Positions 1-64,000 of a DNA stretch of 64,000 nucleotides are shown one piece after another. The position numbers were made by a program, and so were the translations under genes. This DNA comes from Calothrix sp. NIES-4105. GTDB lineage: Bacteria > Cyanobacteriota > Cyanobacteriia > Cyanobacteriales > Nostocaceae. The DNA lies in the NCBI RefSeq assembly GCF_002368415.1, contig NZ_AP018290.1, positions 1,739,470 through 1,803,469 on the forward strand. Reading direction: 5' to 3'. Each line of letters begins with the position of its first letter. The first letter of the stretch is position 1. A model generated the notes under the pieces. It saw only the letters and a program-made list of their open reading frames with translations, was not told where the DNA came from and made no database searches.

Positions 1-615
1 GGATTTTTCTCAGCAGGTGAAACTTCGTGCGTATCGGTACACGGCGCCAATCGTTTGGGTAGCAACTCATTGTTAGAATGTGTTGTATATGGTAAACGTG
101 CGGGTGCAACTATCGCGCAGTATGTCAAAAATCGCAAATTGCCCAATATCGACTCCGAGCGTTATATAAAAGAAGCGAAACAGCAAATTCAATCATTACT
201 CGACCAACCAGGCCCATATCGAATAAACCAAGTTCGGCAAGCGTTCCAAGACTGTATGACCGAGTACTGCGGTGTATTTCGCACCGAAGAACTTATGCAG
301 CAAGGTTTACAACAACTACAAGAGTTCCAAAATCAATACTCACAAATTTATTTAGACGACAAAGGCAAAGACTGGAACACTGAACTTGTAGAAGCATTGG
401 AACTACGCAGCTTAATGGTAGTCGGACAAATGATCATGACCTCTGCAAACCGTCGTCAAGAAAGTCGCGGTGCCCATTTCCGCGAAGACTTCCCGCAACG
501 CGACGATAATAACTTCTTAAAACATACATTTGCCTATTACTCACCTGCAGGTATCGACATTCAATACGCGAGTGTGAGTATTACAATGTTCCAACCTCAA
601 GAACGAAAATATTAA
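1..615 (+). CDS. sdhA: Succinate dehydrogenase/fumarate reductase flavoprotein subunit, 3' part
   Basis: The reading frame is open from base 1, so only the last ~204 residues are in the window. It opens with GFFSAGETSCVSVHGANRLG, which continues into SNSLLECVVYGKRAG. This is the conserved FAD-binding/active-site end of SdhA/FrdA (compare GE-x-x-C-V-S-V-HGANRLG and NSLL-x-x-VV-x-G). The remainder matches the helical C-terminal domain, including the RxExRGAHxRxDFPxRDD block (here QESRGAHFREDFPQRDD). The family oxidises succinate with transfer of electrons to the iron-sulfur subunit and quinones at the thylakoid or cytoplasmic membrane. The L-aspartate oxidase NadB is a relative, but the C-terminal length and motif order fit SdhA better. 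A strong terminator follows about 40 bases after the TAA. Confidence 0.85.
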   Translation, partial: GFFSAGETSCVSVHGANRLGSNSLLECVVYGKRAGATIAQYVKNRKLPNIDSERYIKEAKQQIQSLLDQPGPYRINQVRQAFQDCMTEYCGVFRTEELMQQGLQQLQEFQNQYSQIYLDDKGKDWNTELVEALELRSLMVVGQMIMTSANRRQESRGAHFREDFPQRDDNNFLKHTFAYYSPAGIDIQYASVSITMFQPQERKY

Positions 616-651
616 TCAGGTGTAAAACTTTTCGTAGTCAGTGAAGTCCTT

Positions 652-728
652 TAGATTCCCAACAACTTTTATAACAATCATTTATTTCAAAAGTTGGGAA
701 TCTAGTTTTTTAGTTTTTTAGTTTTTTA
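652..728 (+). terminator. Intrinsic terminator after sdhA
   Basis: The arm TAGATTCCCAAC (652-663) pairs with GTTGGGAATCTA (693-704), and the pairing extends through the CTTTT/AAAAG bases inside. A run of three tandem AGTTTTTT-like units (about 703-728) follows directly. A long stem followed by T-tracts is the classic factor-independent terminator layout, and it lies just downstream of the sdhA stop. Confidence 0.8.
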
Positions 729-729
729 G

Positions 730-1923
730 GTCGCACTTATAGCATATTTGTACTGAAATGTTTTCGACATGGGTGACCAGCTTAGGGCTGCGCCACACCT
801 TCGCGTTTTCATTAGTGTACTTATTAATACTTGTATACAAAACTTCATATAGTTTATATTAATTGCTAAATAGTTAAATAGTTTAATATTTTTAATGAAT
901 CTACTTTAAGTATTATTCCTTAGACAAAGTAATATTTTTTATATGTAGTTTTGACAAAGGCGAATGTGCGATTCAGCTTGAGTTGATCTAACGAAACCGC
1001 ATTACAGCCAAGAGCATCTTAAAAATTTAGCATCACATCTGCGTATTATCAACGATAAATAGAGCCGGGAACTTTCCTGTAAAAACTTCAATTATACAGA
1101 GTGAAAGCAGGTAAAACAGTAAAAGCATGATAAGTTTGAACGAATTAGAGTCTAAAACTAATGTATTTTTTTATACATTAACTTCAATGTAAATTTTTTA
1201 TAAAGAGTAAAAATAAGCTGGACTGTGTTGGAGAAAATAAATATATTTTTTGTGTAAAAAGGTTCCATAAAATAAATATGAATGTTATTATTTCATTGTT
1301 AAGATATCTACCAGGGCGAGGAAAGTTCAATGAAAAGCTGTCATAGTCATAATTCAGTATTGGTATGCGTTAGAATTCTTAGCTAATGGTGTACTGTAAG
1401 CTCTTCACTGTTATCTATGATACAAGAAATATAATTTGTGGATATATGCTGTCAGGCGAACCAGGTAAAAAATTAAGCACCCTACCCTGGTTTATTAAGC
1501 GCTTGTAAATTTCTACAATTGGCTACTGTAATAGAAACAAAGTTATATTGGTCAACTATTAGTCAAAGACTTAAGCACAAAAACGGAGTCTCTAGGAGAA
1601 ATCGTTGATTGAAAGAGACATGAATGTAAAAACTACGTCTTTAACAAGTCAACAACTAGTCAACTAAATCATCTACTATCATCTTATAAATAAATTTATA
1701 TTCAGGGTTTGGACTTTGAAGGTCTTTTCGATGTCAGTTTCTCCAACTTATATCTTTCACTAAGTGAATAGTTGCAATTAATATTGCTAAGTATTTGTAG
1801 ATTTATCAGTTGCGCTCCTACGGGTGTGCGTGTTGTAAAGCCTATGCTAACAGCACAAGTTCTCGCTTTAGACGAGTAAATCGTAGCTGTGATTTTTTTA
1901 CTAAACATTAGCTACTATGTAGT
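730..1923. other. 1.2 kb AT-rich non-coding stretch
   Basis: I see no supportable gene here on either strand: only short, composition-driven open frames, no tRNA-like TPsiC arm and no transposase motif. It lacks the GGCGCC hexamer so common elsewhere. Together with the remnants downstream, this looks like decayed or recently acquired DNA between sdhA and the first polysaccharide cluster. Confidence 0.5.
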
Positions 1924-2400
1924 TTGTACTCAGAGGTGCAAAATATCAGCCAACGTAATTTATTATTTTGCGTCTATCTACGAAGGAGGTCGAGCTTGCA
2001 AAAAAGGTGTGACCGAAATAGGAAGCGTTCAAAGCGACGGGCTATCTATTGCCCTATTCATAAATGCTATCTCCGTAGTGTTAGCACAAAAGAACCGTTA
2101 CTTGCCGCAGAATCACAGCTACAGAGTAAGGGCAGATACTTACCAAATATTTTAACGTTGCTAGCAAGCGAGACTACAGCGTTGATACAAGATGAATGGC
2201 TAGAAGCGTTTTGGTGTGATAAATGCCGAGAAACAAAGTGGTATCGCGTTAAAAAAATCGATGTTAGTGATGCTCAACGTAAAAGCGCGCGCATTTGTTA
2301 CGAAGTTTCAGTAGCATTGCGCTCTGATTGGCAGCAATCCATAAATGCTATTTCTCTACCAGAATCTTTGAAGAAGGCGAGTTTATCTGCACGAATCTAA
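1924..2400 (+). CDS. Diverged cyanobacterial hypothetical protein with paired cysteines
   Basis: The frame encodes up to 158 residues from a TTG; no convincing ATG or ribosome site is visible, so the start is uncertain. The informative part is residues ~40-125. It has a basic stretch, then CPIHKC, and about 60 residues later FWCDKCRETKWYRVKK. The two cysteine pairs suggest a zinc-ribbon-like fold. From memory, a similar protein (basic N-terminus, CPxHxC, EWLEAFWC-x-x-C-x-x-TKWY) is widespread in filamentous cyanobacteria, often near WecG/TagA genes; its function is unknown to me. Here the C-terminus runs out of similarity near residue 135, so this may be a decayed copy. A 3' wecG remnant lies just downstream. 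Confidence 0.4.
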   Translation: MYSEVQNISQRNLLFCVYLRRRSSLQKRCDRNRKRSKRRAIYCPIHKCYLRSVSTKEPLLAAESQLQSKGRYLPNILTLLASETTALIQDEWLEAFWCDKCRETKWYRVKKIDVSDAQRKSARICYEVSVALRSDWQQSINAISLPESLKKASLSARI

Positions 2401-2605
2401 TCAATAATCGAATACAAATTAATTTCATAACTTTATTGCGGATGTTACTGTTGGCGCCCTATCGCTCGCGGGGCGTGAGTTCTTTCGCAACTATGCAAGT
2501 GGCTGCACCCGACTCTACTAAGTATGTTTTGTAGCATTTAAACGTAAGTTGGCGAGGGTATTGCTATAGCAAGAGCGTTTGACCAAGCTCCAAAACGTTG
2601 AATAA

Positions 2606-2881
2606 GTGCCAGAAAACACCTGCATTGTAATTACTGAAAAGTTGTTACAAATTATTAGTGAAGGAAGTGTCAAAATGAAAACTTTTGAAGAAGTAAACTT
2701 GCTCGGAACTAAGTTTCATAAAATTGAACATCGATGCCCACAATGGGTGAGCAATATCGGATTGGAGTGGTTATCAATATTACTTACAGAACCGCAACGC
2801 TTATGGAAACGTTATATAATTGGCAATCCTTTGTTCTTTTATCGTTTCTTACGCGAACAGTTCTTGAAACAATTAAGATAG
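2606..2881 (+). pseudogene. 3' remnant of a WecG/TagA/CpsF glycosyltransferase gene
   Basis: Residues ~45-91 of this 91-codon frame read PQWVSNIGLEWLSILLTEPQ, then RLWKRYIIGNPLFFYRFL. This is the signature C-terminal tail of the WecG/TagA/CpsF (GT26) family. The same tail (PKWMSAIGLEWLYRLMSEPR, then RLWKRYL) ends the complete gene at 16197-16952. The catalytic N-terminal two-thirds, including the TPN and GxGxPKQE motifs, are absent, and the first ~40 codons are unrelated. A functional enzyme is very unlikely. The remnant sits immediately before wzc of cluster 1, so the cluster is bracketed by a broken and an intact wecG copy. Confidence 0.75.
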
Positions 2882-3008
2882 CGCTCCCGACTATCGTCAC
2901 AATACTAATAAGAGTACGATTACATTATGGAATTAACCAAATATTGCTAATATCATATTTCGATGGCATATAACTCATTAAAACATTTTACTTAAAACAG
3001 GGAAAAGT

Positions 3009-5222
3009 ATGAATCAAGGTTTTATTGAAGAAATAGATGTTCAAAACTATTGGCTAGTACTCAAACGTCGTTGGCTGATTGCAGCAGGTGTTTTGCTAAC
3101 TTTTGTTGGTTTATCGGGAGTAGCAATATATATGCAAAAACCCGAATATGAGGCAAGTGGAATGCTTCTTTTTCAATCAAATCGTACTTCATCGTTAACA
3201 AAAGTAGGGGAAAAAATTGGAGACTTAGAATCGGTGATGCGAGAAGGGAACCCTTTAGAAACGCAAGCTGTAATTTTAAATTCCGAGCCGATTATACAAA
3301 AAGTCATCAATACTCTAAAATTAAAAGACAAAAAAGGAAAACTTCTTAACCCAGAGCTAGTAAAAGTTAAGGTCGAAACAATTACTGGAACTGACGTACT
3401 CAAAATATCATACAGTTCAAAAGACCCAGAAGTCGCTTCATCAGTGGTTAATCAGGTAATGAAGACTTATGTAGAGAAGAACATCGAGTCAAATCGCTCT
3501 CAAGTATTTGCCGCAGGTAGTTTCATTAAAAAACAATTGCCCGATTCAAAAGCAGAATTAGAACAAGCGGCAGAGGCATTACGCCAATTTAAAAACCAGT
3601 TTCAGATAATTGAGCTAAAAGACGAAAGCACTGCTGCGATTAACAACGTTGCTAAAATAGACGAGGAAATGAACCAAGTTAAAGCAGCGATAGCAGAAGC
3701 TATAGCTCAGGAAACACAACTACGTAGCCAACTAAATATAGCCCAAAACCAGCCTGTGGTGGAAATTGCTTCTCTCAACCAGATACCTGGTGTACAAGAA
3801 GTTTTAAGTGAACTGCAAAAAGCACAAACTCAACTCGCAGTTCAAAGAACACGCTATACAGAAGACCATCCAAGTATTACTAGTTTAAAGAATCAAGAAA
3901 TAAATTTAAATAATTTATTGCGTTCTAGAATTGAGCAGGTTTTAGGACCATCTGGCATGAATTTAGTTTTTGGAAATCGACAGACGGTTTCAACTGGCAA
4001 ATTGCAGATCGGGCAGATTAAGCAAAATTTAGCAAGTCAATTATCGCAGTTGCAAACACAACGTCAGGGTTTGGAGAAAAAAATTCTAGCTTTGTCTAAT
4101 ATTAGAGATAGTTACAAGCAGAGGTTGTCTATCCTGCCAAATTTAGAAAAAAAGCAAGGAGATTTAGAACGGACATTAAGTGTCGCACAAAAAAACTACG
4201 AAAGCCTCGTTAACAGGTCGCAAGAAATTCAAGTTGCAGAAAGGCAAACCGTTGGGAATGCTAGAGTAATTCAACACGCGCGTGTTCCCAATAAACCAAC
4301 CCTATCTAAGAGTACATTAGCTTTAGCAGGAGGTGGTGTGTTTGGCGGTTTGCTATTTGGTGTAGCAGTTGCGTTCTTTATAGATTTGATTGATAATTCG
4401 TTAAAAACTGTCAAGGAGGCCGAGGTACTTTTTGATTTAACTTTATTAGGCTTAATTCCAAAATTTGAGCCGAGTCCTTCTACTGTGCCAAGCATAAAGG
4501 GAATCTCGCCGCGAATCGTGATTGGAACTTATCCTCATACTATAGTTCATGATGCATATCAAATGCTTCAGGCAAATCTGAAGTTTATCAGCGATAAAAA
4601 AGTTCGGACAATTGCAGTTGCAAGTTCTGTTGCTCTTGAAGGAAAATCAGAAGTTTCGGCTAATTTAGCTGCTGCACTAGCTAATGCTGGACGACGAGTT
4701 TTAATAGTTGATACAGATATGCGTCAACCTAGACAACATCATTTATGGGGTTTGATAAACTCAACAGGTTTGAGCAATATCATTGTCGGTCAAGAAGAAT
4801 TTTCAAGTGCAGTACAGTCAATCACAACAAACTTATCCGTACTTACTGCTGGAGTACAACCTCCAAATCCCCTTGCTTTGATTGATTCTCAGCGCATGGC
4901 TTCTTTAATTGATATATTTTCTCAAAGTTATGACTACATAATCTTTGATACTCCCCCTTTGGTTGGAACGGCTGATGCAGCTGTTTTAGGCAAAATGTTA
5001 GATGGAATTTTGCTAGTAGTTCAACCAGGTATTGTAGATTCAGCGAGTGCTAATGCCGCCAAAAATTTGCTAAAACGTTCTGAAGCTAATATTTTGGGTA
5101 TTGTTGCCAACGCTGTGAACTTAAAGCAAGAGCCAAGCGCCTATTTTCATTATTCCAAACCGCGAATTGGGCAGGAAGTTTTAGACGTTGAAATAGTAAA
5201 CAAACAACGGGTTTACAAATAG
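3009..5222 (+). CDS. Wzc/GumC-type polysaccharide co-polymerase with C-terminal tyrosine kinase domain
   Basis: A 737-residue fused chain-length regulator and BY-kinase for capsule/exopolysaccharide export. Residues 1-45 hold the first Wzz-type membrane segment. A long periplasmic coiled-coil region (GumC type) follows, and a second membrane segment lies at about 436-460. The cytoplasmic CpsD-like ATPase has a Walker A-like stretch ending LEGKSEVS (~541-548), Walker A' VLIVDTDMRQP (~564-574) and Walker B IIFDTPP (~643-649). The tail carries three tyrosines (AYFHY and the terminal VYK), a short version of the autophosphorylated tyrosine cluster. The family works with Wzy, Wzx and an outer-membrane porin to control chain length. 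It is the first gene of cluster 1; a GT2 gene follows 20 bases later. A second Wzc lies at 47042-49063. Confidence 0.9.
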   Translation: MNQGFIEEIDVQNYWLVLKRRWLIAAGVLLTFVGLSGVAIYMQKPEYEASGMLLFQSNRTSSLTKVGEKIGDLESVMREGNPLETQAVILNSEPIIQKVINTLKLKDKKGKLLNPELVKVKVETITGTDVLKISYSSKDPEVASSVVNQVMKTYVEKNIESNRSQVFAAGSFIKKQLPDSKAELEQAAEALRQFKNQFQIIELKDESTAAINNVAKIDEEMNQVKAAIAEAIAQETQLRSQLNIAQNQPVVEIASLNQIPGVQEVLSELQKAQTQLAVQRTRYTEDHPSITSLKNQEINLNNLLRSRIEQVLGPSGMNLVFGNRQTVSTGKLQIGQIKQNLASQLSQLQTQRQGLEKKILALSNIRDSYKQRLSILPNLEKKQGDLERTLSVAQKNYESLVNRSQEIQVAERQTVGNARVIQHARVPNKPTLSKSTLALAGGGVFGGLLFGVAVAFFIDLIDNSLKTVKEAEVLFDLTLLGLIPKFEPSPSTVPSIKGISPRIVIGTYPHTIVHDAYQMLQANLKFISDKKVRTIAVASSVALEGKSEVSANLAAALANAGRRVLIVDTDMRQPRQHHLWGLINSTGLSNIIVGQEEFSSAVQSITTNLSVLTAGVQPPNPLALIDSQRMASLIDIFSQSYDYIIFDTPPLVGTADAAVLGKMLDGILLVVQPGIVDSASANAAKNLLKRSEANILGIVANAVNLKQEPSAYFHYSKPRIGQEVLDVEIVNKQRVYK

Positions 5223-5242
5223 GCATTAGAAGTAAGAACACT

Positions 5243-6454
5243 ATGGCAATTACTCAAATTATAAATTTATATTTCAATGCCTTTTTTTTAGTAATGACAT
5301 CATTACTACTTCTTGTCTGTTTATTTTTTCTTTTTGAATGTGCTGCTGCTTTGCTCCCTAGAACTTTGAGTCATAAAGTAGATTACCAAAATAAAAACGT
5401 TGTTATTTTAGTACCAGCACATAACGAAGAAATTGTTATTGCATCAACGCTTGAAAAACTGATGAAACAGTTAAAAGACAACGACCGTTTAATTGTTATC
5501 GCTGATAATTGTACCGATGCGACAGCCAAGATTGCTCGTACAATGGGCACCACAGTAATTGAGCGTCACGACTCTAGTCTTAGAGGCAAGGGATACGCTC
5601 TAGACTTTGGCTTGCAGTTTCTTGAAACAGACCCTCCTGATGTAGTTGTGTTTATTGATGCTGACTGCACAGTTGCGAGTGGTGCGATTCACCAACTGAC
5701 TGAGCGTGCAACTGCAACTGGGCGCCCTGTTCAAGCTAGTTACTTAATGGTAAAACCCTTTGAAGAGCAGTCGTCGAAAGATACTATTTCGCAGTTTGCT
5801 ATTATTGTCAAGAATTTAGTTCGTCCTTATGGATTAGCGCGTTTCCAACAATCTTGTCCGTTGTTTGGTACAGGTATGGCTTTTCCTTGGTCTGTCATTC
5901 GCTCGGTAAATCTAGCTAGTGGGCACTTGAGTGAAGATTTAAAACTAGGCTTAGATTTGACTATAGCTGGACATAAATCACTGTTTTGTCCAGAAGCAAA
6001 AGTAACGGCGTACTTACCTTCTTCTTTACAGGCAGCCAAAAGTCAAAGAACTCGTTGGGAACACGGACATCTACAAGTTATTCAGACTTATACTCCTACT
6101 TTACTCAAAGAAGCAATCTATCAAAGAAGATTCGATTTGTTGGTGAGCATTTTAGATTTATGTGTGCTACCTCTATCTTTACTTGTTATAGTTTGGCTTA
6201 CACTGATGACAAGTTCTCTGATAGTTGGAGTTTTGACAGCATCATGGATACCATCTGTAATATCAGCCGCTGCAGGATTTTGTTTCCTGATAGCTATTTT
6301 TATAGCTTGGGGTAAATTCGCTAGCTCATACTTACCTTTGCACAAATTATTAACCGTACCCTTTTACATTTTATGGAAAATTCCAGTTTATCTCCAATTT
6401 TTAATTAACCCTCAAAGCACCTGGATTCGCACTGAAAGAAGTAAAGTCTCGTAA
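5243..6454 (+). CDS. Membrane glycosyltransferase, family 2
   Basis: A 403-residue processive-type GT2. Residues ~8-35 form a membrane segment. The GT-A domain starts at VVILVPAHNEE (~52-62), has the metal-binding D-A-D (FIDADC, ~136-141) and the SEDLKLG acid motif (~230). The QxxRW motif QRTRW (~268) is typical of polymerising or membrane-embedded GT2 enzymes such as BcsA/HasA relatives. Two to four hydrophobic segments follow to the C-terminus (~295-390). It probably adds a sugar, or makes the priming or first linkage, on the cytoplasmic face of the membrane for cluster 1. Donor and acceptor cannot be read from sequence. Spacing of 20 bases after wzc suggests co-transcription. Confidence 0.88.
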   Translation: MAITQIINLYFNAFFLVMTSLLLLVCLFFLFECAAALLPRTLSHKVDYQNKNVVILVPAHNEEIVIASTLEKLMKQLKDNDRLIVIADNCTDATAKIARTMGTTVIERHDSSLRGKGYALDFGLQFLETDPPDVVVFIDADCTVASGAIHQLTERATATGRPVQASYLMVKPFEEQSSKDTISQFAIIVKNLVRPYGLARFQQSCPLFGTGMAFPWSVIRSVNLASGHLSEDLKLGLDLTIAGHKSLFCPEAKVTAYLPSSLQAAKSQRTRWEHGHLQVIQTYTPTLLKEAIYQRRFDLLVSILDLCVLPLSLLVIVWLTLMTSSLIVGVLTASWIPSVISAAAGFCFLIAIFIAWGKFASSYLPLHKLLTVPFYILWKIPVYLQFLINPQSTWIRTERSKVS

Positions 6455-6543
6455 ACTTTTAGCATAAATACTTGTAGAACTTCAAATTTTAAATATCATA
6501 AATTTTATTTGATGAACTTTTCAACTAGAAGGAAAATTAAATT

Positions 6544-7767
6544 ATGAATTTAAGACTTGCAGAAAAAATTTTCATTATATTAGGTTTAAGTTTTTTTGCA
6601 GGAATATTTGGTGTAAACTCATTAGGTTTTATACTACCAAAAATTATTGTTACACTGATCAGGTACTTTGTTTGGGGAATGTCAAGCGTTCTGATTTGCG
6701 TGTTCTGGAAAAGTGCTATTGTCATAGCAAGTAAAAACAAATTACTTTGCATATTAACGGGGTTAGCCCTACTTTCATTTACTTGGTCACAGTCTCCTGA
6801 TTATACATTGCTTAATGCGACAGAAGTTCTGATGATGACTTCGTTTGCCTTATATTTTGCAACACGATTTAGTTTGAAAGAGCAAGTACAGCTTATTGCC
6901 TATACTATGTTTATAGGAAGTATTCTTAGTACAATTATAGCTCTTGGATACCCAGCGCTAGGTACACATACTGCTAATGAACTGGAAAACCATTTAGGAG
7001 CATGGAAAGGAGTGTACGGACATAAAAATTCTCTTGGCAGTATGATGGTTTTAAGTTCATTAGTTTTTTTTGTGCTGCCTAAAGAAAATTCAATATCACT
7101 GAAGTGGCTTGGTTTTAGTTTTTCGATCTTTTTAATGCTGCTTTCAACTTCAAAAAGTTCTCTTGTTATTTCTTGCATACTAATATTAATAATGCTATTC
7201 TATAAAAAATTCCGATGGAAAGGAAGAATAAGCGTTATCTTTGTTAACATTGGAATTTTAATTTTGGCGTGTCTTGCTATAGTCGTTTTGACTTATTGGG
7301 TAGAACTATTAACTGGTCTAGGAAGAGATCCAACATTAACAGGACGAACGTATATTTGGGACACTGCACTAGCTGGATTGTTAGAAAGACCATTTTTTGG
7401 TTTTGGACGCGGTGCATTTTGGGCGCCAGAAAGTAAGTATATAATCCAAGCCGGTTATGCATTACGGTCTTCTAGCTGGCTTCCCTCTCACGGTCACAAT
7501 GGCTTTCTTGATTTAACACTTGATCTTGGTTTGATTGGCTTATCAATTTTTTGTATTATTTATTTCACAACTTTTGCTCAGTCATTAAAACAAGCTTATG
7601 CAACCAATAACCTAGAGAAACTTTGGCCGATAGGGTATCTTACCTATTTAGCAATGAGTAATGTAACGGAAAGTAACTTATTACGTTTAGCTAATTTATA
7701 CTGGGTTTTATTTATAACAGTTGTATTTACCGTAAATTACAGAATAAAAACTAAAAAGGTTCGTTGA
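6544..7767 (+). CDS. O-antigen polymerase/ligase family membrane protein (Wzy-like)
   Basis: A 407-residue integral membrane protein with about ten hydrophobic segments and a larger periplasmic loop around residues 255-310. That loop contains LTGRTYIWDTALAGLLERP followed by FFGFGRG, then SHGHNGFLDLTLDLGLIGL. These are the hallmark motifs of the Wzy_C/O-antigen ligase superfamily (GR-x-x-x-W, G-x-G, H-x-HN-x-x-L). In this cluster, next to wzc and wzx, polymerisation of undecaprenyl-linked repeat units is the likely role; a ligase function cannot be excluded by sequence. It starts at ATG 6544 behind an AAGGAAAATT purine-rich stretch. Confidence 0.85.
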   Translation: MNLRLAEKIFIILGLSFFAGIFGVNSLGFILPKIIVTLIRYFVWGMSSVLICVFWKSAIVIASKNKLLCILTGLALLSFTWSQSPDYTLLNATEVLMMTSFALYFATRFSLKEQVQLIAYTMFIGSILSTIIALGYPALGTHTANELENHLGAWKGVYGHKNSLGSMMVLSSLVFFVLPKENSISLKWLGFSFSIFLMLLSTSKSSLVISCILILIMLFYKKFRWKGRISVIFVNIGILILACLAIVVLTYWVELLTGLGRDPTLTGRTYIWDTALAGLLERPFFGFGRGAFWAPESKYIIQAGYALRSSSWLPSHGHNGFLDLTLDLGLIGLSIFCIIYFTTFAQSLKQAYATNNLEKLWPIGYLTYLAMSNVTESNLLRLANLYWVLFITVVFTVNYRIKTKKVR

Positions 7768-7800
7768 TCTTAAATTTGTTACAAAACCTCAAAAATTCTT

Positions 7801-9000
7801 ATGAAAATGCGCCTTTTAATAATTCAATTCGGTGGTGATTATCGCAAAGCTTTTCAGCTTGTTTATACAGATGGAGTTGAGACATATCATGGACAAAAAT
7901 ACGTACTAGATACAGTACTACGTATAAGTGAACAAATTGATGAAGTAATTTTACTTTGCTGTAAAACAACACAAGCATATAATATTAAGATTACTAAAGG
8001 TTTACGTGTAATTGGTGCAGGAGTTGACCCCTATAAGCAGGTAAGTGAAATTTTCAAAATTATTGAAACGCATAAGCCTACGCATTTGGTAGTTCATTTT
8101 CCGATACCAGAAATTTTTCGCTTTTGCATTCAAAATCGAATAAAAACAATTGCTCTACTAGCAGACTCATTTTTAAGAACAGGGTTACGCCGTCAGTATA
8201 AAAATTATTTACTAGCGCGAATCTTAAACCATCCACAAATCGATTGGATTGGGAACCATAATGTTAATGCTTCTTTTTCGCTTCAGCAAATTGGAGTTAA
8301 TCCTCACAAAATTATTCCCTATGATTGGACTCATACAGTTACCCCAGAATTATTTGGAGCAAAACAACTTCAAAATCCTGGAGATAACAGGAAGTTAGTT
8401 TATGTCGGTTTAATTACGGAATCGAAGGGTGTTGGCGATATTTTAGACGCACTGGCAATTTTACGCAATAAAAATTTTCCCGTAACTCTGCAAATTGCTG
8501 GTGGTGGAGAAACCGACAAATTTATAAATCACGCAGAAAGATTAGGGATTCGCGATCATGTAAATTTTTTAGGATTAGTTCCAAATGACTTAGTGATTAA
8601 GTTAATGCGAGATGCGGACATAGTTGTCATACCTAGCTGGCATGAATATCCCGAAGCATGTCCATTTACTATTTATGAAGCATTTTGTACATACACTCCA
8701 TTAGTTGCATCAAATCATCCGATGTTTCAGGGCAATTTGCAGCATAAAGTTAATGCAATGATTTACCCCGCGCGCAATCCTAAAAAACTTGCTGAATGTA
8801 TTACTGAGCTACTTGAGCAACCGAGTTTATACGCAAAACTTTCTGCCGCATCTAAAATAGCTTGGCAACGCTTGCAAGTACCAATGAAATGGGCTGATTT
8901 GATCGAAAAATGGCTATACAATTCATCAGCAAATCACGCCTGTTTATCTAGGCATTCTCTTGCATCTAGTTATTATAATTATCGTGTTCCTACAGCATAA
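7801..9000 (+). CDS. Glycosyltransferase family 4 (GT-B)
   Basis: A 399-residue retaining-type GT-B enzyme. The N-terminal acceptor domain (~1-190) is diverged. The C-terminal donor domain begins near YVGLITESKGVGDILDAL (~200-217) and has the E-x7-E nucleotide-sugar motif EACPFTIYE within PSWHEYPEACPFTIYEAF (~278-295). It presumably transfers one sugar of the cluster 1 repeat unit in the cytoplasm. Two start codons are possible (7801 and 7807, MKM); the upstream one is used here. It lies 33 bases after the polymerase gene. Confidence 0.85.
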   Translation: MKMRLLIIQFGGDYRKAFQLVYTDGVETYHGQKYVLDTVLRISEQIDEVILLCCKTTQAYNIKITKGLRVIGAGVDPYKQVSEIFKIIETHKPTHLVVHFPIPEIFRFCIQNRIKTIALLADSFLRTGLRRQYKNYLLARILNHPQIDWIGNHNVNASFSLQQIGVNPHKIIPYDWTHTVTPELFGAKQLQNPGDNRKLVYVGLITESKGVGDILDALAILRNKNFPVTLQIAGGGETDKFINHAERLGIRDHVNFLGLVPNDLVIKLMRDADIVVIPSWHEYPEACPFTIYEAFCTYTPLVASNHPMFQGNLQHKVNAMIYPARNPKKLAECITELLEQPSLYAKLSAASKIAWQRLQVPMKWADLIEKWLYNSSANHACLSRHSLASSYYNYRVPTA

Positions 9001-9040
9001 ACTCGTATTAATGTAAACAAATATAATTGGAGGGCTAGTT

Positions 9041-10045
9041 ATGAATTCTATTGGAATTGTTGTGATTGGAAGAAATGAGGGAAATCGCCTCAAAACTTGT
9101 TTATTCTCATTAATAAACAAAAACGCTACTATTGTTTATGTTGATTCTGGTTCGACAGATGGTAGTATTGAATTGGCTCGTTCTTTGGGTATTGCTGTTG
9201 TAGAACTTGATTTATCTATTCCATTTACTGCTGCTCGTGCCAGAAACGCAGGCTTTGAATATTTATTACAACAAGAACCTCATATTGAATTTGTGCAATT
9301 TGTTGATGGAGATTGTCTAATAATAGAGGGATGGTTAACGCGCGCCTTAGCTGAAATGCTCCAAAATCGTGATGCAGTAGTCGTATTCGGGCGCCTACGA
9401 GAACTATACCCCGAAGCATCAATTTATAATCGCTTATGCAATGTTGAGTGGCACGTTCCTGTTGGAGAAGCAAAATATTGTGGTGGTATTGCAATGATGC
9501 GGGTAAGCGCGTTCCAAAAAGTCTCTGGTTTTAACCCTTGCCTCATTGCAGGCGAGGAACCAGAACTGTGTATGCGGCTACGTCAAGCTGGAGGAAAAAT
9601 TTTAAGGATAGATGCAGAAATGGCACGACACGATGCGAATATGACAAGTTTTTGGCAATGGTGGAAGCGCTCCATTCGTAACGGTCATGCTTATGCTGAG
9701 GGTGCTTGGCTGCAAGGTCGCAGTCCTGATCGCTATTGGTTAAAACAAAGTAACATGATTTGGATGTGGGGTTTAATATTACCTTTATTGGTTGTTGTTA
9801 CCTTATTACCAACTAAAGGACTAAGCATACTTTTACTGCTAACAGGATACATTTATATATTTTTTAAAGTGTACAATATAACACGTCGTAAAGGCTTTGA
9901 AAGAAAAGACTGTATCCTATTTGCTTTATTTTGCATTATAGATAAATATCCTATGTTATACGGTCAAATAAAGTTTCACATTTCTAGATTATTGAAACGG
10001 CAAAGCACCATAATGGAATATAAAAACTTACTTCCTAGCAATTGA
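9041..10045 (+). CDS. Glycosyltransferase family 2 with C-terminal membrane segments
   Basis: A 334-residue protein. The GT-A domain starts at IGIVVIGRNEG (~4-14), has DSGSTDGS (~34-41) and the metal-binding FVDGDC (~87-92), and a later GEEPELCMRLRQAGG block typical of GT2 acceptor-side acids. Residues ~240-275 are strongly hydrophobic (one or two membrane helices), so the enzyme is probably membrane-anchored. A purine-rich TTGGAGGG lies just before the ATG, a good ribosome-binding site. It is part of the cluster 1 operon; the sugar is unknown. Confidence 0.87.
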   Translation: MNSIGIVVIGRNEGNRLKTCLFSLINKNATIVYVDSGSTDGSIELARSLGIAVVELDLSIPFTAARARNAGFEYLLQQEPHIEFVQFVDGDCLIIEGWLTRALAEMLQNRDAVVVFGRLRELYPEASIYNRLCNVEWHVPVGEAKYCGGIAMMRVSAFQKVSGFNPCLIAGEEPELCMRLRQAGGKILRIDAEMARHDANMTSFWQWWKRSIRNGHAYAEGAWLQGRSPDRYWLKQSNMIWMWGLILPLLVVVTLLPTKGLSILLLLTGYIYIFFKVYNITRRKGFERKDCILFALFCIIDKYPMLYGQIKFHISRLLKRQSTIMEYKNLLPSN

Positions 10046-10091
10046 TACAGTTCTAGATTAAAACTTTAATTATTCAATAAGGAAAATAGTA

Positions 10092-11144
10092 ATGGGAACA
10101 CAACTGAAATCAGCAGTAATTGGCACAGGAGCGATTTCTAAACAGCATCTGAGTTTTCTGTCTAAATCAGAACGCTCTAAAATAGTTGGTGTTTGCGACC
10201 TATCCAAAGCATCGGCTAAATATGCAGCACAGCGATATGGCGCCGACTCCATCTATACAGATTATCACCAAATGCTTTCTGAAGCGAAGCCTGATATTGT
10301 ACATATTCTAACTCCCCCTCACACTCATAAACAAATTGCTAAAGACTGTTTAGAAGCTGGTATGCATGTGTTTTGTGAAAAACCAATAACACCAACCTAT
10401 GACGAGTTCCAAGAACTTTGCCATCTAGCCCAATCTCAAAATCGCTGGTTGATTGAAAATCAAAATTACTGCTTCAACGAAAAAATATTGACGATAAAAA
10501 GATTAGTGGATGAAGGTATTTTAGGAGAGGTACGGGAAGTTGAAGTGAGAATTGCGCTCTCTGTACGCGATGGTGGAGTTTTCGCTGACGAAAATTTGCC
10601 CAACCCAATTCATAAACTTCCCGCAGGAGTAATTCACGATTTTATTACACACCTGTCTTCGTTGGTGGTACGCTTTATACCCGACTTCGACCGAGTTAGC
10701 GCTGCTTGGAGCAATCACGGTGGTGGAGAATTATTTAAGTATGATGATTTGGATGCAATCGCAATTGGAAATTCTGCCCATGCTCGTATCAGATTCACCA
10801 GTCATGCTTTACCCCAGGCATTTAATGTAGTAGTGCGAGGTTCAGAAGGTTATGTTGAAACAGATTTATTCCAGCCATATTTACGCTGCGTCATTCCACG
10901 CGCGGGCGAATTGCTATCTCCACTTGTTAACCATTTTATGAATGGATGTAATTTAATTAGCTCAACATTTATTAACTTTCGCAATAAGGTAATGCAAAAA
11001 ACCCCTTATGAAGGTTTGCATCGACTTTTAGATAAAACCTATGAAGCTCTAGTTGATGGAAAAACTCCACCAATAAGTTTTGAAGAAATGGAACGTACTA
11101 ACCGATTAGTTAATCAATTACTTCTGGAGAAAGGACAATTTTAA
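10092..11144 (+). CDS. Gfo/Idh/MocA family NAD(P)-dependent sugar oxidoreductase
   Basis: A 350-residue enzyme with an N-terminal Rossmann fold (AVIGTGAISKQH, ~8-19) and the family EKP signature in VFCEKPITP (~92-100). It continues into the C-terminal alpha/beta domain with a catalytic-type His region (VIHDFITHLSSL, ~180). These enzymes oxidise or reduce sugars, often nucleotide-sugar intermediates. In a polysaccharide cluster it most likely makes a modified sugar donor together with the adjacent SDR enzyme. GGAAAATAGT before the ATG is a plausible ribosome site. The exact substrate is not readable from sequence. Confidence 0.88.
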   Translation: MGTQLKSAVIGTGAISKQHLSFLSKSERSKIVGVCDLSKASAKYAAQRYGADSIYTDYHQMLSEAKPDIVHILTPPHTHKQIAKDCLEAGMHVFCEKPITPTYDEFQELCHLAQSQNRWLIENQNYCFNEKILTIKRLVDEGILGEVREVEVRIALSVRDGGVFADENLPNPIHKLPAGVIHDFITHLSSLVVRFIPDFDRVSAAWSNHGGGELFKYDDLDAIAIGNSAHARIRFTSHALPQAFNVVVRGSEGYVETDLFQPYLRCVIPRAGELLSPLVNHFMNGCNLISSTFINFRNKVMQKTPYEGLHRLLDKTYEALVDGKTPPISFEEMERTNRLVNQLLLEKGQF

Positions 11145-11206
11145 GGAAGTAGGTTTTTGGGGATTTTTGAAGATTTTTGTAAATTAATATAATGAGGTTT
11201 TTGTCT

Positions 11207-12271
11207 ATGAAACTACTAATTACAGGAGCTTCCGGTTTTGTTGGACAGTATGTGGTTGCTCAAGCACTGCAAAAAGGACACCAAGTACGCGCGGTTATAC
11301 GTCCATCCACCAACATCAGCAAACTTGCTTGCTATGATCATCCAGCATTAGAAATAGCCCGTTTAGACTTACGACGCAAAGCTGGTATAGTAGATGCGCT
11401 ACTGGGTGTAGATGCAGTTATTCATCTTGCAGCAGTTAAGGATGGCGACTTTTACACTAGATTAGCTGGCACGGTCACTGCCACAGAGAACTTACTTGAT
11501 GCGATGATAGAAGCAAGAGTACAGCGTCTGATTAACATTAGCACTTTCTGCGTATACGACTACCTTCGCATCCCGACACACGCAACAATTAACGAAGATT
11601 CGCGGATCGAATGTGACCCCTTGGAGCGGGATGAATACACTCAAACCAAGCTGCTTCAAGAAGAACTTGTACATGAGTTCCAACAAAATCATAAGTCACA
11701 AGTTACAATTATCCGTCCTGGGCTAATATATGGACGTTCGGAGTGGTGGAGTTCTTTACTAGGAGGTAAATTAGCTGGCAATCTTTGGTTGCGAATTGGT
11801 GGTTATGCGACTATACCCTTGACATATATCGAAAACTGTGCGGAAGCAATCGTTTGTGCTGCGGAACGTCCAGAGTCAATTGGTAAAATTATCAATATTG
11901 TTGATGACAATTTACCAACTCAAAGAGCTTATGTCAAAAAATTAAAGCAATACAAATTTCCCATTCCCAAAACAATCCCCATTAATTGGACACTTATGCG
12001 TAGCATCGCTTGGGGAATGTGGAAGTACAATAAAGTCGCACTTAAAGGTCAAGCAAAATTACCTGGTATATTCAACCCAATCATACTAGATGCCAGATTC
12101 AAGCATTTTAGTTTCAGCAATCAGAATGCAAAACAAATTTTGAATTGGCAGCCCAAATATTCCCTTGATGCTGCACTCAAGCGTATATCTAGCAATGAAG
12201 ACCTATTACAAGTACAGCAACCAATGGTAGAGGTAACAAAAGAGGAAAGCTTATGCGGATTGCTTACTTAA
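11207..12271 (+). CDS. NAD-dependent epimerase/dehydratase (extended SDR)
   Basis: MKLLITGASGFVGQ gives the GxxGxxG nucleotide-binding motif at residues 6-12, and YTQTK (~144-148) is the YxxxK catalytic pair. Length (354 aa) fits extended SDRs that epimerise or dehydrate nucleotide sugars. An in-frame ATG exists five codons upstream at 11192, but the bases around it (ATGAGG) sit about nine bases before ATG 11207 and look like its ribosome site, so I start at 11207. The 3' end overlaps the next glycosyltransferase gene by 19 bases, indicating translational coupling. It may work with the Gfo/Idh enzyme on the same sugar. Confidence 0.86.
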   Translation: MKLLITGASGFVGQYVVAQALQKGHQVRAVIRPSTNISKLACYDHPALEIARLDLRRKAGIVDALLGVDAVIHLAAVKDGDFYTRLAGTVTATENLLDAMIEARVQRLINISTFCVYDYLRIPTHATINEDSRIECDPLERDEYTQTKLLQEELVHEFQQNHKSQVTIIRPGLIYGRSEWWSSLLGGKLAGNLWLRIGGYATIPLTYIENCAEAIVCAAERPESIGKIINIVDDNLPTQRAYVKKLKQYKFPIPKTIPINWTLMRSIAWGMWKYNKVALKGQAKLPGIFNPIILDARFKHFSFSNQNAKQILNWQPKYSLDAALKRISSNEDLLQVQQPMVEVTKEESLCGLLT

Positions 12272-13548
12272 CAGGCGAATATCCAAGGGCAACAGATACC
12301 TTTATTCAACGAGAGGTAACAGCCCTGCGACAAATGGGTGTGGAAGTAGACACTTTTTCTATTCGCCGCACTAGTAATGAACACATGGTGGGAGAAGAAC
12401 AAAAGCAAGAACGTAATCGGACTTTTTACATTCTTCCTCCAAATCCGATCAATTTACTGTTATCGCACCTAAATTTACTGCTTGCTTCACCAAAAAGATA
12501 TTTGCAAGCGATGAAGCTAGCTTGGTTAACAAGCCAACCAGGATTTAGAGGCGCCCTGTTTCAATTCTTGTACTTTTTGGAAGCGGGCATTGTTGCTAAA
12601 CAAATTAAAATTAGACAAATAGTTCATTTGCACAACCACATTGTTGAGGCGAGTGGTACTGTTGCAATGCTTGCTGCCCAGATGGGAGGATTCACATACA
12701 GCTTTACATTGCATGGCCCGTATATTTTCTTTAAACCGTATCAATGGCGCCTAGACGAAAAAATAAAACGTGCGCTTTTTGTCTGTTGTATTAGTTATTA
12801 TGCACGCAGTCAAGCTATGATATTTGCACCCACCGAAAAGTGGAATAAAATGCATATTATTCATTGCGGTGTTAACCCTGTTTTATTCAATATTACCTCA
12901 CACACTGAGTTAAGTAAACGCTTGCTTTTTGTTGGACGACTAGCAGCAGCAAAAGGTTTACCAATTCTTCTGGAAAGTCTTGCCATTTTACAACAAGCAC
13001 ATCCTGATATTTCCTTAACAGTTGTTGGTGATGGTCCAGACCGTGAAAAGTTAGAACGAAAAACTACAGAGTTAGGATTAAGTCAAAATGTAAATTTTGT
13101 TGGCTACAAATCTCAAGCTCAAGTACGCGAATATTTTCAGCTAACCGATGTATTCGTTATGTCTAGCTTTGCTGAAGGAATACCAGTCGTTTTGATGGAA
13201 GCAATGGCAGCAGGTGTACCTGTTGTAGCTACTCAAATTGCAGGCATCAGTGAATTGGTTGAAGATGGTGTCAACGGCTACCTTGTTCCGCCTGCTGATT
13301 CTGTTTCTCTGGCAGCGCGCGTTGACAAATTATTATCAAATCATCTACTTAGGGCAGCATTTGGTCAAGCAGGTCGAGCGAAAGTAGAAAAAGACTTTAA
13401 TATACATTATGAAGTCGCGCGGCTACATTGCTTGATGAGTAGTGCAATGCTTGGTCATGTTGAACCGATTCGTCCAAACTATAACAAACAAGTAGTCTTT
13501 CTTGAAGATGAAACGGTACAGGATTTATGCAATTTGGTTGTTTTTTAA
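12253..13548 (+). CDS. Glycosyltransferase family 4 (WcaL/colanic-acid type)
   Basis: A 431-residue GT-B enzyme. The start MRIAYLTGEYPRATDTFIQRE (13 central residues LTGEYPRATDTFI) is the N-terminal signature of WcaL/AmsK-like colanic-acid glycosyltransferases. The donor domain has VGRLAAAKGLPILLESL (~226) and the E-x7-E motif EGIPVVLME within FAEGIPVVLMEAMAAG (~305-320), followed by GVPVVAT. It overlaps the upstream SDR gene by 19 bases. Galactose is a common donor in this subfamily, but that is inference only. Confidence 0.88.
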   Translation: MRIAYLTGEYPRATDTFIQREVTALRQMGVEVDTFSIRRTSNEHMVGEEQKQERNRTFYILPPNPINLLLSHLNLLLASPKRYLQAMKLAWLTSQPGFRGALFQFLYFLEAGIVAKQIKIRQIVHLHNHIVEASGTVAMLAAQMGGFTYSFTLHGPYIFFKPYQWRLDEKIKRALFVCCISYYARSQAMIFAPTEKWNKMHIIHCGVNPVLFNITSHTELSKRLLFVGRLAAAKGLPILLESLAILQQAHPDISLTVVGDGPDREKLERKTTELGLSQNVNFVGYKSQAQVREYFQLTDVFVMSSFAEGIPVVLMEAMAAGVPVVATQIAGISELVEDGVNGYLVPPADSVSLAARVDKLLSNHLLRAAFGQAGRAKVEKDFNIHYEVARLHCLMSSAMLGHVEPIRPNYNKQVVFLEDETVQDLCNLVVF

Positions 13549-13577
13549 GTTTGTATTAAGCACTGGAAATAACAGAT

Positions 13578-14660
13578 ATGAAATATCACATCGCTTTGAG
13601 CGTAAACCACGACTTAGAAGTTATTGCTAAAACTGCTACTGCAGGAAAATGCCCCTCACATATCATGTGGGACATCAGCAAGCATTTAGGAGCGCGCATT
13701 TATCAACCAAGTGCAGTTAAAGTGGCGCCCATAGATAAAATGCTTGCAAAGATTATAGGTAGTCCTGAACAGTGGGCTTTGGCACGCCAATTATCACCAC
13801 AACTTAAAGAGGATGATGTTATATATTGCGATGGTGAATACGTTGGTATCCCTATCGCTGTAATGACTAGTGCATCACGTCATCGCCCCAAAATAGTTAT
13901 GTATACTCAAAACATTAACCGACCACGAGGACGTTTAGCACTAAAACTGTTTAACCTAAAAAATAAGGTTGATCTATTTATGGCAGGTACTAGTTCGCAA
14001 GCAGAATTACTGCGCCGCTACCTGCCTAAGAGCGAAAACCGTGTCTACAAAATTCCTTGCCAAGCACCAGTAGATATATCCTTCTTTACACCAGGAGTTG
14101 CCTCATCAAAAAAGCTACGTCCGATCATTGGAAGCGGTGGTTTAGAAAAACGGGACTATCAAACTTTGGCATTGGCAACATCCGAATTAGATGTCGATGT
14201 GAAGATTTGCGCTTTTTCGCCTAGCACAACTGCACGACAAGAGACATTTCCAAAAGTTATGCCAGAAAACATGTCTTGTCGCTTTTACGACTGGTGTGAT
14301 TTGGTGCAGCTTTACCGCGATTCCGATATAGTAGTTCTTCCGCTTTTTGAGAATAACTATCAAGCCGGACTTACTACACTGTTTGAAGCTATGGCTTGTC
14401 GGCGCCCCGTGATAGTAACCCGTTCTGAAGGAATCATTGGCGACTTAATTGATTCGGATGCTGTTACAGGTGTTAATCCTTGTGACCCTGACGGGCTGAA
14501 GCAAGCAATTGAGAAGCTGTTAGATAATCCTGAAAAAGCGAGTGCCCAAGCTCAACGAGGTTATGAATTAGTAACTAAAGAATTCAACAATAGTAAGTAT
14601 ATTCAAGATTTCGCAAAAAAACTTATTTCTACATTTGAAAGTGTAAATACAAATATATAG
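13578..14660 (+). CDS. Glycosyltransferase family 4-like protein
   Basis: A 360-residue GT-B protein. The N-terminal half is diverged. The C-terminal domain holds DSDIVVLPLFENNYQAGL (~250) and the E-type motif TTLFEAMACRRPVIVTRSEG (~265-285), then a terminal stretch (ANAxEKASAQAQRGYELV-like) typical of GT4. The first acid of the canonical E-x7-E appears replaced by Gln or shifted (QAGLTTLFE), so activity or donor choice may differ from the neighbours. It lies 29 bases after the preceding gene and 16 bases before wzx. Confidence 0.75.
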   Translation: MKYHIALSVNHDLEVIAKTATAGKCPSHIMWDISKHLGARIYQPSAVKVAPIDKMLAKIIGSPEQWALARQLSPQLKEDDVIYCDGEYVGIPIAVMTSASRHRPKIVMYTQNINRPRGRLALKLFNLKNKVDLFMAGTSSQAELLRRYLPKSENRVYKIPCQAPVDISFFTPGVASSKKLRPIIGSGGLEKRDYQTLALATSELDVDVKICAFSPSTTARQETFPKVMPENMSCRFYDWCDLVQLYRDSDIVVLPLFENNYQAGLTTLFEAMACRRPVIVTRSEGIIGDLIDSDAVTGVNPCDPDGLKQAIEKLLDNPEKASAQAQRGYELVTKEFNNSKYIQDFAKKLISTFESVNTNI

Positions 14661-14676
14661 GATGTGAAGAAAAGTT

Positions 14677-16017
14677 ATGACATCCCTTAAAAAACGTGCT
14701 ATTCATGGCGCCATCTGGACAATTATAGGATTTGGATCAATACAAATACTCAGATTTGGTAATAATCTAGTTTTAACTCGCTTGCTCAAACCAGAGTTTT
14801 TTGGCATAATGGCTCTGGTTACAACTCTAAGAGTTGGTTTAGAGCTATTTTCAGACATTGGGATTGGTCAAAATATTGTAAACAGTAAACAAGGTGATGA
14901 CCCGAAGTTTTTAAATACTGTTTGGACTCTACAAGTAATACGTGGTGTAGTAATTTGGATTATTTGCTTACTTGTTGCCTTGCCAATAGCTAAGTTCTAT
15001 AACGAAACCCGGTTAATGTGGTTAATTCCGATTACTGTATTTTCCTCAGTATTAGATGGACTTAGTTCAACTAGCATACATACCCTGCATCGCCGCATGG
15101 AACTGGGTAAGCTTTCAATGTATGAACTGATACTGCAAGCATGTTTTTTGTCTACCTTATGTTTTTTAGTTTGGTTGTATCCAAACATTTGGACTTTAGC
15201 TATTGGAACAACAATAGGAGCATTATACAAATTAGTAACTAGCCATTGGTTAATACCGAAATATAGAAACCGTTTTGCATGGGATCAAGATTCTGCCAAA
15301 GAAATATTGTCCTTCGGTAAGTGGATTTTTATTGCATCCGTACTAGTGTTTGTTGCTGAACAAGCCGACCGCTTAATTTTAGGTAAACTTTTATCATTTG
15401 AAATGCTAGGGATTTACACAGTAGCTTATACCTTAGCCAACATTCCCAAAGAAGTCATTAAACAACTTAGCCACAAAGTTATTTTTCCTGCAGTTGCCGA
15501 GCAAGCTGATTTACCAAGACATTGTTTGCGCGCCAAAATTCTTCACCAGCGGCGCCTGATATTAATAGGGTGTGCGCTGGTATTAGCTGTTTTAGTGACT
15601 ATTGGTGATATGGTTGTTAGAATATTGTATGATCAAAGATATGCTGCTGCTTGTTGGATGATGCCAATTTTATGTTGTGGCATTTGGTTTTCGCTGTTAT
15701 TTTACACTATCAGTCCTGCTTTATTAGGAATTGGCAAACCATTATACTCGGCTCAAAGTAATTTCGCACGCTTTGGAATCATTGTTTTTGGTGTCCCTTT
15801 AGCGTATCATGGCTTTGGTATATTAGGCGCAGTTACGGTTATTGCACTCAGCGATTTACCTTTGTATATTGTCAATCTTTATGGACTTTGGCAGGAGAAA
15901 CTTACTTGCTTTATTCAAGATATTCAATCGACTGTCTTTTTTATTGGTGTACTGACCCTACTATTATTAATTCGTTATAGCTTAGGTTTTGGAGTTCCTA
16001 TTCAACAACTACTTTAA
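14677..16017 (+). CDS. Wzx-type polysaccharide flippase (MOP superfamily)
   Basis: A 446-residue membrane protein with about 12 hydrophobic segments and the typical opening KKRAIHGAIWTIIGFGSIQI, then LRFGNNLVLTRLLKPEFFG. This is the RfbX/Wzx (MATE-like) N-terminus where residues of the first helix face the substrate cavity. The family flips undecaprenyl-diphosphate-linked repeat units to the periplasm before Wzy polymerisation. It is the last tightly spaced gene of cluster 1, and 180 bases of spacer containing a perfect palindrome follow. Confidence 0.88.
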   Translation: MTSLKKRAIHGAIWTIIGFGSIQILRFGNNLVLTRLLKPEFFGIMALVTTLRVGLELFSDIGIGQNIVNSKQGDDPKFLNTVWTLQVIRGVVIWIICLLVALPIAKFYNETRLMWLIPITVFSSVLDGLSSTSIHTLHRRMELGKLSMYELILQACFLSTLCFLVWLYPNIWTLAIGTTIGALYKLVTSHWLIPKYRNRFAWDQDSAKEILSFGKWIFIASVLVFVAEQADRLILGKLLSFEMLGIYTVAYTLANIPKEVIKQLSHKVIFPAVAEQADLPRHCLRAKILHQRRLILIGCALVLAVLVTIGDMVVRILYDQRYAAACWMMPILCCGIWFSLLFYTISPALLGIGKPLYSAQSNFARFGIIVFGVPLAYHGFGILGAVTVIALSDLPLYIVNLYGLWQEKLTCFIQDIQSTVFFIGVLTLLLLIRYSLGFGVPIQQLL

Positions 16018-16050
16018 AATCAGGTTTATATATAGTAAATAAATGCGCGC

Positions 16051-16086
16051 TTTATGTAAATAAATACGTGTATTTATTTACATAAA
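16051..16086. repeat. Perfect 36 bp AT-rich palindrome
   Basis: Arms of 17 bases (16051-16067 and 16070-16086, TTTATGTAAATAAATAC and its exact complement) flank a 2-base centre. It lies between wzx and wecG. There is no T-tract, so it is not a standard terminator; it could be a cruciform, a protein-binding site or a dual-strand transcript end. Confidence 0.75.
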
Positions 16087-16196
16087 TATATTAAATACTC
16101 AATTACGTTTGGCGTTGAAATTATTATTTTAATTATCTAATTCAGGAAATAGATTCAAACAGTTTTTGCATCGAATTTGAGTTATTAAAGTAGACT

Positions 16197-16952
16197 ATGA
16201 TTAACCAAGTTAATTTATTGAATGTGAATATCGATAACATTACGATGTTAGAGTTATTAGAACAACTTCAATTTGGTGGTGTTGTGTTTACTCCAAATGT
16301 AGACCATTTGGTGAAACTACAGAAAAATCAAGAATTTTACAGCGTTTATCAAGAAGCTGACTATATAGTTTGCGATAGTAAGATTCTAATGTACGTATCT
16401 AAGTTCTTAGGTACGCCCATTCAAGAAAAAATCTCTGGTTCTGATTTGTTTCCAGCTTTTTATACTTATTATCGAAATGATGATAGAATTAAAATATTTT
16501 TGTTAGGAGGCTTAGGAAACACAGCAAAGCAAGCTCAACAAAAAATCAATTCAAAGGTTGGTAGAAATATTATTATTGATACTTACTCGCCTCCCTTTGG
16601 TTTTGAAAATGATGAACAAGAGTGCCGAAAAATTATTCAACTGATTAATAAGTCAAGGGCAACCGTTCTAGCTATTGGTGTTGGGGCGCCAAAACAAGAA
16701 TTGTGGATTCATAAGAATAAACATCAATTAAATAATGTGAAGATATTCTTGGCAATTGGCGCAACGATTAATTTCGAGACGGGTAATCTAAAACGTTCTC
16801 CAAAATGGATGAGTGCAATTGGTCTAGAATGGCTTTACAGACTTATGTCCGAACCTCGTCGTCTCTGGAAAAGATACCTACTTGATGATTTACCATTTTT
16901 TTGGCTAGTTTTGAAACAAAGATTTCAGTTTTACGAAAATCCTTGGTCGTAA
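16197..16952 (+). CDS. WecG/TagA/CpsF family glycosyltransferase (GT26)
   Basis: A 251-residue enzyme with the family landmarks in order. FTPNVDHLVKL (~31-41) is the nucleotide-sugar site, DSKILMYVSKFLG follows, then the GVGAPKQELW motif (~161-170) with the conserved Gln-Glu, INFETGNLKRSPKWM (~190-204), and the C-terminal GLEWLYRLMSEPRRLWKRY tail for membrane association. Members transfer N-acetylmannosamine or related sugars to lipid-linked acceptors early in polymer synthesis. The upstream spacer is 180 bases, so it may have its own promoter. A remnant of a paralogue lies at 2606-2881. Confidence 0.9.
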   Translation: MINQVNLLNVNIDNITMLELLEQLQFGGVVFTPNVDHLVKLQKNQEFYSVYQEADYIVCDSKILMYVSKFLGTPIQEKISGSDLFPAFYTYYRNDDRIKIFLLGGLGNTAKQAQQKINSKVGRNIIIDTYSPPFGFENDEQECRKIIQLINKSRATVLAIGVGAPKQELWIHKNKHQLNNVKIFLAIGATINFETGNLKRSPKWMSAIGLEWLYRLMSEPRRLWKRYLLDDLPFFWLVLKQRFQFYENPWS

Positions 16953-16996
16953 GCCAAACAATATAAATTTAGGAAATGATCCAAGAATAGTCAAAA

Positions 16997-17020
16997 ACCC
17001 GGTTTTTTAGGAAACCGGGT
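16997..17020. terminator. Hairpin terminator after wecG
   Basis: ACCCGGTTT (16997-17005) pairs with AAACCGGGT (17012-17020) around a 6-base loop. Five A residues lie immediately left, so the hairpin is followed by TTTTT on the minus strand; on the plus strand the tail is only moderately T-rich. It separates cluster 1 from the feo region. Confidence 0.65.
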
Positions 17021-17051
17021 CTAAATTTATATTACAGTTCAAATCAAAGAA

Positions 17052-17240
17052 ATGAGGGCTGAAACACAATCTTCTGGTATGTATGGTGATGAATGTTGGG
17101 GTATGATGGCTGCTGCGCCGTCTAATGGTAGTTATAATGATAATAATGATTATTCAAATTTAGATTCAGCAAATCAGACAATCAAGCTAAAATATAAAGT
17201 TCGTTATAACGTGATTCCCAACGTAAATGGTCAAAGTTGA
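17052..17240 (+). CDS. Possible 62-residue leader ORF upstream of feoA (doubtful)
   Basis: The frame starts at ATG 17052 and ends 14 bases inside feoA. It is rich in Asn, Asp, Ser and Tyr (SYNDNNDYSN around residues 31-40), and that stretch is produced by the ATAATGATAATAATGATT bases of the candidate Fur box. I recognise no family. It may be a real short leader peptide translationally coupled to feoA, or simply promoter DNA that happens to be open. The second reading is favoured because the Fur-like site lies inside it. Confidence 0.25.
   Translation: MRAETQSSGMYGDECWGMMAAAPSNGSYNDNNDYSNLDSANQTIKLKYKVRYNVIPNVNGQS
17133..17151 (+). promoter_or_regulatory. Candidate Fur box upstream of feoAB
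   Basis: TATAATGATAATAATGATT matches the 19-base Fur consensus (GATAATGATAATCATTATC) at about 15 positions by eye. It lies ~76 bases before the feoA start. Ferrous iron transport genes are standard targets of iron-dependent Fur repression, so position and function agree. Confidence 0.6.
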
Positions 17241-17475
17241 ACTTGCGACGATGAAACCAAAAGAGAGTGCTATAATCACAGGAATTTCGGCAGAAGCTAG
17301 TTTAGAACAGCGTTTACTGGCACTTGGGTTTCGTGCTGGTCGTAAAATAACAATGTTGCGTTCTTCACCTTTTAATGGCCCGCTTCACGTCCGTGTCGGG
17401 ACAACAGAAGTAATGTTGCGGCGTCGTGATGCAAAATCAATTCAACTAATTCAAATATCAGAGGTGCCAAAATGA
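17227..17475 (+). CDS. feoA: Ferrous iron transport protein A
   Basis: An 82-residue SH3-like cytoplasmic protein. LEQRLLALGFRAGRKITMLR (~31-50) and GPLHVRVGTTEVMLRRRDA (~55-73) are the FeoA core. It is thought to assist the FeoB GTPase permease. An alternative start at ATG 17251 (MKPKES) would remove eight residues; the family usually begins close to there. The stop overlaps feoB by four bases (ATGA), so the two are translationally coupled. Fe(II) uptake under low iron is the expected role, consistent with the Fur-like site upstream. Confidence 0.9.
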   Translation: MVKVELATMKPKESAIITGISAEASLEQRLLALGFRAGRKITMLRSSPFNGPLHVRVGTTEVMLRRRDAKSIQLIQISEVPK

Positions 17476-19334
17476 CTCATTGCAACACGTGTAACCCATC
17501 TGACAACCAAATTACTGAGGGAGTCAAGCAAATAGCTGTTTTGGGAATGCCCAATACAGGCAAATCTACCTTTTTTAATCGACTTACAGGCGCCAACGCT
17601 AGTGTGGGTAACTGGCCGGGTATTACAGTAGACTTGATGACGGCGAATATAAAAATGGGAGGTCAAGAAACGCAAGTTGTTGATTTGCCTGGTATATATG
17701 ATTTACGAGGCTTTTCAGAAGATGAAGAGGTAGTAAGAAAATTTTTAGCCGCTACACCAGTTTATTTAATAGTAATAATTCTTAACACTGTTCAACTTGA
17801 CCGCCAAATTAGTTTAGCTTTACAAATCAAAAGCTTGGGAGTGCCAGCAGTATTATTGTTGAACATGGCAGATGAGGCGCCTGCTTTTGGTGTAGAAGTA
17901 GACCGTGAGAAAATATCTGAATATTTAAAAATGCCCGTTGTCCCGTTTAGTGCTAAGTTTGGGCAAGGATATGGGCAAGCTTACAAAACAATTCGAGATG
18001 AATTAGCTAATCTTAATCAATCAGTAATAGTTGGAGATATTGAGGATAAACTTCCAAAAGAAGCTGAGATATCTACTGAAATGGAAAAACTATTACAGGA
18101 TGCAGTTACTAGTGTAGAAGACATCAAAGAAAATATCACAACTCGCTTAGATAGTATTTTACTACATCCAGTGTTTGGTTTACCAGTATTCTTCGGCGCC
18201 ATGTACTTAATGTTCCAGTTTATTTATGCTTTGGGTATACCCATGCAGGATAAATTAGCTGAAGTATTAGCTTGGTTTAAAAATATAGCAATTGAACCTA
18301 TATTAGCTGGACTAATTGATTTAGGTACATGGGGTAAATTTTTACACGACTTTTTGATTGATGGTATTTATGAAGGTATAGGAACAGTAGCAGCATTCAT
18401 ACCTGTTATATTCTTATTTTTTATTTGTATGGCAGTTATCGAAGATAGCGGTTATCTATCTCGTTCCGCATATCTAATGGATGCATTTATGGAACGCTTA
18501 GGGTTAGATGGTCGTTCTTTTGTAATGTCGCTAATGGGGTTTGGGTGTAACGTACCTGCAATTATGGGGTTACGGGTAATGCGTTCTCCAGCATTGCGAA
18601 TGTTATCAATGCTTGTAATTCCTTTTTCTTTGTGTTCCGCGCGTTTGAATGTATTTGTGTTTATGACAACCGCACTGTTTACTCAAAAACAGGCGCCTGT
18701 CGTTTTATTTAGCTTATATTTATTTAGCTTCTTAGCAGCAATTTTTACAGCAGCAGTATTTAAAGGTCAATTTCCTAACAACGAACCACTAGTATTAGAA
18801 TTACCACCATATCGTTTTCCGACCTTTAAACAAATGATACTGCGCGCGTGGCGTGAAGCAATGCACTTTTTATTCTGGTCGCGACGGTTTATTATCTTTG
18901 GAGTTATAGCAATATGGTTTTGTAATAACTTCCCCACTAACGTACCGCCAGCCAGCGCGCAAACAATTTCTGGTATGATAGGTCAAATTACACAGCCAAT
19001 ATTAGCTCCTTTAGGAATTAACCCACAATTAGCAGTAGCATTAATATTTGGTTTTATAGCCAAAGAAATAGTATTAGGTGGTTTAGCAGTAATATACGCA
19101 ACGCAAGAAGAAAGCTTAGGAACAGTTATTGCTCAACAAATCAACTGGGTACAAGCATATAGCTTTATGCTTTTTACCCTACTTTACGTTCCATGCCTTT
19201 CTACAGTAGCAGCTATTAAAGCCGAATCAAAGAGTACTAAATTTACATGGATGTCTATTGCTTGGTCAGTAGGTTTAGCATGGGTAACTAGTTTTATCTT
19301 TTATCAAAGTGCTAGAGCTTTTGGAGTTGGGTAG
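17472..19334 (+). CDS. feoB: Ferrous iron transporter B, GTPase permease
   Basis: 620 residues, shorter than E. coli FeoB (773) but typical of cyanobacteria. The G domain has G1 GMPNTGKST (25-33), G3 DLPGIYDL (~72-79) and G4 NMAD (~131-134). The membrane domain carries the Gate motifs FGCNVPAIMGLRVMRSPALR (~356-375) and SARLNVF (~390), and the C-terminal FIAKEIVLGGLAVIYATQEE (~527). The start ATG overlaps the feoA stop. A short Cys-containing N-terminal extension (HCNTC) precedes the G domain. It imports Fe2+ across the cytoplasmic membrane. A repeat containing GTAACGGAT units begins a few bases after the stop. Confidence 0.95.
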   Translation: MTHCNTCNPSDNQITEGVKQIAVLGMPNTGKSTFFNRLTGANASVGNWPGITVDLMTANIKMGGQETQVVDLPGIYDLRGFSEDEEVVRKFLAATPVYLIVIILNTVQLDRQISLALQIKSLGVPAVLLLNMADEAPAFGVEVDREKISEYLKMPVVPFSAKFGQGYGQAYKTIRDELANLNQSVIVGDIEDKLPKEAEISTEMEKLLQDAVTSVEDIKENITTRLDSILLHPVFGLPVFFGAMYLMFQFIYALGIPMQDKLAEVLAWFKNIAIEPILAGLIDLGTWGKFLHDFLIDGIYEGIGTVAAFIPVIFLFFICMAVIEDSGYLSRSAYLMDAFMERLGLDGRSFVMSLMGFGCNVPAIMGLRVMRSPALRMLSMLVIPFSLCSARLNVFVFMTTALFTQKQAPVVLFSLYLFSFLAAIFTAAVFKGQFPNNEPLVLELPPYRFPTFKQMILRAWREAMHFLFWSRRFIIFGVIAIWFCNNFPTNVPPASAQTISGMIGQITQPILAPLGINPQLAVALIFGFIAKEIVLGGLAVIYATQEESLGTVIAQQINWVQAYSFMLFTLLYVPCLSTVAAIKAESKSTKFTWMSIAWSVGLAWVTSFIFYQSARAFGVG

Positions 19335-19338
19335 AAGT

Positions 19339-19369
19339 TGGCAACAGATGTAACGGATGTAACGGATGG
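19339..19369 (+). repeat. TGGCAAC/GTAACGGAT interspersed repeat, copy 1
   Basis: TGGCAACAGATG followed by two tandem GTAACGGAT units (19347-19369), just after the feoB stop. The same TGGCAAC...GATGTAACGGAT arrangement occurs at 29415-29446 and 32215-32245; the core GTAACGGAT also occurs at 28183-28195 and 32288-32299. Confidence 0.7.
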
Positions 19370-19384
19370 TATCTTTTATAAATT

Positions 19385-19923
19385 ATGAAATTATTAAAAT
19401 GTTTAGTGGGTGCTTTAACATTCGGAAATCTGACATTATTAAATGCCTGACTTTTTATGTTATGTGGAAAAACCAAAGTAAAACCTATCCCCCTAACCCC
19501 CTTTCCTTCGAGGAAAGGGGGGAAAATATATTCCCCTCTCCTGCAAGGAGAGGGGTTAGGGGAGAGGTTTTTAACATGCCGTGAAAAGTTAACATGGTGA
19601 CGAAGGTCAATCTAAAGGTTTTCTCATTCACGCGCGGCAGTACAGGTTGCCAAGCTGAAACAACGAGTCAAAAGCCGACAACTAAATGTAGCAATCCGAA
19701 CAGAGCAACTATTACGTTAAATAACTTTGACCTAAGTAAAAATGTAATTGTTGCTGATATTGCCAAACTGCTAGCGAATAACAATTTAAGCCGTAACCAA
19801 CCTGGAACGGCGCCAGGATGTATGTCAGAACCAAATGACCTTGACTGCACTGGCATATTTAAAAATCTTGGGATATCCTCTGGTAATCAAACTCAATCAC
19901 AAACATTTTTTAGCGTTAAGTAA
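19385..19923 (+). pseudogene. mbnP: Broken mbnP (metallo-mystery pair protein, copper-binding MbnP family)
   Basis: Two parts of one gene are visible. From ATG 19385 the frame reads MKLLKCLVGALTFGNLTLLN, a good signal peptide start, and ends at TGA 19448. From ~19600 to 19923 a second frame gives GSTGCQAETT, then CSNPNRATITLNNFDLSKN, VIVADIAKLLANNNLS and PGCMSEPNDLDCTGIF. From memory these are the conserved C-terminal motifs of the MbnP family (TIGR04052-like), ~300 residues when intact. The middle (roughly 150 residues) is missing, and a cloverleaf repeat (19489-19562) lies at the joint. MbnP is the substrate of the adjacent di-heme MbnH, which oxidises a tryptophan in it. A C-terminal fragment starting at ATG 19594 could be translated but would lack a signal peptide. 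Confidence 0.75.
19489..19562. repeat. Cloverleaf-forming repeat inside broken mbnP
   Basis: An outer stem, CCCCCTAA (~19489-19496) with TTAGGGG (19556-19562), encloses two hairpins. The first is CCCCCTTTCCT with AGGAAAGGGGG (19497-19521, loop of three to four bases). The second is CCCCTCTCCT with AGGAGAGGGG (19533-19555, loop GCA). Similar G/C-run palindromes are scattered in cyanobacterial genomes as small interspersed repeats. Confidence 0.8.
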
Positions 19924-19928
19924 TACAC

Positions 19929-21095
19929 ATGCTTTATAAGTGGAAACGCTGCTTTGGTTTAACAGTGGTTTTCGCGCTGACCTTCTGTTTATCAATTGGT
20001 TTGAGTCAGGCATTATCGGCGCCTATCCCAAACAATGATTACGTATGGGATATTCCTGCTTGGATGCCAAAACCAGTTGTGCCAGCTGATAACCCAATGA
20101 CAAAAGAAAAAGTAGAACTAGGTAGAAATCTTTTCTATGAAAGGCGCCTTTCTGTAACTGGCGAATTTTCCTGTGCTTCGTGCCATATCCAAGGTTTTGC
20201 ATTCTCAGATCCAAAACCTGTTGCAGTTGGTGCAACCGGAGAAAAACATCCTCGTAGTTCAATGAGTTTAGCTAATATTGCTTATAGCTCTATACTCACT
20301 TGGGCACATCCAGGTATGAAAAAGCTTGAAGTACAGGCACTAGTACCAATGTTTGGTGAACGTCCAGTAGAATTAGGTTTATCTGGTAAAGACAAAGAAG
20401 TGTTAAATAAATTACGTCAAGACCCTAATTACCAAAAATTATTTGCTGCTGCATTTGATGAAAAAGACAGCATAAATCTTAAAAATATTACCAAAGCTAT
20501 AGCATCATTTGAGCGCAGTTTAATATCAGCAAATTCACCCTACGACCGTTACCGCTATGGTGGAGAAAAGGGCGCCATATCTACCTCAGCTAAACGAGGG
20601 GAAGCATTATTTAACAGCGAACGTTTAGAATGTTTTCATTGTCATGGTGGCTTTAACTTCAGCGACTCCATCAAACACGAACGTTTAGCATTTGAAGAAA
20701 TAGCTTTTCATAATACTGGACTTTACAACATCGACGGCAAAGGAGCATATCCACCCAATAATACAGGAGTGCATGAAATCACCCGTAAACCATCAGACAT
20801 GGGACGTTTCAAGGCGCCGACATTAAAAAACATTGAGTTAACAGCACCTTACATGCACGATGGTAGTATACCCACACTCGAAGAAGTCATCGACCACTAC
20901 GCAGCAGGAGGTCGAACAATAAAAACAGGCGAATATGCAGGAATAGGAAGTAAAAACCCCCTAAAAAGTAACTTTATCTCAGGTTTCCAAATAACTCCAC
21001 AGGAAAAACAAGACCTAATAGAGTTCCTAAAAAGCCTAACCGACGAATCATTCATCAAAAACCCTGCCTTCAGTGACCCGCATCATGTGCAATAA
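19929..21095 (+). CDS. mbnH: MbnH-type di-heme cytochrome c peroxidase homologue
   Basis: 388 residues with a signal peptide (residues ~9-31, ending near LSAPIP). Two c-type heme sites are seen: CASCH (~82-86) and CFHCH (~236-240). The C-terminal GRFKAPTLKNIELTAPYMHD (~296-315) and GSIPTLEEVIDHYAAGG are typical of the MauG/MbnH branch of bacterial cytochrome c peroxidases. MbnH proteins use a bis-Fe(IV)-type state to oxidise a tryptophan of MbnP to kynurenine in the periplasm, creating a copper site. The gene directly follows the broken mbnP (5-base gap), which identifies the pair. A general peroxidase role is the alternative. Confidence 0.85.
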   Translation: MLYKWKRCFGLTVVFALTFCLSIGLSQALSAPIPNNDYVWDIPAWMPKPVVPADNPMTKEKVELGRNLFYERRLSVTGEFSCASCHIQGFAFSDPKPVAVGATGEKHPRSSMSLANIAYSSILTWAHPGMKKLEVQALVPMFGERPVELGLSGKDKEVLNKLRQDPNYQKLFAAAFDEKDSINLKNITKAIASFERSLISANSPYDRYRYGGEKGAISTSAKRGEALFNSERLECFHCHGGFNFSDSIKHERLAFEEIAFHNTGLYNIDGKGAYPPNNTGVHEITRKPSDMGRFKAPTLKNIELTAPYMHDGSIPTLEEVIDHYAAGGRTIKTGEYAGIGSKNPLKSNFISGFQITPQEKQDLIEFLKSLTDESFIKNPAFSDPHHVQ

Positions 21096-21222
21096 ATAAT
21101 ACAAAGCGCTCTCAATTTGGGAGGGCGCCTGTTATTGGTTTAAATGTAACCCAAAAAAATGTTCAGTTTTATGTTGGGTTTTGTAGCCTCCACCGCTCCC
21201 TACGGTTGTTAAGTAAGCGTAT

Positions 21223-23076
21223 TTATCTGCTTGAGTCTCCTGTTGCTGATTTGTCGGCGCCTTCGACTTCAGGTTTTGCGTATTTACCTGGGTATTTTTT
21301 CTGGAAGTATTCTTCGAGTACTCTTAACGCCATTGGTCCGCAGAAGTCTCCACCGTGTTGACCTGAGTTTTCACCGAAGGCAACAACGGCTATTTCAGGT
21401 TTATCAAATGGAGCATATGCGCCAAACCAAGTATGATTTGGGCGCCCAACACCTGCTTCAGCGGTACCACTTTTCCCTGCTGCGGGGGCAATTGTTGGTA
21501 AATTCAAACGTTTACCAGTTCCTTCGGTAATTACTTTCCGTAAACCTTCGCGTAGCACTTTAACGGTAGAATCTTTCATGCCAATCGATGTTCGCCAACT
21601 TTTGGCTTCTTCGTGGTCTTTGAGTAAATGCGGTTTAATACGATAACCACCGTTGGCTGGTATCGAGAACATAATAGCCGATTGTAAGGGCGTTACTTGT
21701 AGGGCGCCTTGACCAATCGACATATTAATAGTGTCTCCTACAGTCCAGGGAATTCTAAATACTTTCTGCTTCCAAGTTTCATCAGGCACTAACCCTTTGG
21801 ACTCTTCATCAGTAAATTCAAACCCTGTTCTTTGACCAAACCCATATTTCCGCGTCCATTCAATTAGCTTTGGTCCACCTACTCCACGTCCAATTTGATA
21901 AAAGAATGTATCGCTACTGTTTGCCATTGCGCCTTGGAATCCTAATGGTCCAAATCCAGAATGGTTCCACTCTCCAAATGTTACCCCACCCACGGTTAAT
22001 GAGCCAAAGGTTTGTAGTACTGTATTTGGACTAAATTTACCCGATTCTAATCCTGCTGTGGTTGTAATAATTTTAAATGTACTCGCTGGTGGAAACGCAC
22101 TTAAAGCCCGATTAACCAGTGGATGTTCTTTACCTTGTAATACTTCCCAGTCTTTCTGACTAACTTTTTGCTTCGAGAATATATTTGGGTCAAAACTTGG
22201 ATTTGATACCATTGCTAACACTGCCCCATTATTCGGGTCAAGTGCTACTATGGCGCCTCTTTTTCCTGTTGCAGCCAACACCTTCGCTGCTGCCATCTGT
22301 ACATCTAAATCAATAGTTAAGTGTAAATCATTACCTGCCTTCGCTTGTTTCTCACCCAACACTTTCTGTGGTCGTCCGGCGCCGTCTACCTCAACTTCTT
22401 GACCACCCCACTCACCACGCAACATCTTCTCATAAGACTTTTCTACTCCCATCTGCCCAATAACATCGCCCAAACGATAACCTTCGCTTTTACGCTTTTT
22501 CAACTGTTCGGGAGTTAACTCGCGAGTATAACCAATTACATGAGCCATCGCGGCGCCATGTGGATAAAAACGAACGGCTTCTGTATGAATTTCAACTCCT
22601 TGAAGCTCGGTTTCGTACTCCTTTAGGGCAGTTACTTGCGCTTCGTTAAGGTCGCGCGCTACCCGTACCAGCGAACTCGAATTTGGACCAGCTTCTTCAA
22701 GCTTCTGCTCAATTTCTTCTTGGGGAATACCAAGAATCTTCGACAAACGCGGGCCAATTCTTTCATCCCACCCTGCCTTTGTATGTGCCATTGGCCACAA
22801 ATACACCGAACGTGGATAGCGCGTTGTTGCTAATAATTTCCCGTTTCGGTCAAAAATATTACCGCGTTCAGGCTGTTTTGATATAACACGAACTCGGTTG
22901 GCCTTAGCTTGGTCGCGAAATGAGTGTCCCTCTACAACCTGCAGGAAGGCCAAACGTGCTTCAATACCTGCTGAAGCCAAGAGCGTAAATACAACTAAAG
23001 CCAGAGACTGGACTCCACGTCCGACTGTGCGTCCTTCTTTTTTCTTACCTAACTCGTTTTGGTCAAGTAGTGCCAT
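21223..23076 (-). CDS. mrdA: Penicillin-binding protein 2 (peptidoglycan transpeptidase)
   Basis: A 617-residue class B PBP. An N-terminal hydrophobic segment (~25-47) anchors it. The dimerisation/pedestal region has RGNIFDRNGKLLATT (~75-90). The transpeptidase domain has the SxxK motif STFK (~332-335), the SxN-equivalent SSD in NSSDTFFYQIGRG (~383), and KSGTAEAG (KTG box, ~536). Architecture and order fit MrdA, the elongation-specific transpeptidase working with RodA at the lateral wall, rather than FtsI. It is convergent with mbnH and divergent from potA. Confidence 0.92.
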   Translation of the reverse strand: MALLDQNELGKKKEGRTVGRGVQSLALVVFTLLASAGIEARLAFLQVVEGHSFRDQAKANRVRVISKQPERGNIFDRNGKLLATTRYPRSVYLWPMAHTKAGWDERIGPRLSKILGIPQEEIEQKLEEAGPNSSSLVRVARDLNEAQVTALKEYETELQGVEIHTEAVRFYPHGAAMAHVIGYTRELTPEQLKKRKSEGYRLGDVIGQMGVEKSYEKMLRGEWGGQEVEVDGAGRPQKVLGEKQAKAGNDLHLTIDLDVQMAAAKVLAATGKRGAIVALDPNNGAVLAMVSNPSFDPNIFSKQKVSQKDWEVLQGKEHPLVNRALSAFPPASTFKIITTTAGLESGKFSPNTVLQTFGSLTVGGVTFGEWNHSGFGPLGFQGAMANSSDTFFYQIGRGVGGPKLIEWTRKYGFGQRTGFEFTDEESKGLVPDETWKQKVFRIPWTVGDTINMSIGQGALQVTPLQSAIMFSIPANGGYRIKPHLLKDHEEAKSWRTSIGMKDSTVKVLREGLRKVITEGTGKRLNLPTIAPAAGKSGTAEAGVGRPNHTWFGAYAPFDKPEIAVVAFGENSGQHGGDFCGPMALRVLEEYFQKKYPGKYAKPEVEGADKSATGDSSR

Positions 23077-23302
23077 ATAACTAACTGTAATTTTAATAAT
23101 AGTGCTATTTATATACGACTGCGCTCACTTTAATCGGGGATTTAATCAATAATTAGGAATGGGTGTTTTTATTATTGATGGGTACAATAAACCAGAGAGC
23201 TATTTTGTGTCTGCCTTATAGGCTACATAGATTAGTTTTCAATTACGTATTAATACTGGATTATGGGTTATGTGGCAAGCTGTCAGGGATAATCAGGGTA
23301 AT

Positions 23303-24397
23303 ATGACAACGACTAAGCCAATTGATGTGGAACTGCAAGGAGCTTTTAAATTTTTTAACCAAGAACCAGCAGTACACGGTATTGATTTGGACGTTAAACA
23401 AGGTGAGTTTTTTAGTATTTTGGGTCCCTCTGGTTGTGGTAAAACAACGACTTTGCGAATGATCGCAGGATTTGAAACTGTTGACGCGGGTAAGTTGTTT
23501 ATACGTGGAGAGTCAATGACGAACGTTCCACCTTATAAAAGACCCGTCAACACTGTGTTTCAAAGTTATGCTTTATTTAATCATCTAAACGTTTGGGATA
23601 ACATTGCATTTGGGTTAAGGTTAAAGAAATTACCTCTATCAGAAATCCAAAGTCGTGTTAAAGACGTATTAGCGCAAGTCAAAATGGAGGGGTTTCAAAG
23701 TCGCTTTCCTGCCCAACTGTCAGGTGGACAACAACAACGAGTTGCTTTAGCACGCGCTATCGTAAATCGTCCAGCTGTTATATTACTCGACGAACCACTC
23801 GGCGCCCTCGATTTGAAATTACGTAAGGAAATGCAGCTAGAGTTATCTAACTTACATAAAGATTTGGGGTTGACCTTCATCATGGTAACGCACGACCAAG
23901 AAGAAGCACTGTCACTCAGCAATCGTATTGCTGTAATGAATAAAGGAAAAGTAGAACAGATTGGCACCCCAAGTGAAATCTACGAACAACCCAGAACAGC
24001 ATTTATTGCAGATTTTATCGGTGATACTAACCTATTGGAAGGTCAAATCGTTGACATCGACGCTAATAATTTACAAGTTTTAACAAAACAACAGTTAAAA
24101 ATAATCGTTAGTCGCAGAGAATTCTCACCAAACGAGAAACTACACACAGTAAAGGTTAGCGTGCGTCCAGAGAAAATTCAGCTATCGCTTTACAAGCCTA
24201 ACGTACAAACGAATTGCTTTGAAGGACGGCTGGTCAACTTTATGTATCTAGGAACGCGCGTTAACTACGTTATCGATCTGGCGCCAACAATTCGCATTAC
24301 CGTTATGCAACCAAATATAGCAGGCATCATACCTAACCCAAACACGACTGTTTACGCATGGTGGTCAGAAGCCGATTGTATTGCGATAAGAGAATAA
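23303..24397 (+). CDS. potA: Spermidine/putrescine ABC transporter ATP-binding protein
   Basis: The protein starts [14 protein letters not shown] choose ATG 23303 because AGGG lies a few bases upstream and family members start here; an in-frame ATG at 23270 would add 11 residues. Walker [10 protein letters not shown] (~43-51), Q-loop [10 protein letters not shown], signature LSGGQQQR (~139-146), Walker [13 protein letters not shown] (~161-172) and the switch His in THDQEEAL are all present. A C-terminal TOBE-type domain (~275-364) is typical of PotA. It energises polyamine import with potD and potB immediately downstream. Confidence 0.9.
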
Positions 24398-24401
24398 GTA
24401 G

Positions 24402-24454
24402 GGGCGGGTTCACCTATATCCTGCGTAATAATAGAAAATTTAGTAAACCCGCCC
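24402..24454. repeat. GGGCGGGTT palindromic repeat between potA and potD
   Basis: GGGCGGGTT (24402-24410) is complementary to AACCCGCCC (24446-24454) with a 35-base spacer (CACCTATATCCTGCG...). It can form a long hairpin 7 bases after the potA stop. A degenerate relative with the same inner bases lies at 52978-53031. Confidence 0.65.
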
Positions 24455-24479
24455 GTACAGTAGTTAGGAAATAGAAAAA

Positions 24480-25565
24480 ATGAATAGAAGAAGTTTTATA
24501 AAAGCCTTATTAAGTTTATCAAGCCTATCATTGACCAGTTGCGGTTGGAAACTAGGGAATGTTCGCGCAAATGCGATTACCAACTCTCAACGCGACCAAC
24601 TATATTTATACACATGGACGCAATATGCCGATGATAAAGAATTACTCAAAACCTTCACCGCCCAAACAGGGATCAGATTATTTGCAGACCTGTATGAGTC
24701 TAATGATATCATGCAGGCAAGAATCCAAGCCGGAGGTGGAGGCGCCTATAGTGTAATCTATCCATCTGACTATGTAGTGCAAAAGATGGTAGAAAAAGAT
24801 TTACTAAGCGAAATCAAACACGACTTATTAATTGGTGCAGATAATTTATTTCCACAGTTCCAAAATCCTCCTTACGACCCTAATAATCGCCACAGTATAC
24901 CCTTTACTTGGGGAACAACAGGTTTTATCTACAATTCAGAAATCATCAAAACTCCTCCAGATGACTGGGAATATTTATGGAAAAACCGTGAACCGCTTAA
25001 TCAAAAAATGACCCTACTCAACGACACGCGCGAAGTCTTTGGAGGAGTTCTAAAAATGTTGGGTTATTCTTATAACTCAACTAACGAAAGTGAAATTAAA
25101 CAAGCATACGAAAAACTCAAAGAACTCAAACCATCACTTGCAGGCTTCGACACCGATGCTTGGCGCAATAAAATCTTAGCTGGAGATTTAGTTCTAGCAA
25201 TGTGTTACTCCAGCGATGCAATCAAACTCACCAAAGAAAATCCCAAATTGCAATACGCAATACCCAAAAGCGGAACATCTTTGTGGACAGACACACTTGC
25301 CATATTAAAAAACGCACCAAACCCAACAGGCGCCTATGCCTGGATTAATTATCTACTACAACCAGAAGTATCAGCACAACTAACCAAACGTCAAAGTCTA
25401 GCAACTCCCAACCGTGCGGCATTTGAACAACTACCAAAACAAATACAGACCAAACCAACACTATTCCCCAAAGAAGAAGTACTCGCAAAATGCGAACGTC
25501 TCTCCCCCATTGGTACAGCAGAAGAACTATACGAACGCTATTGGACTCAATTAACCAGCGCTTAA
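24480..25565 (+). CDS. potD: Spermidine/putrescine-binding periplasmic protein
   Basis: 361 residues. The N-terminus NRRSFIKALLSLSSLSLTSC combines a twin-arginine-type motif (RRSFIK) with a lipobox (LTSC, Cys21), so it is probably a Tat-exported lipoprotein. The mature part is a periplasmic binding protein of the PotD/PotF class: LYTWTQYADDKELLKTF (~41-57), VIYPSDYVVQKMVEKDLL, FTWGTTGFIYNSE (~142-154). It captures polyamines for the PotAB(C) channel. It sits 82 bases after potA, separated by a palindromic repeat. Confidence 0.9.
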   Translation: MNRRSFIKALLSLSSLSLTSCGWKLGNVRANAITNSQRDQLYLYTWTQYADDKELLKTFTAQTGIRLFADLYESNDIMQARIQAGGGGAYSVIYPSDYVVQKMVEKDLLSEIKHDLLIGADNLFPQFQNPPYDPNNRHSIPFTWGTTGFIYNSEIIKTPPDDWEYLWKNREPLNQKMTLLNDTREVFGGVLKMLGYSYNSTNESEIKQAYEKLKELKPSLAGFDTDAWRNKILAGDLVLAMCYSSDAIKLTKENPKLQYAIPKSGTSLWTDTLAILKNAPNPTGAYAWINYLLQPEVSAQLTKRQSLATPNRAAFEQLPKQIQTKPTLFPKEEVLAKCERLSPIGTAEELYERYWTQLTSA

Positions 25566-25583
25566 TAAATTAGAAGTTAGTAG

Positions 25584-25600
25584 GGTGGGCACTGCCCACC
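25584..25600. repeat. GGTGGGCA-type palindrome, copy at potD-potB gap
   Basis: A 17-base palindrome (GGTGGGCACTGCCCACC) between potD and potB. Relatives lie at 36931-36976, ~37079 and 55133-55149, always intergenic. It is a known style of small cyanobacterial interspersed palindrome. Confidence 0.7.
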
Positions 25601-25635
25601 TTACAAAGTAGGAGTAAAAATATAAAAATAAAATT

Positions 25636-26601
25636 ATGTCAACGCAATATCCATTACCTCAAACCGTCGAAGTACAAAAAATACACCGTGCGAAACCAAA
25701 AATAAAATGGTTAGAACCATTATTATTACTGGCGCCATCAGGTATCTGGCTCATACTATTATTAGTACTACCAACATTAATCATATTTCAGTTAAGTTTA
25801 GTACCAGGCATTCGACCGGGAGATATAGTCAACCCAGGTGGCATCACAGATTATAACCAGTTTCTAGACATTCAAAACTGGCGTCAAATCTGGAGAGCAT
25901 TAACTACAAACTACATCCGTATCCTTGACCCAATTTATCTACAAGTAATCAGACGTTCATTCACATTCGCGCTTGGCACCACAGCAATTTGTTTGATTTT
26001 AGCCTTCCCTGTTGCTTACTGGATAGCTCAACTAGTGCCACAACGATGGCGAAATATTATCTTAATCGGATTTGTATTACCATTATGGACTTCTTCGTTA
26101 CTTCGCTCTTATGCCTGGATAACAATTTTGCGTCCTACAGGTTTACTCAACACTATATTAACTAGCTTCAGCTTACCCACACTTAATATACTTAACCAAA
26201 ATGCTGCTGTATACATTGGCATGACTTATAGTGCCTTACCTTATATGGTTTTAATTTTATATGCCTCACTCGAAAAATTAGATAAACGTCAACTCGAAGC
26301 AGCAGCAGACCTCGGCGCCAACCCCGTACAAGTATTTTACAAAGCCACATTACCACAAATAATAACCGGAGTAGCAGCAAGTTCATTCCTAGTATTTATC
26401 ACCACATTAGGAGATTTCGTCAACCCCGAACTACTGGGTGGCACCTCTAGTATGACAGGCGCGCGTTTAATATACAATCAATTTTTGGGAGCAACACAAA
26501 ACTGGGGTTTTGGGTCAGCTTTGAGCATGGCATTAATAATGATAGTAAGTATCGCCATCGCACTACTAATTAAATTTGGAGAAGCGGCGCCGAAACGTTA
26601 A
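25636..26601 (+). CDS. potB: Spermidine/putrescine ABC transporter permease
   Basis: A 321-residue permease with about six membrane segments. The EAA loop is visible as LEAAADLGANPVQVFYKATL (~220-239), followed by PQIITGVAASSFLVFITTLG and DFVNPELLGG. It forms the polyamine channel, normally with a PotC partner; no potC follows here. Instead an opposed nuclease cassette begins after a repeat at 26626. Bases 26050-26560 are duplicated in decayed form at 28205-28715. Confidence 0.9.
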   Translation: MSTQYPLPQTVEVQKIHRAKPKIKWLEPLLLLAPSGIWLILLLVLPTLIIFQLSLVPGIRPGDIVNPGGITDYNQFLDIQNWRQIWRALTTNYIRILDPIYLQVIRRSFTFALGTTAICLILAFPVAYWIAQLVPQRWRNIILIGFVLPLWTSSLLRSYAWITILRPTGLLNTILTSFSLPTLNILNQNAAVYIGMTYSALPYMVLILYASLEKLDKRQLEAAADLGANPVQVFYKATLPQIITGVAASSFLVFITTLGDFVNPELLGGTSSMTGARLIYNQFLGATQNWGFGSALSMALIMIVSIAIALLIKFGEAAPKR

Positions 26602-26625
26602 CAAACAAACATAAAAAATAAAATC

Positions 26626-26658
26626 GTAGGTTGGGTTAAGCGGAGCACGCAACCCAAC
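26626..26658. repeat. GTTGGGTT...AACCCAAC hairpin repeat
   Basis: GGTTGGGTT pairs with AACCCAAC around an AAGCGGAGCACGC loop. This is a common cyanobacterial intergenic palindrome; a longer relative lies at 59067-59108. It sits between the convergent potB and nuclease genes, where it may end transcription from both sides. Confidence 0.7.
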
Positions 26659-26673
26659 AAAGATATGGCAACC

Positions 26674-27210
26674 TTATAGGAAAAGTGTACCAGACACAAC
26701 AAGCTCACATAATTTTTCTTGAATTAATTGAACTAGTTGCTCTGTAGACACCAACGTTTCAATTTCAGCTTGTGTAATAACAACTAATTGCCTACCTTCA
26801 CTCAAAGCAACGCGAATAATTTCATGGGCAGCTTCTATTTTTTGTGAGTTTCCTGTGATTCCATTTGCTGCAATTAGGATGCCAAAAGTCTGCCCTCTTC
26901 TTTTAAGTTTTGAGTCAAACCAGTTAACTTCTTCACTACCAACAGGTTGTGACCAATTTTTACATTCTACCAGAATAATATTTTGAAGAAAGTAAAAGCC
27001 ATTTGCATCCATTCGGTTCCAAAATGCTATATCTATTTCTTCAGATCCAAAAGTATTTAACTTATTACGCTTGCCAGTGCTGACCCCTGGAACTTGTTCA
27101 AATATATAACAAACTAAGTCCTCTAAAGCACGCCCTTTTTCTACGGTAGTTTTTGCTTGCTGACCCGCTTCAAAATAATTTTTTATTATATCCTGAGAAA
27201 TTTCAGGCAT
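26674..27210 (-). CDS. Mrr-like restriction endonuclease-fold protein
   Basis: A 178-residue soluble protein with the PD-(D/E)XK core in order. An early Glu is in GRALEDLVCYIFE (~27-39), Asp in SEEIDIAFWN (~71-80), the E-x-K in ILVECKNW (~94-101), then SEEVNWFDSKLKRRG, and FGILIAANGITG (~127) as the last core strand. This matches Mrr-cat/Type IV restriction-like nucleases that cut DNA, often modified DNA. Its ATG overlaps the stop of the upstream gene by one base (TAATG), so the two are translationally coupled and probably form one functional unit. No methyltransferase is nearby. Target and trigger are not readable. Confidence 0.75.
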   Translation of the reverse strand: MPEISQDIIKNYFEAGQQAKTTVEKGRALEDLVCYIFEQVPGVSTGKRNKLNTFGSEEIDIAFWNRMDANGFYFLQNIILVECKNWSQPVGSEEVNWFDSKLKRRGQTFGILIAANGITGNSQKIEAAHEIIRVALSEGRQLVVITQAEIETLVSTEQLVQLIQEKLCELVVSGTLFL

Positions 27211-28112
27211 TACGGTAGTCTTCCATGAACTCGCGCATTACGTTCGGTACGAATAATTTGCCCGATACTTTCCTCGCGAAGGCGCCCTAAAAAGTCGTTT
27301 AAATCAAAGAAGTAGAGATTAAAATAAGATAATACAAATTGTAATGCTTCTCTTGATATATGTGAGGCAAAAATAATCACGACCCTTACATTACTTAGAT
27401 GAGCAAGGTGTAAAACTTGTTCAGCTACATACTTAGCCTGCATCTCTGTAGAAATTTCTCTTTTTACTTCAATGAGAATTGGATTTCCAAAATAAGGTTC
27501 TAACTCATCAATCCATACAGCAAAATCCGCATAAATATTAGAGTTATGCGTAGTTCGAGTTAGAACTCCACTTGCTTTAAACATCGTCTTAACAACATCT
27601 TCAACATTACACTCAAGGAGATTATCTCCAAGATCATTAAGTCTACCTAGTAAATCATCGGCTACACTACCAAGAGGTTTAGTCTTATCAAGCAAACGTT
27701 CTTCACTATTGTTATCGTAACGTGGTGCGTTAAGAATTTGCTCAATGGCAAAGCTAATTGCCTCACGATTACTAGGAGTACTTCTTATATATAGTAAGTC
27801 TTTGATATCCGTTGGAATTTCATACCCATCAGGCGCGATTATCAACACCTGTTTACCCAAAACTGAAGCGCAACCTAATTCAAAAAGCACGTTTGCACTT
27901 GAAGCTGCTGTGCCTAAAATAGCTATTACTAAATCCGCATTCTTAATACAATCTATAATTTTATCAGAAATTTTAACGGCGCCTGGATCAAATCGAGCCG
28001 GGTCTAGAAGATGAATATCATTCTCTTTTAATACTTCCAGTAATCCCGAAAAATCTGTACCAGCAGGAGCTGATAAAAAGCATCTTAATTGTTTAGTTTG
28101 AGTCGGCGCCAT
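27210..28112 (-). CDS. NDT/TIR-like domain fused to a PD-(D/E)XK nuclease-like domain
   Basis: 300 residues in two parts. Residues ~8-125 (CFLSAPAGTDFSGL, then ISDKIIDCIKNADLVIAILG, NVLFELGCASVLGKQVLIIA) resemble the nucleoside 2-deoxyribosyltransferase/TIR-like fold; the Glu in FELG sits where the NDT/TIR catalytic Glu is found. Residues ~150-300 resemble a restriction-endonuclease fold: DFAVWIDELEPYFGNPILIE followed by VKRE gives the D...E-x-K signature, and later strands are VRVVIIFASH and FNLYFFDLNDFL. Such sensor/NADase-nuclease fusions are typical of bacterial defence proteins. It is the first gene of a two-gene unit, transcribed opposite to potADB. I know no named system with this exact pair. 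Confidence 0.65.
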   Translation of the reverse strand: MAPTQTKQLRCFLSAPAGTDFSGLLEVLKENDIHLLDPARFDPGAVKISDKIIDCIKNADLVIAILGTAASSANVLFELGCASVLGKQVLIIAPDGYEIPTDIKDLLYIRSTPSNREAISFAIEQILNAPRYDNNSEERLLDKTKPLGSVADDLLGRLNDLGDNLLECNVEDVVKTMFKASGVLTRTTHNSNIYADFAVWIDELEPYFGNPILIEVKREISTEMQAKYVAEQVLHLAHLSNVRVVIIFASHISREALQFVLSYFNLYFFDLNDFLGRLREESIGQIIRTERNARVHGRLP

Positions 28113-28182
28113 TAATTAAAACAAGTAAGTGGTATTCTCATTGTAAGTTACTGAAGCTGATTGCAGCAAAAACGAATTAACT

Positions 28183-28195
28183 ATCCGTTACATCC
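28183..28195. repeat. ATCCGTTAC repeat at the edge of the potB duplicate
   Basis: ATCCGTTACATCC lies ten bases before homology to potB starts (28205). It is the reverse complement of the GATGTAACGGAT core found after feoB, alkB-like and ubiB-like genes, so a repeat marks the left boundary of the duplicated segment. Confidence 0.65.
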
Positions 28196-28204
28196 CTTCG
28201 GGTT

Positions 28205-28715
28205 CGCAACATTACTTTAATTGCATTTGTACTACCATTACGGACTTCTTCGTTACTTCGCTCTTACGATTGGATAACAATTTTGCGTCCCACAGGTTTA
28301 CTCAACAGCATATTAAACAGCTTTGGCTTACCTACACTTAATATAATTAACCAAAACACTGCTGTATATATAGGCATGACTTACAGCGCTTTACCTTACA
28401 TGGTTCTAATTTTATATGCCTGACTCGAAAAATTAGACAAACGTCAACTCGAAGCAGCAGCTGACCTCGGTGCCAATCCCGTACAAGTGTTCTATAAAGC
28501 AATATTACCTCAAATTATAACAGGAGTAGCAGCAAGTTCATTTTTAGTATTTATCACCACATTAGGAGATTTCGTCAACCCCGAACTACTTGGTGGTGCC
28601 TCTAGCATGACAGGCGCGGGTTTAATATACAATCAATTTTTAGGAGCAACACAAAACTGGGGTTTTGGGTCAGCTTTGAGTATGGCACTAATTAATGATA
28701 GTAAGTATTGCTATT
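28205..28715 (+). pseudogene. Decayed internal fragment of potB (duplicate)
   Basis: Bases 28205-28715 align with potB 26050-26560 at roughly 85-90 percent identity by eye, covering about half of the permease (from FVLPLW to the stretch after GFGSALSMALI). Both ends of the gene are missing. It carries an in-frame TGA at 28421-28423 (Ser codon TCA in potB) and a one-base insertion near 28690 that shifts the frame. The right end is fused directly to a truncated serine-hydrolase gene on the other strand. It forms a direct repeat with potB around the two nuclease genes. Confidence 0.9.
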
Positions 28716-29313
28716 CACCAGGTTGTCGAACTCGTGGCGGTAAGTTTTTTTCTACAAATTCTTCTAATGAAGGTAATTTTGACTGACAGCGATTTGCAGC
28801 TCCAATTGTCCATGCAACATCGAATCCATCGGTATGTGTCAGTAAATGAGCGGCGGTAAGAGGTTTAAATTTATGATTATCAATCTTAAATTTGTCAAGA
28901 TAATTATTTATATCTTGGTTTAAATCTAGCTTGCCTTGTTCAACAAGTTGCATTAATGCTGTTGTAGTAAAAACCTTAGAAATCGAGCCGATTCGGAAGA
29001 GTGTTTTATCCGGTATTACAGGCGCCTTGGTTTCAAGGTTGGCATAACCGTAACCTTTGGAGAAGAATATTTTACCATCTTTAACTAAAGTAAAAACGGC
29101 GCCAGGTATATTTGCAGGTGCAAGAGATGAGGTAAAGAATTTATCAATAAAAGCTTCTAACTCTTGAGAACTGCTTAAACCGAGTTGAGGAGCAAATGTC
29201 GCTAAATTAGGATTTGTGCTTCCAAGAGCAGAACAGGCAAGTGTAGGAAATAAAACAATAAGGATAGTTAGAAAAGTAAAGCAGACTAGTTTGAACTGGT
29301 TAATTATACTTTT
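28711..29313 (-). pseudogene. Truncated serine hydrolase/beta-lactamase-family lipoprotein
   Basis: The frame is open on the minus strand from 29313 to the TAG at 28711, but I find no ATG, GTG or TTG at its 5' end. It encodes a lipoprotein-like start (TILIVLFPTLACSALG, lipobox LAC). It continues with IPGAVFTLVKDGKIFFSKG, then the catalytic SxxK motif within LFRIGSISKVFTTTALMQLV, and HLLTHTDGFD. It stops at LPPRVRQPGE exactly where the YxN motif should follow. Class C beta-lactamase-like proteins are ~350-500 residues, so more than half is lost at the junction with the potB fragment. It is not expected to be functional. Confidence 0.8.
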
Positions 29314-29414
29314 CTACACTGTTTCTAAGAAATAACACTGTATCCAAATTTCATAGTATTTACTTAGATACAGGAAAAATTTTGTTTAAAAAATATCCTG
29401 TATACGAATCAACT

Positions 29415-29446
29415 ATCCGTTACATCCGTTTTAATCCGTTGCCAAT
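29415..29446 (-). repeat. TGGCAAC/GTAACGGAT interspersed repeat, copy 2
   Basis: On the minus strand it reads TTGGCAACGGATTAAAACGG then ATGTAACGGAT. It contains the last six codons and the stop of the AlkB-like gene (G-N-G-L-K-R-M then TAA), so the repeat supplies the C-terminus of that protein. Confidence 0.7.
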
Positions 29447-30034
29447 GGCATTAACATGCGGTCGAAAAGTCAAGTTAATGCGTTCTCCTACAGGTTGAGT
29501 AGTTTTAGGTAGTTGATGAAACCAGGTTTCTTGACACCCAGGATGCATTAATAATAAGCTGCCGTGTTCTAACCATATATCTACTGGTTTACCTTTTTTT
29601 CCTTGTCGCATTTGAAATTTACGCTTTTGTCCCAGAGTTATTGATGCGATAGCAGGAGATTTACCTAGGCTTTTTTCATTATCTGCGTGCCAACCATTAG
29701 AGTCGCGACCGTCTCGATAACGGTTACATAGTACTATATGGAATGGGTAGCCTGTGGTTGATTCTATGTGTAACCGCAGTTGTTGAAGTTGCTCTGTCCA
29801 AGGTACTGGCTGTAATAATACTGATTTTGAGTAGAGGTAATCACATCCTTCATCCCCGTACATACATTCAAGTCGCGGAACGGGCATGGTTTTACCTATA
29901 ATTTTTATAGTGTTTTGGCGCCATTTTAGGGTTTGGCAGTGTTTGTATAATTCGTCTGCTTGAGTTGGTGTTAGAAAGTTAGGTGTGTATTCGATTGGTG
30001 GGTCAGCTTCGGAGCGTATTTCAGATATGACCAT
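29420..30034 (-). CDS. AlkB-like 2-oxoglutarate/Fe(II) dioxygenase
   Basis: 204 residues from ATG 30034 (MVISEIRSEADPP). The frame extends upstream to 30136, but that part is Ile/Leu-rich and unlike the family. The double-stranded beta-helix motifs are present: HADNEKSLG (H-x-D iron ligands, ~131), RKFQMR, HPGCQETWFHQLP (distal His, ~179) and RINLTFR (2-oxoglutarate-binding Arg and substrate-side Arg, near the C-terminus). It is closest in form to the AlkB/ALKBH2-3 type that removes alkyl lesions from nucleic acid bases. The last residues are encoded by an interspersed repeat. Confidence 0.87.
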   Translation of the reverse strand: MVISEIRSEADPPIEYTPNFLTPTQADELYKHCQTLKWRQNTIKIIGKTMPVPRLECMYGDEGCDYLYSKSVLLQPVPWTEQLQQLRLHIESTTGYPFHIVLCNRYRDGRDSNGWHADNEKSLGKSPAIASITLGQKRKFQMRQGKKGKPVDIWLEHGSLLLMHPGCQETWFHQLPKTTQPVGERINLTFRPHVNAIGNGLKRM

Positions 30035-30502
30035 AAGATAAAATCTATGCGGACAGTAAGTTAAATTCAATCTTGATAGTTTTGATTTGACTAAAATATT
30101 AATAAAAATTAAAAATATTTCTTTACATACAATCACTTAACCTGTGGTATGGTGCCACGCTCCTCTTGAGAATGAGTAGCATTCAAAGACGCAAAAATGC
30201 TTCAGCGATTACATTTGACCGTTTCTTAGGTGCTAATTTGAAGGCATTTTGAATTGTAGTTAAAGGAAGAGTCAATACTGCATTAGTTGTACTTTTATGA
30301 AGTATAATTAAGAATGAAGAGATATATACGTAGGTAGTTAATTTTTGTTACTTACCTCTTGTATATTACCCGGAAATGTACATATTCAAGTTGTTTTAAG
30401 AAAAGGCAACGTGTAATCTGAGTTTGCAACACGTGTGTTGTAACGGGGTGCAGTGCGTTTTGTAAATTGTAAATTTATCGGTTTGAGAGGCAAAGGTCGT
30501 TT
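30035..30502. other. Spacer between divergent alkB-like and ubiB-like genes
   Basis: About 470 bases without a supportable gene. It must hold the promoters of both flanking genes. I see a CACGTG-centred near-palindrome at 30427-30440 but cannot tie it to a known regulator. No tRNA or hairpin terminator is evident. Confidence 0.4.
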
Positions 30503-32227
30503 GTGGGTCAGTATCAACCTACTCAGCTAATTCGTTACAGTCCGGATGCTGTAGCAAGCTATTATCGGTTTCGTCCTTGGCGCGTATGGGCAAGGGCAAT
30601 CAAGATAGTATGGTATTTCGCTGGGTTTATTTTGGGTCTAAAGTCAGATGAGTGGTTTGACCGTGTTGAACAAAACAAGTTGAAGCGGGCAACACAGTTA
30701 AGGATGATGTTGACAAAGTTGGGGCCGACATTTATTAAAGTTGGTCAAGCGCTTTCAACACGTCCTGACTTGATACGTAAGGATTTTCTAGAAGAGTTGG
30801 TAAAACTGCAAGACCAGTTACCGCCCTTCGATAGTGACCTTGCGTATCGTATTATAGAAGCTCAACTGGGCCAGTCAATATCTGAAGTATATAGTGACTT
30901 GTCCCTTAAACCTGTTGCGGCAGCTTCTCTAGGTCAAGTATATCGTGGGCGCCTAGCTGCTACAGGAGAAGAAGTAGCGGTAAAAGTGCAGCGTCCTAAC
31001 CTTCGTCCGACGTTGACGCTTGACTTATATTTGATGCGGTGGGCAGCAAGTTGGTTATCACCGTGGTTGCCTCTCAACCTTGGTCACGATTTAACTTTGA
31101 TAGTAGACGAATTTGGCACTAAGCTATTTGAAGAAATCGACTATCTTAATGAAGCGCGTAATGCTGAGAAGTTTGCTAGTAACTTCCGCAACGAACCTAC
31201 AGTTAAAGTACCAAGAATTTACTGGCGCCAAACAACGAACCGCGTTTTAACTTTAGAGTGGATAAACGGATTTAAATTAAACGATACAAAAGCTATTCGT
31301 GAAGCAGGTTTAGACCCAGAGGCAATAGTCCAAATAGGTGTGACAGCAGGGTTACAGCAATTACTTGAACATGGTTTCTTCCATGCAGACCCTCACCCAG
31401 GTAATTTGTTTGCAACTCCTGATGGTCGTATGGCTTATATTGACTTTGGGATGATGGATCAACTTAATGAAACCACAAAAGAGACACTTGTGGATTCGGT
31501 GGTACATTTAACTAATAAAGAATACACTGATTTAGCCATCGATTTTGTTAATTTAGGTTTCTTGACACCCGATACTGATATTCGTCCAATTATTCCTGCA
31601 CTCGAAACAGTATTGGGAGATGCTATAGGTAAAAACGTAGGTGACTTTAACTTTAAAACTGTCACCGACCAGTTTTCCGAGTTGATGTATGAGTATCCCT
31701 TCCGAGTTCCTGCTAAGTTTGCCTTAATTATTCGTTCATTAGTAACGCAGGAAGGTATAGCTCTTAGTCTCAACCGTAACTTTAAAATAATCGAGGTCGC
31801 ATATCCATATGTTGCACGTCGGTTATTAACGGGTGAATCACCTCAACTACGGCGCCGCTTGTTAAATATACTATTCAAAGACGGTAAGTTCCAGTGGCAA
31901 CGGTTAGAAAACTTAATTAGTATCGCGCGTACCGATAACAGCTTTGACGTACTACCTACAGCAAAACTTGGTATCCGATATTTAATGTCAGATGAAGGTA
32001 AGTTTTTACGGCGCCAGTTAGTGTTAGCGTTAACGGAAGACGACCGTTTACATACCGAAGAAGTACAGCGTTTATGGAACTTAGTCAAGGATGACTTACA
32101 GCCAGAGCGTATATTAAGCGCAGCTATTGGAGTGTTAACTGAGTTTTCCAAGGAAGGTGTTGCGGCAATATTACCAAAGGCGCCAATGTTTGCTGTGTTT
32201 GAGAAACCAAAAACTGGCAACAGATAA
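30503..32227 (+). CDS. ABC1/UbiB/AarF atypical kinase family protein
   Basis: 574 residues from a GTG start at 30503, chosen because AAAGG lies six bases upstream and the next residues (GQYQPTQLIRYSPDA) fit the cyanobacterial family. The KxGQ motif (FIKVGQALSTRPD, ~81-93) and the A-rich ATP loop (PVAAASLGQVYRG, ~137-149) are present. VAVKVQRP, EEIDYLNEARNAEKF, HADPHPGNL (catalytic loop, ~296) and YIDFGMM (DFG equivalent) follow. Members affect isoprenoid quinone or lipid homeostasis and, in plastids, plastoglobules. The C-terminal TGNR and stop lie inside an interspersed repeat. Confidence 0.9.
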   Translation: MGQYQPTQLIRYSPDAVASYYRFRPWRVWARAIKIVWYFAGFILGLKSDEWFDRVEQNKLKRATQLRMMLTKLGPTFIKVGQALSTRPDLIRKDFLEELVKLQDQLPPFDSDLAYRIIEAQLGQSISEVYSDLSLKPVAAASLGQVYRGRLAATGEEVAVKVQRPNLRPTLTLDLYLMRWAASWLSPWLPLNLGHDLTLIVDEFGTKLFEEIDYLNEARNAEKFASNFRNEPTVKVPRIYWRQTTNRVLTLEWINGFKLNDTKAIREAGLDPEAIVQIGVTAGLQQLLEHGFFHADPHPGNLFATPDGRMAYIDFGMMDQLNETTKETLVDSVVHLTNKEYTDLAIDFVNLGFLTPDTDIRPIIPALETVLGDAIGKNVGDFNFKTVTDQFSELMYEYPFRVPAKFALIIRSLVTQEGIALSLNRNFKIIEVAYPYVARRLLTGESPQLRRRLLNILFKDGKFQWQRLENLISIARTDNSFDVLPTAKLGIRYLMSDEGKFLRRQLVLALTEDDRLHTEEVQRLWNLVKDDLQPERILSAAIGVLTEFSKEGVAAILPKAPMFAVFEKPKTGNR

Positions 32228-32299
32228 AACTGATGTAACGGATGGGTTATTTTAGATAACAGGATGAGTGTTTGTAACCAATAAATTATCCGTTACATC
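32215..32299 (+). repeat. TGGCAAC/GTAACGGAT interspersed repeat, copy 3, with inverted partner
   Basis: TGGCAACAGATAAAAC then TGATGTAACGGATGG spans 32215-32245 and includes the ubiB-like stop. The exact complement of GATGTAACGGAT (32232-32243) recurs at 32288-32299, so the transcript end can fold into a hairpin with a 44-base loop. The rest of the 32228-32570 spacer shows no gene. Confidence 0.7.
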
Positions 32300-32570
32300 C
32301 GCTATAAAGGGATTGTAAACCGATTTAGTGACTTGCATAATTAATTAACACATTGTGTTATTAATATGCCCAAACAGTAGACAGTTGTAACATCTACTTT
32401 CAAAAGGCGCCTAACAAATCTATTGCCTCACTCCTGACTATTGAGTATTGTATTATTTTTCACAAAAACAATTGCTACACCGATTGATAGTAAACTGTTG
32501 TTATAGTGGCATCATCGTGTCCAAAAAAATCTTGAATTTTTGACGTTTAGCTTTTAAACAGGAGTCCTGC

Positions 32571-32945
32571 GTGTACTATTTTCCTACCCACCCGCCATAT
32601 TTTGTACTTGCATTTGGATTATTTGCAGCTGTAACATCGGGTGCAGCACTCACTGGAACTCTCAAAACAGTTGTTAGCAAATGGCAAAGCGATGGCGCCG
32701 AAAATTCTGGTACTGCTTTATCAAAAAATGCTTTATTATTTCCATTCCTTGGTGTAACCATTGGTTTGGTTTCTTTTTTAGTCGCTGGTTTGGAAATATT
32801 CGGGTTTCCTCCGACGCTTGCTTTAGCTATAGGTTTACCAATTTCACTGCTAACTTGTTTACTAATGTGGGTACAACTTGGCAGTATGATGACTTTCGTT
32901 CAAACGCGCGGAATAAGTTCTTTAGATTTAGATTCGATGCGCTAG
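32571..32945 (+). CDS. Small cyanobacterial membrane protein of unknown function
   Basis: 124 residues from GTG 32571, with AGGAG about ten bases upstream. Hydrophobic segments at ~9-30, ~53-75 and ~82-105 suggest three membrane helices. The loop SKWQSDGAENSGTALSKN is polar. I recall similar ~120-residue proteins in many cyanobacteria but know no function. It stands alone between the ubiB-like gene and glmM, with its own ribosome site, and is convergent with glmM. Confidence 0.7.
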   Translation: MYYFPTHPPYFVLAFGLFAAVTSGAALTGTLKTVVSKWQSDGAENSGTALSKNALLFPFLGVTIGLVSFLVAGLEIFGFPPTLALAIGLPISLLTCLLMWVQLGSMMTFVQTRGISSLDLDSMR

Positions 32946-33016
32946 ATTAAAACGATTAAAACAATTCACTCCTACATACATTTAAGTAGGAGTGAAAATT
33001 GAGAAAATTAAAATTA

Positions 33017-34462
33017 CTAACAAACTAAATGTTTTTGGGCTGCTGCAACTAATGTATCTGTCCAATATTGTGTCAGCTCCGCATCTTCGGCTTCAACCAT
33101 AACACGAATTAAAGGCTCTGTGCCAGACGGACGTACTAACACTCTACCGCTGTCACCCATTGCGGTTTCGGCATTAGCAATAGCATCCATCAATGGTTGA
33201 CATTGTTGCCAAGCCATGCGTTGGTTGCGGTCTTCGACGCGGACGTTCTTTAATATTTGTGGATAGGTAGTAAAGCTTTTATTTACAAGTTCGCTGAAGG
33301 TTTCTCCTGACTCACGAACTAAGGCGGCGATGTGTAATGCAGTTAGTAAACCATCACCAGTGATACCATAATGACGGCAAAGGATATGTCCTGATTGTTC
33401 GCCACCTAACATTCCACCAGTTTTTAACATTTCTGCTTGTACATATTGATCGCCAACGGCACTACGAGTTAGAGTACCACCTAACTTATTCCACGCGCGC
33501 TCAAATCCTAAATTTGCCATGACGGTGGAAACTATAAGCTTTTCGGGAAGTTGTTGTTTAGATACTAAACTATTGCCCCAAAGGAAAAGTATATAATCTC
33601 CGTCTACAATACGACCGCTGTTATCTACAGCTAATACTCTATCGGCATCACCATCAAACCCGAAGCCCATATGAGCGCCGTGTTCAACAACAACTTGTTG
33701 TAATAATTCTAAATGGGTGGAACCACAATTAACGTTTATTCTATCGCCGTCAGCTTTGTTGTGCATACAAATTACTTCGGCACCCATTGACTTAAATACT
33801 GAAGCCCCTAAACCAACTGCGGCGCCCCAAGCTAAGTCTAATACTATTTTCATTCCCTTTAAGGGAGTATTTCGCAAAGGTTTTATTAAAGATTCAGCAT
33901 ATTCTGATATCATCTCTGGACGTGTGTAGTGGCGCCCACATTTTACATGTCCAACGGCAGCAACAGAATTACCTTGCAGTCCAGCTTCAATTTCTGCTTG
34001 TAACTCTTTTGACAATTTACCACCTAAAGCGCCAAATACTTTGATACCGTTATCTTCTGGTGGGTTATGGCTGGCAGAAATCATCACACCGCCAATTGCA
34101 GAACTAATACTTGTTAAATAAGCAACACAGGGAGTTGGACATAAACCTAAGTACCAAACCTCAACTCCGGCTGCGGTTAAGCCAGCACTTAAAGCCATAG
34201 CTAGCATATCGCTAGAGTTGCGCGAGTCTTGACCTAATATTACAGGTCCTGGGTTTATAGCATGGCTACGTAGTACGATACCAGTCCAAAAACCAACTTG
34301 CACAGCTATTGGCGCCGTTAATAAATCTCCAACCCGTCCGCGAATACCATCAGTTCCAAATAAAGGAGTCGTAGGTATAGCAGTATTCAGTCCTAAATTA
34401 CTGTTATTTGGGGAGGAGGCTCCACGAAAATCGCTTTGAGGCTTCGTTAAAAAAGAGACCAT
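33017..34462 (-). CDS. glmM: Phosphoglucosamine mutase
   Basis: 481 residues. [11 protein letters not shown] (~35-45), the phosphoserine loop [15 protein letters not shown] (~126-140; catalytic Ser at ~130), the Mg-binding loop [13 protein letters not shown] (~268-280) and the sugar-phosphate loop [14 protein letters not shown] (~450-463) identify the family. The RPSGTEP and GEQSGH motifs favour GlmM over phosphomannomutase. It converts glucosamine-6-phosphate to glucosamine-1-phosphate for UDP-GlcNAc, feeding peptidoglycan and the polysaccharide clusters nearby. The N-terminus has a ~30-residue extension compared with the ~445-residue norm, as in other cyanobacteria. Confidence 0.93.
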
Positions 34463-34884
34463 AATTTAAACGCTCCACACACTCACATTGGAGGATAGCA
34501 CTTTACACTTTATTGAACAATTCCCCTTGAATACTTTTCCTTCAGGATATGTTTAGTTTTTCCTTATTAATAATCTAGATGATTTTTTTCCGAGCGTCAG
34601 TAAAATTACTTATATTTTTAGTGAATCTACTGTAAATATCTTTTAAAGAAATTTAATATAATTTTAACCGCAAACCCTTACCCAGCATCTAAAAGGTGGA
34701 TTTTTTTGTGCAAAATTCCCATGCGCGCGCTTCCTAAGTTACGGTGTCTCTTTAACGTTTAGATTAATTCCGTGTCAAAAATTACAATTTGTTGCGATAT
34801 GCTTCATTTTAAGAGAATTTCTCATCAAATTATTTTAATGTAGCTGAAACGCTGCTTTTAAATTTCAAAGTTGAGAAAATTTGC
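34463..34884. other. Divergent promoter region between glmM and heme oxygenase
   Basis: 422 AT-rich bases with no gene. It contains an 8-base alternating GCGCGCGC run near 34722 and no recognisable riboswitch, tRNA or Fur-like site. Promoters for both flanking genes must lie here. Confidence 0.4.
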
Positions 34885-35604
34885 ATGAGTAGTAACTTAG
34901 CATCCAAATTACGTGTAGGTACCAAAAAAGCCCACACGATGGCAGAAAACGTTGGTTTTGTCAAGTGCTTTTTAAAAGGTGTGGTGGAAAAAAACTCTTA
35001 CCGGAAGTTGGTAGGCAACTTCTACTTCATCTACTCAGCAATGGAAGAGGAGATGGAAAAGCACAAAAATCATCCTATCGTTTCCAAAATAAACTTTCCC
35101 CAACTTTACCGCAAGCAAACTCTAGAGCAAGATTTAGCATACTACTACGGCGCCAACTGGCAATCTCAAGTGAAGTTGTCACCTGCAGGAAGCGCGTATG
35201 TAGAGCGAATTCGTGAAATATCTAATTCAGAACCCGAATTATTAATTTCTCACTCTTACACTCGTTACCTTGGTGACTTGTCTGGAGGACAAATTTTGAA
35301 GGGTATTGCACAAACTGCAATGAACCTTACAGATGGTAATGGAACCGCGTTCTATGAATTTGCAGATATTCCCGATGAAAAAGCTTTCAAAGCTAAGTAT
35401 CGTGCTGCTCTAGACGAAATGCCACTGGATGAAGCGACATGTGACAAAATCGTTGAAGAAGCAAACGATGCTTTTGGTGTAAACATGAAAATGTTCCAAG
35501 AGCTAGAGGGTAATTTGATTAAAGCCATTGGAATAATGGTTTTCAACTCTCTCACCCGGCGCCGTACCAAGGGAAGCACCGAACTCGCGACTGCTGAACA
35601 GTAA
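34885..35604 (+). CDS. ho1: Heme oxygenase (biliverdin-producing)
   Basis: 239 residues, the usual length for cyanobacterial HO1. The proximal heme ligand His17 sits in LRVGTKKAHTMAENV, and the distal helix has YLGDLSGGQILKGIAQ (~127-142) with the flexible GDLSGGQ. The enzyme opens heme to biliverdin IXalpha, CO and Fe2+ using ferredoxin electrons, and biliverdin feeds phycobilin and phytochrome chromophores. It is in its own transcription unit. Confidence 0.95.
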   Translation: MSSNLASKLRVGTKKAHTMAENVGFVKCFLKGVVEKNSYRKLVGNFYFIYSAMEEEMEKHKNHPIVSKINFPQLYRKQTLEQDLAYYYGANWQSQVKLSPAGSAYVERIREISNSEPELLISHSYTRYLGDLSGGQILKGIAQTAMNLTDGNGTAFYEFADIPDEKAFKAKYRAALDEMPLDEATCDKIVEEANDAFGVNMKMFQELEGNLIKAIGIMVFNSLTRRRTKGSTELATAEQ

Positions 35605-35723
35605 GATTTTAGTTTTGATTTTCAGTTTTGATTAATAAGGGGCAGTTTTCTTGTGGTTAGCCGTTTTACTACTGTTAGCGCGCCTAATCTCAAGAGAACT
35701 GCCCCAAATTTTGATTACAAACG

Positions 35724-36560
35724 TTACATATTTGGTAAATTATTTGGGTCAATGCCTTGGGACTGTAGATAGGCAACTAACCGTTCTTTTTGCTGACGCT
35801 CTTGTTCGGCACGTTGACGCTCTTGTTCGGCACGTTGACGTTCTTGTTCGGCACGTTGACGTTCTTGTTCGGCACGTTGACGTTCTAGCTCAACTTTCTC
35901 GACTGCCCACGGTAATAAGTTACCTTCTGCATCCCACCAACGTAACCAGTAACCCGTTCTTTCTTCTTTTGTTCCTTGCCATGTTCCCAAATATAACCCC
36001 ATAGAGTCAACCCAGTGGCGCCCGTTAGAGTCTGGTAGTTCTAAGATGTAACTACCATTAGTATCAAGTTTGTAGTATTCTAATAATCCCCCATCTGGGT
36101 CGAATACTACGTAAACAGGAACCTTGAGTATTTTCTCGTAGAAAAACCATTTTCCTGGTGGATGTGTTTGTTTTGACGAGTATTCCTCACCTCGATAACC
36201 CTCATTTTTAAAGTCTGATAAAAATTCCATGACTACCGCAGGAACATTACCTTCTAAATTAGGTGTATAACTTTTACGGTCGTGTATAATTTGGTTTACT
36301 TTATCTACATAAACCCAATCAGGTGCTTTAATTGTCAATAGACCGTTGATTGTTGCACAAAGACCAAAATTTGAAGCTATCAACATGTGTGCTGCAATGT
36401 ACCCTGCTAATTCTAAGATTTCGCGTAATGCACCTGCCAAAAGTGGCTGACCTGTATTTTCCACCGGATCGTCCTCTAACCAAAAGTCATCTGGCAACGC
36501 TTCCCAAGATATCACCATGCCTTGAGCTTTTGATTTTGGTTCACTAAGTTGGGTTGCCAT
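35724..36560 (-). CDS. Uma2 family endonuclease-like protein with C-terminal coiled coil
   Basis: 278 residues. The N-terminal ~190 residues are the Uma2 (DUF820) PD-(D/E)XK-type domain very common in cyanobacteria: PDWVYV (~80-85), VVMEFLSDFKNEGYRGEEY (~107-125), KWFFYEKILKVPVYVVFDPD (~136-155). The tail is an E/Q/R-rich coiled coil made of 7-residue units (AEQERQR type) encoded by a 21-base tandem array, ending in the common LRxLGIDPNNLP-like box (here LQSQGIDPNNLPNM). The biological role of Uma2 proteins is unknown; many copies per genome suggest mobility. Confidence 0.8.
   Translation of the reverse strand: MATQLSEPKSKAQGMVISWEALPDDFWLEDDPVENTGQPLLAGALREILELAGYIAAHMLIASNFGLCATINGLLTIKAPDWVYVDKVNQIIHDRKSYTPNLEGNVPAVVMEFLSDFKNEGYRGEEYSSKQTHPPGKWFFYEKILKVPVYVVFDPDGGLLEYYKLDTNGSYILELPDSNGRHWVDSMGLYLGTWQGTKEERTGYWLRWWDAEGNLLPWAVEKVELERQRAEQERQRAEQERQRAEQERQRAEQERQQKERLVAYLQSQGIDPNNLPNM
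35792..35888. repeat. 21-base in-frame tandem array in the Uma2 gene
   Basis: About four and a half copies of a 21-base unit (containing TTCGGCACGTTGACG) encode the heptad EQERQRA. A unit length of 7 codons keeps the frame, so copy number can change without breaking the protein. Confidence 0.9.
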
Positions 36561-36618
36561 TTTTCACCCCATATCTATGTTGATTTCTTATCATTTTAAC
36601 GACAGTATATAAAATACG

Positions 36619-36804
36619 TTATCTATTTTCTACTGTGTCTGATTTATTCAAAGCTTCTTGATTTACAACGCGACTTTGCAAAATATCTAGCGAATCGTTA
36701 TCTGCTAATTCAATAATTGCTTCTACGTATTGTCGCACTTGCTTTGCAACATCAGGTTGCCATTGACTTAATTTAACGCTTAATTTTTCTACCAAGGTAT
36801 CCAT
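36619..36804 (-). CDS. Small hypothetical protein, possibly antitoxin-like
   Basis: 61 residues from ATG 36804 (MDTLVEKLSVKLSQWQPD). The frame is open further upstream, but that part is translated intergenic repeat. It is mainly helical by composition (VAKQVRQYVEAIIELADN). Similar short proteins, which I recall only vaguely, occur in cyanobacteria next to Uma2 or toxin genes; no function can be assigned. It is 58 bases upstream of the Uma2 gene on the same strand, so the two may be co-transcribed. Confidence 0.5.
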   Translation of the reverse strand: MDTLVEKLSVKLSQWQPDVAKQVRQYVEAIIELADNDSLDILQSRVVNQEALNKSDTVENR

Positions 36805-36930
36805 AGACTTATGACTATGTTTTAGTTCGTTACGAGGATAACATTTTGAAAAAAAGAATGCTGATTCAAAGCTAATTGTTGCGAATATAGGAATCCTGTT
36901 TGATTTTTGAACAAATCTGAGTATCTGTAA

Positions 36931-37095
36931 GGTAGGCATTGCCCACCAAAACCTTGATATGGTGGGTAATGCCCACATAAGCGTATATTTCAAAGCTCAA
37001 ATAGTAGTCCTATATATTGAACTTATTGAGAATGTCGCCTATGGACGACAAAACATATCTGTTTTTATTTTCGCTTCGGCACTGCCCACCTGACA
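36931..37095. repeat. Cluster of GGTGGGCA-type palindromes upstream of trpB
   Basis: GGTAGGCATTGCCCACC (36931-36947), GGTGGGTAATGCCCAC (36961-36976) and a half-copy GGCACTGCCCACC (37079-37091) lie in the 380-base spacer between the small minus-strand gene and trpB. No further gene is supported in the spacer. Confidence 0.65.
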
Positions 37096-37185
37096 TCAAG
37101 GCGCCTCATCCAAGCAAATATATAATTATCCGTCCGGATAAATTGCATATAATTTAGGTACGTTCCGCAATTGTGAAGAGAAACC

Positions 37186-38415
37186 GTGACCATTACACCC
37201 ATCAACCCCAATCAAGTTATACAGCGTCCCGACGCACTAGGACGCTTTGGACGCTTCGGTGGTAAATATGTACCTGAAACATTAATGCCAGCTTTGTTTG
37301 AACTGGAAACTGCGTATCAACAGTATCGTAATGAACCAAGTTTTCAAGCTGAGTTACAGCAGTTACTACGCGACTATGTGGGACGCGCGACTCCCTTATA
37401 CTTTGCTGAACGTCTAACTGCACATTATGCACGTCCGGATGCGACACCACAAATTTACTTGAAGCGCGAAGATTTAAACCATACAGGCGCCCATAAAATT
37501 AATAATGCTTTAGGTCAAGTACTGCTAGCGAAGCGCATGGGCAAAAAGCGGATTATTGCCGAAACAGGTGCTGGGCAACACGGAGTAGCAACTGCGACTG
37601 TATGCGCGCGTTTTGGTTTGGAATGTATCATATATATGGGTGTTCACGATATGGAACGCCAAGCTTTAAACGTATTTAGAATGAAATTAATGGGTGCCGA
37701 AGTGCGTCCAGTCGAAGCAGGTACAGGTACACTCAAAGATGCAACCTCTGAAGCAATTCGTGACTGGGTAACAAACGTAGAAACAACTCACTATATTCTT
37801 GGTTCAGTTGCAGGCCCTCACCCATATCCAATGATGGTTCGCGACTTTCACGCTGTTATTGGACAAGAAACACGCGCGCAAGCAATGGAAAAATGGGGTG
37901 GTTTACCTGATATTTTAATTGCCTGTGTAGGTGGTGGTTCCAACGCAATGGGTTTGTTTCACGAATTCATCGAGGAACAAAGCGTTAGAATTATAGGTGT
38001 AGAAGCAGCAGGTTTTGGGGTAGACACCGACAAACATGCAGCAACTTTAACAAAAGGAAGAGTTGGAGTACTTCACGGGTCAATGAGTTACCTGCTGCAA
38101 GACGAAGAAGGACAGGTTATTGAGCCTCATTCAGTCAGTGCAGGTTTAGATTATCCTGGTGTTGGCCCCGAACATAGTTTTCTCAAAGATATGGGACGCG
38201 CGGAATATTATAGTGTTACCGATGCCGAAGCACTAGAAGCTTTTCAACGCTTATCACGTTTAGAAGGAATTATTCCAGCATTAGAAACATCTCATGCTAT
38301 CGCTTACCTTGAAACACTTTGCCCCCAACTCACAGGTAGTCCCCGCATCGTTATTAACTGTTCCGGACGCGGCGACAAAGACGTACAATCTGCTATCAAA
38401 TATCTAAATATGTAA
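37186..38415 (+). CDS. trpB: Tryptophan synthase beta subunit
   Basis: 409 residues from a GTG at 37186, behind GAAGAG. The PLP lysine lies in [15 protein letters not shown] (~103), and phosphate-binding [12 protein letters not shown] (~247-258) and the C-terminal SGRGDKD are present. It condenses indole with L-serine. No trpA is adjacent; in cyanobacteria trp genes are usually dispersed. The length and [16 protein letters not shown] start fit TrpB1. Confidence 0.96.
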
Positions 38416-38438
38416 TTGTTTGGTAAAAACCACCGTGC

Positions 38439-38466
38439 GTAGAGACGTTACATGTAACGTCTCTAC
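38439..38466. repeat. Perfect 28 bp GTAGAGACGTTACAT palindrome
   Basis: The left arm GTAGAGACGTTACA is exactly complementary to the right arm (centre CATG). This is a classic interspersed cyanobacterial palindrome. A near copy with one mismatch lies at 62207-62234. It sits between the convergent trpB and acyltransferase genes and may act as a bidirectional transcript end. Confidence 0.8.
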
Positions 38467-38478
38467 TGGAGCGGGGAT

Positions 38479-39582
38479 TTAACAAACTATTTTTTTTAAT
38501 CCGATTTTATCAAGTATAATGGATAAGCCTAAAGAAGTTATAAGTAATAGACACCACCCACATAGTTTTAGAAGTAATAATTGCTTGAAATCAAATATGG
38601 CGTTTTGCAGCAATTTAGTACTTAAGGAAAGAAGAAACAAGTATAAAATTCCGTTTAGACAAAATATTCCTAGACTGTATTTTGATAGTAATTTGATTAC
38701 TTTGACTAAAAAAGATGTTAGTTGCTTTTCTTGAATTGAGATAAAGCATATTATGAAAGCAACGGTACTGAAAATACATGGTACAATTATGTATTCAAAA
38801 GGTTCAACTGCACCATATGTTATTTTATTTAAATAATTGTAGTTCTTGAATAAAGCTATACTTGTTATTATTAATATTATTAATTTAACTTTTACTGGAA
38901 TTGAAGAAGATATTTTCAATAATTTTGCTAAATTTTTATATGTAAATCCACCAAGCGCGGCATACACAAACCAATACACAAATGGGGCACGTCCAATAGT
39001 TGTTAGAATTGTAAATAATTGAAGTTTTTGTTCAATAACTATATTAATTAATACGTAAAATAGTATTTGAATAGCAAATATAAATATAAAATTCCGAAAA
39101 CTTGTTAGCCAATGTCTACACCAAAGGTAAAGCGGTATAAGTTGAAACAGAATCAACAAGTAGTATGCACCTGTAAATATTTCGCCTTTAAAAATTTCAA
39201 TTGCAATTTGAGTAATTGAGTTACCAGTCACAAGTTTTAATATAGCTACTAAGCTGAACCAAAATATAGTTGGAATAGCTAGGCGAGTTAAACGCTTTTT
39301 GATTATCGATGTAATTGACGCAGAATCAATAGATAATCCACGTTCCAGCAGCATAAAAGAAATTGTTAGTAGAACTGGGACACAAAATCTTAAAGGAGAG
39401 AACAAGCTATCTATTAATAATGCACTATCTATATAAGTTGATTTTGGAATAAAAAGTGAGTGGTATGAAACAACAGCGGTAATGCTTATGGCTTTGAGAC
39501 AATCTACAAAGAATAATCTAGTTTTATGATTTTTGATTACAGCTAGTGTAATGTTGTCTTCGCTCGATATATGTTCTGGCAT
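38479..39582 (-). CDS. Acyltransferase family 3 membrane protein
   Basis: 367 residues with about ten membrane segments. The N-terminal RLFFVDCLKAISITAVVSYH (~17-36) is the AT3 signature with the catalytic-type His. VPVLLTISFMLLERGL (~70) follows. The family O-acetylates or otherwise acylates exported carbohydrates. It is the last gene of cluster 2 (22 bases after wzx), so acyl decoration of that polymer is likely. The very AT-rich composition is typical of surface-polysaccharide genes. Confidence 0.82.
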   Translation of the reverse strand: MPEHISSEDNITLAVIKNHKTRLFFVDCLKAISITAVVSYHSLFIPKSTYIDSALLIDSLFSPLRFCVPVLLTISFMLLERGLSIDSASITSIIKKRLTRLAIPTIFWFSLVAILKLVTGNSITQIAIEIFKGEIFTGAYYLLILFQLIPLYLWCRHWLTSFRNFIFIFAIQILFYVLINIVIEQKLQLFTILTTIGRAPFVYWFVYAALGGFTYKNLAKLLKISSSIPVKVKLIILIITSIALFKNYNYLNKITYGAVEPFEYIIVPCIFSTVAFIICFISIQEKQLTSFLVKVIKLLSKYSLGIFCLNGILYLFLLSLSTKLLQNAIFDFKQLLLLKLCGWCLLLITSLGLSIILDKIGLKKIVC

Positions 39583-39603
39583 TGAATTTTATTAGTATAT
39601 AGA

Positions 39604-41040
39604 TTATTTCAAAGTTCTGCGAACCAAATTAATTAACATCTTCGGTACCTGACCACCAGAAACTAAAGATATAGCGATGAGATAAGCAAAAATAATTGTT
39701 ACTGGTTGTAGATAAGGCGCCAATTTTACAGGGAATGGGATAGTAAGTACAATGGCTAATACCAGTGCGATAATGATTGTTGGTAGCAACACAGGCGCCA
39801 ACATAGCTCTAATGTCCCAACCAGCAAAGTAGCAAATAGCTACCCAAAACCAAACAGTGGCAGCAATACCCATTACAAACGCAGTTGCATAAGCAACACC
39901 ATTAACTCCTCCCAAGTGCGCTCCTACTAGGAACCCAAAAATAGATAAAGGTACCAAAACCCAGTTAATTGCTGCATTAATATGTGGTTTGTCTAACGTA
40001 TTTAATGCAGTCCCTAAGATAGACATAAACCCTCTGGCGTAAGCGAAAATTAGTACTATTTGAAAAATAGGTACAGTTAAAGTCCACTCGGCGCCATAAA
40101 CAAAAGGAATTAACGACGGAGCGGTTACAAATGCTACTGCATAAATTGGGGCATAAATTAAGGCGTATAACTCTAACATTTTGCCAACATACGCCCGTTT
40201 ACCCTCGTTATCTTTTTGCGATAAAACAGGAAAATTAACTCGGTTAATTTGTGAAAGAGCAAACGTAGGTAACATCGCTAGCTGATATCCCAATCCATAG
40301 TAACCCAATGCTTGGGCGCCAAGTAATCGACCCACAATTAAGTTATCAGTGTTGGTATTGACGTATACAGCAAGATTAATGCCAACAAGGCTAGTAATAT
40401 ATCCGCGCACCTCCCGTACAGCTTCGGCATCTGGGATAAAATGATAAGTAAAGCGGTAGCCACTAAACCAACGCTTGACCAATGCATCTACTGCTGTCAT
40501 CGTAATGTCGGCAACTACAAAAGACCAAACTCCCCAACCTAATAATGCACAACTTACAGCACTTAAAAATCCTGCTAATTTGACTAAAATATCTCCCATA
40601 GCACAAGAGCGAAAATTCATATTGCGCTGCAAAACAGCTGCATGAGAACCAGTACCAGCACCAATCAGGAAAACTAATGCTTCGCAGACAGTTAAAGGAA
40701 AAACTACAGGTTCATGAAAAAACTGGGATAGAGGAAATCCAACCAGGACTTGTACAAAGAACATACAAACTGAAATATTGACTCCCAGACTGTAAACAGC
40801 GTTAGCTAATTTTCTGTCTTCTAGACCTTTGTAAATCAATACGCTAGCAATTGCTGTGTCCTTAAATAGTTCCGCCAAAGTAGTGACTACTAAAACCATC
40901 CCCCAAATGCCAAAATCTTTGGGTGACAGTAGACGAGCAAGGAAAACTTGAGCAGTAAGTTGTGAGAGTTTGCCTACTGCAAAACTTCCTGTTAGCCATA
41001 AACTACTTCGAGCTATCTTGCCAGCTTTAACACTTGTCAT
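39604..41040 (-). CDS. Wzx-type polysaccharide flippase, second copy (MOP superfamily)
   Basis: 478 residues with 12-14 predicted membrane segments. It starts GKIARSSLWLTGSFAVGKLS, then QLTAQVFLARLLSPKDFG, the N-terminal signature of the Wzx/WzxC branch. It is not closely similar to the flippase at 14677-16017, in line with a different repeat-unit substrate. It overlaps the upstream GT4 gene by four bases. Confidence 0.88.
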   Translation of the reverse strand: MTSVKAGKIARSSLWLTGSFAVGKLSQLTAQVFLARLLSPKDFGIWGMVLVVTTLAELFKDTAIASVLIYKGLEDRKLANAVYSLGVNISVCMFFVQVLVGFPLSQFFHEPVVFPLTVCEALVFLIGAGTGSHAAVLQRNMNFRSCAMGDILVKLAGFLSAVSCALLGWGVWSFVVADITMTAVDALVKRWFSGYRFTYHFIPDAEAVREVRGYITSLVGINLAVYVNTNTDNLIVGRLLGAQALGYYGLGYQLAMLPTFALSQINRVNFPVLSQKDNEGKRAYVGKMLELYALIYAPIYAVAFVTAPSLIPFVYGAEWTLTVPIFQIVLIFAYARGFMSILGTALNTLDKPHINAAINWVLVPLSIFGFLVGAHLGGVNGVAYATAFVMGIAATVWFWVAICYFAGWDIRAMLAPVLLPTIIIALVLAIVLTIPFPVKLAPYLQPVTIIFAYLIAISLVSGGQVPKMLINLVRRTLK

Positions 41041-42251
41041 ATTTTCACCCCATCAAGTTTTGAGTAGAGTATTGAGTGAGGGGTTTTGCGCTTTGCTAAG
41101 TGTTGCCCTTTACTACCTAGCTGTTCGCGTAGGCGCCTATCGGTACACAGTTGCTTTAGCGCAGAGGAAATTTCATCGCTATCTGGGTCAACTAGGATGC
41201 CATTTGACGTGTGGTAAACTGCATCTGTTACACCCCCAACCCGTGAGGCAATTACAGGTTTGCCAAAATAACCAGCTTCTAAATAAACAATTCCGAAACC
41301 TTCGATACTGGCAGCTTGTGTATCATAAAATGTGAACATGGCGAATAAATCACAAGCCATATAATAGTCTGCTAATTGCTCGTTAGATACATACCCAGCA
41401 AAATGTACCCTTTGTGCAACTCCTAAACTTTCGCTCTTGGACTTTAGTTCCTGAGCCATTTCACCTCGACCGCAAATCAAGTAGTGGACATCCAAACCAT
41501 CAGCTAATAATAAAGGCAAGTTTTCGATTACCCTATCAAAACCTTTGCGCTTTACTAGGCGCCCTACAGATAAAATAAGTACTGCGGTTTCAGGAATATT
41601 ATACTTGCTTCGCACAGAATTTTTGGCTTGATGTGCGTCACCGATTTGAAATTTTTCTGGTCTAACCGAAGGATTAATAATATGGGTAGGTGTTGTGATG
41701 TGAAAGTTAGTATTAAGATAATCTTGCGTAAAGTAACTGTTACAAACAACACCTGTACAGCGCTTCAAAGTCCACTCGAAAAGTAATCGTAACACTGGAT
41801 TTTTAACCGGACAAAGAACGTCGTTGCCATGCAAATACATAAAACACTGAATAGGTAATATGTAAGTTAGCAATAATAAAGAGGGGAAGTCATAACCATG
41901 TGCCCACTCGATGTAACGGTAGCGGTAACGAAAGTAAAGTTTAATTGCTAGCAAAAACGAGCAGACCATGTTGATAATCTGCTTGAGAATGCCAGCCAAT
42001 TTTCCTTTATGTAAAAAAGCCGGAAGTTGCCAGCGATATATACGAAAAGGTTGCACCGCATCAAAAGCTGCATCACCCGGATAGCTTGCTGCCAGGAGAA
42101 TTACACGGTTTGGGTCTTGCAAACAGCGATTATAGACATACTCCTCAATTCCTCCTTCTTTGGGAAAAAAGGTGCGAGAAATAACTAAGATATCGGGCAT
42201 TCGCAGTTTATCAGTTACGCTATTATGAGGCTGGGAAATATTTTGTATCAT
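41037..42251 (-). CDS. Glycosyltransferase family 4
   Basis: A 404-residue GT-B enzyme. FFPKEGGIEEYVYNR (~28-42) is the glycine-rich acceptor-domain loop. LSVGRLVKRKGFDRVIENLP (~222-241) opens the donor domain, and the E-x7-E motif lies in SIEGFGIVYLEAGYFGKPVI (~310-329). The 5' end overlaps the preceding gene by 29 bases and the 3' end overlaps wzx by four, so it is firmly inside the cluster 2 operon. Sugar specificity is unknown. Confidence 0.87.
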   Translation of the reverse strand: MIQNISQPHNSVTDKLRMPDILVISRTFFPKEGGIEEYVYNRCLQDPNRVILLAASYPGDAAFDAVQPFRIYRWQLPAFLHKGKLAGILKQIINMVCSFLLAIKLYFRYRYRYIEWAHGYDFPSLLLLTYILPIQCFMYLHGNDVLCPVKNPVLRLLFEWTLKRCTGVVCNSYFTQDYLNTNFHITTPTHIINPSVRPEKFQIGDAHQAKNSVRSKYNIPETAVLILSVGRLVKRKGFDRVIENLPLLLADGLDVHYLICGRGEMAQELKSKSESLGVAQRVHFAGYVSNEQLADYYMACDLFAMFTFYDTQAASIEGFGIVYLEAGYFGKPVIASRVGGVTDAVYHTSNGILVDPDSDEISSALKQLCTDRRLREQLGSKGQHLAKRKTPHSILYSKLDGVKI

Positions 42252-43419
42252 TGAATTGCAAACTTGTGGAAGTTAAATCTGTAATTTCCATCATCTGGCG
42301 TGTATAACTCTCGACACTGCAATGAGTCTTTATCCAGTTTTTCCCCTGAGCTAGAACATTTGCAGTATCGGAAGCGCGCGAAATTTGGACAACTGCTTCT
42401 GCTGCTGCTTGTGGGTCATTAGGGTCAACTGTCCACTGCGGGGCAAAGTGACGTAAAATTTCACCAATACCGCCAGTTTGACTACCTACTACTGGTACAC
42501 CGCAGGCAATAGCTTCAACTACTGTGCGACCGAAAGGTTCTCTAGGAGCAAGAGTTACAACTACCGAAGCGTATTTGTAGTAATTCTCAATCGCAAAGCT
42601 AGGAGGTAAGATAGTAAATTTATCAGCTACCCCAAACTGTTTAGCGCTTTCTTGCAAAATACGACTATTAATTTGGTCGGTTGAACTATCTTGTCCAATC
42701 ACTACACTATGATAGTCATGACCATTAGCGACTAAATGAGCTAGTAATGGAATAAGCGCGCGGAGATTTTTGTCGTTTACCATTCCCGGTTGGCTAATTC
42801 GCGAGGGAGTTAGGATAATGCGACAACCAGAATTAATAATTTTTTGTAACTCAGGTGGGGGTAGGATAGCTGGATGTGAGTTAAATTTTTGAGTATCTAC
42901 TGGTTGATAAAGAATACCCTGAATATCTGGCATAATTGAACGCACATGGCTAGCGGTAAAATGTGAGTTACAAATTACACGCGGTGCTAGGCAACCAAAG
43001 GAAAGCTTTCTTGCTAAATAACCTAAAGGATTGTAAGAAAGTGCTAAATCGTGGCAAAAGTGATAAACAGGTCGCTTCTGTAAACGCAATTTCCATGCTG
43101 CTTGTAATATAATTGGCATCAAACTTCGCCAAACACAATTGTCTAGCAGCAACGGCCAATCCTTTGGTTGCTCCAAAACCCAAGTGAATGCTCGTTCTAG
43201 AAACTGACCTTGGTTCTCACCATCAGCTGGAATAATTTGTACACAAAAATCTAAATTTGCTTCCTTAAGATATTTCTCCATTAAAGAGTTGGAGCGTACT
43301 AAAACACATAGTTCTTCTTGCCTACCACAACGTTTAAATCCTTCAATCAACAACGCGAGAGTTACCAAGGTTCCACCTAATGCATGACAGGCACCTGGTA
43401 TAATTATAAGTTTTTTCAT
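42223..43419 (-). CDS. Glycosyltransferase family 4-like protein
   Basis: 398 residues. The N-terminal domain starts KKLIIIPGACHALGGTLVTL (~2-21). The donor domain has the E-x7-E motif EPFGRTVVEAIACGVPVVGS (~309-328). ILTPSRISQPGMVNDKN (~210) replaces the usual GR-x-x-x-KG segment. Ribosome site GAGG lies nine bases before the ATG, and a five-unit GTTG tetranucleotide array sits just upstream at 43439-43459. It overlaps the following GT4 gene by 29 bases. Confidence 0.82.
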   Translation of the reverse strand: MKKLIIIPGACHALGGTLVTLALLIEGFKRCGRQEELCVLVRSNSLMEKYLKEANLDFCVQIIPADGENQGQFLERAFTWVLEQPKDWPLLLDNCVWRSLMPIILQAAWKLRLQKRPVYHFCHDLALSYNPLGYLARKLSFGCLAPRVICNSHFTASHVRSIMPDIQGILYQPVDTQKFNSHPAILPPPELQKIINSGCRIILTPSRISQPGMVNDKNLRALIPLLAHLVANGHDYHSVVIGQDSSTDQINSRILQESAKQFGVADKFTILPPSFAIENYYKYASVVVTLAPREPFGRTVVEAIACGVPVVGSQTGGIGEILRHFAPQWTVDPNDPQAAAEAVVQISRASDTANVLAQGKNWIKTHCSVESYTRQMMEITDLTSTSLQFNDTKYFPAS

Positions 43420-43438
43420 TTATCAGCCTCAAAAATAC

Positions 43439-43459
43439 GTTGGTTGGTTGGTTGGTTGG
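43439..43459. repeat. Tetranucleotide array (GTTG)5
   Basis: Five GTTG units plus one base in the 50-base gap between two cluster 2 glycosyltransferase genes, ~20 bases upstream of the ATG at 43419. Such arrays can slip during replication. Confidence 0.9.
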
Positions 43460-43469
43460 ATATTTGGGG

Positions 43470-44519
43470 CTAATTGTTAGATAATTTAAATTCTTGCGGT
43501 TCTTTACCTGTTAATTTATATCGTAAATATCCCCGGCGCCCAAAGCGAATATATGATTGACCTTCGTTAGGAAAAAATGCAAAAATACTGCGTTGTATTA
43601 GTTTATTTAAGCTTTCATTAAAACTACGCCCAATTGCAATACTTTCCTGTAACGAGAGCCAAATTGTATGAAGTGCTTCCATCCAGGGTAAACCACCTTG
43701 GCGTAGCGACAAAAAACTTAGATAGTCTGCACTTCGTTTGATATTAAAACGCTTATTTATACCAGCTTTAGCTGCTGCTTCATTGATAAATTTAGCCGTT
43801 TCTTCTTGCACTTCCATCCAATAGGATAAATTAACACTGCGGGACTGCATATTATTACCATGTTGACGATAAAACATTAGTGGTTTATTTATACACCCCA
43901 CTTCACCTAAAAAAGGTACTGCCGCAGTTAAATAAGGGTCTGCTCCCATACTTTTCTTCGTAGGAATAGGTAAAACCTTTTCAAGAGCTTGGCGCCGATA
44001 AGATAGAGCAGAAGTTGTTTCCCAAATATATTGACCCCATTCTAGTAGCAATTTGCGTACATCACCATGACTAAAAGTTTTGGGACCACTACCAATTGGT
44101 ACACCTTCCCGGTTTACAATGATTTTACCGTGAACAATTTGTACCCATTGAGGATGATAAATAAATCCCGTTACTACGTTTTCTAGCTTTTCTGGATGAA
44201 AATAATCATCAGCATCTAAAAAACAAATTATCTCCCCTTTAGAGCGCGCAATTCCAGTATTTAAAGCGGCGCCCATCCCAGCATTACTTTGAAATATCGA
44301 AATTAAACGATTTCCGTAAGACTCAATTACCTCTTTTGAGTTATCTGTAGAGCCATCATCGGCCACAATTAACTCAAAGTTTTGATAAGTTTGCTTGAAA
44401 ACGCTATCAATGGCTTCACGCAGGAAATGTCCGTAGTTATAGTTATCGATAATAACACTAACTAGAGGAGAAGTAGGTAGCTTACTTAACGTTGTAGTGG
44501 TTAAAGGTAATTTTTCCAT
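43470..44519 (-). CDS. Glycosyltransferase family 2 (tandem paralogue A)
   Basis: 349 residues. GT-A motifs are PLVSVIIDNYNYGHFL (~18-33), VADDGSTDNSKEVIESYG (~54-71) and the metal site FLDADDYFHPEKLE (~99-112). The C-terminal ~120 residues (REAxxKxGINKRFNIKRSADYL-like helical region) are shared with the neighbouring GT2 at 44535-45575, to which it is similar over its whole length. Tandem duplication followed by divergence is the simplest explanation. It probably adds one sugar of the cluster 2 repeat. Confidence 0.87.
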   Translation of the reverse strand: MEKLPLTTTTLSKLPTSPLVSVIIDNYNYGHFLREAIDSVFKQTYQNFELIVADDGSTDNSKEVIESYGNRLISIFQSNAGMGAALNTGIARSKGEIICFLDADDYFHPEKLENVVTGFIYHPQWVQIVHGKIIVNREGVPIGSGPKTFSHGDVRKLLLEWGQYIWETTSALSYRRQALEKVLPIPTKKSMGADPYLTAAVPFLGEVGCINKPLMFYRQHGNNMQSRSVNLSYWMEVQEETAKFINEAAAKAGINKRFNIKRSADYLSFLSLRQGGLPWMEALHTIWLSLQESIAIGRSFNESLNKLIQRSIFAFFPNEGQSYIRFGRRGYLRYKLTGKEPQEFKLSNN

Positions 44520-44534
44520 ACTTGAGAATTACAC

Positions 44535-45575
44535 TTAATAATTATTTGTTATTACTTGCTTTTTCAAAAACTTAATCCGAAAATATCTACGCAAACCAAA
44601 GCGCAGAATTAGTCTTCCTTGTTGGGGAAACAAAGTACAGATAGTACGATACATTAATCTGATTAAAGTATCTCTAAAACTGCGACCAATAGCTATACTT
44701 TCTTGTAGAGATAGCCACATAACCTGTAACTTTTCTGTCAAAAGAGCGTTTTCTTGCTGCATAACTTTGTAGCTGCGATAATCTACATCATGCTGCAAAG
44801 AAAAACGTTCACTTATACCAACTTTAGCTGCTGTTTCATTAATAAATCGAGCCGTATTTTCGCGTTGTTGTATCAGGTAAGTTAAATTATTGCAATACGC
44901 GCGCATGTTATTACCATGCATTCTGTAAAACATCAAAGGTTCATTAATGCTACCGACTTCACCGTAAAAGGGAAGTACCGCATTTAAAAAAGCATCAACT
45001 CCCCAACCCTTACTTAAAGGCATGACTTTTTCTAAAGAAGCACGTCGGCAAGCTAGTCCAGAACTAATTGTAGATGCATATTTACCCCATTTTAACAATA
45101 GCTTTTTAACATCACCTTGATTAAGAATATTAGAAGTGCTACTACCTACAACTTTTCCTTCCTTATTAACTGAAACCCAACAGTGACCAATCATCACCCA
45201 CTCAGGATGTTTTAAAAAGCTGTTCACAACTTTTTCTAGTTTCTCTTCGTGAAAATAGTCATCAGCGTCTAAAAAACAAATGATTTCACCTATAGCTCTT
45301 TGAATTCCTACGTTAAATGTTGCCTCTTGTCCGGAATTTTCTTGCAAAATTGCAATTAGGCGAGAACCGTAGGATTTGATAATTTCTCTTGAATTGTCTG
45401 TTGAGCCATCATCTACCACTATCAGTTCAAAATTCTGATAAGTTTGCTTCAAAACGCTGTCAATGGACTGTTGCAAAAACTGCCCATAGTTATAGTTACC
45501 AAGTACAACACTAACTAAAGGATTAGGTTGAATAATCGCTAATTCAGTGGGGTTTGCTTGTACGAACTTAAACAT
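44535..45575 (-). CDS. Glycosyltransferase family 2 (tandem paralogue B)
   Basis: 346 residues with PLVSVVLGNYNYGQFLQQS (~19-37), VVDDGSTDNSREIIKSYG (~54-71) and the metal site FLDADDYFHEEKLE (~99-112). The C-terminal region matches paralogue A in length and motifs (SLQESIAIGRSF in both). Only 15 bases separate the two genes. Substrate is unknown. Confidence 0.87.
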   Translation of the reverse strand: MFKFVQANPTELAIIQPNPLVSVVLGNYNYGQFLQQSIDSVLKQTYQNFELIVVDDGSTDNSREIIKSYGSRLIAILQENSGQEATFNVGIQRAIGEIICFLDADDYFHEEKLEKVVNSFLKHPEWVMIGHCWVSVNKEGKVVGSSTSNILNQGDVKKLLLKWGKYASTISSGLACRRASLEKVMPLSKGWGVDAFLNAVLPFYGEVGSINEPLMFYRMHGNNMRAYCNNLTYLIQQRENTARFINETAAKVGISERFSLQHDVDYRSYKVMQQENALLTEKLQVMWLSLQESIAIGRSFRDTLIRLMYRTICTLFPQQGRLILRFGLRRYFRIKFLKKQVITNNY

Positions 45576-45620
45576 ACTCTACCTTTTTGATTAAATTTAA
45601 ATTTATTTAATCACTAAAAT

Positions 45621-47027
45621 TTAATAGCTAAAACTTTTTAAATACCGATCTTTTTTAGATAGTAAGGTTGATTTATGAGTAACTGCGGTGATTAATATAA
45701 GGGGCATAACTACCGATTCAAACTCCATGACACTAAAAGTAAGACTAAATAATAGATAAACAATTAAACAAGACATCGGTCTAGATTTTCGCGTAGCATA
45801 TAACCAGCTAATCCACGATATCCAAAAAGTCCAAAAAATTGCACTACCTAGTAAACCTTTGCAATAAAGTAAAGTTGATAAAATAAAACTGTGAGAACCG
45901 ACTACTGCAGGAGCATATCCCGGCAAAACAGTTTCTCCTGGAACTATATGTCCTAATATGAGTTGAGTATTTGAGCCATTTACGAAACCTTTCCATGTTT
46001 GCCTATAAATCTCAGCACGAACCTCGGTTGAATCTCCTCGAAATTCTCCAGTTGCTTTTGCTGTATGTGTAGCAGAATTGAATAATAAATCATTGACAGC
46101 AGGAATTGTTAGTGTGGTAAAACTAATAATTGCCAAAATTGCAAAAACTATCCAAATTCTACCGTTTTTACCTGTCGTTAACAACCATCGAATAACTAAA
46201 ATTACAGGAATAGCTACCCATGTAGAACGAGTACCGCTCAACAGTAGCAAAAAAAATGAAGCTGGGAATAGTAGAATAGACCAAATTTTAGGTTTTATAT
46301 CTAAAGCCAGTAGGCATATAAATCCGACTGCTAAAGCGAGGGATTCGGGGCCATGAAAGAAAAAAACATAACGTACCATTCCCAGCAAAGAACTATCTGA
46401 TGGGAAATAAGGCATTAAGAAATTACTATTACCCACTCCTGGAACAAAAACTTCGCCTTTCCCTGTTAGTAATCCAAATAAACTTCTAGAGGGTATATAA
46501 AAGCTCTCTTTCCAACTAAAATGAATAACTACCCAAAATAATAACATCTGGATAACAACAGTTGAGAAAGCCCAAGCTATAACTTGTATACGCACTTGAA
46601 TTTTATAATTTTTGATGTACCAAAGAATTAAAACAGGTGCTATCCAGGTAGTAATTCCATTTGTAAATGACTTGGGGTTAAGTGAGTAGTTGTTGTAAAC
46701 TGCCCAGTAAGATAGGGATAGCACCTCATATAGACCATGAGCTATTCCTGCAATCACAAATAGGCTTGGTTTTTGCAAACGTAAACTCCCTTTTTGGAAA
46801 TATTGATAAGCAAAAACGCTAATAGCTAAAAACACACTTAAATAGTTCCATCCCCATAACCACCATAGAGGGATGAGAGTAATGCACGCACAAACTACTT
46901 TTTCCGACTGAGTTAAGTTGCCCCATCGAATCCAGAACCCAGTGAAAATGGTATCGCTATGCTGAACTGTTGTTTTAATTGTTTTAGTTGTTTTATAAGG
47001 AATAGCTTTTGGTCTTTGGGATTTCAT
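45621..47027 (-). CDS. O-antigen polymerase/ligase-like membrane protein (Wzy-like), second
   Basis: 468 residues with 10-12 hydrophobic segments. Around residues 320-385 a periplasmic loop has RGDSTEVRAEIYRQTWKGF, then LILGHIVPGET and VGSHSFILSTLLYCKGLLGS. These are the R...W, G and H-S-x-x-L elements of the Wzy_C family. It lies between wzc and the tandem GT2 genes in cluster 2, so polymerisation of that cluster's repeat units is likely. The N-terminal ~30 residues are polar and basic. Confidence 0.8.
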   Translation of the reverse strand: MKSQRPKAIPYKTTKTIKTTVQHSDTIFTGFWIRWGNLTQSEKVVCACITLIPLWWLWGWNYLSVFLAISVFAYQYFQKGSLRLQKPSLFVIAGIAHGLYEVLSLSYWAVYNNYSLNPKSFTNGITTWIAPVLILWYIKNYKIQVRIQVIAWAFSTVVIQMLLFWVVIHFSWKESFYIPSRSLFGLLTGKGEVFVPGVGNSNFLMPYFPSDSSLLGMVRYVFFFHGPESLALAVGFICLLALDIKPKIWSILLFPASFFLLLLSGTRSTWVAIPVILVIRWLLTTGKNGRIWIVFAILAIISFTTLTIPAVNDLLFNSATHTAKATGEFRGDSTEVRAEIYRQTWKGFVNGSNTQLILGHIVPGETVLPGYAPAVVGSHSFILSTLLYCKGLLGSAIFWTFWISWISWLYATRKSRPMSCLIVYLLFSLTFSVMEFESVVMPLILITAVTHKSTLLSKKDRYLKSFSY

Positions 47028-47041
47028 ATTGATGAGTTAGC

Positions 47042-49063
47042 TTAATTTAGTCTTGCCCTGTCTGTAAAGATAGCTAGGGAGTGCGTTTGTGCATGGTTAG
47101 TAACTACACCAACAACATTTGCCTGATGTCGTGATAGTTGGTCGATGCTATCGCTAAATGGATGGCGATTGCTAGAACCTAAACATGTTACCAGTAGTAC
47201 ATTACGAGTTGCTGTTGTCATCAAAGCAGCTTCGGAAGTTGAAGCTATAGGGGCGCCGTCTATAAGCACATAGTCATACTCATTTTTAGTTTGAAGTGAT
47301 TTAAGAAACTGCTTAAATCGACCGCTAGCAATAAATTCAATCACCTCATCACCTTGAGGCATGGTTGGTAAGAGGTCTAGGTTGGGAGCTACGTTGGTTG
47401 GTACAATTTGTAGCTCTTTAATCTCTGGTTGAGAGCATCCAAAGCGCTTACTTAGTTGAGCCTTACGAAAATCACCATCTACAATCAGTACTCGAAAACC
47501 TAGAGTAACAAGTGCTACTGCCAATCCCAAAGTGACAGTCGTCTTACCTTCACCAGCTGTTGCGCTAGTAATCATCAAGGAATGATTTTCTAACTGCATC
47601 ATACTAACTGCCGATGCCAACCTTTGAAATTCTAGCAGTCCTTCAGAGCGCAATTTTAGTTCCATTGCTCCCTGCTTAAGTCGGGGAATACTGCTTAGTA
47701 TAGGAGCTTCTAATACTTCTAGGTCAGCCCACGAAAGCAGAGGATTACGACTTTCTAGAAGTAGCGTGAGGGCAACACTGCCAAAAGCACAGGCAATAAT
47801 TCCACCGAGAGCCATCGCTTTAGATTTAGAACCGGAAGGACGGGGGTCTACGGTTGGTGTTGTAAGCGTTTGTACATTTGGATAGGTGCTAAAAGCACTA
47901 AGCTTTGCTTCTTGCACTTTTGCTACTAAACCGTTATATACTCCTTCAGCTATTTTGTATTGGCGCTCTAACTCTAGTAACCGAGACTGAGCTACAGGAA
48001 GCGTGCGTAAGTTTTCCTGAAGTTTGCTTGTTTCGATTTGCAATTGAAGAGCGCGCGCATAAGCAGCTTTACTCTGGCTTTCTGCTAAAGTAAGTTGCTG
48101 AATTAAAGCCGCAGAATCACTTCCAGTAGATGTATTTATAGATGCTCGATCTGAATCAGCTTGTGCAATGTAACTGTCCATCTGCTGACGCAACTGATTA
48201 CGCTCAGATATTAAGTTTCTGACTTTTGGATGATCAGTAGTAAACATAGTCTGGAGTTTTAGGAGTTCCGCTTCCACCTCTGCTAATTTTTGCTTAATAA
48301 ATTGGTAGTTTTGATTTTCTTTTAATTCCAGCGAGCTTATTGCCTTCTGTGGAGACAATTTTAAACGGGTCGATAACATTTTGACCTGTGCTTGGCTCGC
48401 TTGATACTCAGCCTGCACTTGTGATTGTTCCCTAGCCAGAGTGTTTATCGAAGCAACCATCTCGCGCGTTTGGTCTTCGCTACTAACTAAATTGGTAGAT
48501 TTTTTAAAATCTGTGAGTGTTATCTGCGTTTGCATCAAATTTTGGCGCGCTACTTTAAGTTCCTTTTGAATAAACTTCGCTCGTTCAGAACCATCGGACG
48601 CGCGTAATTTATCCAAACGGTACTGGAATGCTGCAATTAGATTGTCTAATCTTTTACGAGCTAATTCTTGATTAGAACCATTCGCAGTCAACGAAATCAC
48701 TGTGGTTTCGCCTTGAGGAGATACATCAAATAACGCTTTATACGCGGTTAGGGTAGGATACAGTTCCCTTTGAGGGTCAAACTTGTATGCCTCAATCAAA
48801 GTGTCGTTACTTAGTAAAATCGAAGACAAGATTTTTAAAGGGTTAAGCTGCTGAGAAAAAACGACTCCACCACTACTAAGGTTGCCTAGTGTGCCGAAAT
48901 TGGCATTTAAATCACTTGTTGTGTTAGGTAGTATCAACTCCGCATTTGCTGTCCAGACTTTTGGTTGTCTTGAGACTAGGAAATATGTTGCACCCAGCAC
49001 AAGTAGATTGAAGCTTAATAAAGGCAACCAATGCCTAATTGCAGTAGTTAAGATTCGATTCAT
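47042..49063 (-). CDS. Wzc-type polysaccharide co-polymerase/BY-kinase, second copy
   Basis: 673 residues. Membrane segments are at ~11-30 and ~415-435, with a coiled-coil periplasmic region between (QxxLTLAESQSKAAYARALQ-like heptads near 320-345). The kinase domain has Walker A SATAGEGKTTVTLG (~492-505), Walker A' VLIVDGDFRKA (~519-529) and Walker B YDYVLIDGAPIAST (~590-603). Unlike the cluster 1 Wzc it has no C-terminal tyrosine cluster (tail HSLAIFTDRARLN). It pairs with the polymerase immediately downstream. Confidence 0.88.
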   Translation of the reverse strand: MNRILTTAIRHWLPLLSFNLLVLGATYFLVSRQPKVWTANAELILPNTTSDLNANFGTLGNLSSGGVVFSQQLNPLKILSSILLSNDTLIEAYKFDPQRELYPTLTAYKALFDVSPQGETTVISLTANGSNQELARKRLDNLIAAFQYRLDKLRASDGSERAKFIQKELKVARQNLMQTQITLTDFKKSTNLVSSEDQTREMVASINTLAREQSQVQAEYQASQAQVKMLSTRLKLSPQKAISSLELKENQNYQFIKQKLAEVEAELLKLQTMFTTDHPKVRNLISERNQLRQQMDSYIAQADSDRASINTSTGSDSAALIQQLTLAESQSKAAYARALQLQIETSKLQENLRTLPVAQSRLLELERQYKIAEGVYNGLVAKVQEAKLSAFSTYPNVQTLTTPTVDPRPSGSKSKAMALGGIIACAFGSVALTLLLESRNPLLSWADLEVLEAPILSSIPRLKQGAMELKLRSEGLLEFQRLASAVSMMQLENHSLMITSATAGEGKTTVTLGLAVALVTLGFRVLIVDGDFRKAQLSKRFGCSQPEIKELQIVPTNVAPNLDLLPTMPQGDEVIEFIASGRFKQFLKSLQTKNEYDYVLIDGAPIASTSEAALMTTATRNVLLVTCLGSSNRHPFSDSIDQLSRHQANVVGVVTNHAQTHSLAIFTDRARLN

Positions 49064-49137
49064 GCAATTTCTAACATATAAAAGTTTTAGCCAGAAAGTC
49101 TAAAGAAAGAAAGTTTTTACGAGCGTATAGCCAACAA

Positions 49138-49635
49138 TTAACATTTGACAAGCTCTACAGGGTACTTTTGGGAAAGATACTCTGATAACTTCGGACCTGC
49201 AAATAATTGCTTTTGCATATAAGGTGGTGGTTGCAATACGGTTTGTTTTAATTCGTACAAGCTTAGACAAACCGATACTCCTAATTCTTGAACACTTTTA
49301 GCAAATAACATTTGATGATTGTCTATATGTTCACCATAACGAGCGAGACGTGGCAGCAGAATCAAGCTTGCTCCTTTCTCGACAAAGGCACGGGTAGAAC
49401 CTTGTCCGGCATGAGAGATTACTAAACGTGAATCTTGAGCTTTTTTCATTAAACTCTCAAAATCAAGCAATGGTACTGCTGTCACTAAAGGATGTTCGGC
49501 AATTGCTGAAATATCAGTGGCGCCATGCTGAATAAATATTGGTTCTGAAATTACTTCGCAATCTAAAAGAATGGATAGCCAATCAATAACCCGCTTAAAT
49601 GGAAAAGGAATTGTTCCTAATGTCACTGTAATCAC
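49138..49635 (-). CDS. ALG13/PssE-like glycosyltransferase catalytic subunit
   Basis: 165 residues, a half-size GT28-C-type protein: MITVTLGTIPFPFKRVIDW (~1-19), VISHAGQGSTRAFVEKGASL (~90-109) and LILLPRLARYGEHIDNHQ (~109-126) form the UDP-sugar binding half. In bacteria such proteins pair with an ALG14/PssD-like membrane subunit, here the gene 48 bases upstream. PssD-PssE type enzymes transfer glucuronic acid or similar sugars early in exopolysaccharide assembly; the sugar here is unknown. Confidence 0.8.
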   Translation of the reverse strand: MITVTLGTIPFPFKRVIDWLSILLDCEVISEPIFIQHGATDISAIAEHPLVTAVPLLDFESLMKKAQDSRLVISHAGQGSTRAFVEKGASLILLPRLARYGEHIDNHQMLFAKSVQELGVSVCLSLYELKQTVLQPPPYMQKQLFAGPKLSEYLSQKYPVELVKC

Positions 49636-49682
49636 TTTACATACTCCTTCAATTCAGAAACTTTTGTTGAACAGATTAAACA

Positions 49683-50129
49683 TCAGACATGACCTTTAAA
49701 GATTGCCTTTGAGTACTTGTCACACAGGTTAGGCCATTGCACGTAAAACTCGTTGGACAAAGCATACACAAGTTTGCCTGAAAGACTTAGTTCTTTGGAA
49801 CGTGAAATACTTTCAATGAACACAAACTTGATTCCGGAAATTTTTGCTGCAATTGCGAAATTCACTGCAATGCTAGCTCCTGTTGAAAGTATTAAGCTAG
49901 GTTGCTCTTGTGAAACAATCCTTAAAGCTGTTGGAATGTTAAATAAAAAGGGAATAATTTGCCTAGGACCTTGGTAAGGTAGCCAATAAACTTTTTCTTT
50001 CCCATTAAGCACTTCAGTGTCCTTTTTGAGGTCAGTTACCCACACTCTATCGTGCTGTAACCAAAAAGGTTCAAGCCCTCTCATCGTCGAAAAGTGACCA
50101 CCTGAAGTAGACACCAGCATAATTTTCAT
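49683..50129 (-). CDS. ALG14/PssD-like glycosyltransferase membrane subunit
   Basis: 148 residues: MKIMLVSTSGGHFSTMRGL (1-19) carries the family SxGGH motif, and ILSTGASIAVNFAIAAKI (~81-98) and KFVFIESISRS (~103-113) are the other conserved blocks. ALG14 relatives recruit the catalytic ALG13-like partner to the membrane. It is the first gene of cluster 2, next to a 1 kb AT-rich spacer that likely holds the operon promoter. Confidence 0.82.
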   Translation of the reverse strand: MKIMLVSTSGGHFSTMRGLEPFWLQHDRVWVTDLKKDTEVLNGKEKVYWLPYQGPRQIIPFLFNIPTALRIVSQEQPSLILSTGASIAVNFAIAAKISGIKFVFIESISRSKELSLSGKLVYALSNEFYVQWPNLCDKYSKAIFKGHV

Positions 50130-51175
50130 TGTGTTTGAATATTCTTGTAATCTTGCTTAACATTAACGTCAAGCTGTGCTTTGGTTTTACAATGTGTGGT
50201 GTGCAGCCCGCGAATGAAAATTGGTAGAAACTAGCAGTAAATTAGTTAGGGGTATTTTGATAATCAACGGTAATTACAGAGTTTAATCAGCTTTGCGCGT
50301 CAAGCTTGAGTAACTCTCGGTTAATTGCAACCACTAATATAACGAAGTCGAAAAATTTATATATACACCCGTAGTAATATTTAGACTCTATATTGCCTTA
50401 AGAAACGTATTTTCTTGTCTTAATAAACTAGCACTTAATCAAATAGGGAACAAATCTTTAACAATTGTGATGTTTATATCGATCCGACTATATCGATTCA
50501 GATTGAATACATCTTAATTAACTATAACAGTTAATGCGATAAAGGTGTAAAGTTTATAAAAAAAGTAGTCCCTAAAATGTTGGTATTACGCCCTGTGTGC
50601 AATATTTAAGCCACGAATATTTATAATACTGATATTTACAGCAAAGTCAATAGGTTTGATAAAAAAAGTATACCTTTAGTAGTATAGCGTTTTATAAATA
50701 AGTAGTGTAATGCTTTGTTCATATGCCTTAGCGCCAATTTTTGATAAAGCGCGTAAGTTCTTATATTTGTATATTATGTGACAAATAAATCAATTTTGTT
50801 ATTATGATTATCATTATAAAAATAGTCAGATTTTGACAGTGCCCAAGCATGAAGATTGTCTCCCCCTTACTGAATTTTTATTGATATATTACTTTTCATA
50901 CCTTTTTCACTTTTTTTAAGATATCTAACTAACTTTTCATACTTTTATCACTTTTGTTTTGTATTTTAATTACTCAAAACGCACTTCTTGAAAAAAATAA
51001 TTAAAATAAGTACTTATAAAGTTAATATAAAGTTTTTACCAAAAGAAATACATATGCTATCGTTATTTATACGTAGACGTTAAACTTCTAGCAGAGTTAG
51101 TTAAGGTATGTTGGTAATCTGGTAAATTGCGTACTGAAAAAGAAGCGCGAAAGCCATCTTGAAATAGGAGAAGCA
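50130..51175. other. 1 kb AT-rich divergent spacer between clusters 2 and 3
   Basis: No supportable protein gene. It contains a strong Fur-box-like site (50800-50818), a TTGACA hexamer (50833-50838) and an 11-codon mini-ORF (ATG 50849, M-K-I-V-S-P-L-L-N-F-Y). Two similar CTTTTCATAC-type stretches recur around 50900-50950. The promoters of both polysaccharide operons must lie here; a small RNA is possible. Confidence 0.45.
50800..50818. promoter_or_regulatory. Candidate Fur box in polysaccharide spacer
   Basis: TATTATGATTATCATTATA matches the 19-base Fur consensus at about 15 positions and is close to palindromic. It is 360 bases from the cluster 3 start and 670 from cluster 2. No iron gene is adjacent, so the site may control exopolysaccharide genes or an undescribed small transcript; a chance match in AT-rich DNA is the alternative. 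Confidence 0.45.
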
Positions 51176-51943
51176 ATGAACATGCAGATGCAACAAACCC
51201 TCAAGCAAATTGTACAATATACTCTACCCGCTCCCTTACATCGGTTTGTAGGGAAGCAATTGTTGGGTGACAAATACCGACCACCAGTTGGAGCAGTAGA
51301 TTTTGGCAGTCTGCGACGCCTAATACCAATTAGCATCAGGTTTGGATACAATCGCGGATTGCCGATTGATAGGTACTACGTAGAAAATTTTCTGGCTCGA
51401 TGTGCTGATGATGTTAAAGGACGTGTATTAGAAATTGGTGACAGGTCTTACACGCAAAGATTTGGTGGCGCCCGTGTCCAACATAGTGATGTGCTACACA
51501 TTAGTGAAGGCAACCCAGAGGCTACTATTGTAGGAGATTTGGTATCAGCCGATCATATTCCTTCAGATGCTTTTGATTGTTTGGTTCTAACGCAGACAAT
51601 TCATCTGATTTATGAGGTGCGTGCCGCAATACAAACGATGAAGCGAATTTTGAAACCAGGTGGAGTTGCATTAATTACTGTTCCTGGCATTAGTCAGATA
51701 GCATATGACGAGTGGGGAGATTACTGGTGCTGGAGTTTTACTGCTTTATCAGCACGACGAATGTTTGAGGAGTTTTTTCCGTCAGAAAATGTCCAAGTAG
51801 ATATTCACGGAAATGTCTTAGCAGCAACTGCCTTTCTACAAGGACTAGCAACAAAAGAACTGCGAAAAGACGAATTAGACTATTGTGACCCTCACTATCA
51901 AGTCATTATCACGATTAGAGTTGTCAAACCAGAAATTGATTGA
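51176..51943 (+). CDS. Class I SAM-dependent methyltransferase
   Basis: 255 residues. The SAM-binding motif I region is RVLEIGDRSYTQRFGG (~84-99). FDCLVLTQTIHLIYEVRAAI (~136-155) and MKRILKPGGVALITVPG (~158-174) are motifs II and III. AGGAG lies six bases before ATG 51176. It resembles glycan-cluster methyltransferases of unknown target. The TGA of this gene overlaps the ATG of the deacetylase gene by one base (TGATG), so it is the leading gene of cluster 3 and may methylate a sugar. Confidence 0.8.
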   Translation: MNMQMQQTLKQIVQYTLPAPLHRFVGKQLLGDKYRPPVGAVDFGSLRRLIPISIRFGYNRGLPIDRYYVENFLARCADDVKGRVLEIGDRSYTQRFGGARVQHSDVLHISEGNPEATIVGDLVSADHIPSDAFDCLVLTQTIHLIYEVRAAIQTMKRILKPGGVALITVPGISQIAYDEWGDYWCWSFTALSARRMFEEFFPSENVQVDIHGNVLAATAFLQGLATKELRKDELDYCDPHYQVIITIRVVKPEID

Positions 51944-53001
51944 TGAAAATACCTGGAATCAGCAGATTGCGAGGAGTGGTGCGGCGAGTAGAAAATCGAT
52001 TGGCGCCCTCCGGATTGATATTGCTTTACCATCGGGTTACAGAGTTAGGTTCTGACCCTTGGTCGTTGTGCGTTAGTCCCCAACACTTTGCAGAGCATCT
52101 AGAAGTCTTGCAAAAACTTGGTGTGACTGTGCCATTGCAACAAATGAATCATACTTTGCAAAGTGGTAAGCGTCTAGAACGGCAGGTAGTAGTAACGTTT
52201 GATGATGGTTATGCAGATAATTTGCATAATGCCAAGCCATTATTAGAACGTTATGGCATTCCTGCTACCATATTTCTGACTACTGGATATATGGTGCAAG
52301 AAGAGGAGTTTTGGTGGGATGAACTTGATAGGATATTGCTACAACCGGGCTGCTTACCTTCTGTACTTTCACTCTCGGTTTCCGGGAGGAACTACAAATG
52401 GGAATTAAGTAAAGATGGCGATTATAGTGAACAAGACTATCAATATAATCGTCGCTTGAATTGGAAAAAGAAAAATATTTCTAGCATTCGACATTCTATC
52501 TACTACTCGCTTTATAAATTGCTTTATTCTCTGCCCAAACACGAGCGCGCGCATTTAATCGACCAAATTCGTATCTGGGCTGGTGCTTCAACACAAGTGC
52601 GTCCAACACATTGTACACTCACACAATCGCAAATGTTGGAATTAGCACAAGGAGAACTAATTGAAATTGGCGCCCATACAATTACTCATCCATTTCTTGC
52701 AACGTTGCCATCGCAAGCCCAGCAAGAAGAAATCACCAGCAGTAAAACATTACTAGAGGAGATTTTAGAACGCCGGATTACGAGTTTTGCTTACCCGCAC
52801 GGAAATTTTGGTAGTGAAACCAAAACGATTGTGCAGGAAGCTGGATTTAGCTGTGCTTGCAGTACTACTACTGGTAATGTGAGAAAAAATAGCGACCGCT
52901 ATGCCTTGCCTCGTGTTGTTGTCGAAGATTGGGATGGAGACGAGTTTGCTAGGCGCCTATCAGTATATGGATTTGTTGGGGCAGGTTCACAAATATCCTA
53001 A
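51943..53001 (+). CDS. Polysaccharide deacetylase (NodB homology domain)
   Basis: 352 residues from ATG 51943 (MKIPGISRLRGVV). The NodB domain has LYHRVTE (~27-33), the catalytic VVTFDDGYADN (~86-96) and later motifs LIEIGAHTITHPFL (~238-251; His-x3-His metal ligands) and ITSFAYPHGNFG (~281-292). It removes acetyl groups from N-acetylated sugars, or related acyl groups, during polymer maturation. The last residues (GAGSQIS and stop) lie in a degenerate interspersed repeat that starts at 52978. Confidence 0.88.
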   Translation: MKIPGISRLRGVVRRVENRLAPSGLILLYHRVTELGSDPWSLCVSPQHFAEHLEVLQKLGVTVPLQQMNHTLQSGKRLERQVVVTFDDGYADNLHNAKPLLERYGIPATIFLTTGYMVQEEEFWWDELDRILLQPGCLPSVLSLSVSGRNYKWELSKDGDYSEQDYQYNRRLNWKKKNISSIRHSIYYSLYKLLYSLPKHERAHLIDQIRIWAGASTQVRPTHCTLTQSQMLELAQGELIEIGAHTITHPFLATLPSQAQQEEITSSKTLLEEILERRITSFAYPHGNFGSETKTIVQEAGFSCACSTTTGNVRKNSDRYALPRVVVEDWDGDEFARRLSVYGFVGAGSQIS

Positions 53002-53031
53002 AAGTTAACTAAAAATCTCTGTAAACCCGAC
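52978..53031. repeat. Degenerate GGGGCGGGTT...AACCCGCC repeat at the deacetylase 3' end
   Basis: GGGGCAGGTTCAC, then AATATCCT, and finally GTAAACCCGAC mirror the repeat at 24402-24454 (GGGGCGGGTTCAC, ATATCCT, GTAAACCCGCC). The deacetylase stop codon lies inside it, so the repeat supplies that protein's last six to seven residues. Confidence 0.6.
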
Positions 53032-53058
53032 CTTACTTTTAGATGGCAAAAGAATCTT

Positions 53059-53988
53059 ATGAACAGCAAGCCATTGGTTTCAGCAATAACAATCTTCTTC
53101 AATTGTGAGAAATTCATAGAAGAAGCAATCGAGAGTGTACTTGCTCAGACGTATGACAACTGGGAACTTTTACTAGTAGACGATGGTTCTAGTGATGGTA
53201 GCACAGCAATCGCTTTGCAGTATGCCCAACGGTATCCGCAAATACGTTATCTAGAACATCCTAACCATCAAAATCGTGGCATGAGTGCGACGCGAAATTT
53301 AGGCATCCGTAATGCATTAGGAGAGTATATTGCCTTTTTGGATGCGGATGATGTCTGGTTGCCGCAGAAACTAGAACAGCAACTAGCAACAATGCAGTCT
53401 CAACCAGAAGCCGACATAGTTTTTGGGCCGACTCAACGTTGGTACAGTTGGACGGGAAATCCCGATGATGCTAAACGCGACTCGCTTAGAAAAATTAACA
53501 TTCAGCCTCATCAACTATTACGCCCACCAAAACTACTAGCGCTCTTATTACAAGGAAAAGCAAATACACCAGGTACTTGCAGCGTATTAATTCGACGTTC
53601 GATAGTTGAAAAGATAGGGGGATTTGAGGAGGTATTTCGAGGGATGTATGAAGACCAAGCGTTTTTTGCTAAGGTGTACTTCAAAGCATCAGTATATGTA
53701 GAAACTAAGTGCTGGGATAAATATCGGCAACATCCTGAATCTAACTGCGCTATAGCCAAGAAAACAAGAAAATTTCATCCTTATTATAAGCTTAACCCAG
53801 CATACGAAAACTACTTAAACTGGCTAGTTAAGTATCTATCCAAAGAAGAAGTCAAGGATGTTAAAATTTGGCGTTCTGTCGAAATAGCGCTTTGGCCTTT
53901 TCGCTATCCGAAGTTGTATTCTCTACAGTATCCCTTAGAGAAAATTTGGAATGGAATCAAATATCGATTAAGTGTAACTAATAATTAA
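53059..53988 (+). CDS. Glycosyltransferase family 2 (paralogue pair, copy A)
   Basis: 309 residues. PLVSAITIFFNCEKFIEEAI (~5-24), LLVDDGSSDGSTAIA (~38-52) and AFLDADDVWLPQKLEQQL (~93-110) are GT2 core motifs. MYEDQAFFAKVYFKASVYVE (~197-216) provides the ED acid motif. CWDKYRQHPESN follows. It is clearly paralogous along its length to the gene at 55183-56112. Part of cluster 3; sugar unknown. Confidence 0.87.
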   Translation: MNSKPLVSAITIFFNCEKFIEEAIESVLAQTYDNWELLLVDDGSSDGSTAIALQYAQRYPQIRYLEHPNHQNRGMSATRNLGIRNALGEYIAFLDADDVWLPQKLEQQLATMQSQPEADIVFGPTQRWYSWTGNPDDAKRDSLRKINIQPHQLLRPPKLLALLLQGKANTPGTCSVLIRRSIVEKIGGFEEVFRGMYEDQAFFAKVYFKASVYVETKCWDKYRQHPESNCAIAKKTRKFHPYYKLNPAYENYLNWLVKYLSKEEVKDVKIWRSVEIALWPFRYPKLYSLQYPLEKIWNGIKYRLSVTNN

Positions 53989-54008
53989 ATTTCAAAAGGA
54001 ACTACTAA

Positions 54009-55103
54009 ATGCCTAAAGTCACTGTATTAATGGCAGTTTATAATGGCGAACGCTATCTTAAAGAAGCGATTGAAAGTATTCTAAATCAAACTTTCCAAGA
54101 CTTTGAGTTTTTAATTATCAATGATGGTTCTTGCGATAGTACAAGAGAAATCATCAAATCCTATCAAGACTCACGAATTCGATTAGTAGAAAATAGTTCT
54201 AACCTTGGCTTGACGCGAAGCTTAAATAAAGGGTTAAAATTGGCTGAAGGGGAATTTATAGTTCGCCAAGATGCTGATGACATTTCAGAACCAGAAAGAT
54301 TATCCAAACAAGTTGCTTTTCTAGAAACACATTTTAATGTAGCTTTGGTAGGTACGTGGTACAAGGAAATAGATGCTTGGGGAAATCTAATTGGAAACAG
54401 AAAGTTACCCTGTGACTGCACAAAAATTCGTTGGGATATTTTATTTTATTGTCCCTTCGTGCATAGCGCTATGATGTTACGTAAATCAATTGTAATAAAG
54501 CAAATCGGATTGTATGATGAAGCTTTCGTCTATGCTCAAGATTACGATTTATGGTCTAGAATTGCGCGAAGCTTACCTGTAGCAAACCTCAACGAATATC
54601 TAATAAAATTACGCATAAATCCCGAATCAATGACAGCAACTTATGGAAGCATAATTGATGATGAAACTAGGCAAATCATGACTGCTAATATAGGATATTT
54701 ACTTGATTGGGAGCAAAACAAGGTAGAAAGTACTAAGTTGCTGTTCAGAACAATGGCTCCGTTGATGATTGATTCTATTGATAGCATGAATATCCAAATG
54801 GTAACTAAAAGCATAGACAAAATACTCGATTTGCAAACTGCTTTTTGTCAGTATTATAAACTTAATTCGACAGAATCTGTAAATCAACGAACAAAAGTTT
54901 GTATTCGTATGAGCTATCAATTAATAAAACTGGCTCACTGCTCTTTAAATCAAGATAACTATAACTCTGTTTGGCAGCTTCTCGTTCAAGCCTATCGTCT
55001 GCACTTACCAATTTTGCTGACAAAAACACATGCACGAATAATATTGAAATTGCTTATAGGACAGCGTTTAATCAAAAGAATTAGTTACCTTACACAAAGT
55101 TAA
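54009..55103 (+). CDS. Glycosyltransferase family 2
   Basis: 364 residues: VTVLMAVYNGERYLKEAIES (~4-23), IINDGSCDSTREI (~38-50), VRQDADDISEPERL (~87-100) as the metal site, and AQDYDLWSRIARSLP (~176-190) as the acid motif. The C-terminal ~140 residues are helical and AT-rich. It lies 20 bases after the previous GT2 gene, with GGAACTACTAA before the ATG. It differs from the flanking paralogous pair. Confidence 0.87.
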   Translation: MPKVTVLMAVYNGERYLKEAIESILNQTFQDFEFLIINDGSCDSTREIIKSYQDSRIRLVENSSNLGLTRSLNKGLKLAEGEFIVRQDADDISEPERLSKQVAFLETHFNVALVGTWYKEIDAWGNLIGNRKLPCDCTKIRWDILFYCPFVHSAMMLRKSIVIKQIGLYDEAFVYAQDYDLWSRIARSLPVANLNEYLIKLRINPESMTATYGSIIDDETRQIMTANIGYLLDWEQNKVESTKLLFRTMAPLMIDSIDSMNIQMVTKSIDKILDLQTAFCQYYKLNSTESVNQRTKVCIRMSYQLIKLAHCSLNQDNYNSVWQLLVQAYRLHLPILLTKTHARIILKLLIGQRLIKRISYLTQS

Positions 55104-55132
55104 CTAAACTTAGTTAAAACTAATAAGGGTAA

Positions 55133-55149
55133 GGTGGGCAATGCCCACC
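55133..55149. repeat. GGTGGGCA-type palindrome in cluster 3
   Basis: GGTGGGCAATGCCCACC, same family as 25584-25600 and 36931-36976, in the 79-base gap between two GT2 genes. Confidence 0.7.
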
Positions 55150-55182
55150 CAAAGAAATAATTAATAAATATCTCAAAATCAA

Positions 55183-56112
55183 ATGAGTAGACAACCACTG
55201 GTTTCTGTTATTACTCCCTTTCTGAATGCCGAAAAATTCTTTGAGGAAGCAATAGAAAGTGTTATTGCTCAAACTTATAATAATTGGGAACTGCTATTGG
55301 TAGATGATGGTTCTACTGATGCCAGTACGTTGATTGCCAAACGGTATGCACAACAATACCCTAATCAAATACATTACCTAGAACACCCTAATCATCAAAA
55401 CCAAGGTAAGAGTGTTTCCCGTAATCTGGGAATTGATAAGGCCAAGGGTGAGTACATTGCCTTACTTGATGCTGATGATGTGTTTTTACCTCAAAAATTA
55501 GAGAAACAAGTAGCAATTCTAGAAACTCAACCTCAAGCTGCAATGGTTTATGGACCAACGCAATACTGGTATAGCTGGACGGGCAGTCAGGACTCCCAAC
55601 GGGATTTTCTGGGTAAATTAGGTGTTAAACCTGATACACTGTTCGATCCACCTACTTTGCTTACCCTATTTTTAAAGGATGGGGGAATTGTACCTTGCAC
55701 CTGTGGTTTGTTAGCACGACTAGAGGTAGTGCGTGCGCTTGGTGCATTTGAGGAAGCCATCCAACATATGTATGAAGATCAAGTTTTCATCGCAAAAATT
55801 TGTCTACAATCACCAGTGTTCGTTGAGAGTGGGTGCTGGGATAAATATCGGCAACATCCAGATTCTAGTTCTTATATTGCTATCCGCACAGGAGAATATC
55901 ATCCCAGAAAACCGAATCCAGCACGAAGAGCATTTCTCATCTGGCTAGTAGATTATCTATCTGAGCAGGGGATAAAGGACGCTGAACTTTGGCGCTTCCT
56001 TAACAAACAACTAAGACCCTATCGCTATCCCCTAATTTACCGATTTTGGAGCCTGATCAAAGACTTAATCCGAGCAGTTAAGCCGAAATTCAGAAACAAG
56101 TACTCAGCGTGA
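55183..56112 (+). CDS. Glycosyltransferase family 2 (paralogue pair, copy B)
   Basis: 309 residues, identical in length to copy A at 53059-53988: PLVSVITPFLNAEKFFEEAI (~5-24), LLVDDGSTDASTLIA (~38-52), ALLDADDVFLPQKLEKQV (~94-111), MYEDQVFIAKICLQSPVFVE (~197-216), CWDKYRQHPDSS. A gene duplication now separated by an unrelated GT2. It may add a second, related sugar to the same polymer. Confidence 0.87.
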   Translation: MSRQPLVSVITPFLNAEKFFEEAIESVIAQTYNNWELLLVDDGSTDASTLIAKRYAQQYPNQIHYLEHPNHQNQGKSVSRNLGIDKAKGEYIALLDADDVFLPQKLEKQVAILETQPQAAMVYGPTQYWYSWTGSQDSQRDFLGKLGVKPDTLFDPPTLLTLFLKDGGIVPCTCGLLARLEVVRALGAFEEAIQHMYEDQVFIAKICLQSPVFVESGCWDKYRQHPDSSSYIAIRTGEYHPRKPNPARRAFLIWLVDYLSEQGIKDAELWRFLNKQLRPYRYPLIYRFWSLIKDLIRAVKPKFRNKYSA

Positions 56113-56151
56113 CCAGTAACTAAACATATCAACCTTAAATAGACGCGCATT

Positions 56152-57165
56152 ATGCATTTTATTGTCACTGGTGGAGCTGGCTTTATTGGCTCCCATATAA
56201 CAGAGCAACTTTTGTCAGAAGGCCATTATGTAACGGTGGTCGATAACTTAAGTACGGGTAGCTTACAAAATTTACCCAAACATTCCCATCTTAAAATACT
56301 GCAAAAAGATGTATTATTATGTCAACCGCAAGATTTCCCAGAACCGATTGATGGCATTGCCCATTTAGCAGCTACTCCATCAGTAGCAACTTCTTGGTTA
56401 CAACCATTATCTGTTCACCACAATAATCTTTCAGCAACGATTGCTGTAATTGAACTTTGTAAGACATTAAATATTCCTAGGCTAGTTTTTGCTAGTTCAG
56501 CGGCTGTATATGGCAATCCTACACAATTACCAATAACAGAAACACAACAAACTTCTCCTATTTCACCATATGGCTTACAAAAACTCGTTAGTGAACAATA
56601 TGCTAGTTTGTTTGCTCAAGAATTAGGCATTTCATTTATAGGGTTACGTTTGTTTAATGTATTTGGTCCGAGACAATTACCAAATTCCCAATACTCTGGT
56701 GTAATTTCTATCTTTTTGTCAGCGATACAGCAAGGATTACCCATAACAATTTATGGAGATGGGTCACAAACAAGAGATTTTATTTATGTAAAAGATATAG
56801 CAAATGGCTTTGTCAAAGCTTTAACAGCTACATTAACTTCCGGCTCATCTTTAATTTTCAACTTAGGAACTGGAAAATCGACTTCTTTAATGCAATTAGT
56901 TGATTATCTCAAAATTTACTTTCCTCAATGGCAATCACATCTTAAACTCGCACCTGCCCGTTTAGGAGACATTCAGCATTCAACAGCTGATATTTCAAAA
57001 GCATCTTCTCTTTTAAGTTTTGAACCTCAATGGTCAACACAGTCAGCTCTAGAACTTTTTATCGCATCATTGCACGCAACAGACCCTAAAAAGAATATTA
57101 CGATGCAAACAGCTAAAGTAGTTCATTACTCTAACATCGGTTCTTATAACAATAGTAAGTGTTAA
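56152..57165 (+). CDS. NAD-dependent nucleotide-sugar epimerase/dehydratase (GalE-like SDR)
   Basis: 337 residues: VTGGAGFIGSHITEQLL (~4-20) gives the GxxGxxG motif, SSAAVYGNPTQLPITE (~120-135) the catalytic Ser region, and SPYGLQKLVSEQY (~142-154) the YxxxK pair. RLFNVFGPRQLPNSQYSGVI (~168-187) and GDGSQTRDFIYVKDIANGF (~204-222) are typical of UDP-sugar 4-epimerases. It supplies an epimerised nucleotide sugar to cluster 3. It ends the cluster; convergent with the next gene. Confidence 0.9.
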   Translation: MHFIVTGGAGFIGSHITEQLLSEGHYVTVVDNLSTGSLQNLPKHSHLKILQKDVLLCQPQDFPEPIDGIAHLAATPSVATSWLQPLSVHHNNLSATIAVIELCKTLNIPRLVFASSAAVYGNPTQLPITETQQTSPISPYGLQKLVSEQYASLFAQELGISFIGLRLFNVFGPRQLPNSQYSGVISIFLSAIQQGLPITIYGDGSQTRDFIYVKDIANGFVKALTATLTSGSSLIFNLGTGKSTSLMQLVDYLKIYFPQWQSHLKLAPARLGDIQHSTADISKASSLLSFEPQWSTQSALELFIASLHATDPKKNITMQTAKVVHYSNIGSYNNSKC

Positions 57166-57198
57166 GTTTTACACTTTATACTTTTTAAAATAGTTATT

Positions 57199-58047
57199 TT
57201 AGATTAAATTACGGTGAAAGATAATCATTTCGTTGCCAACTACTGGGTTACGCGCGACAAGTTTATCTTGGGAGTCAAATATTTCTAAATGGGTAAAGTC
57301 TAACTCTTGCGAACGCTGAAACATTTCCGCTGCTAGCTTATCTTGCTGTGATTTTTTAAGAGTGTACCAATCGTCACTTATTGTTACAATTAAACTACTA
57401 CTACGGAAGTTAGCTTTAATTGATTTTACTATTCCTGAAAAGGTATTATTACTAACTTGCGTGACTCGATTTTCAATCGCAGCAATTAATGTTTGTTCAG
57501 GTGTTAAAGGTATAAATTGCGGTGTTGGTGTCGGCGCCGCTTCTTTCGTGACTTCTGCTATAGGTGTTTCTGAGATTGTCGGTTGAGGAGTAGGTTCCGG
57601 AGTTAGTTCTGCTACAGGTGTTTCTGAAATTGTAGGTTGAGGAGTAGGTTCCGGTGTTGCTTCTACTATTGATGGGGGTGTTTCTTCAACAGTAGGTAAA
57701 GGTGTTGGTTCAACTAATGGAGTTGGTACAGGTTCGGGTGTTACGGTAACTGGTTGTGGTTCTGGTGGAACGGTTGCAACTTGAGATGGAGGTTTGTTAG
57801 TTAAAGATGAAGTCGTCCATACTGCAATAACAACCACAAAAGCAATTATCCCTGTTAAAGCTGTAGCGACAATATTCCCCGTTTTTGAAGATGGGTCTTC
57901 GAGGTTGTTTACTGTCGCTTCTAAAACTCCAATAGTTCCTCGTAAAAATTGGATAATTTTTACCTTCCAAAATGGTAGTCGTCTCTGGTAACGTTGTTGA
58001 CGACCTCTTGAAGTTGGTGGTTGGGGGGTAGGGTTATCTTGGGACAT
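57199..58047 (-). CDS. Membrane-anchored Pro/Thr/Glu-rich protein of unknown function
   Basis: 282 residues. A basic N-terminus (RQQRYQRRLPFWKVK) leads to a membrane segment at ~60-82 (IVATALTGIIAFVVVIAVWT). A low-complexity Pro/Thr/Glu linker (~90-180) follows, with two copies of PEPTPQPTISETP. The C-terminal ~100 residues form a compact domain (LIAAIENRVTQVSNNTFSGI, then SLIVTISDDWYTLKKSQQDK and LVARNPVVGNEMIIFHRN). I recognise no named family; the layout suggests a periplasmic domain on a spacer. Convergent with the epimerase gene, upstream of nothing on its strand. Confidence 0.7.
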   Translation of the reverse strand: MSQDNPTPQPPTSRGRQQRYQRRLPFWKVKIIQFLRGTIGVLEATVNNLEDPSSKTGNIVATALTGIIAFVVVIAVWTTSSLTNKPPSQVATVPPEPQPVTVTPEPVPTPLVEPTPLPTVEETPPSIVEATPEPTPQPTISETPVAELTPEPTPQPTISETPIAEVTKEAAPTPTPQFIPLTPEQTLIAAIENRVTQVSNNTFSGIVKSIKANFRSSSLIVTISDDWYTLKKSQQDKLAAEMFQRSQELDFTHLEIFDSQDKLVARNPVVGNEMIIFHRNLI

Positions 58048-58153
58048 GGAACTTTTAAATTGGACAATAAATCAACATTGCTGCAACACTTGCCTTAATT
58101 TAACACTGTTATGCGGTTCATTTCGCGTTCACTACCTACATTTATAACGAACT

Positions 58154-59056
58154 ATGAAGCTTAAACGGCGTAAATTTTTATTTTTAAGCACTTTTGGTAC
58201 CATCAGCGCTGGTATGATGAGTTGTGCAACAGCAATAAAAGCACGCAATAACCCAGTTAAAATTGCACAAGCTGTTGTACCTGATAAAAAAGTGTTGTAT
58301 AGATTTGTTTCTGTAGCAGATACAGGTACAGGTGATAGTGGACAATATGCGGTAGCCAAGGCAATGACTAACTACCACAGTCAAAATCCTTATGATTTAG
58401 TGGTGTTAGCAGGAGATAATATCTATACAAATGGAGAAATCGAGAAAATCAACGCAGTATTCGAGCGTCCCTATGCAGAACTATTAAAAAAAGGTGTCAA
58501 ATTTCAAGCTGCTTTAGGTAATCATGATATACGTACTGCCAATGGTGATTTACAGTTGAAATATACTGGATTTAATTACGGCGGACGCTATTATACCTAT
58601 AGTCGCGGTCTATTACAATTTTTTGTCCTTGATACCAACGTTAATGCCGACTTTAAGACTCAGTTAACTTGGTTAGATACAGAACTAAGTAAATCAAAGG
58701 CGCCTTGGAAGATAGTTTATGGACATCACCCTATTTACGCATCAGGTGTATATGGAAGTAACCCAGCATTTATCAAAGTCTTCACACCAATCTTTCAAAA
58801 ACACAACGTCCAGTTATATATTAACGGACATGAACACCACTACGAACGTACCATAGCCATCAACGGTACCACATATTTAATTTGTGGCGGAGGCGCCGGT
58901 ACTCGTCCGGTAGGCAAAAATGAATGGACAGCATACTCTGCCGAAAAACTCAGCTTTGCTGCATACAAAGTATACGCAGACAAAATAGAAGTATCAGGCA
59001 TTGGTACCGACAACCAAATCTTCGACAAAGGTATCATCCCAATTAAATCTGTATAA
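58154..59056 (+). CDS. Metallophosphoesterase (purple acid phosphatase-like), exported
   Basis: 300 residues. The N-terminus KRRKFLFLSTFGTISAGMM then SC combines a twin-arginine-type motif (RRKFL) with a lipobox-like MMSC. The binuclear metal motifs follow in order: VADTGTGD (~55-62), LAGDNIYTNG (~87-96), ALGNHD (~118-123), YGHHPIY (~193-199) and NGHEHHYER (~225-233). This is the calcineurin-like fold of purple acid phosphatase type. It probably hydrolyses phosphate esters in the periplasm; substrate is unknown. A hairpin repeat follows at 59067. Confidence 0.88.
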   Translation: MKLKRRKFLFLSTFGTISAGMMSCATAIKARNNPVKIAQAVVPDKKVLYRFVSVADTGTGDSGQYAVAKAMTNYHSQNPYDLVVLAGDNIYTNGEIEKINAVFERPYAELLKKGVKFQAALGNHDIRTANGDLQLKYTGFNYGGRYYTYSRGLLQFFVLDTNVNADFKTQLTWLDTELSKSKAPWKIVYGHHPIYASGVYGSNPAFIKVFTPIFQKHNVQLYINGHEHHYERTIAINGTTYLICGGGAGTRPVGKNEWTAYSAEKLSFAAYKVYADKIEVSGIGTDNQIFDKGIIPIKSV

Positions 59057-59066
59057 CAATTGTAAA

Positions 59067-59108
59067 ATTGTAGGTTGGGTGTAGCTCTGCGCGCAACCCA
59101 ACTACAAT
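59067..59108. repeat. ATTGTAG-TTGGGT palindromic repeat / terminator
   Basis: ATTGTAGGTTGGGT is complementary to ACCCAACTACAAT around a GCGCGC-containing loop (59067-59108). It lies between convergent genes (58154 and 59145 units) and is a relative of 26626-26658. Confidence 0.75.
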
Positions 59109-59144
59109 ATATAGTTGAAATGATAAAATAATAAACGCACAGAA

Positions 59145-60338
59145 CTAATTTAATATATATTGTTTAATTTTTTTAAGTCCCAATAAAATTATAAGCGTTG
59201 TAATGATAACAGCTATCAGTACAAGAGGATTATGTAGCAGTTGAGAAAAGAATATTGTGGCAGTTGTTAGAACAAAGCCAACAAAGAAGCTAAGATATAC
59301 CGATATTTCTCCTACCCATTGACCAAAAAATGGTATTAATCTAAGTAACATATTTACTGGTTCTATTGCGAATATTATCCCAAAGGACATAGCCAAAAAC
59401 CCGAAAATTCTAAATATCCAAGTCCAATTTGTAAATTCAGATTTTAAAGTTTTTATTGCTTCACTCCGATTTATAGTAAATAACTGGTGAAATTTAGTGT
59501 TTCTAGGAGCATTATAAGCAGTTATTTGGTTTGCAGCTTCAAGTTTACCGAAAACTGTTACTGTTGAGTTGATTGGTATTGTATTATAACAAATACGTAC
59601 ATCTCCGATGCTGGGATTTTCAGGTGTTCCTTTTCCTTGAAAAAGATAATTATTTATTAATCTAACATCACCACTTGACTTGACCAACTGTGAAGATAAT
59701 TGTAATCGACTGTTGTCATTTAAGTAAATACCTTTACCTGTTGGATATGAGGTTTCACTTGAGTTACTTTCGCATGAGTTTTTACGTTGCATTACCTTTT
59801 CAAAATCAGCCATATTAATATTATATAACCCGACTTTGGCGCCTGATGTAGTGTAATGTTGGTCTGAATAAGCTTTTTTAGGGTTGTGATGTGTTGCCGA
59901 GTACTTAAAATCTTTTGAATCTTTAGGGTCGTTTGTCCAGCCTTTACTATAATCGTAATAAGTCGTCTTAGACACTGAACCATTTAAATTCTTTCTTTCT
60001 TCCGTTCTTGTTTTCTCATACCAAGAGAACATTTCAACGGTTCTATCGACAATACTATATGAACCCGGCACTAAAAATAAATTATCACCTAAAGCTTGAG
60101 TTGATGTAATTGTACCAGTTGTGGAAATTAATTTTCCTATTGCCTTTTGATTTGGTTGCGTTGCTGAAATTTCTATAGCAGTTTTAGCTACTTCCGATAA
60201 ATTTAATCTGCCTTCATTCCAGAATAGTAGAATAAAAGACCCGAAGAATAAGAAAAGTCCTAAAATTACTGCTAATAGAGAAGTAATATAGTTATCACCC
60301 CAACTATTGACTACTGTTTCACTATATTCTTCGCTCAT
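59145..60338 (-). CDS. TMEM43 family membrane protein
   Basis: 397 residues from ATG 60338. AGGAGGTTAT, an almost perfect Shine-Dalgarno, ends five bases before it, so the longer open frame up to 60431 is not used. An N-terminal membrane segment (~20-40, ITSLLAVILGLFLFFGSFIL) is followed by FWNEGRLNLSEVAKT. A large soluble region follows (conserved YSKGW and FHQLFTINR-like pieces), then three C-terminal membrane segments (~315-390). This is the TMEM43/LUMA architecture (DUF1625) found in bacteria and animals. Function in bacteria is unknown; an envelope-organising or stress role is only a guess. Confidence 0.8.
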   Translation of the reverse strand: MSEEYSETVVNSWGDNYITSLLAVILGLFLFFGSFILLFWNEGRLNLSEVAKTAIEISATQPNQKAIGKLISTTGTITSTQALGDNLFLVPGSYSIVDRTVEMFSWYEKTRTEERKNLNGSVSKTTYYDYSKGWTNDPKDSKDFKYSATHHNPKKAYSDQHYTTSGAKVGLYNINMADFEKVMQRKNSCESNSSETSYPTGKGIYLNDNSRLQLSSQLVKSSGDVRLINNYLFQGKGTPENPSIGDVRICYNTIPINSTVTVFGKLEAANQITAYNAPRNTKFHQLFTINRSEAIKTLKSEFTNWTWIFRIFGFLAMSFGIIFAIEPVNMLLRLIPFFGQWVGEISVYLSFFVGFVLTTATIFFSQLLHNPLVLIAVIITTLIILLGLKKIKQYILN

Positions 60339-60522
60339 AGATAACCTCCTGTCAATATAAAATAAAACTTGCTCACTATATCTACACAGCGTGAAAATAT
60401 GTTTTAGCACAACTATAGAAAACTTGTACAATATTTATTGTGTTAAGTATTATTGCGTAATTTACCTCAATAAGGGAAAATTATTAAGTTAGTTTACTTA
60501 AATCTTAGGGGATATACTAATA

Positions 60523-60969
60523 ATGTCTCGTCTACTTGCAATTATTTTTGGAATATTCTTAATATTGACAGCGATAACGCTTCCTGCTACTGCTGATATA
60601 GGAGTTAATGAGGGTTATCTTAAAAATTGCCCAGCTTCTAATAACTGTGTTGTTAGTCAAAATGCTGACCTCAAACATGCTATTGACCCACTTCCTTATC
60701 ATACAGACCGTGACACAGCACGGAAGATATTATTAAAAGTTCTCACAGTTGTTCCACGTACAGAAGTTGTAGAACAAACAGACAATTACATTCATGCTCT
60801 TTCCAAAAGTCGTATTTTTCATTTTGTTGATGATGTAGAATTTTATTTTCCTGAGAACGAAAATGTAATTCATATACGTTCAGCATCGCGCGTCGGAGAA
60901 TCTGACCTTGGTGTCAACCGCAGACGTATGGAGCAAATTAGACTTGCACTGCGCGACTTAAATATTTAA
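60523..60969 (+). CDS. DUF1499 family exported protein
   Basis: 148 residues with a cleavable signal peptide (residues 1-24, ending TLPATADI). The DUF1499 hallmarks are the early Cys pair in LKNCPASNNCVVSQ (~33-46), TDNYIHALSKSRIFHFVDDV (~86-105), EFYFPENENVIHIRSASRVG (~106-125) and SDLGVNRRRME. The family is widespread in cyanobacteria and proteobacteria; its role is not known to me. A long inverted repeat after the stop probably ends the transcript. Confidence 0.85.
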   Translation: MSRLLAIIFGIFLILTAITLPATADIGVNEGYLKNCPASNNCVVSQNADLKHAIDPLPYHTDRDTARKILLKVLTVVPRTEVVEQTDNYIHALSKSRIFHFVDDVEFYFPENENVIHIRSASRVGESDLGVNRRRMEQIRLALRDLNI

Positions 60970-60976
60970 TCTTTTT

Positions 60977-61043
60977 CTCTGTGCTAAGAGCGTCTCTGTG
61001 GTGAAAAAAATTATATCACCACAGAGACTATTAGGACACAGAG
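60977..61043. terminator. Long imperfect hairpin after the DUF1499 gene
   Basis: CTCTGTG (60977) pairs with CACAGAG (61037), and GTCTCTGTGGTGA (60992) pairs with TCACCACAGAGAC (61016). Only eleven bases (AAAAAATTATA) separate the inner arms. CTCTGTG-TCTCTGTGGT elements are common cyanobacterial repeats and can act as terminators. The following bases to 61254 show no gene. Confidence 0.7.
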
Positions 61044-61254
61044 GTAAGAATTTACATAAATTCGTACTTCCATAATTTCTTTATTTTGATGATTATGAAC
61101 TAATTCTAGGCATTTTTGAGACTTACGCAAATGGTCAGATTCATACTTAGATTGATGTAACAAATGTTTATGTTTTATTCCTTAATATTACTCAGGTGAT
61201 TATAATAACCATACGAATAAAGTAGCTACATCAATTTCCACACACTCAGCTACT

Positions 61255-62193
61255 ATGAATTTAAAACTACTCCTCAACCACGTAAATTATTCAACCGTAG
61301 TATTATTAAGTCTTACTTTTTTTCCCAAGATTTCTCAAGTACACGCACAAAACGTAACCATTCAAAGGGCGCCTACTAGTAACGCAGCACAAGTCATATT
61401 ATACGTTAACCCGCAATCAGGAACAGATAACGTAACAGCCGGGAAAACCTTAACAACTCCCTATCGAAGCATCTCATACGCACTCGGACAAGCAACACCT
61501 GGAAGCGTTATCCAATTAGCATCTGGACGTTATTACAGCGAATCTTTTCCACTCATCATTAAATCAGATGTAATTCTCTTGGGTAATGAAAATGCCCAAG
61601 GTCAAGGAGTAGAAATCATTGGTGGAGACTCTTACATGAGCAGAACCTTTGCTAAACAAAACGTAACACTTGTTGCACAAGATAACTCACAAATAGCGGG
61701 TATTACCATTACAAATCCAAATGTACGTGGTACTGGAGTTTGGGTTGAATTAGGACAACCCATTATTCGTAACAACAATTTTATTAATAGTAAGCGCGAA
61801 GGAGTTTTCGTTACAGGTAATGCGGCGCCTAAAATAGAGAATAACCGTTTTTCTCATAACGATGCGAATGGCGTATCAGTTGCTTCATACGCAAAAGGTG
61901 AAATTCGCAATAATATCTTTGATAATACAGGCTTTGGCGTTGCAATTGGAGGCAACTCAACTCCTTTAGTTTCCGACAATCAAATCCGTGGAAACCGCAA
62001 TGGTATAGTATTAACAGACTCTGCTAAACCTAAATTACTATCCAATTTAATTGAAAATAACAGCGATTACGGTTTAGTCATCATCGGACAATCTGAACCA
62101 AGCTTAGATAGAAACACCTTTAAAGACAACAAAAAGCTAGACCAATTCCGCGTTATACCAACATTACAACCAGAGGCGCCTATTGAAAAGTAA
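61255..62193 (+). CDS. Exported DUF1565 parallel beta-helix protein
   Basis: 312 residues. A signal peptide ends near SQVHAQ (~32). The DUF1565 start is VILYVNPQSGTDNVTAGKTL (~48-67), followed by TPYRSISYALGQATPGSVIQ. From ~150 to 300, about 22-residue rungs repeat (PIIRNNNFINSKREGVFVTG, PKIENNRFSHNDANGVSVAS, ...RNNIFDNTGFGVAIGG, ...DNQIRGNRNGIVLTD, ...SNLIENNSDYGLVIIG). This is a right-handed beta-helix with N-rich turns of pectate-lyase type. It probably binds or cleaves carbohydrate outside the cell; catalytic residues cannot be assigned. Confidence 0.87.
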   Translation: MNLKLLLNHVNYSTVVLLSLTFFPKISQVHAQNVTIQRAPTSNAAQVILYVNPQSGTDNVTAGKTLTTPYRSISYALGQATPGSVIQLASGRYYSESFPLIIKSDVILLGNENAQGQGVEIIGGDSYMSRTFAKQNVTLVAQDNSQIAGITITNPNVRGTGVWVELGQPIIRNNNFINSKREGVFVTGNAAPKIENNRFSHNDANGVSVASYAKGEIRNNIFDNTGFGVAIGGNSTPLVSDNQIRGNRNGIVLTDSAKPKLLSNLIENNSDYGLVIIGQSEPSLDRNTFKDNKKLDQFRVIPTLQPEAPIEK

Positions 62194-62206
62194 AGACCAT
62201 CGAAAA

Positions 62207-62234
62207 ATAGAGACGTTACATGTAACGTGTCTAT
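62207..62234. repeat. Near-perfect 28 bp AGAGACGTTACAT palindrome
   Basis: Second copy of the palindrome at 38439-38466, here with one mismatch between the arms (GTCTCT replaced by GTGTCT), just after the beta-helix gene. Confidence 0.75.
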
Positions 62235-62235
62235 A

Positions 62236-62432
62236 TTTCCCCCCCTTCCACGCGCAGGGCGTGTACACATAAGTCTCTCAAAATTACTTTTCTTCTCTTT
62301 CTTTGTGTTCTTTGTGTCTTTGTGGTTCATTAAAAGGAAAAACCACTCTCGTCACGAAGGACACAAAGGCAAGAAAAAAGGTAGTTATTTAAAGATGTGT
62401 GTACACCGTAGCCCTTATTAAGGGGGGGATCA
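62236..62432. repeat. ~195 bp long-hairpin element (MITE-like)
   Basis: The ends are complementary: CCCCCCCTT (62239-62247) with AAGGGGGGG (62420-62428), and GTGTACAC (62261-62268) with GTGTACAC (62399-62406). Inside, TTTGTGTC-type bases (62311) pair with GACACAAAG (62360-62368). The whole block can fold into one long imperfect stem. No transposase is present. It fills the gap between two convergent genes. Confidence 0.7.
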
Positions 62433-63158
62433 TCTAGTAGCAGTAGAACTCGAAGGACACAACGAAACAACAAATTTATCGCGTTGTTCTATAAAAGAAG
62501 CAGACGGTTTATCAACTTCATACAGTGACTGCAACGCATCCGACCAAGGAAGATAAGTTTTATCGTCGTTTTGATGTTTGATTTGATAATCTAAGAAATA
62601 GTGTGCTTTCTTCAATGCAATATCTTCAGGTGACGATTTGGCTAATTTGGAGTTTTGCTCTAATGCTTGTAAATCGTTTTGAATTTTAGTACGTTCAGCT
62701 TCGGACATAATTTGGAATGTTACCGACTCATTAATACCTCGTGAATTGTTAACCAGTTGCCATTGATAAAGCTTACCTGCTTCAAGAGCTTTTTCGGCGC
62801 CATACGCAAGCTTTTGTGCTGCTAAATTAACTGGTTTTCTCCAAACTTCGGTTTGACTGTCGTACTCACGCACCACTAGCTGAACGTCTTGGTTTGCCGA
62901 AGACTTCCATATAAACAATGGACGGTCGTGCCAAACAACATATGTTTCAAATATACCTGGTGTTATTGAGCAAATACCACCACGTGAAGTTCTTGAAACT
63001 TTACGTTCATTTTTTCGGCGCCACAGTCCTAAAAAATCTGCTACTCTAATTTGGGCGAATGTTTGAGTTGATGCAAGATTGGTAAAGCTGTCTGTAGTGA
63101 CAAAACTAGTTGCAAACAGCAAAATCAACATGAACCGTAGATATTTTTTGTTAAGCAT
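62430..63158 (-). CDS. DUF928 domain exported protein
   Basis: 242 residues from ATG 63158 (MLNKKYLRFMLILLF), chosen because AAGGAG lies eight bases upstream; the frame is open a further 10 codons. A signal peptide (~1-32) ends near TQTFAQ. The DUF928 core has GGICSITPGIFETYVVWHDRPLF (16 central residues ITPGIFETYVVWHDRP), YEWQLVNN-like LYQWQLVNNSRG, and a terminal helix with DALQSLYEV. DUF928 proteins often follow CHASE2 genes in cyanobacteria. The start overlaps the end of the CHASE2 gene by eight bases, supporting joint function in an envelope-stress or sensory unit. Confidence 0.82.
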   Translation of the reverse strand: MLNKKYLRFMLILLFATSFVTTDSFTNLASTQTFAQIRVADFLGLWRRKNERKVSRTSRGGICSITPGIFETYVVWHDRPLFIWKSSANQDVQLVVREYDSQTEVWRKPVNLAAQKLAYGAEKALEAGKLYQWQLVNNSRGINESVTFQIMSEAERTKIQNDLQALEQNSKLAKSSPEDIALKKAHYFLDYQIKHQNDDKTYLPWSDALQSLYEVDKPSASFIEQRDKFVVSLCPSSSTATR

Positions 63159-64000
63159 GGTTTTGTCTCCTTGTTGCAGATAAGACATAAGCTAGAAATA
63201 CCGATGATGGCAAGAACCACGGAAGTAAAAGTGCTGCAGTGATATATAATTGCAGCGCTGCTACTCCATATAACACAACTCCTAATAAGGCACCTGTAAG
63301 AATTTGTAAACGAAGTTTTGGTTTTAAAGGTGACTTAGATTTCAGAAAGAACACAGTAATTTTACCAACTAAAATCGCAAGCGCAATTATCCAAATATCT
63401 GGTATTGGAGTAATTAAGTGGCGCCGTATAAAATGGTGAGTTGTATATGCTAAAGATTGACCCCCTGTCATCCATGACTGTTCCGTCCAAAATTTCATTG
63501 CTGTAGGTATTACCATTCGGTCGGGTATACCTGGTGCTTTCCCTAAACGTTCATCGTTTCCTGTGGCAATTATTACAGCTTGTTTTGATATCAATGGAAA
63601 TTTGTTTGCGTCGGGATTCTCCATTAATTGCCAAGCTGGTATCTTAGTGTATACTTTTTCCGGAGGTATCGAAAAATCTATTATCGGTTGCTGTCCAAAT
63701 AATGGGCGCCATTGTTTTAAAGCTGTTAAATCACCTTTTTTAGGTAGTTTAGCTTTAATTGTATCAAGTAATTGAGTTCTTAAATTATTATTTCCACCTG
63801 CTCCCGGTTTAGGTAAGTCGGTTATTTCCTGACTAGCTAATTGAGTTAATGCCATTAAATAGGAAATAGGACATGTTTCGTAACACTCTTTTTCAGGTAA
63901 TTCTACATAATAAGGAAATGATTCTGTGTAACCTTGTAAAGTCCAATTACGGTTTTTGATACCGTTTGCATCGTTTACCGAAGCTTCTTGGCCATCACTA
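63151..64000 (-). CDS. CHASE2-domain membrane protein, 5' end outside the window
   Basis: The frame stays open to the window edge, giving at least 283 residues. The visible part is the C-terminal half of a CHASE2 extracellular sensor domain: NWTLQGYTESFPYYVEL, then CYETCPISYLMALTQLA, PIIDFSIPPEKVYTKIPAWQ, VIIATGNDERLGKAPGIPDR. Membrane segments follow at the end (DIWIIALAILVGKITVFFL, LLGVVLYGVAALQLYITAAL and WFLPSSVFLAYVLS). No kinase or cyclase domain follows before the stop, so it is a stand-alone CHASE2 protein of the type paired with DUF928. Confidence 0.85.
   Translation of the reverse strand, partial: SDGQEASVNDANGIKNRNWTLQGYTESFPYYVELPEKECYETCPISYLMALTQLASQEITDLPKPGAGGNNNLRTQLLDTIKAKLPKKGDLTALKQWRPLFGQQPIIDFSIPPEKVYTKIPAWQLMENPDANKFPLISKQAVIIATGNDERLGKAPGIPDRMVIPTAMKFWTEQSWMTGGQSLAYTTHHFIRRHLITPIPDIWIIALAILVGKITVFFLKSKSPLKPKLRLQILTGALLGVVLYGVAALQLYITAALLLPWFLPSSVFLAYVLSATRRQNHA

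Follow-up and report, generated by a model that had tools for sequence, protein, structure and literature searches.

A conserved two-gene cassette with an NDT/TIR-like domain and two homologous PD-(D/E)XK domains beside potB in Calothrix sp. NIES-4105: a candidate conditional DNase for defence

The 64,000-nucleotide stretch of Calothrix sp. NIES-4105 DNA analysed here (the window) contains an intact potB-like permease gene (25636-26601, plus strand; Pfam BPD_transp_1 3.5e-12) and a broken, partial second copy of potB without both gene ends (28205-28715, plus strand), which together flank a cassette of two minus-strand genes. The first of these, P1 (27210-28112, 300 aa), encodes a fusion of an NDT/TIR-like domain with a PD-(D/E)XK domain, and the second, P2 (26674-27210, 178 aa), an Mrr-type PD-(D/E)XK nuclease; the two ORFs have in common a TAATG stop-start overlap at 27210. 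This arrangement, including the potB repeat on either side, had been described in a first-pass annotation of the window and was confirmed from the ORFs and by sequence comparison. A remnant piece of a PF00144 beta-lactamase-family serine hydrolase gene (28711-28953, minus strand; Pfam 1.2e-7 over 46 residues) directly abuts the potB half-copy. No methyltransferase ORF was seen between potB and the following oxygenase gene when the ORF list was inspected by eye, and a scan of the cassette for promoters and terminators gave counts no higher than in shuffled sequences.

The N-terminal domain of P1 (residues ~9-130; 27723-28088, minus strand) has the NDT/TIR-like fold of the TIR-DrHyd clade and carries the glutamate of the family. 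Profile searches matched it to NDT (1.2e-9), Rcl/DNPH1 (1.3e-6), and BcmB (2e-5), and Foldseek to TIR-1, MilB, and NDT. Both features by which NDT/DrHyd proteins are recognized, the fold and a catalytic glutamate in an E-x-G-x-A helix, are found in P1, where D60 and the putative nucleophile E78 (codon 27879-27881) align with the two acidic residues, D and E, that are conserved in this family. Among the 26 homologues carrying the domain, E78 is kept in 23 and is Q in three; one P1 homologue (L016) matches TIR_2 above the Pfam cut-off, and in another (L168) pentapeptide repeats (Pfam 6.7e-21) stand in place of the NDT domain. We take the S-x-N-V-x-F-E-x-G stretch of P1 to resemble Cap12-type TIR domains. 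The C-terminal PD-(D/E)XK domain (residues ~149-297; 27222-27668, minus strand) has D196 and E215-x-K217 and lies right at the Pfam cut-off for Mrr_cat (3.4e-4). D196 and E215 are present in 27/27 homologues and K217 in 24, with R in the other three. An RNxxxHG motif closes the domain, and RNxxxH is found at the C-terminus of 19 of the 27 homologues; a HEPN reading of it was dropped, as in the predicted structure the motif is located on the last helix (283-296), past the nuclease core. At E<=1, the Pfam matches of P1 were limited to NDT, TIR, and Mrr_cat models.

P2 is above the Pfam cut-off for Mrr_cat (3.8e-9), its only other Pfam match at E<=1 being a weak one to NERD. The four predicted active-site residues, E30 (codon 27121-27123), D60 (27031-27033), E82 (26965-26967), and K84 (26959-26961), are invariant across 30/30 homologues. 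Its AlphaFold model has a pLDDT of 92.9 and matched PDB folds weakly (RPB5 4e-4, EcoT38I 1.3e-3). Alignment of profiles makes the C-terminal domain of P1 and P2 homologous predicted PD-(D/E)XK domains (hhalign probability 98.3, E 1.1e-14), with putative active sites that are intact in P2 and nearly always so in P1. Overall, Pfam, profile searches, predicted structures, and Foldseek back the domains originally assigned to both proteins.

Positions 26050-26349 of potB are repeated at 28205-28504 (87% identity, ungapped) and positions 26537-26558 at 28693-28714 (91%), and the whole half-copy, which has one in-frame stop and one extra base near its 3' end, is 89.0% identical to the intact gene; we judge a repeat of ~500 bp at 89% identity to be well above chance expectation. 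The differences fall mostly at third codon positions (10/7/39), so that the half-copy has diverged like a functional allele of a different species and is therefore no target duplication. Transposon target duplications are short. Target-site duplication of potB, which the first-pass annotation had offered as a possible route of arrival, is rejected on account of the ~510 bp length of the copy, the codon-position bias, and one congener (G295) in which a deleted cassette remnant adjoins the sole potB. Each of six congeners (G291-G296) has a single potB match. The empty site sought in a relative does exist: in G291, potB leads directly into a gene named by Pfam as a 2OG-Fe(II) oxygenase, and the stretch 26604-29448 is missing (window positions 26603 and 29449 correspond to L118:4925 and L118:4927). 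The cassette next to potB is thus present, decayed, or absent among congeners of one genus. The usual potC had also been reported as missing, which fits at this locus. A tie to the cassette is not supported, since the 10 ORFs downstream of potB gave no permease-domain match in G291, G294, and G295 either; for the window and G292, G293, and G296, absence of potC was judged by eye from the next ORFs.

Across genomes the P1 and P2 genes form a conserved unit, as the shared stop-start had suggested. In every one of the 27 loci (25 once duplicate contigs are removed) that carry a close relative of P2, the gene immediately upstream is P1; these loci span eight bacterial phyla. The pairing counts given here derive from searches seeded with paired sequences. 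The distance from the P1 stop to the P2 start, as aligned, is -14 to +3 nt in all of these loci but L015, and P1 is interrupted or truncated in three (L015, L018, and L031). The co-occurrence check proposed at the outset also gave correlated P1 and P2 distances (r=0.846, n=26, 0/5000 permutations), and the same was seen inside one clade (r=0.704, n=19, 0/5000 permutations). Pairing with P2 was found in 3/3 P1-matching plasmid records and in both of the P1-matching genomes of the order. Of 69 loci with P2-like domains, the remaining 42 have no P1. Matches to the P1 profile, that is, NDT-like stretches, were detected in 16/386 genomes of the phylum, and no P2 match lay within ~1.5 kb of the 16 such places fetched outside the window genome.

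It is about an even chance, in our estimation, that P1 and P2 each contribute one subunit to a single conditional DNase acting against phages or other incoming DNA, and the best reading of the cassette would be a defence system in the form of a heteromeric DNase, methylase-free and gated by a sensor. The paired nuclease domains of the two proteins would form the heteromer, while the N-terminal domain of P1 would bind, and perhaps cleave, a nucleotide whose level or chemistry shifts on infection. Sensing of this nucleotide would license the nuclease, which may then cut invader DNA or else all DNA, the latter amounting to abortive infection. Because the P2 site is the same in every homologue, the NDT glutamate is replaced by Q in three, and the whole domain is exchanged in L168, the nuclease pair is the constant core and the N-terminal domain a variable, sensor-like part. 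Because there is no methyltransferase gene in the cassette, self-protection would come from conditional activation and not from methylation.

These same observations weigh against a different division of labour, in which the effector role falls to the N-terminal domain as a TIR/NDT-type hydrolase of NAD+ or nucleotides that shuts down the cell, switched on when the C-terminal domain of P1, together with P2, senses or processes DNA of an invader. Retron-Eco1 follows this logic, its NDT-like effector having reportedly been placed in NAD+-hydrolysing filaments by Carabias in 2024. PMC12548924 labels a gene of a Retron-Eco1-type system as NDT in a defence setting, a precedent that favours an effector, as do the TIR-DrHyd-type fold and glutamate of P1 and the TIR_2 match of L016. 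The cassette shares the NDT-like domain with these retrons and differs from them in having just two ORFs, neither matching reverse transcriptase; Rfam gave no match in the window at the gathering threshold. The TIR domains of Thoeris, Cap12/TIR-STING CBASS, and SPARTA belong to the same Rossmann-like clade, according to PMC9503650, but the cassette lacks a SIR2-SLOG, STING, or Argonaute gene and its partner is a second nuclease; neither P1 nor P2 matched SIR2, SLOG, or Macro, and no Thoeris model appeared in the PADLOC scan. With the putative catalytic residue lost or the domain replaced in some homologues and the P2 site constant, we regard an effector role as unlikely.

A conditional DNase would also have to be distinguished from modification-dependent, type IV-like restriction, in which both nucleases cut phage DNA with modified bases and the NDT-like domain aids recognition. 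P2 is of the Mrr type, the cassette has no methyltransferase (nor the cognate one expected of type II restriction-modification), and, among proteins of solved structure, those closest to the N-terminal domain include the hmdUMP hydrolase DNPH1 and the hmCMP hydrolase MilB. The E, D, ExK catalytic domain of Mrr/Mrr_cat (PF04471) endonucleases is indeed recognizable in P2 and, more divergent, in P1, but the cassette differs from them by its two genes and its attached NDT/TIR-like domain. Mrr type IV enzymes carry an N-terminal DNA-binding domain of the Mrr_N type, and neither P1 nor P2 gave a hit to such a domain (Pfam, E<=1). Similarly, P1 is like the NDT/DrHyd hydrolases (NDT, DNPH1/Rcl, MilB, BcmB) in profile and fold and unlike them in being joined to a nuclease. 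PMC4081090 likens the pocket of MilB to the one in 5mC-binding proteins, yet the substrates of DNPH1 and MilB are free nucleotides, and type IV-like restriction seems distinctly improbable.

The cassette is found on conjugative plasmids, on a predicted viral contig (L169, IMG/VR), and, in E. coli, within an element with an integrase and trb genes. Phage records gave no match for P1 or for the P2 of L169, and one partial match for P2. In four loci it adjoins multi-gene defence systems, specifically Gabija (L040 and L025), Hachiman (L011), and a short-Argonaute pair (L035), calls that come from 20 hand-picked neighbours, 11 matched (4/10 at 1e-20 and 7/10 at 1e-10) and 9 without match. The scoring of neighbours for defence genes, suggested in the first pass, did not support enrichment: 135 neighbour ORFs matched 155 PADLOC families at 1e-10 compared to 125 families for 125 control ORFs, which were cyanobacterial, from 20 arbitrarily chosen places, and not taxon-matched. 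Each scan listed its best 25 families, and among the matches listed the control ORFs also hit many defence models, DISARM, PsyrTA, and Gabija-type genes included. The neighbours were drawn from 199 ORFs, 139 of them within 3.3 kb, leaving out L014:2-370, L015:8578-8973, L019:10690-16527, and L037:3-527, and the controls from 129, leaving out four in L141 and L142. Among the best 25 of 111 families, integrase domains were seen in 5/135 neighbour ORFs of the homologues, resolvase domains in 3/135, and a D12 methyltransferase model in 1/135. Carriage by plasmids and integrative elements and the lack of neighbour enrichment would suit a selfish or housekeeping nuclease pair riding on mobile elements (e.g., for DNA repair or element maintenance), but patchy presence (2/291 genomes of the order; 2/5426 E. 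coli genomes in a DNA search with one relative), decay within one genus, and the adjoining defence systems make this non-defence role very unlikely.

In line with the first-pass remark that no named system with exactly this pair was known, no full-length model matched in PADLOC-DB 2.0.0 (best E 8.5e-4, partial) and no full match came from NCBIfam; the candidates PDC-S35 for P1 (E 0.00085, 60 residues) and PDC-S02 for P2 (E 0.0016, 83 residues) are weak partial matches that do not indicate membership. A published name for the pair was not found in the open-licence literature. As a long shot, the NDT-fold domain may sense nucleotides altered by a phage, such as the hydroxymethylated monophosphates on which its solved relatives DNPH1 and MilB act, and so license a heteromeric, methylase-free pair of paralogous nucleases onto whose core other N-terminal sensors could be plugged. 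The E. coli copies, one of them at L171:15002-16465, make the system open to direct testing. If confirmed, it would be a compact defence system present across several bacterial phyla, E. coli included, and unmatched by those models of PADLOC and NCBIfam that were searched, in which a swappable sensor sits on a fixed two-nuclease core and an NDT/TIR-like nucleotide-handling domain gates a DNase rather than using up NAD+ or producing a messenger.

In a genome of 12.0 Mb, intact potB (25636–26601) and a broken second piece of it (28205–28715) bracket two minus-strand genes with a common TAATG, P1 (27210–28112) and P2 (26674–27210), just as the first-pass annotation had described. Its domain calls, an NDT/TIR-like domain fused to a PD-(D/E)XK domain (P1-C) in P1 and an Mrr-like nuclease in P2, were likewise borne out by Pfam, PDB profile and fold matches. 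P1 (300 aa) matched Nuc_deoxyrib_tr (6e-6, narrowly under the cut-off) and Mrr_cat (3.4e-4, at the cut-off), and P2 (178 aa) matched Mrr_cat (3.8e-9); no NCBIfam model matched either protein, and PADLOC gave weak partial candidates, nothing beyond. Against the PDB, a profile of 23 P1 homologues retrieved NDT (1.2e-9), Rcl/DNPH1 (1.3e-6), BcmB (2e-5), MilB (7e-4 and weaker) and Cap12 (at 0.03 only), and the conserved NDT-type Asp and Glu aligned with D60 and E78. The predicted P1 structure (pLDDT 86, pTM 0.65) matched the folds of TIR-1, MilB, NDT, SARM1 and DNPH1; since profile and fold matches span both groups, the N-terminal domain falls between NDT and TIR. The confidently predicted P2 structure (pLDDT 93) had weak PDB matches only, to RPB5 and the restriction enzyme EcoT38I. 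P1-C is homologous to P2 (hhalign probability 98.3, E 1.1e-14), pointing to an ancient duplication; we infer that the two would form a heteromeric nuclease. An RNxxxH motif was seen at the extreme P1 C-terminus (about 27225–27242) in 19/27 homologues.

Homologues of the two genes, which had been described as a unit, do occur together. A P2 alignment run against a collection of species genomes returned 69 loci, and P1 lay immediately upstream in all 27 closest to P2 (L014–L040; 25 without L027 and L028, contigs from the genome of L026); because the scan was seeded with paired sequences, this count applies to close P2 relatives only. At L015, L018 and L031 the P1 gene was disrupted or shortened. 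P1 was not matched at 0.01 in the remaining 42 loci, 38 of which carried the P2-like domain within an ORF of at least 250 aa. Among L041–L081 (e.g., L044, L056, L075) the P2-like Mrr domain was C-terminal in longer proteins whose N-terminal portions differed (weak TPR, a segment hit by the P1 nuclease profile, a response regulator); these may belong to a broader sensor-plus-Mrr family. By record titles the 27 loci cover Cyanobacteria, Pseudomonadota, Actinomycetota, Bacteroidota, Bacillota, Acidobacteriota, Verrucomicrobiota and Methylomirabilota (phyla to which we take the named genera to belong), one unplaced bacterium, and MAGs whose labels, Nanoarchaeota and Helicobacter pylori, are not relied on. 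P1 and P2 distances were strongly correlated (r=0.846, n=26). Within the order (291 genomes) P1 matched two, the window genome included, and P2 eight; the genes were adjacent in both P1 genomes, and the remaining six P2 matches were weaker (≤39% identity). The order includes a Xenococcaceae cyanobacterium (G198, whose locus L002 and L014 are one 7,999-base contig). Three plasmid records matched P1, the same three within the five matching P2. In the reverse direction, searching 386 genomes across the phylum with the P1 profile produced matches in 16, which, window genome aside, were mostly NDT-like stretches within differently built proteins; at the 16 places retrieved, no P2 match lay nearby.

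Conservation was strongest in the nuclease pair. P2 E30, D60, E82, K84 and nine further positions, picked beforehand for invariance in an alignment, were identical in 30/30 sequences; P1 D196 and E215 were kept in 27/27 and K217 in 24/27 (R in L023, L011 and L012). NDT E78 was E in 23/26 and Q in L039, L040 and L169, and the IMG/VR contig L168 (2533–4531) retains the nuclease pair but has pentapeptide repeats where the NDT domain would be. This variation of E78 and of the domain beside a constant nuclease pair is the chief ground, drawn from few cases, for reading the N-terminal domain as a putative sensor and the nuclease as the part that would do the work.

At potB we compared the window genome with six congeners (G291–G296). 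The empty site sought in relatives is present in G291, where window positions 26603 and 29449 correspond to 4925 and 4927. In G292–G296 potB is followed by a different gene block (in those checked, DUF948 and YtxH among others), and the block of the 2OG-Fe(II) oxygenase, found beyond the cassette in the window, is located elsewhere. G295 carries at potB P1 residues 1–167 (78%) fused to the final 22 P2 residues (82%), and G293 a 94-bp cassette trace (80%); G291, G292, G294 and G296 had no cassette match at potB, and G292 had a weak NDT-like match away from it (3.5e-4). Differences between the G295 remnant and window P1 fall 19/16/48 by codon position, a skew indicating that both evolved under coding constraint. 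Together, remnants and constraint show that the cassette either already adjoined potB in the ancestor of these species or arrived there more than once, and that it decays at this site.

The half-copy was confined to the window genome among the seven, and it differs from potB by 10/7/39 at the three codon positions, so that most of its divergence accrued while it was still functional and its disruption came late. Of the two origins first proposed for the repeat, target duplication on insertion conflicts with these codon positions, and recombination at potB is the one that we infer, as an exchange between diverged alleles. In a tree of about 510 bp the half-copy clusters with G291 potB (support 0.95, long branches); this would fit an allele of the empty-site kind, and is not relied on. 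Directly abutting the half-copy is a remnant of a PF00144 (beta-lactamase family) serine hydrolase gene (28711–28953). A short dispersed repeat flanks this block (28172–28198 and 29404–29430) and recurs at 19355–19370 and 32285–32300; its core, CTATCCGTTACATCC, has 102 exact copies in the genome against 0 for the reversed control, other window places being related copies, and it may be a recombination substrate.

The pair is carried by Agrobacterium conjugative plasmids. In E. coli a relative of L169 (91.9% identical) occurs in 2/5,426 genomes by DNA search, which more diverged copies would escape; these copies lie near conjugation genes, in A65EC also with an integrase, and are annotated merely as hypothetical protein and restriction endonuclease. 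The pair adjoins Hachiman in L011 (HamA 3.9e-145, HamB E=0) and Gabija in Kangiella (L040; GajA 3e-241, GajB 1.8e-221) and Streptomyces (L025; 8.4e-190, 6.5e-148), and in Allomuricauda (L035) a short-Argonaute pair, presumably of SPARTA type (pAgo_I 2.2e-196, Aga_TIR 8e-135), lies about 2.2 kb away. In Bacillus a dGTPase-type gene (L036, 5506–6843; PADLOC 1.6e-108) is directly upstream. An enrichment of defence genes among the neighbours was not borne out, as control ORFs, too, hit PADLOC models widely (125 families from 125 control ORFs vs 155 from 135 neighbour ORFs), and 9 of 20 hand-picked neighbours had no PADLOC match; no statistical claim is made. Judged from sequence, P1 and P2 make up a genuine and mobile module of two genes, of a type for which we found no name, and its most likely role, which we hold with about even confidence, would be that of a conditional DNase defence system.
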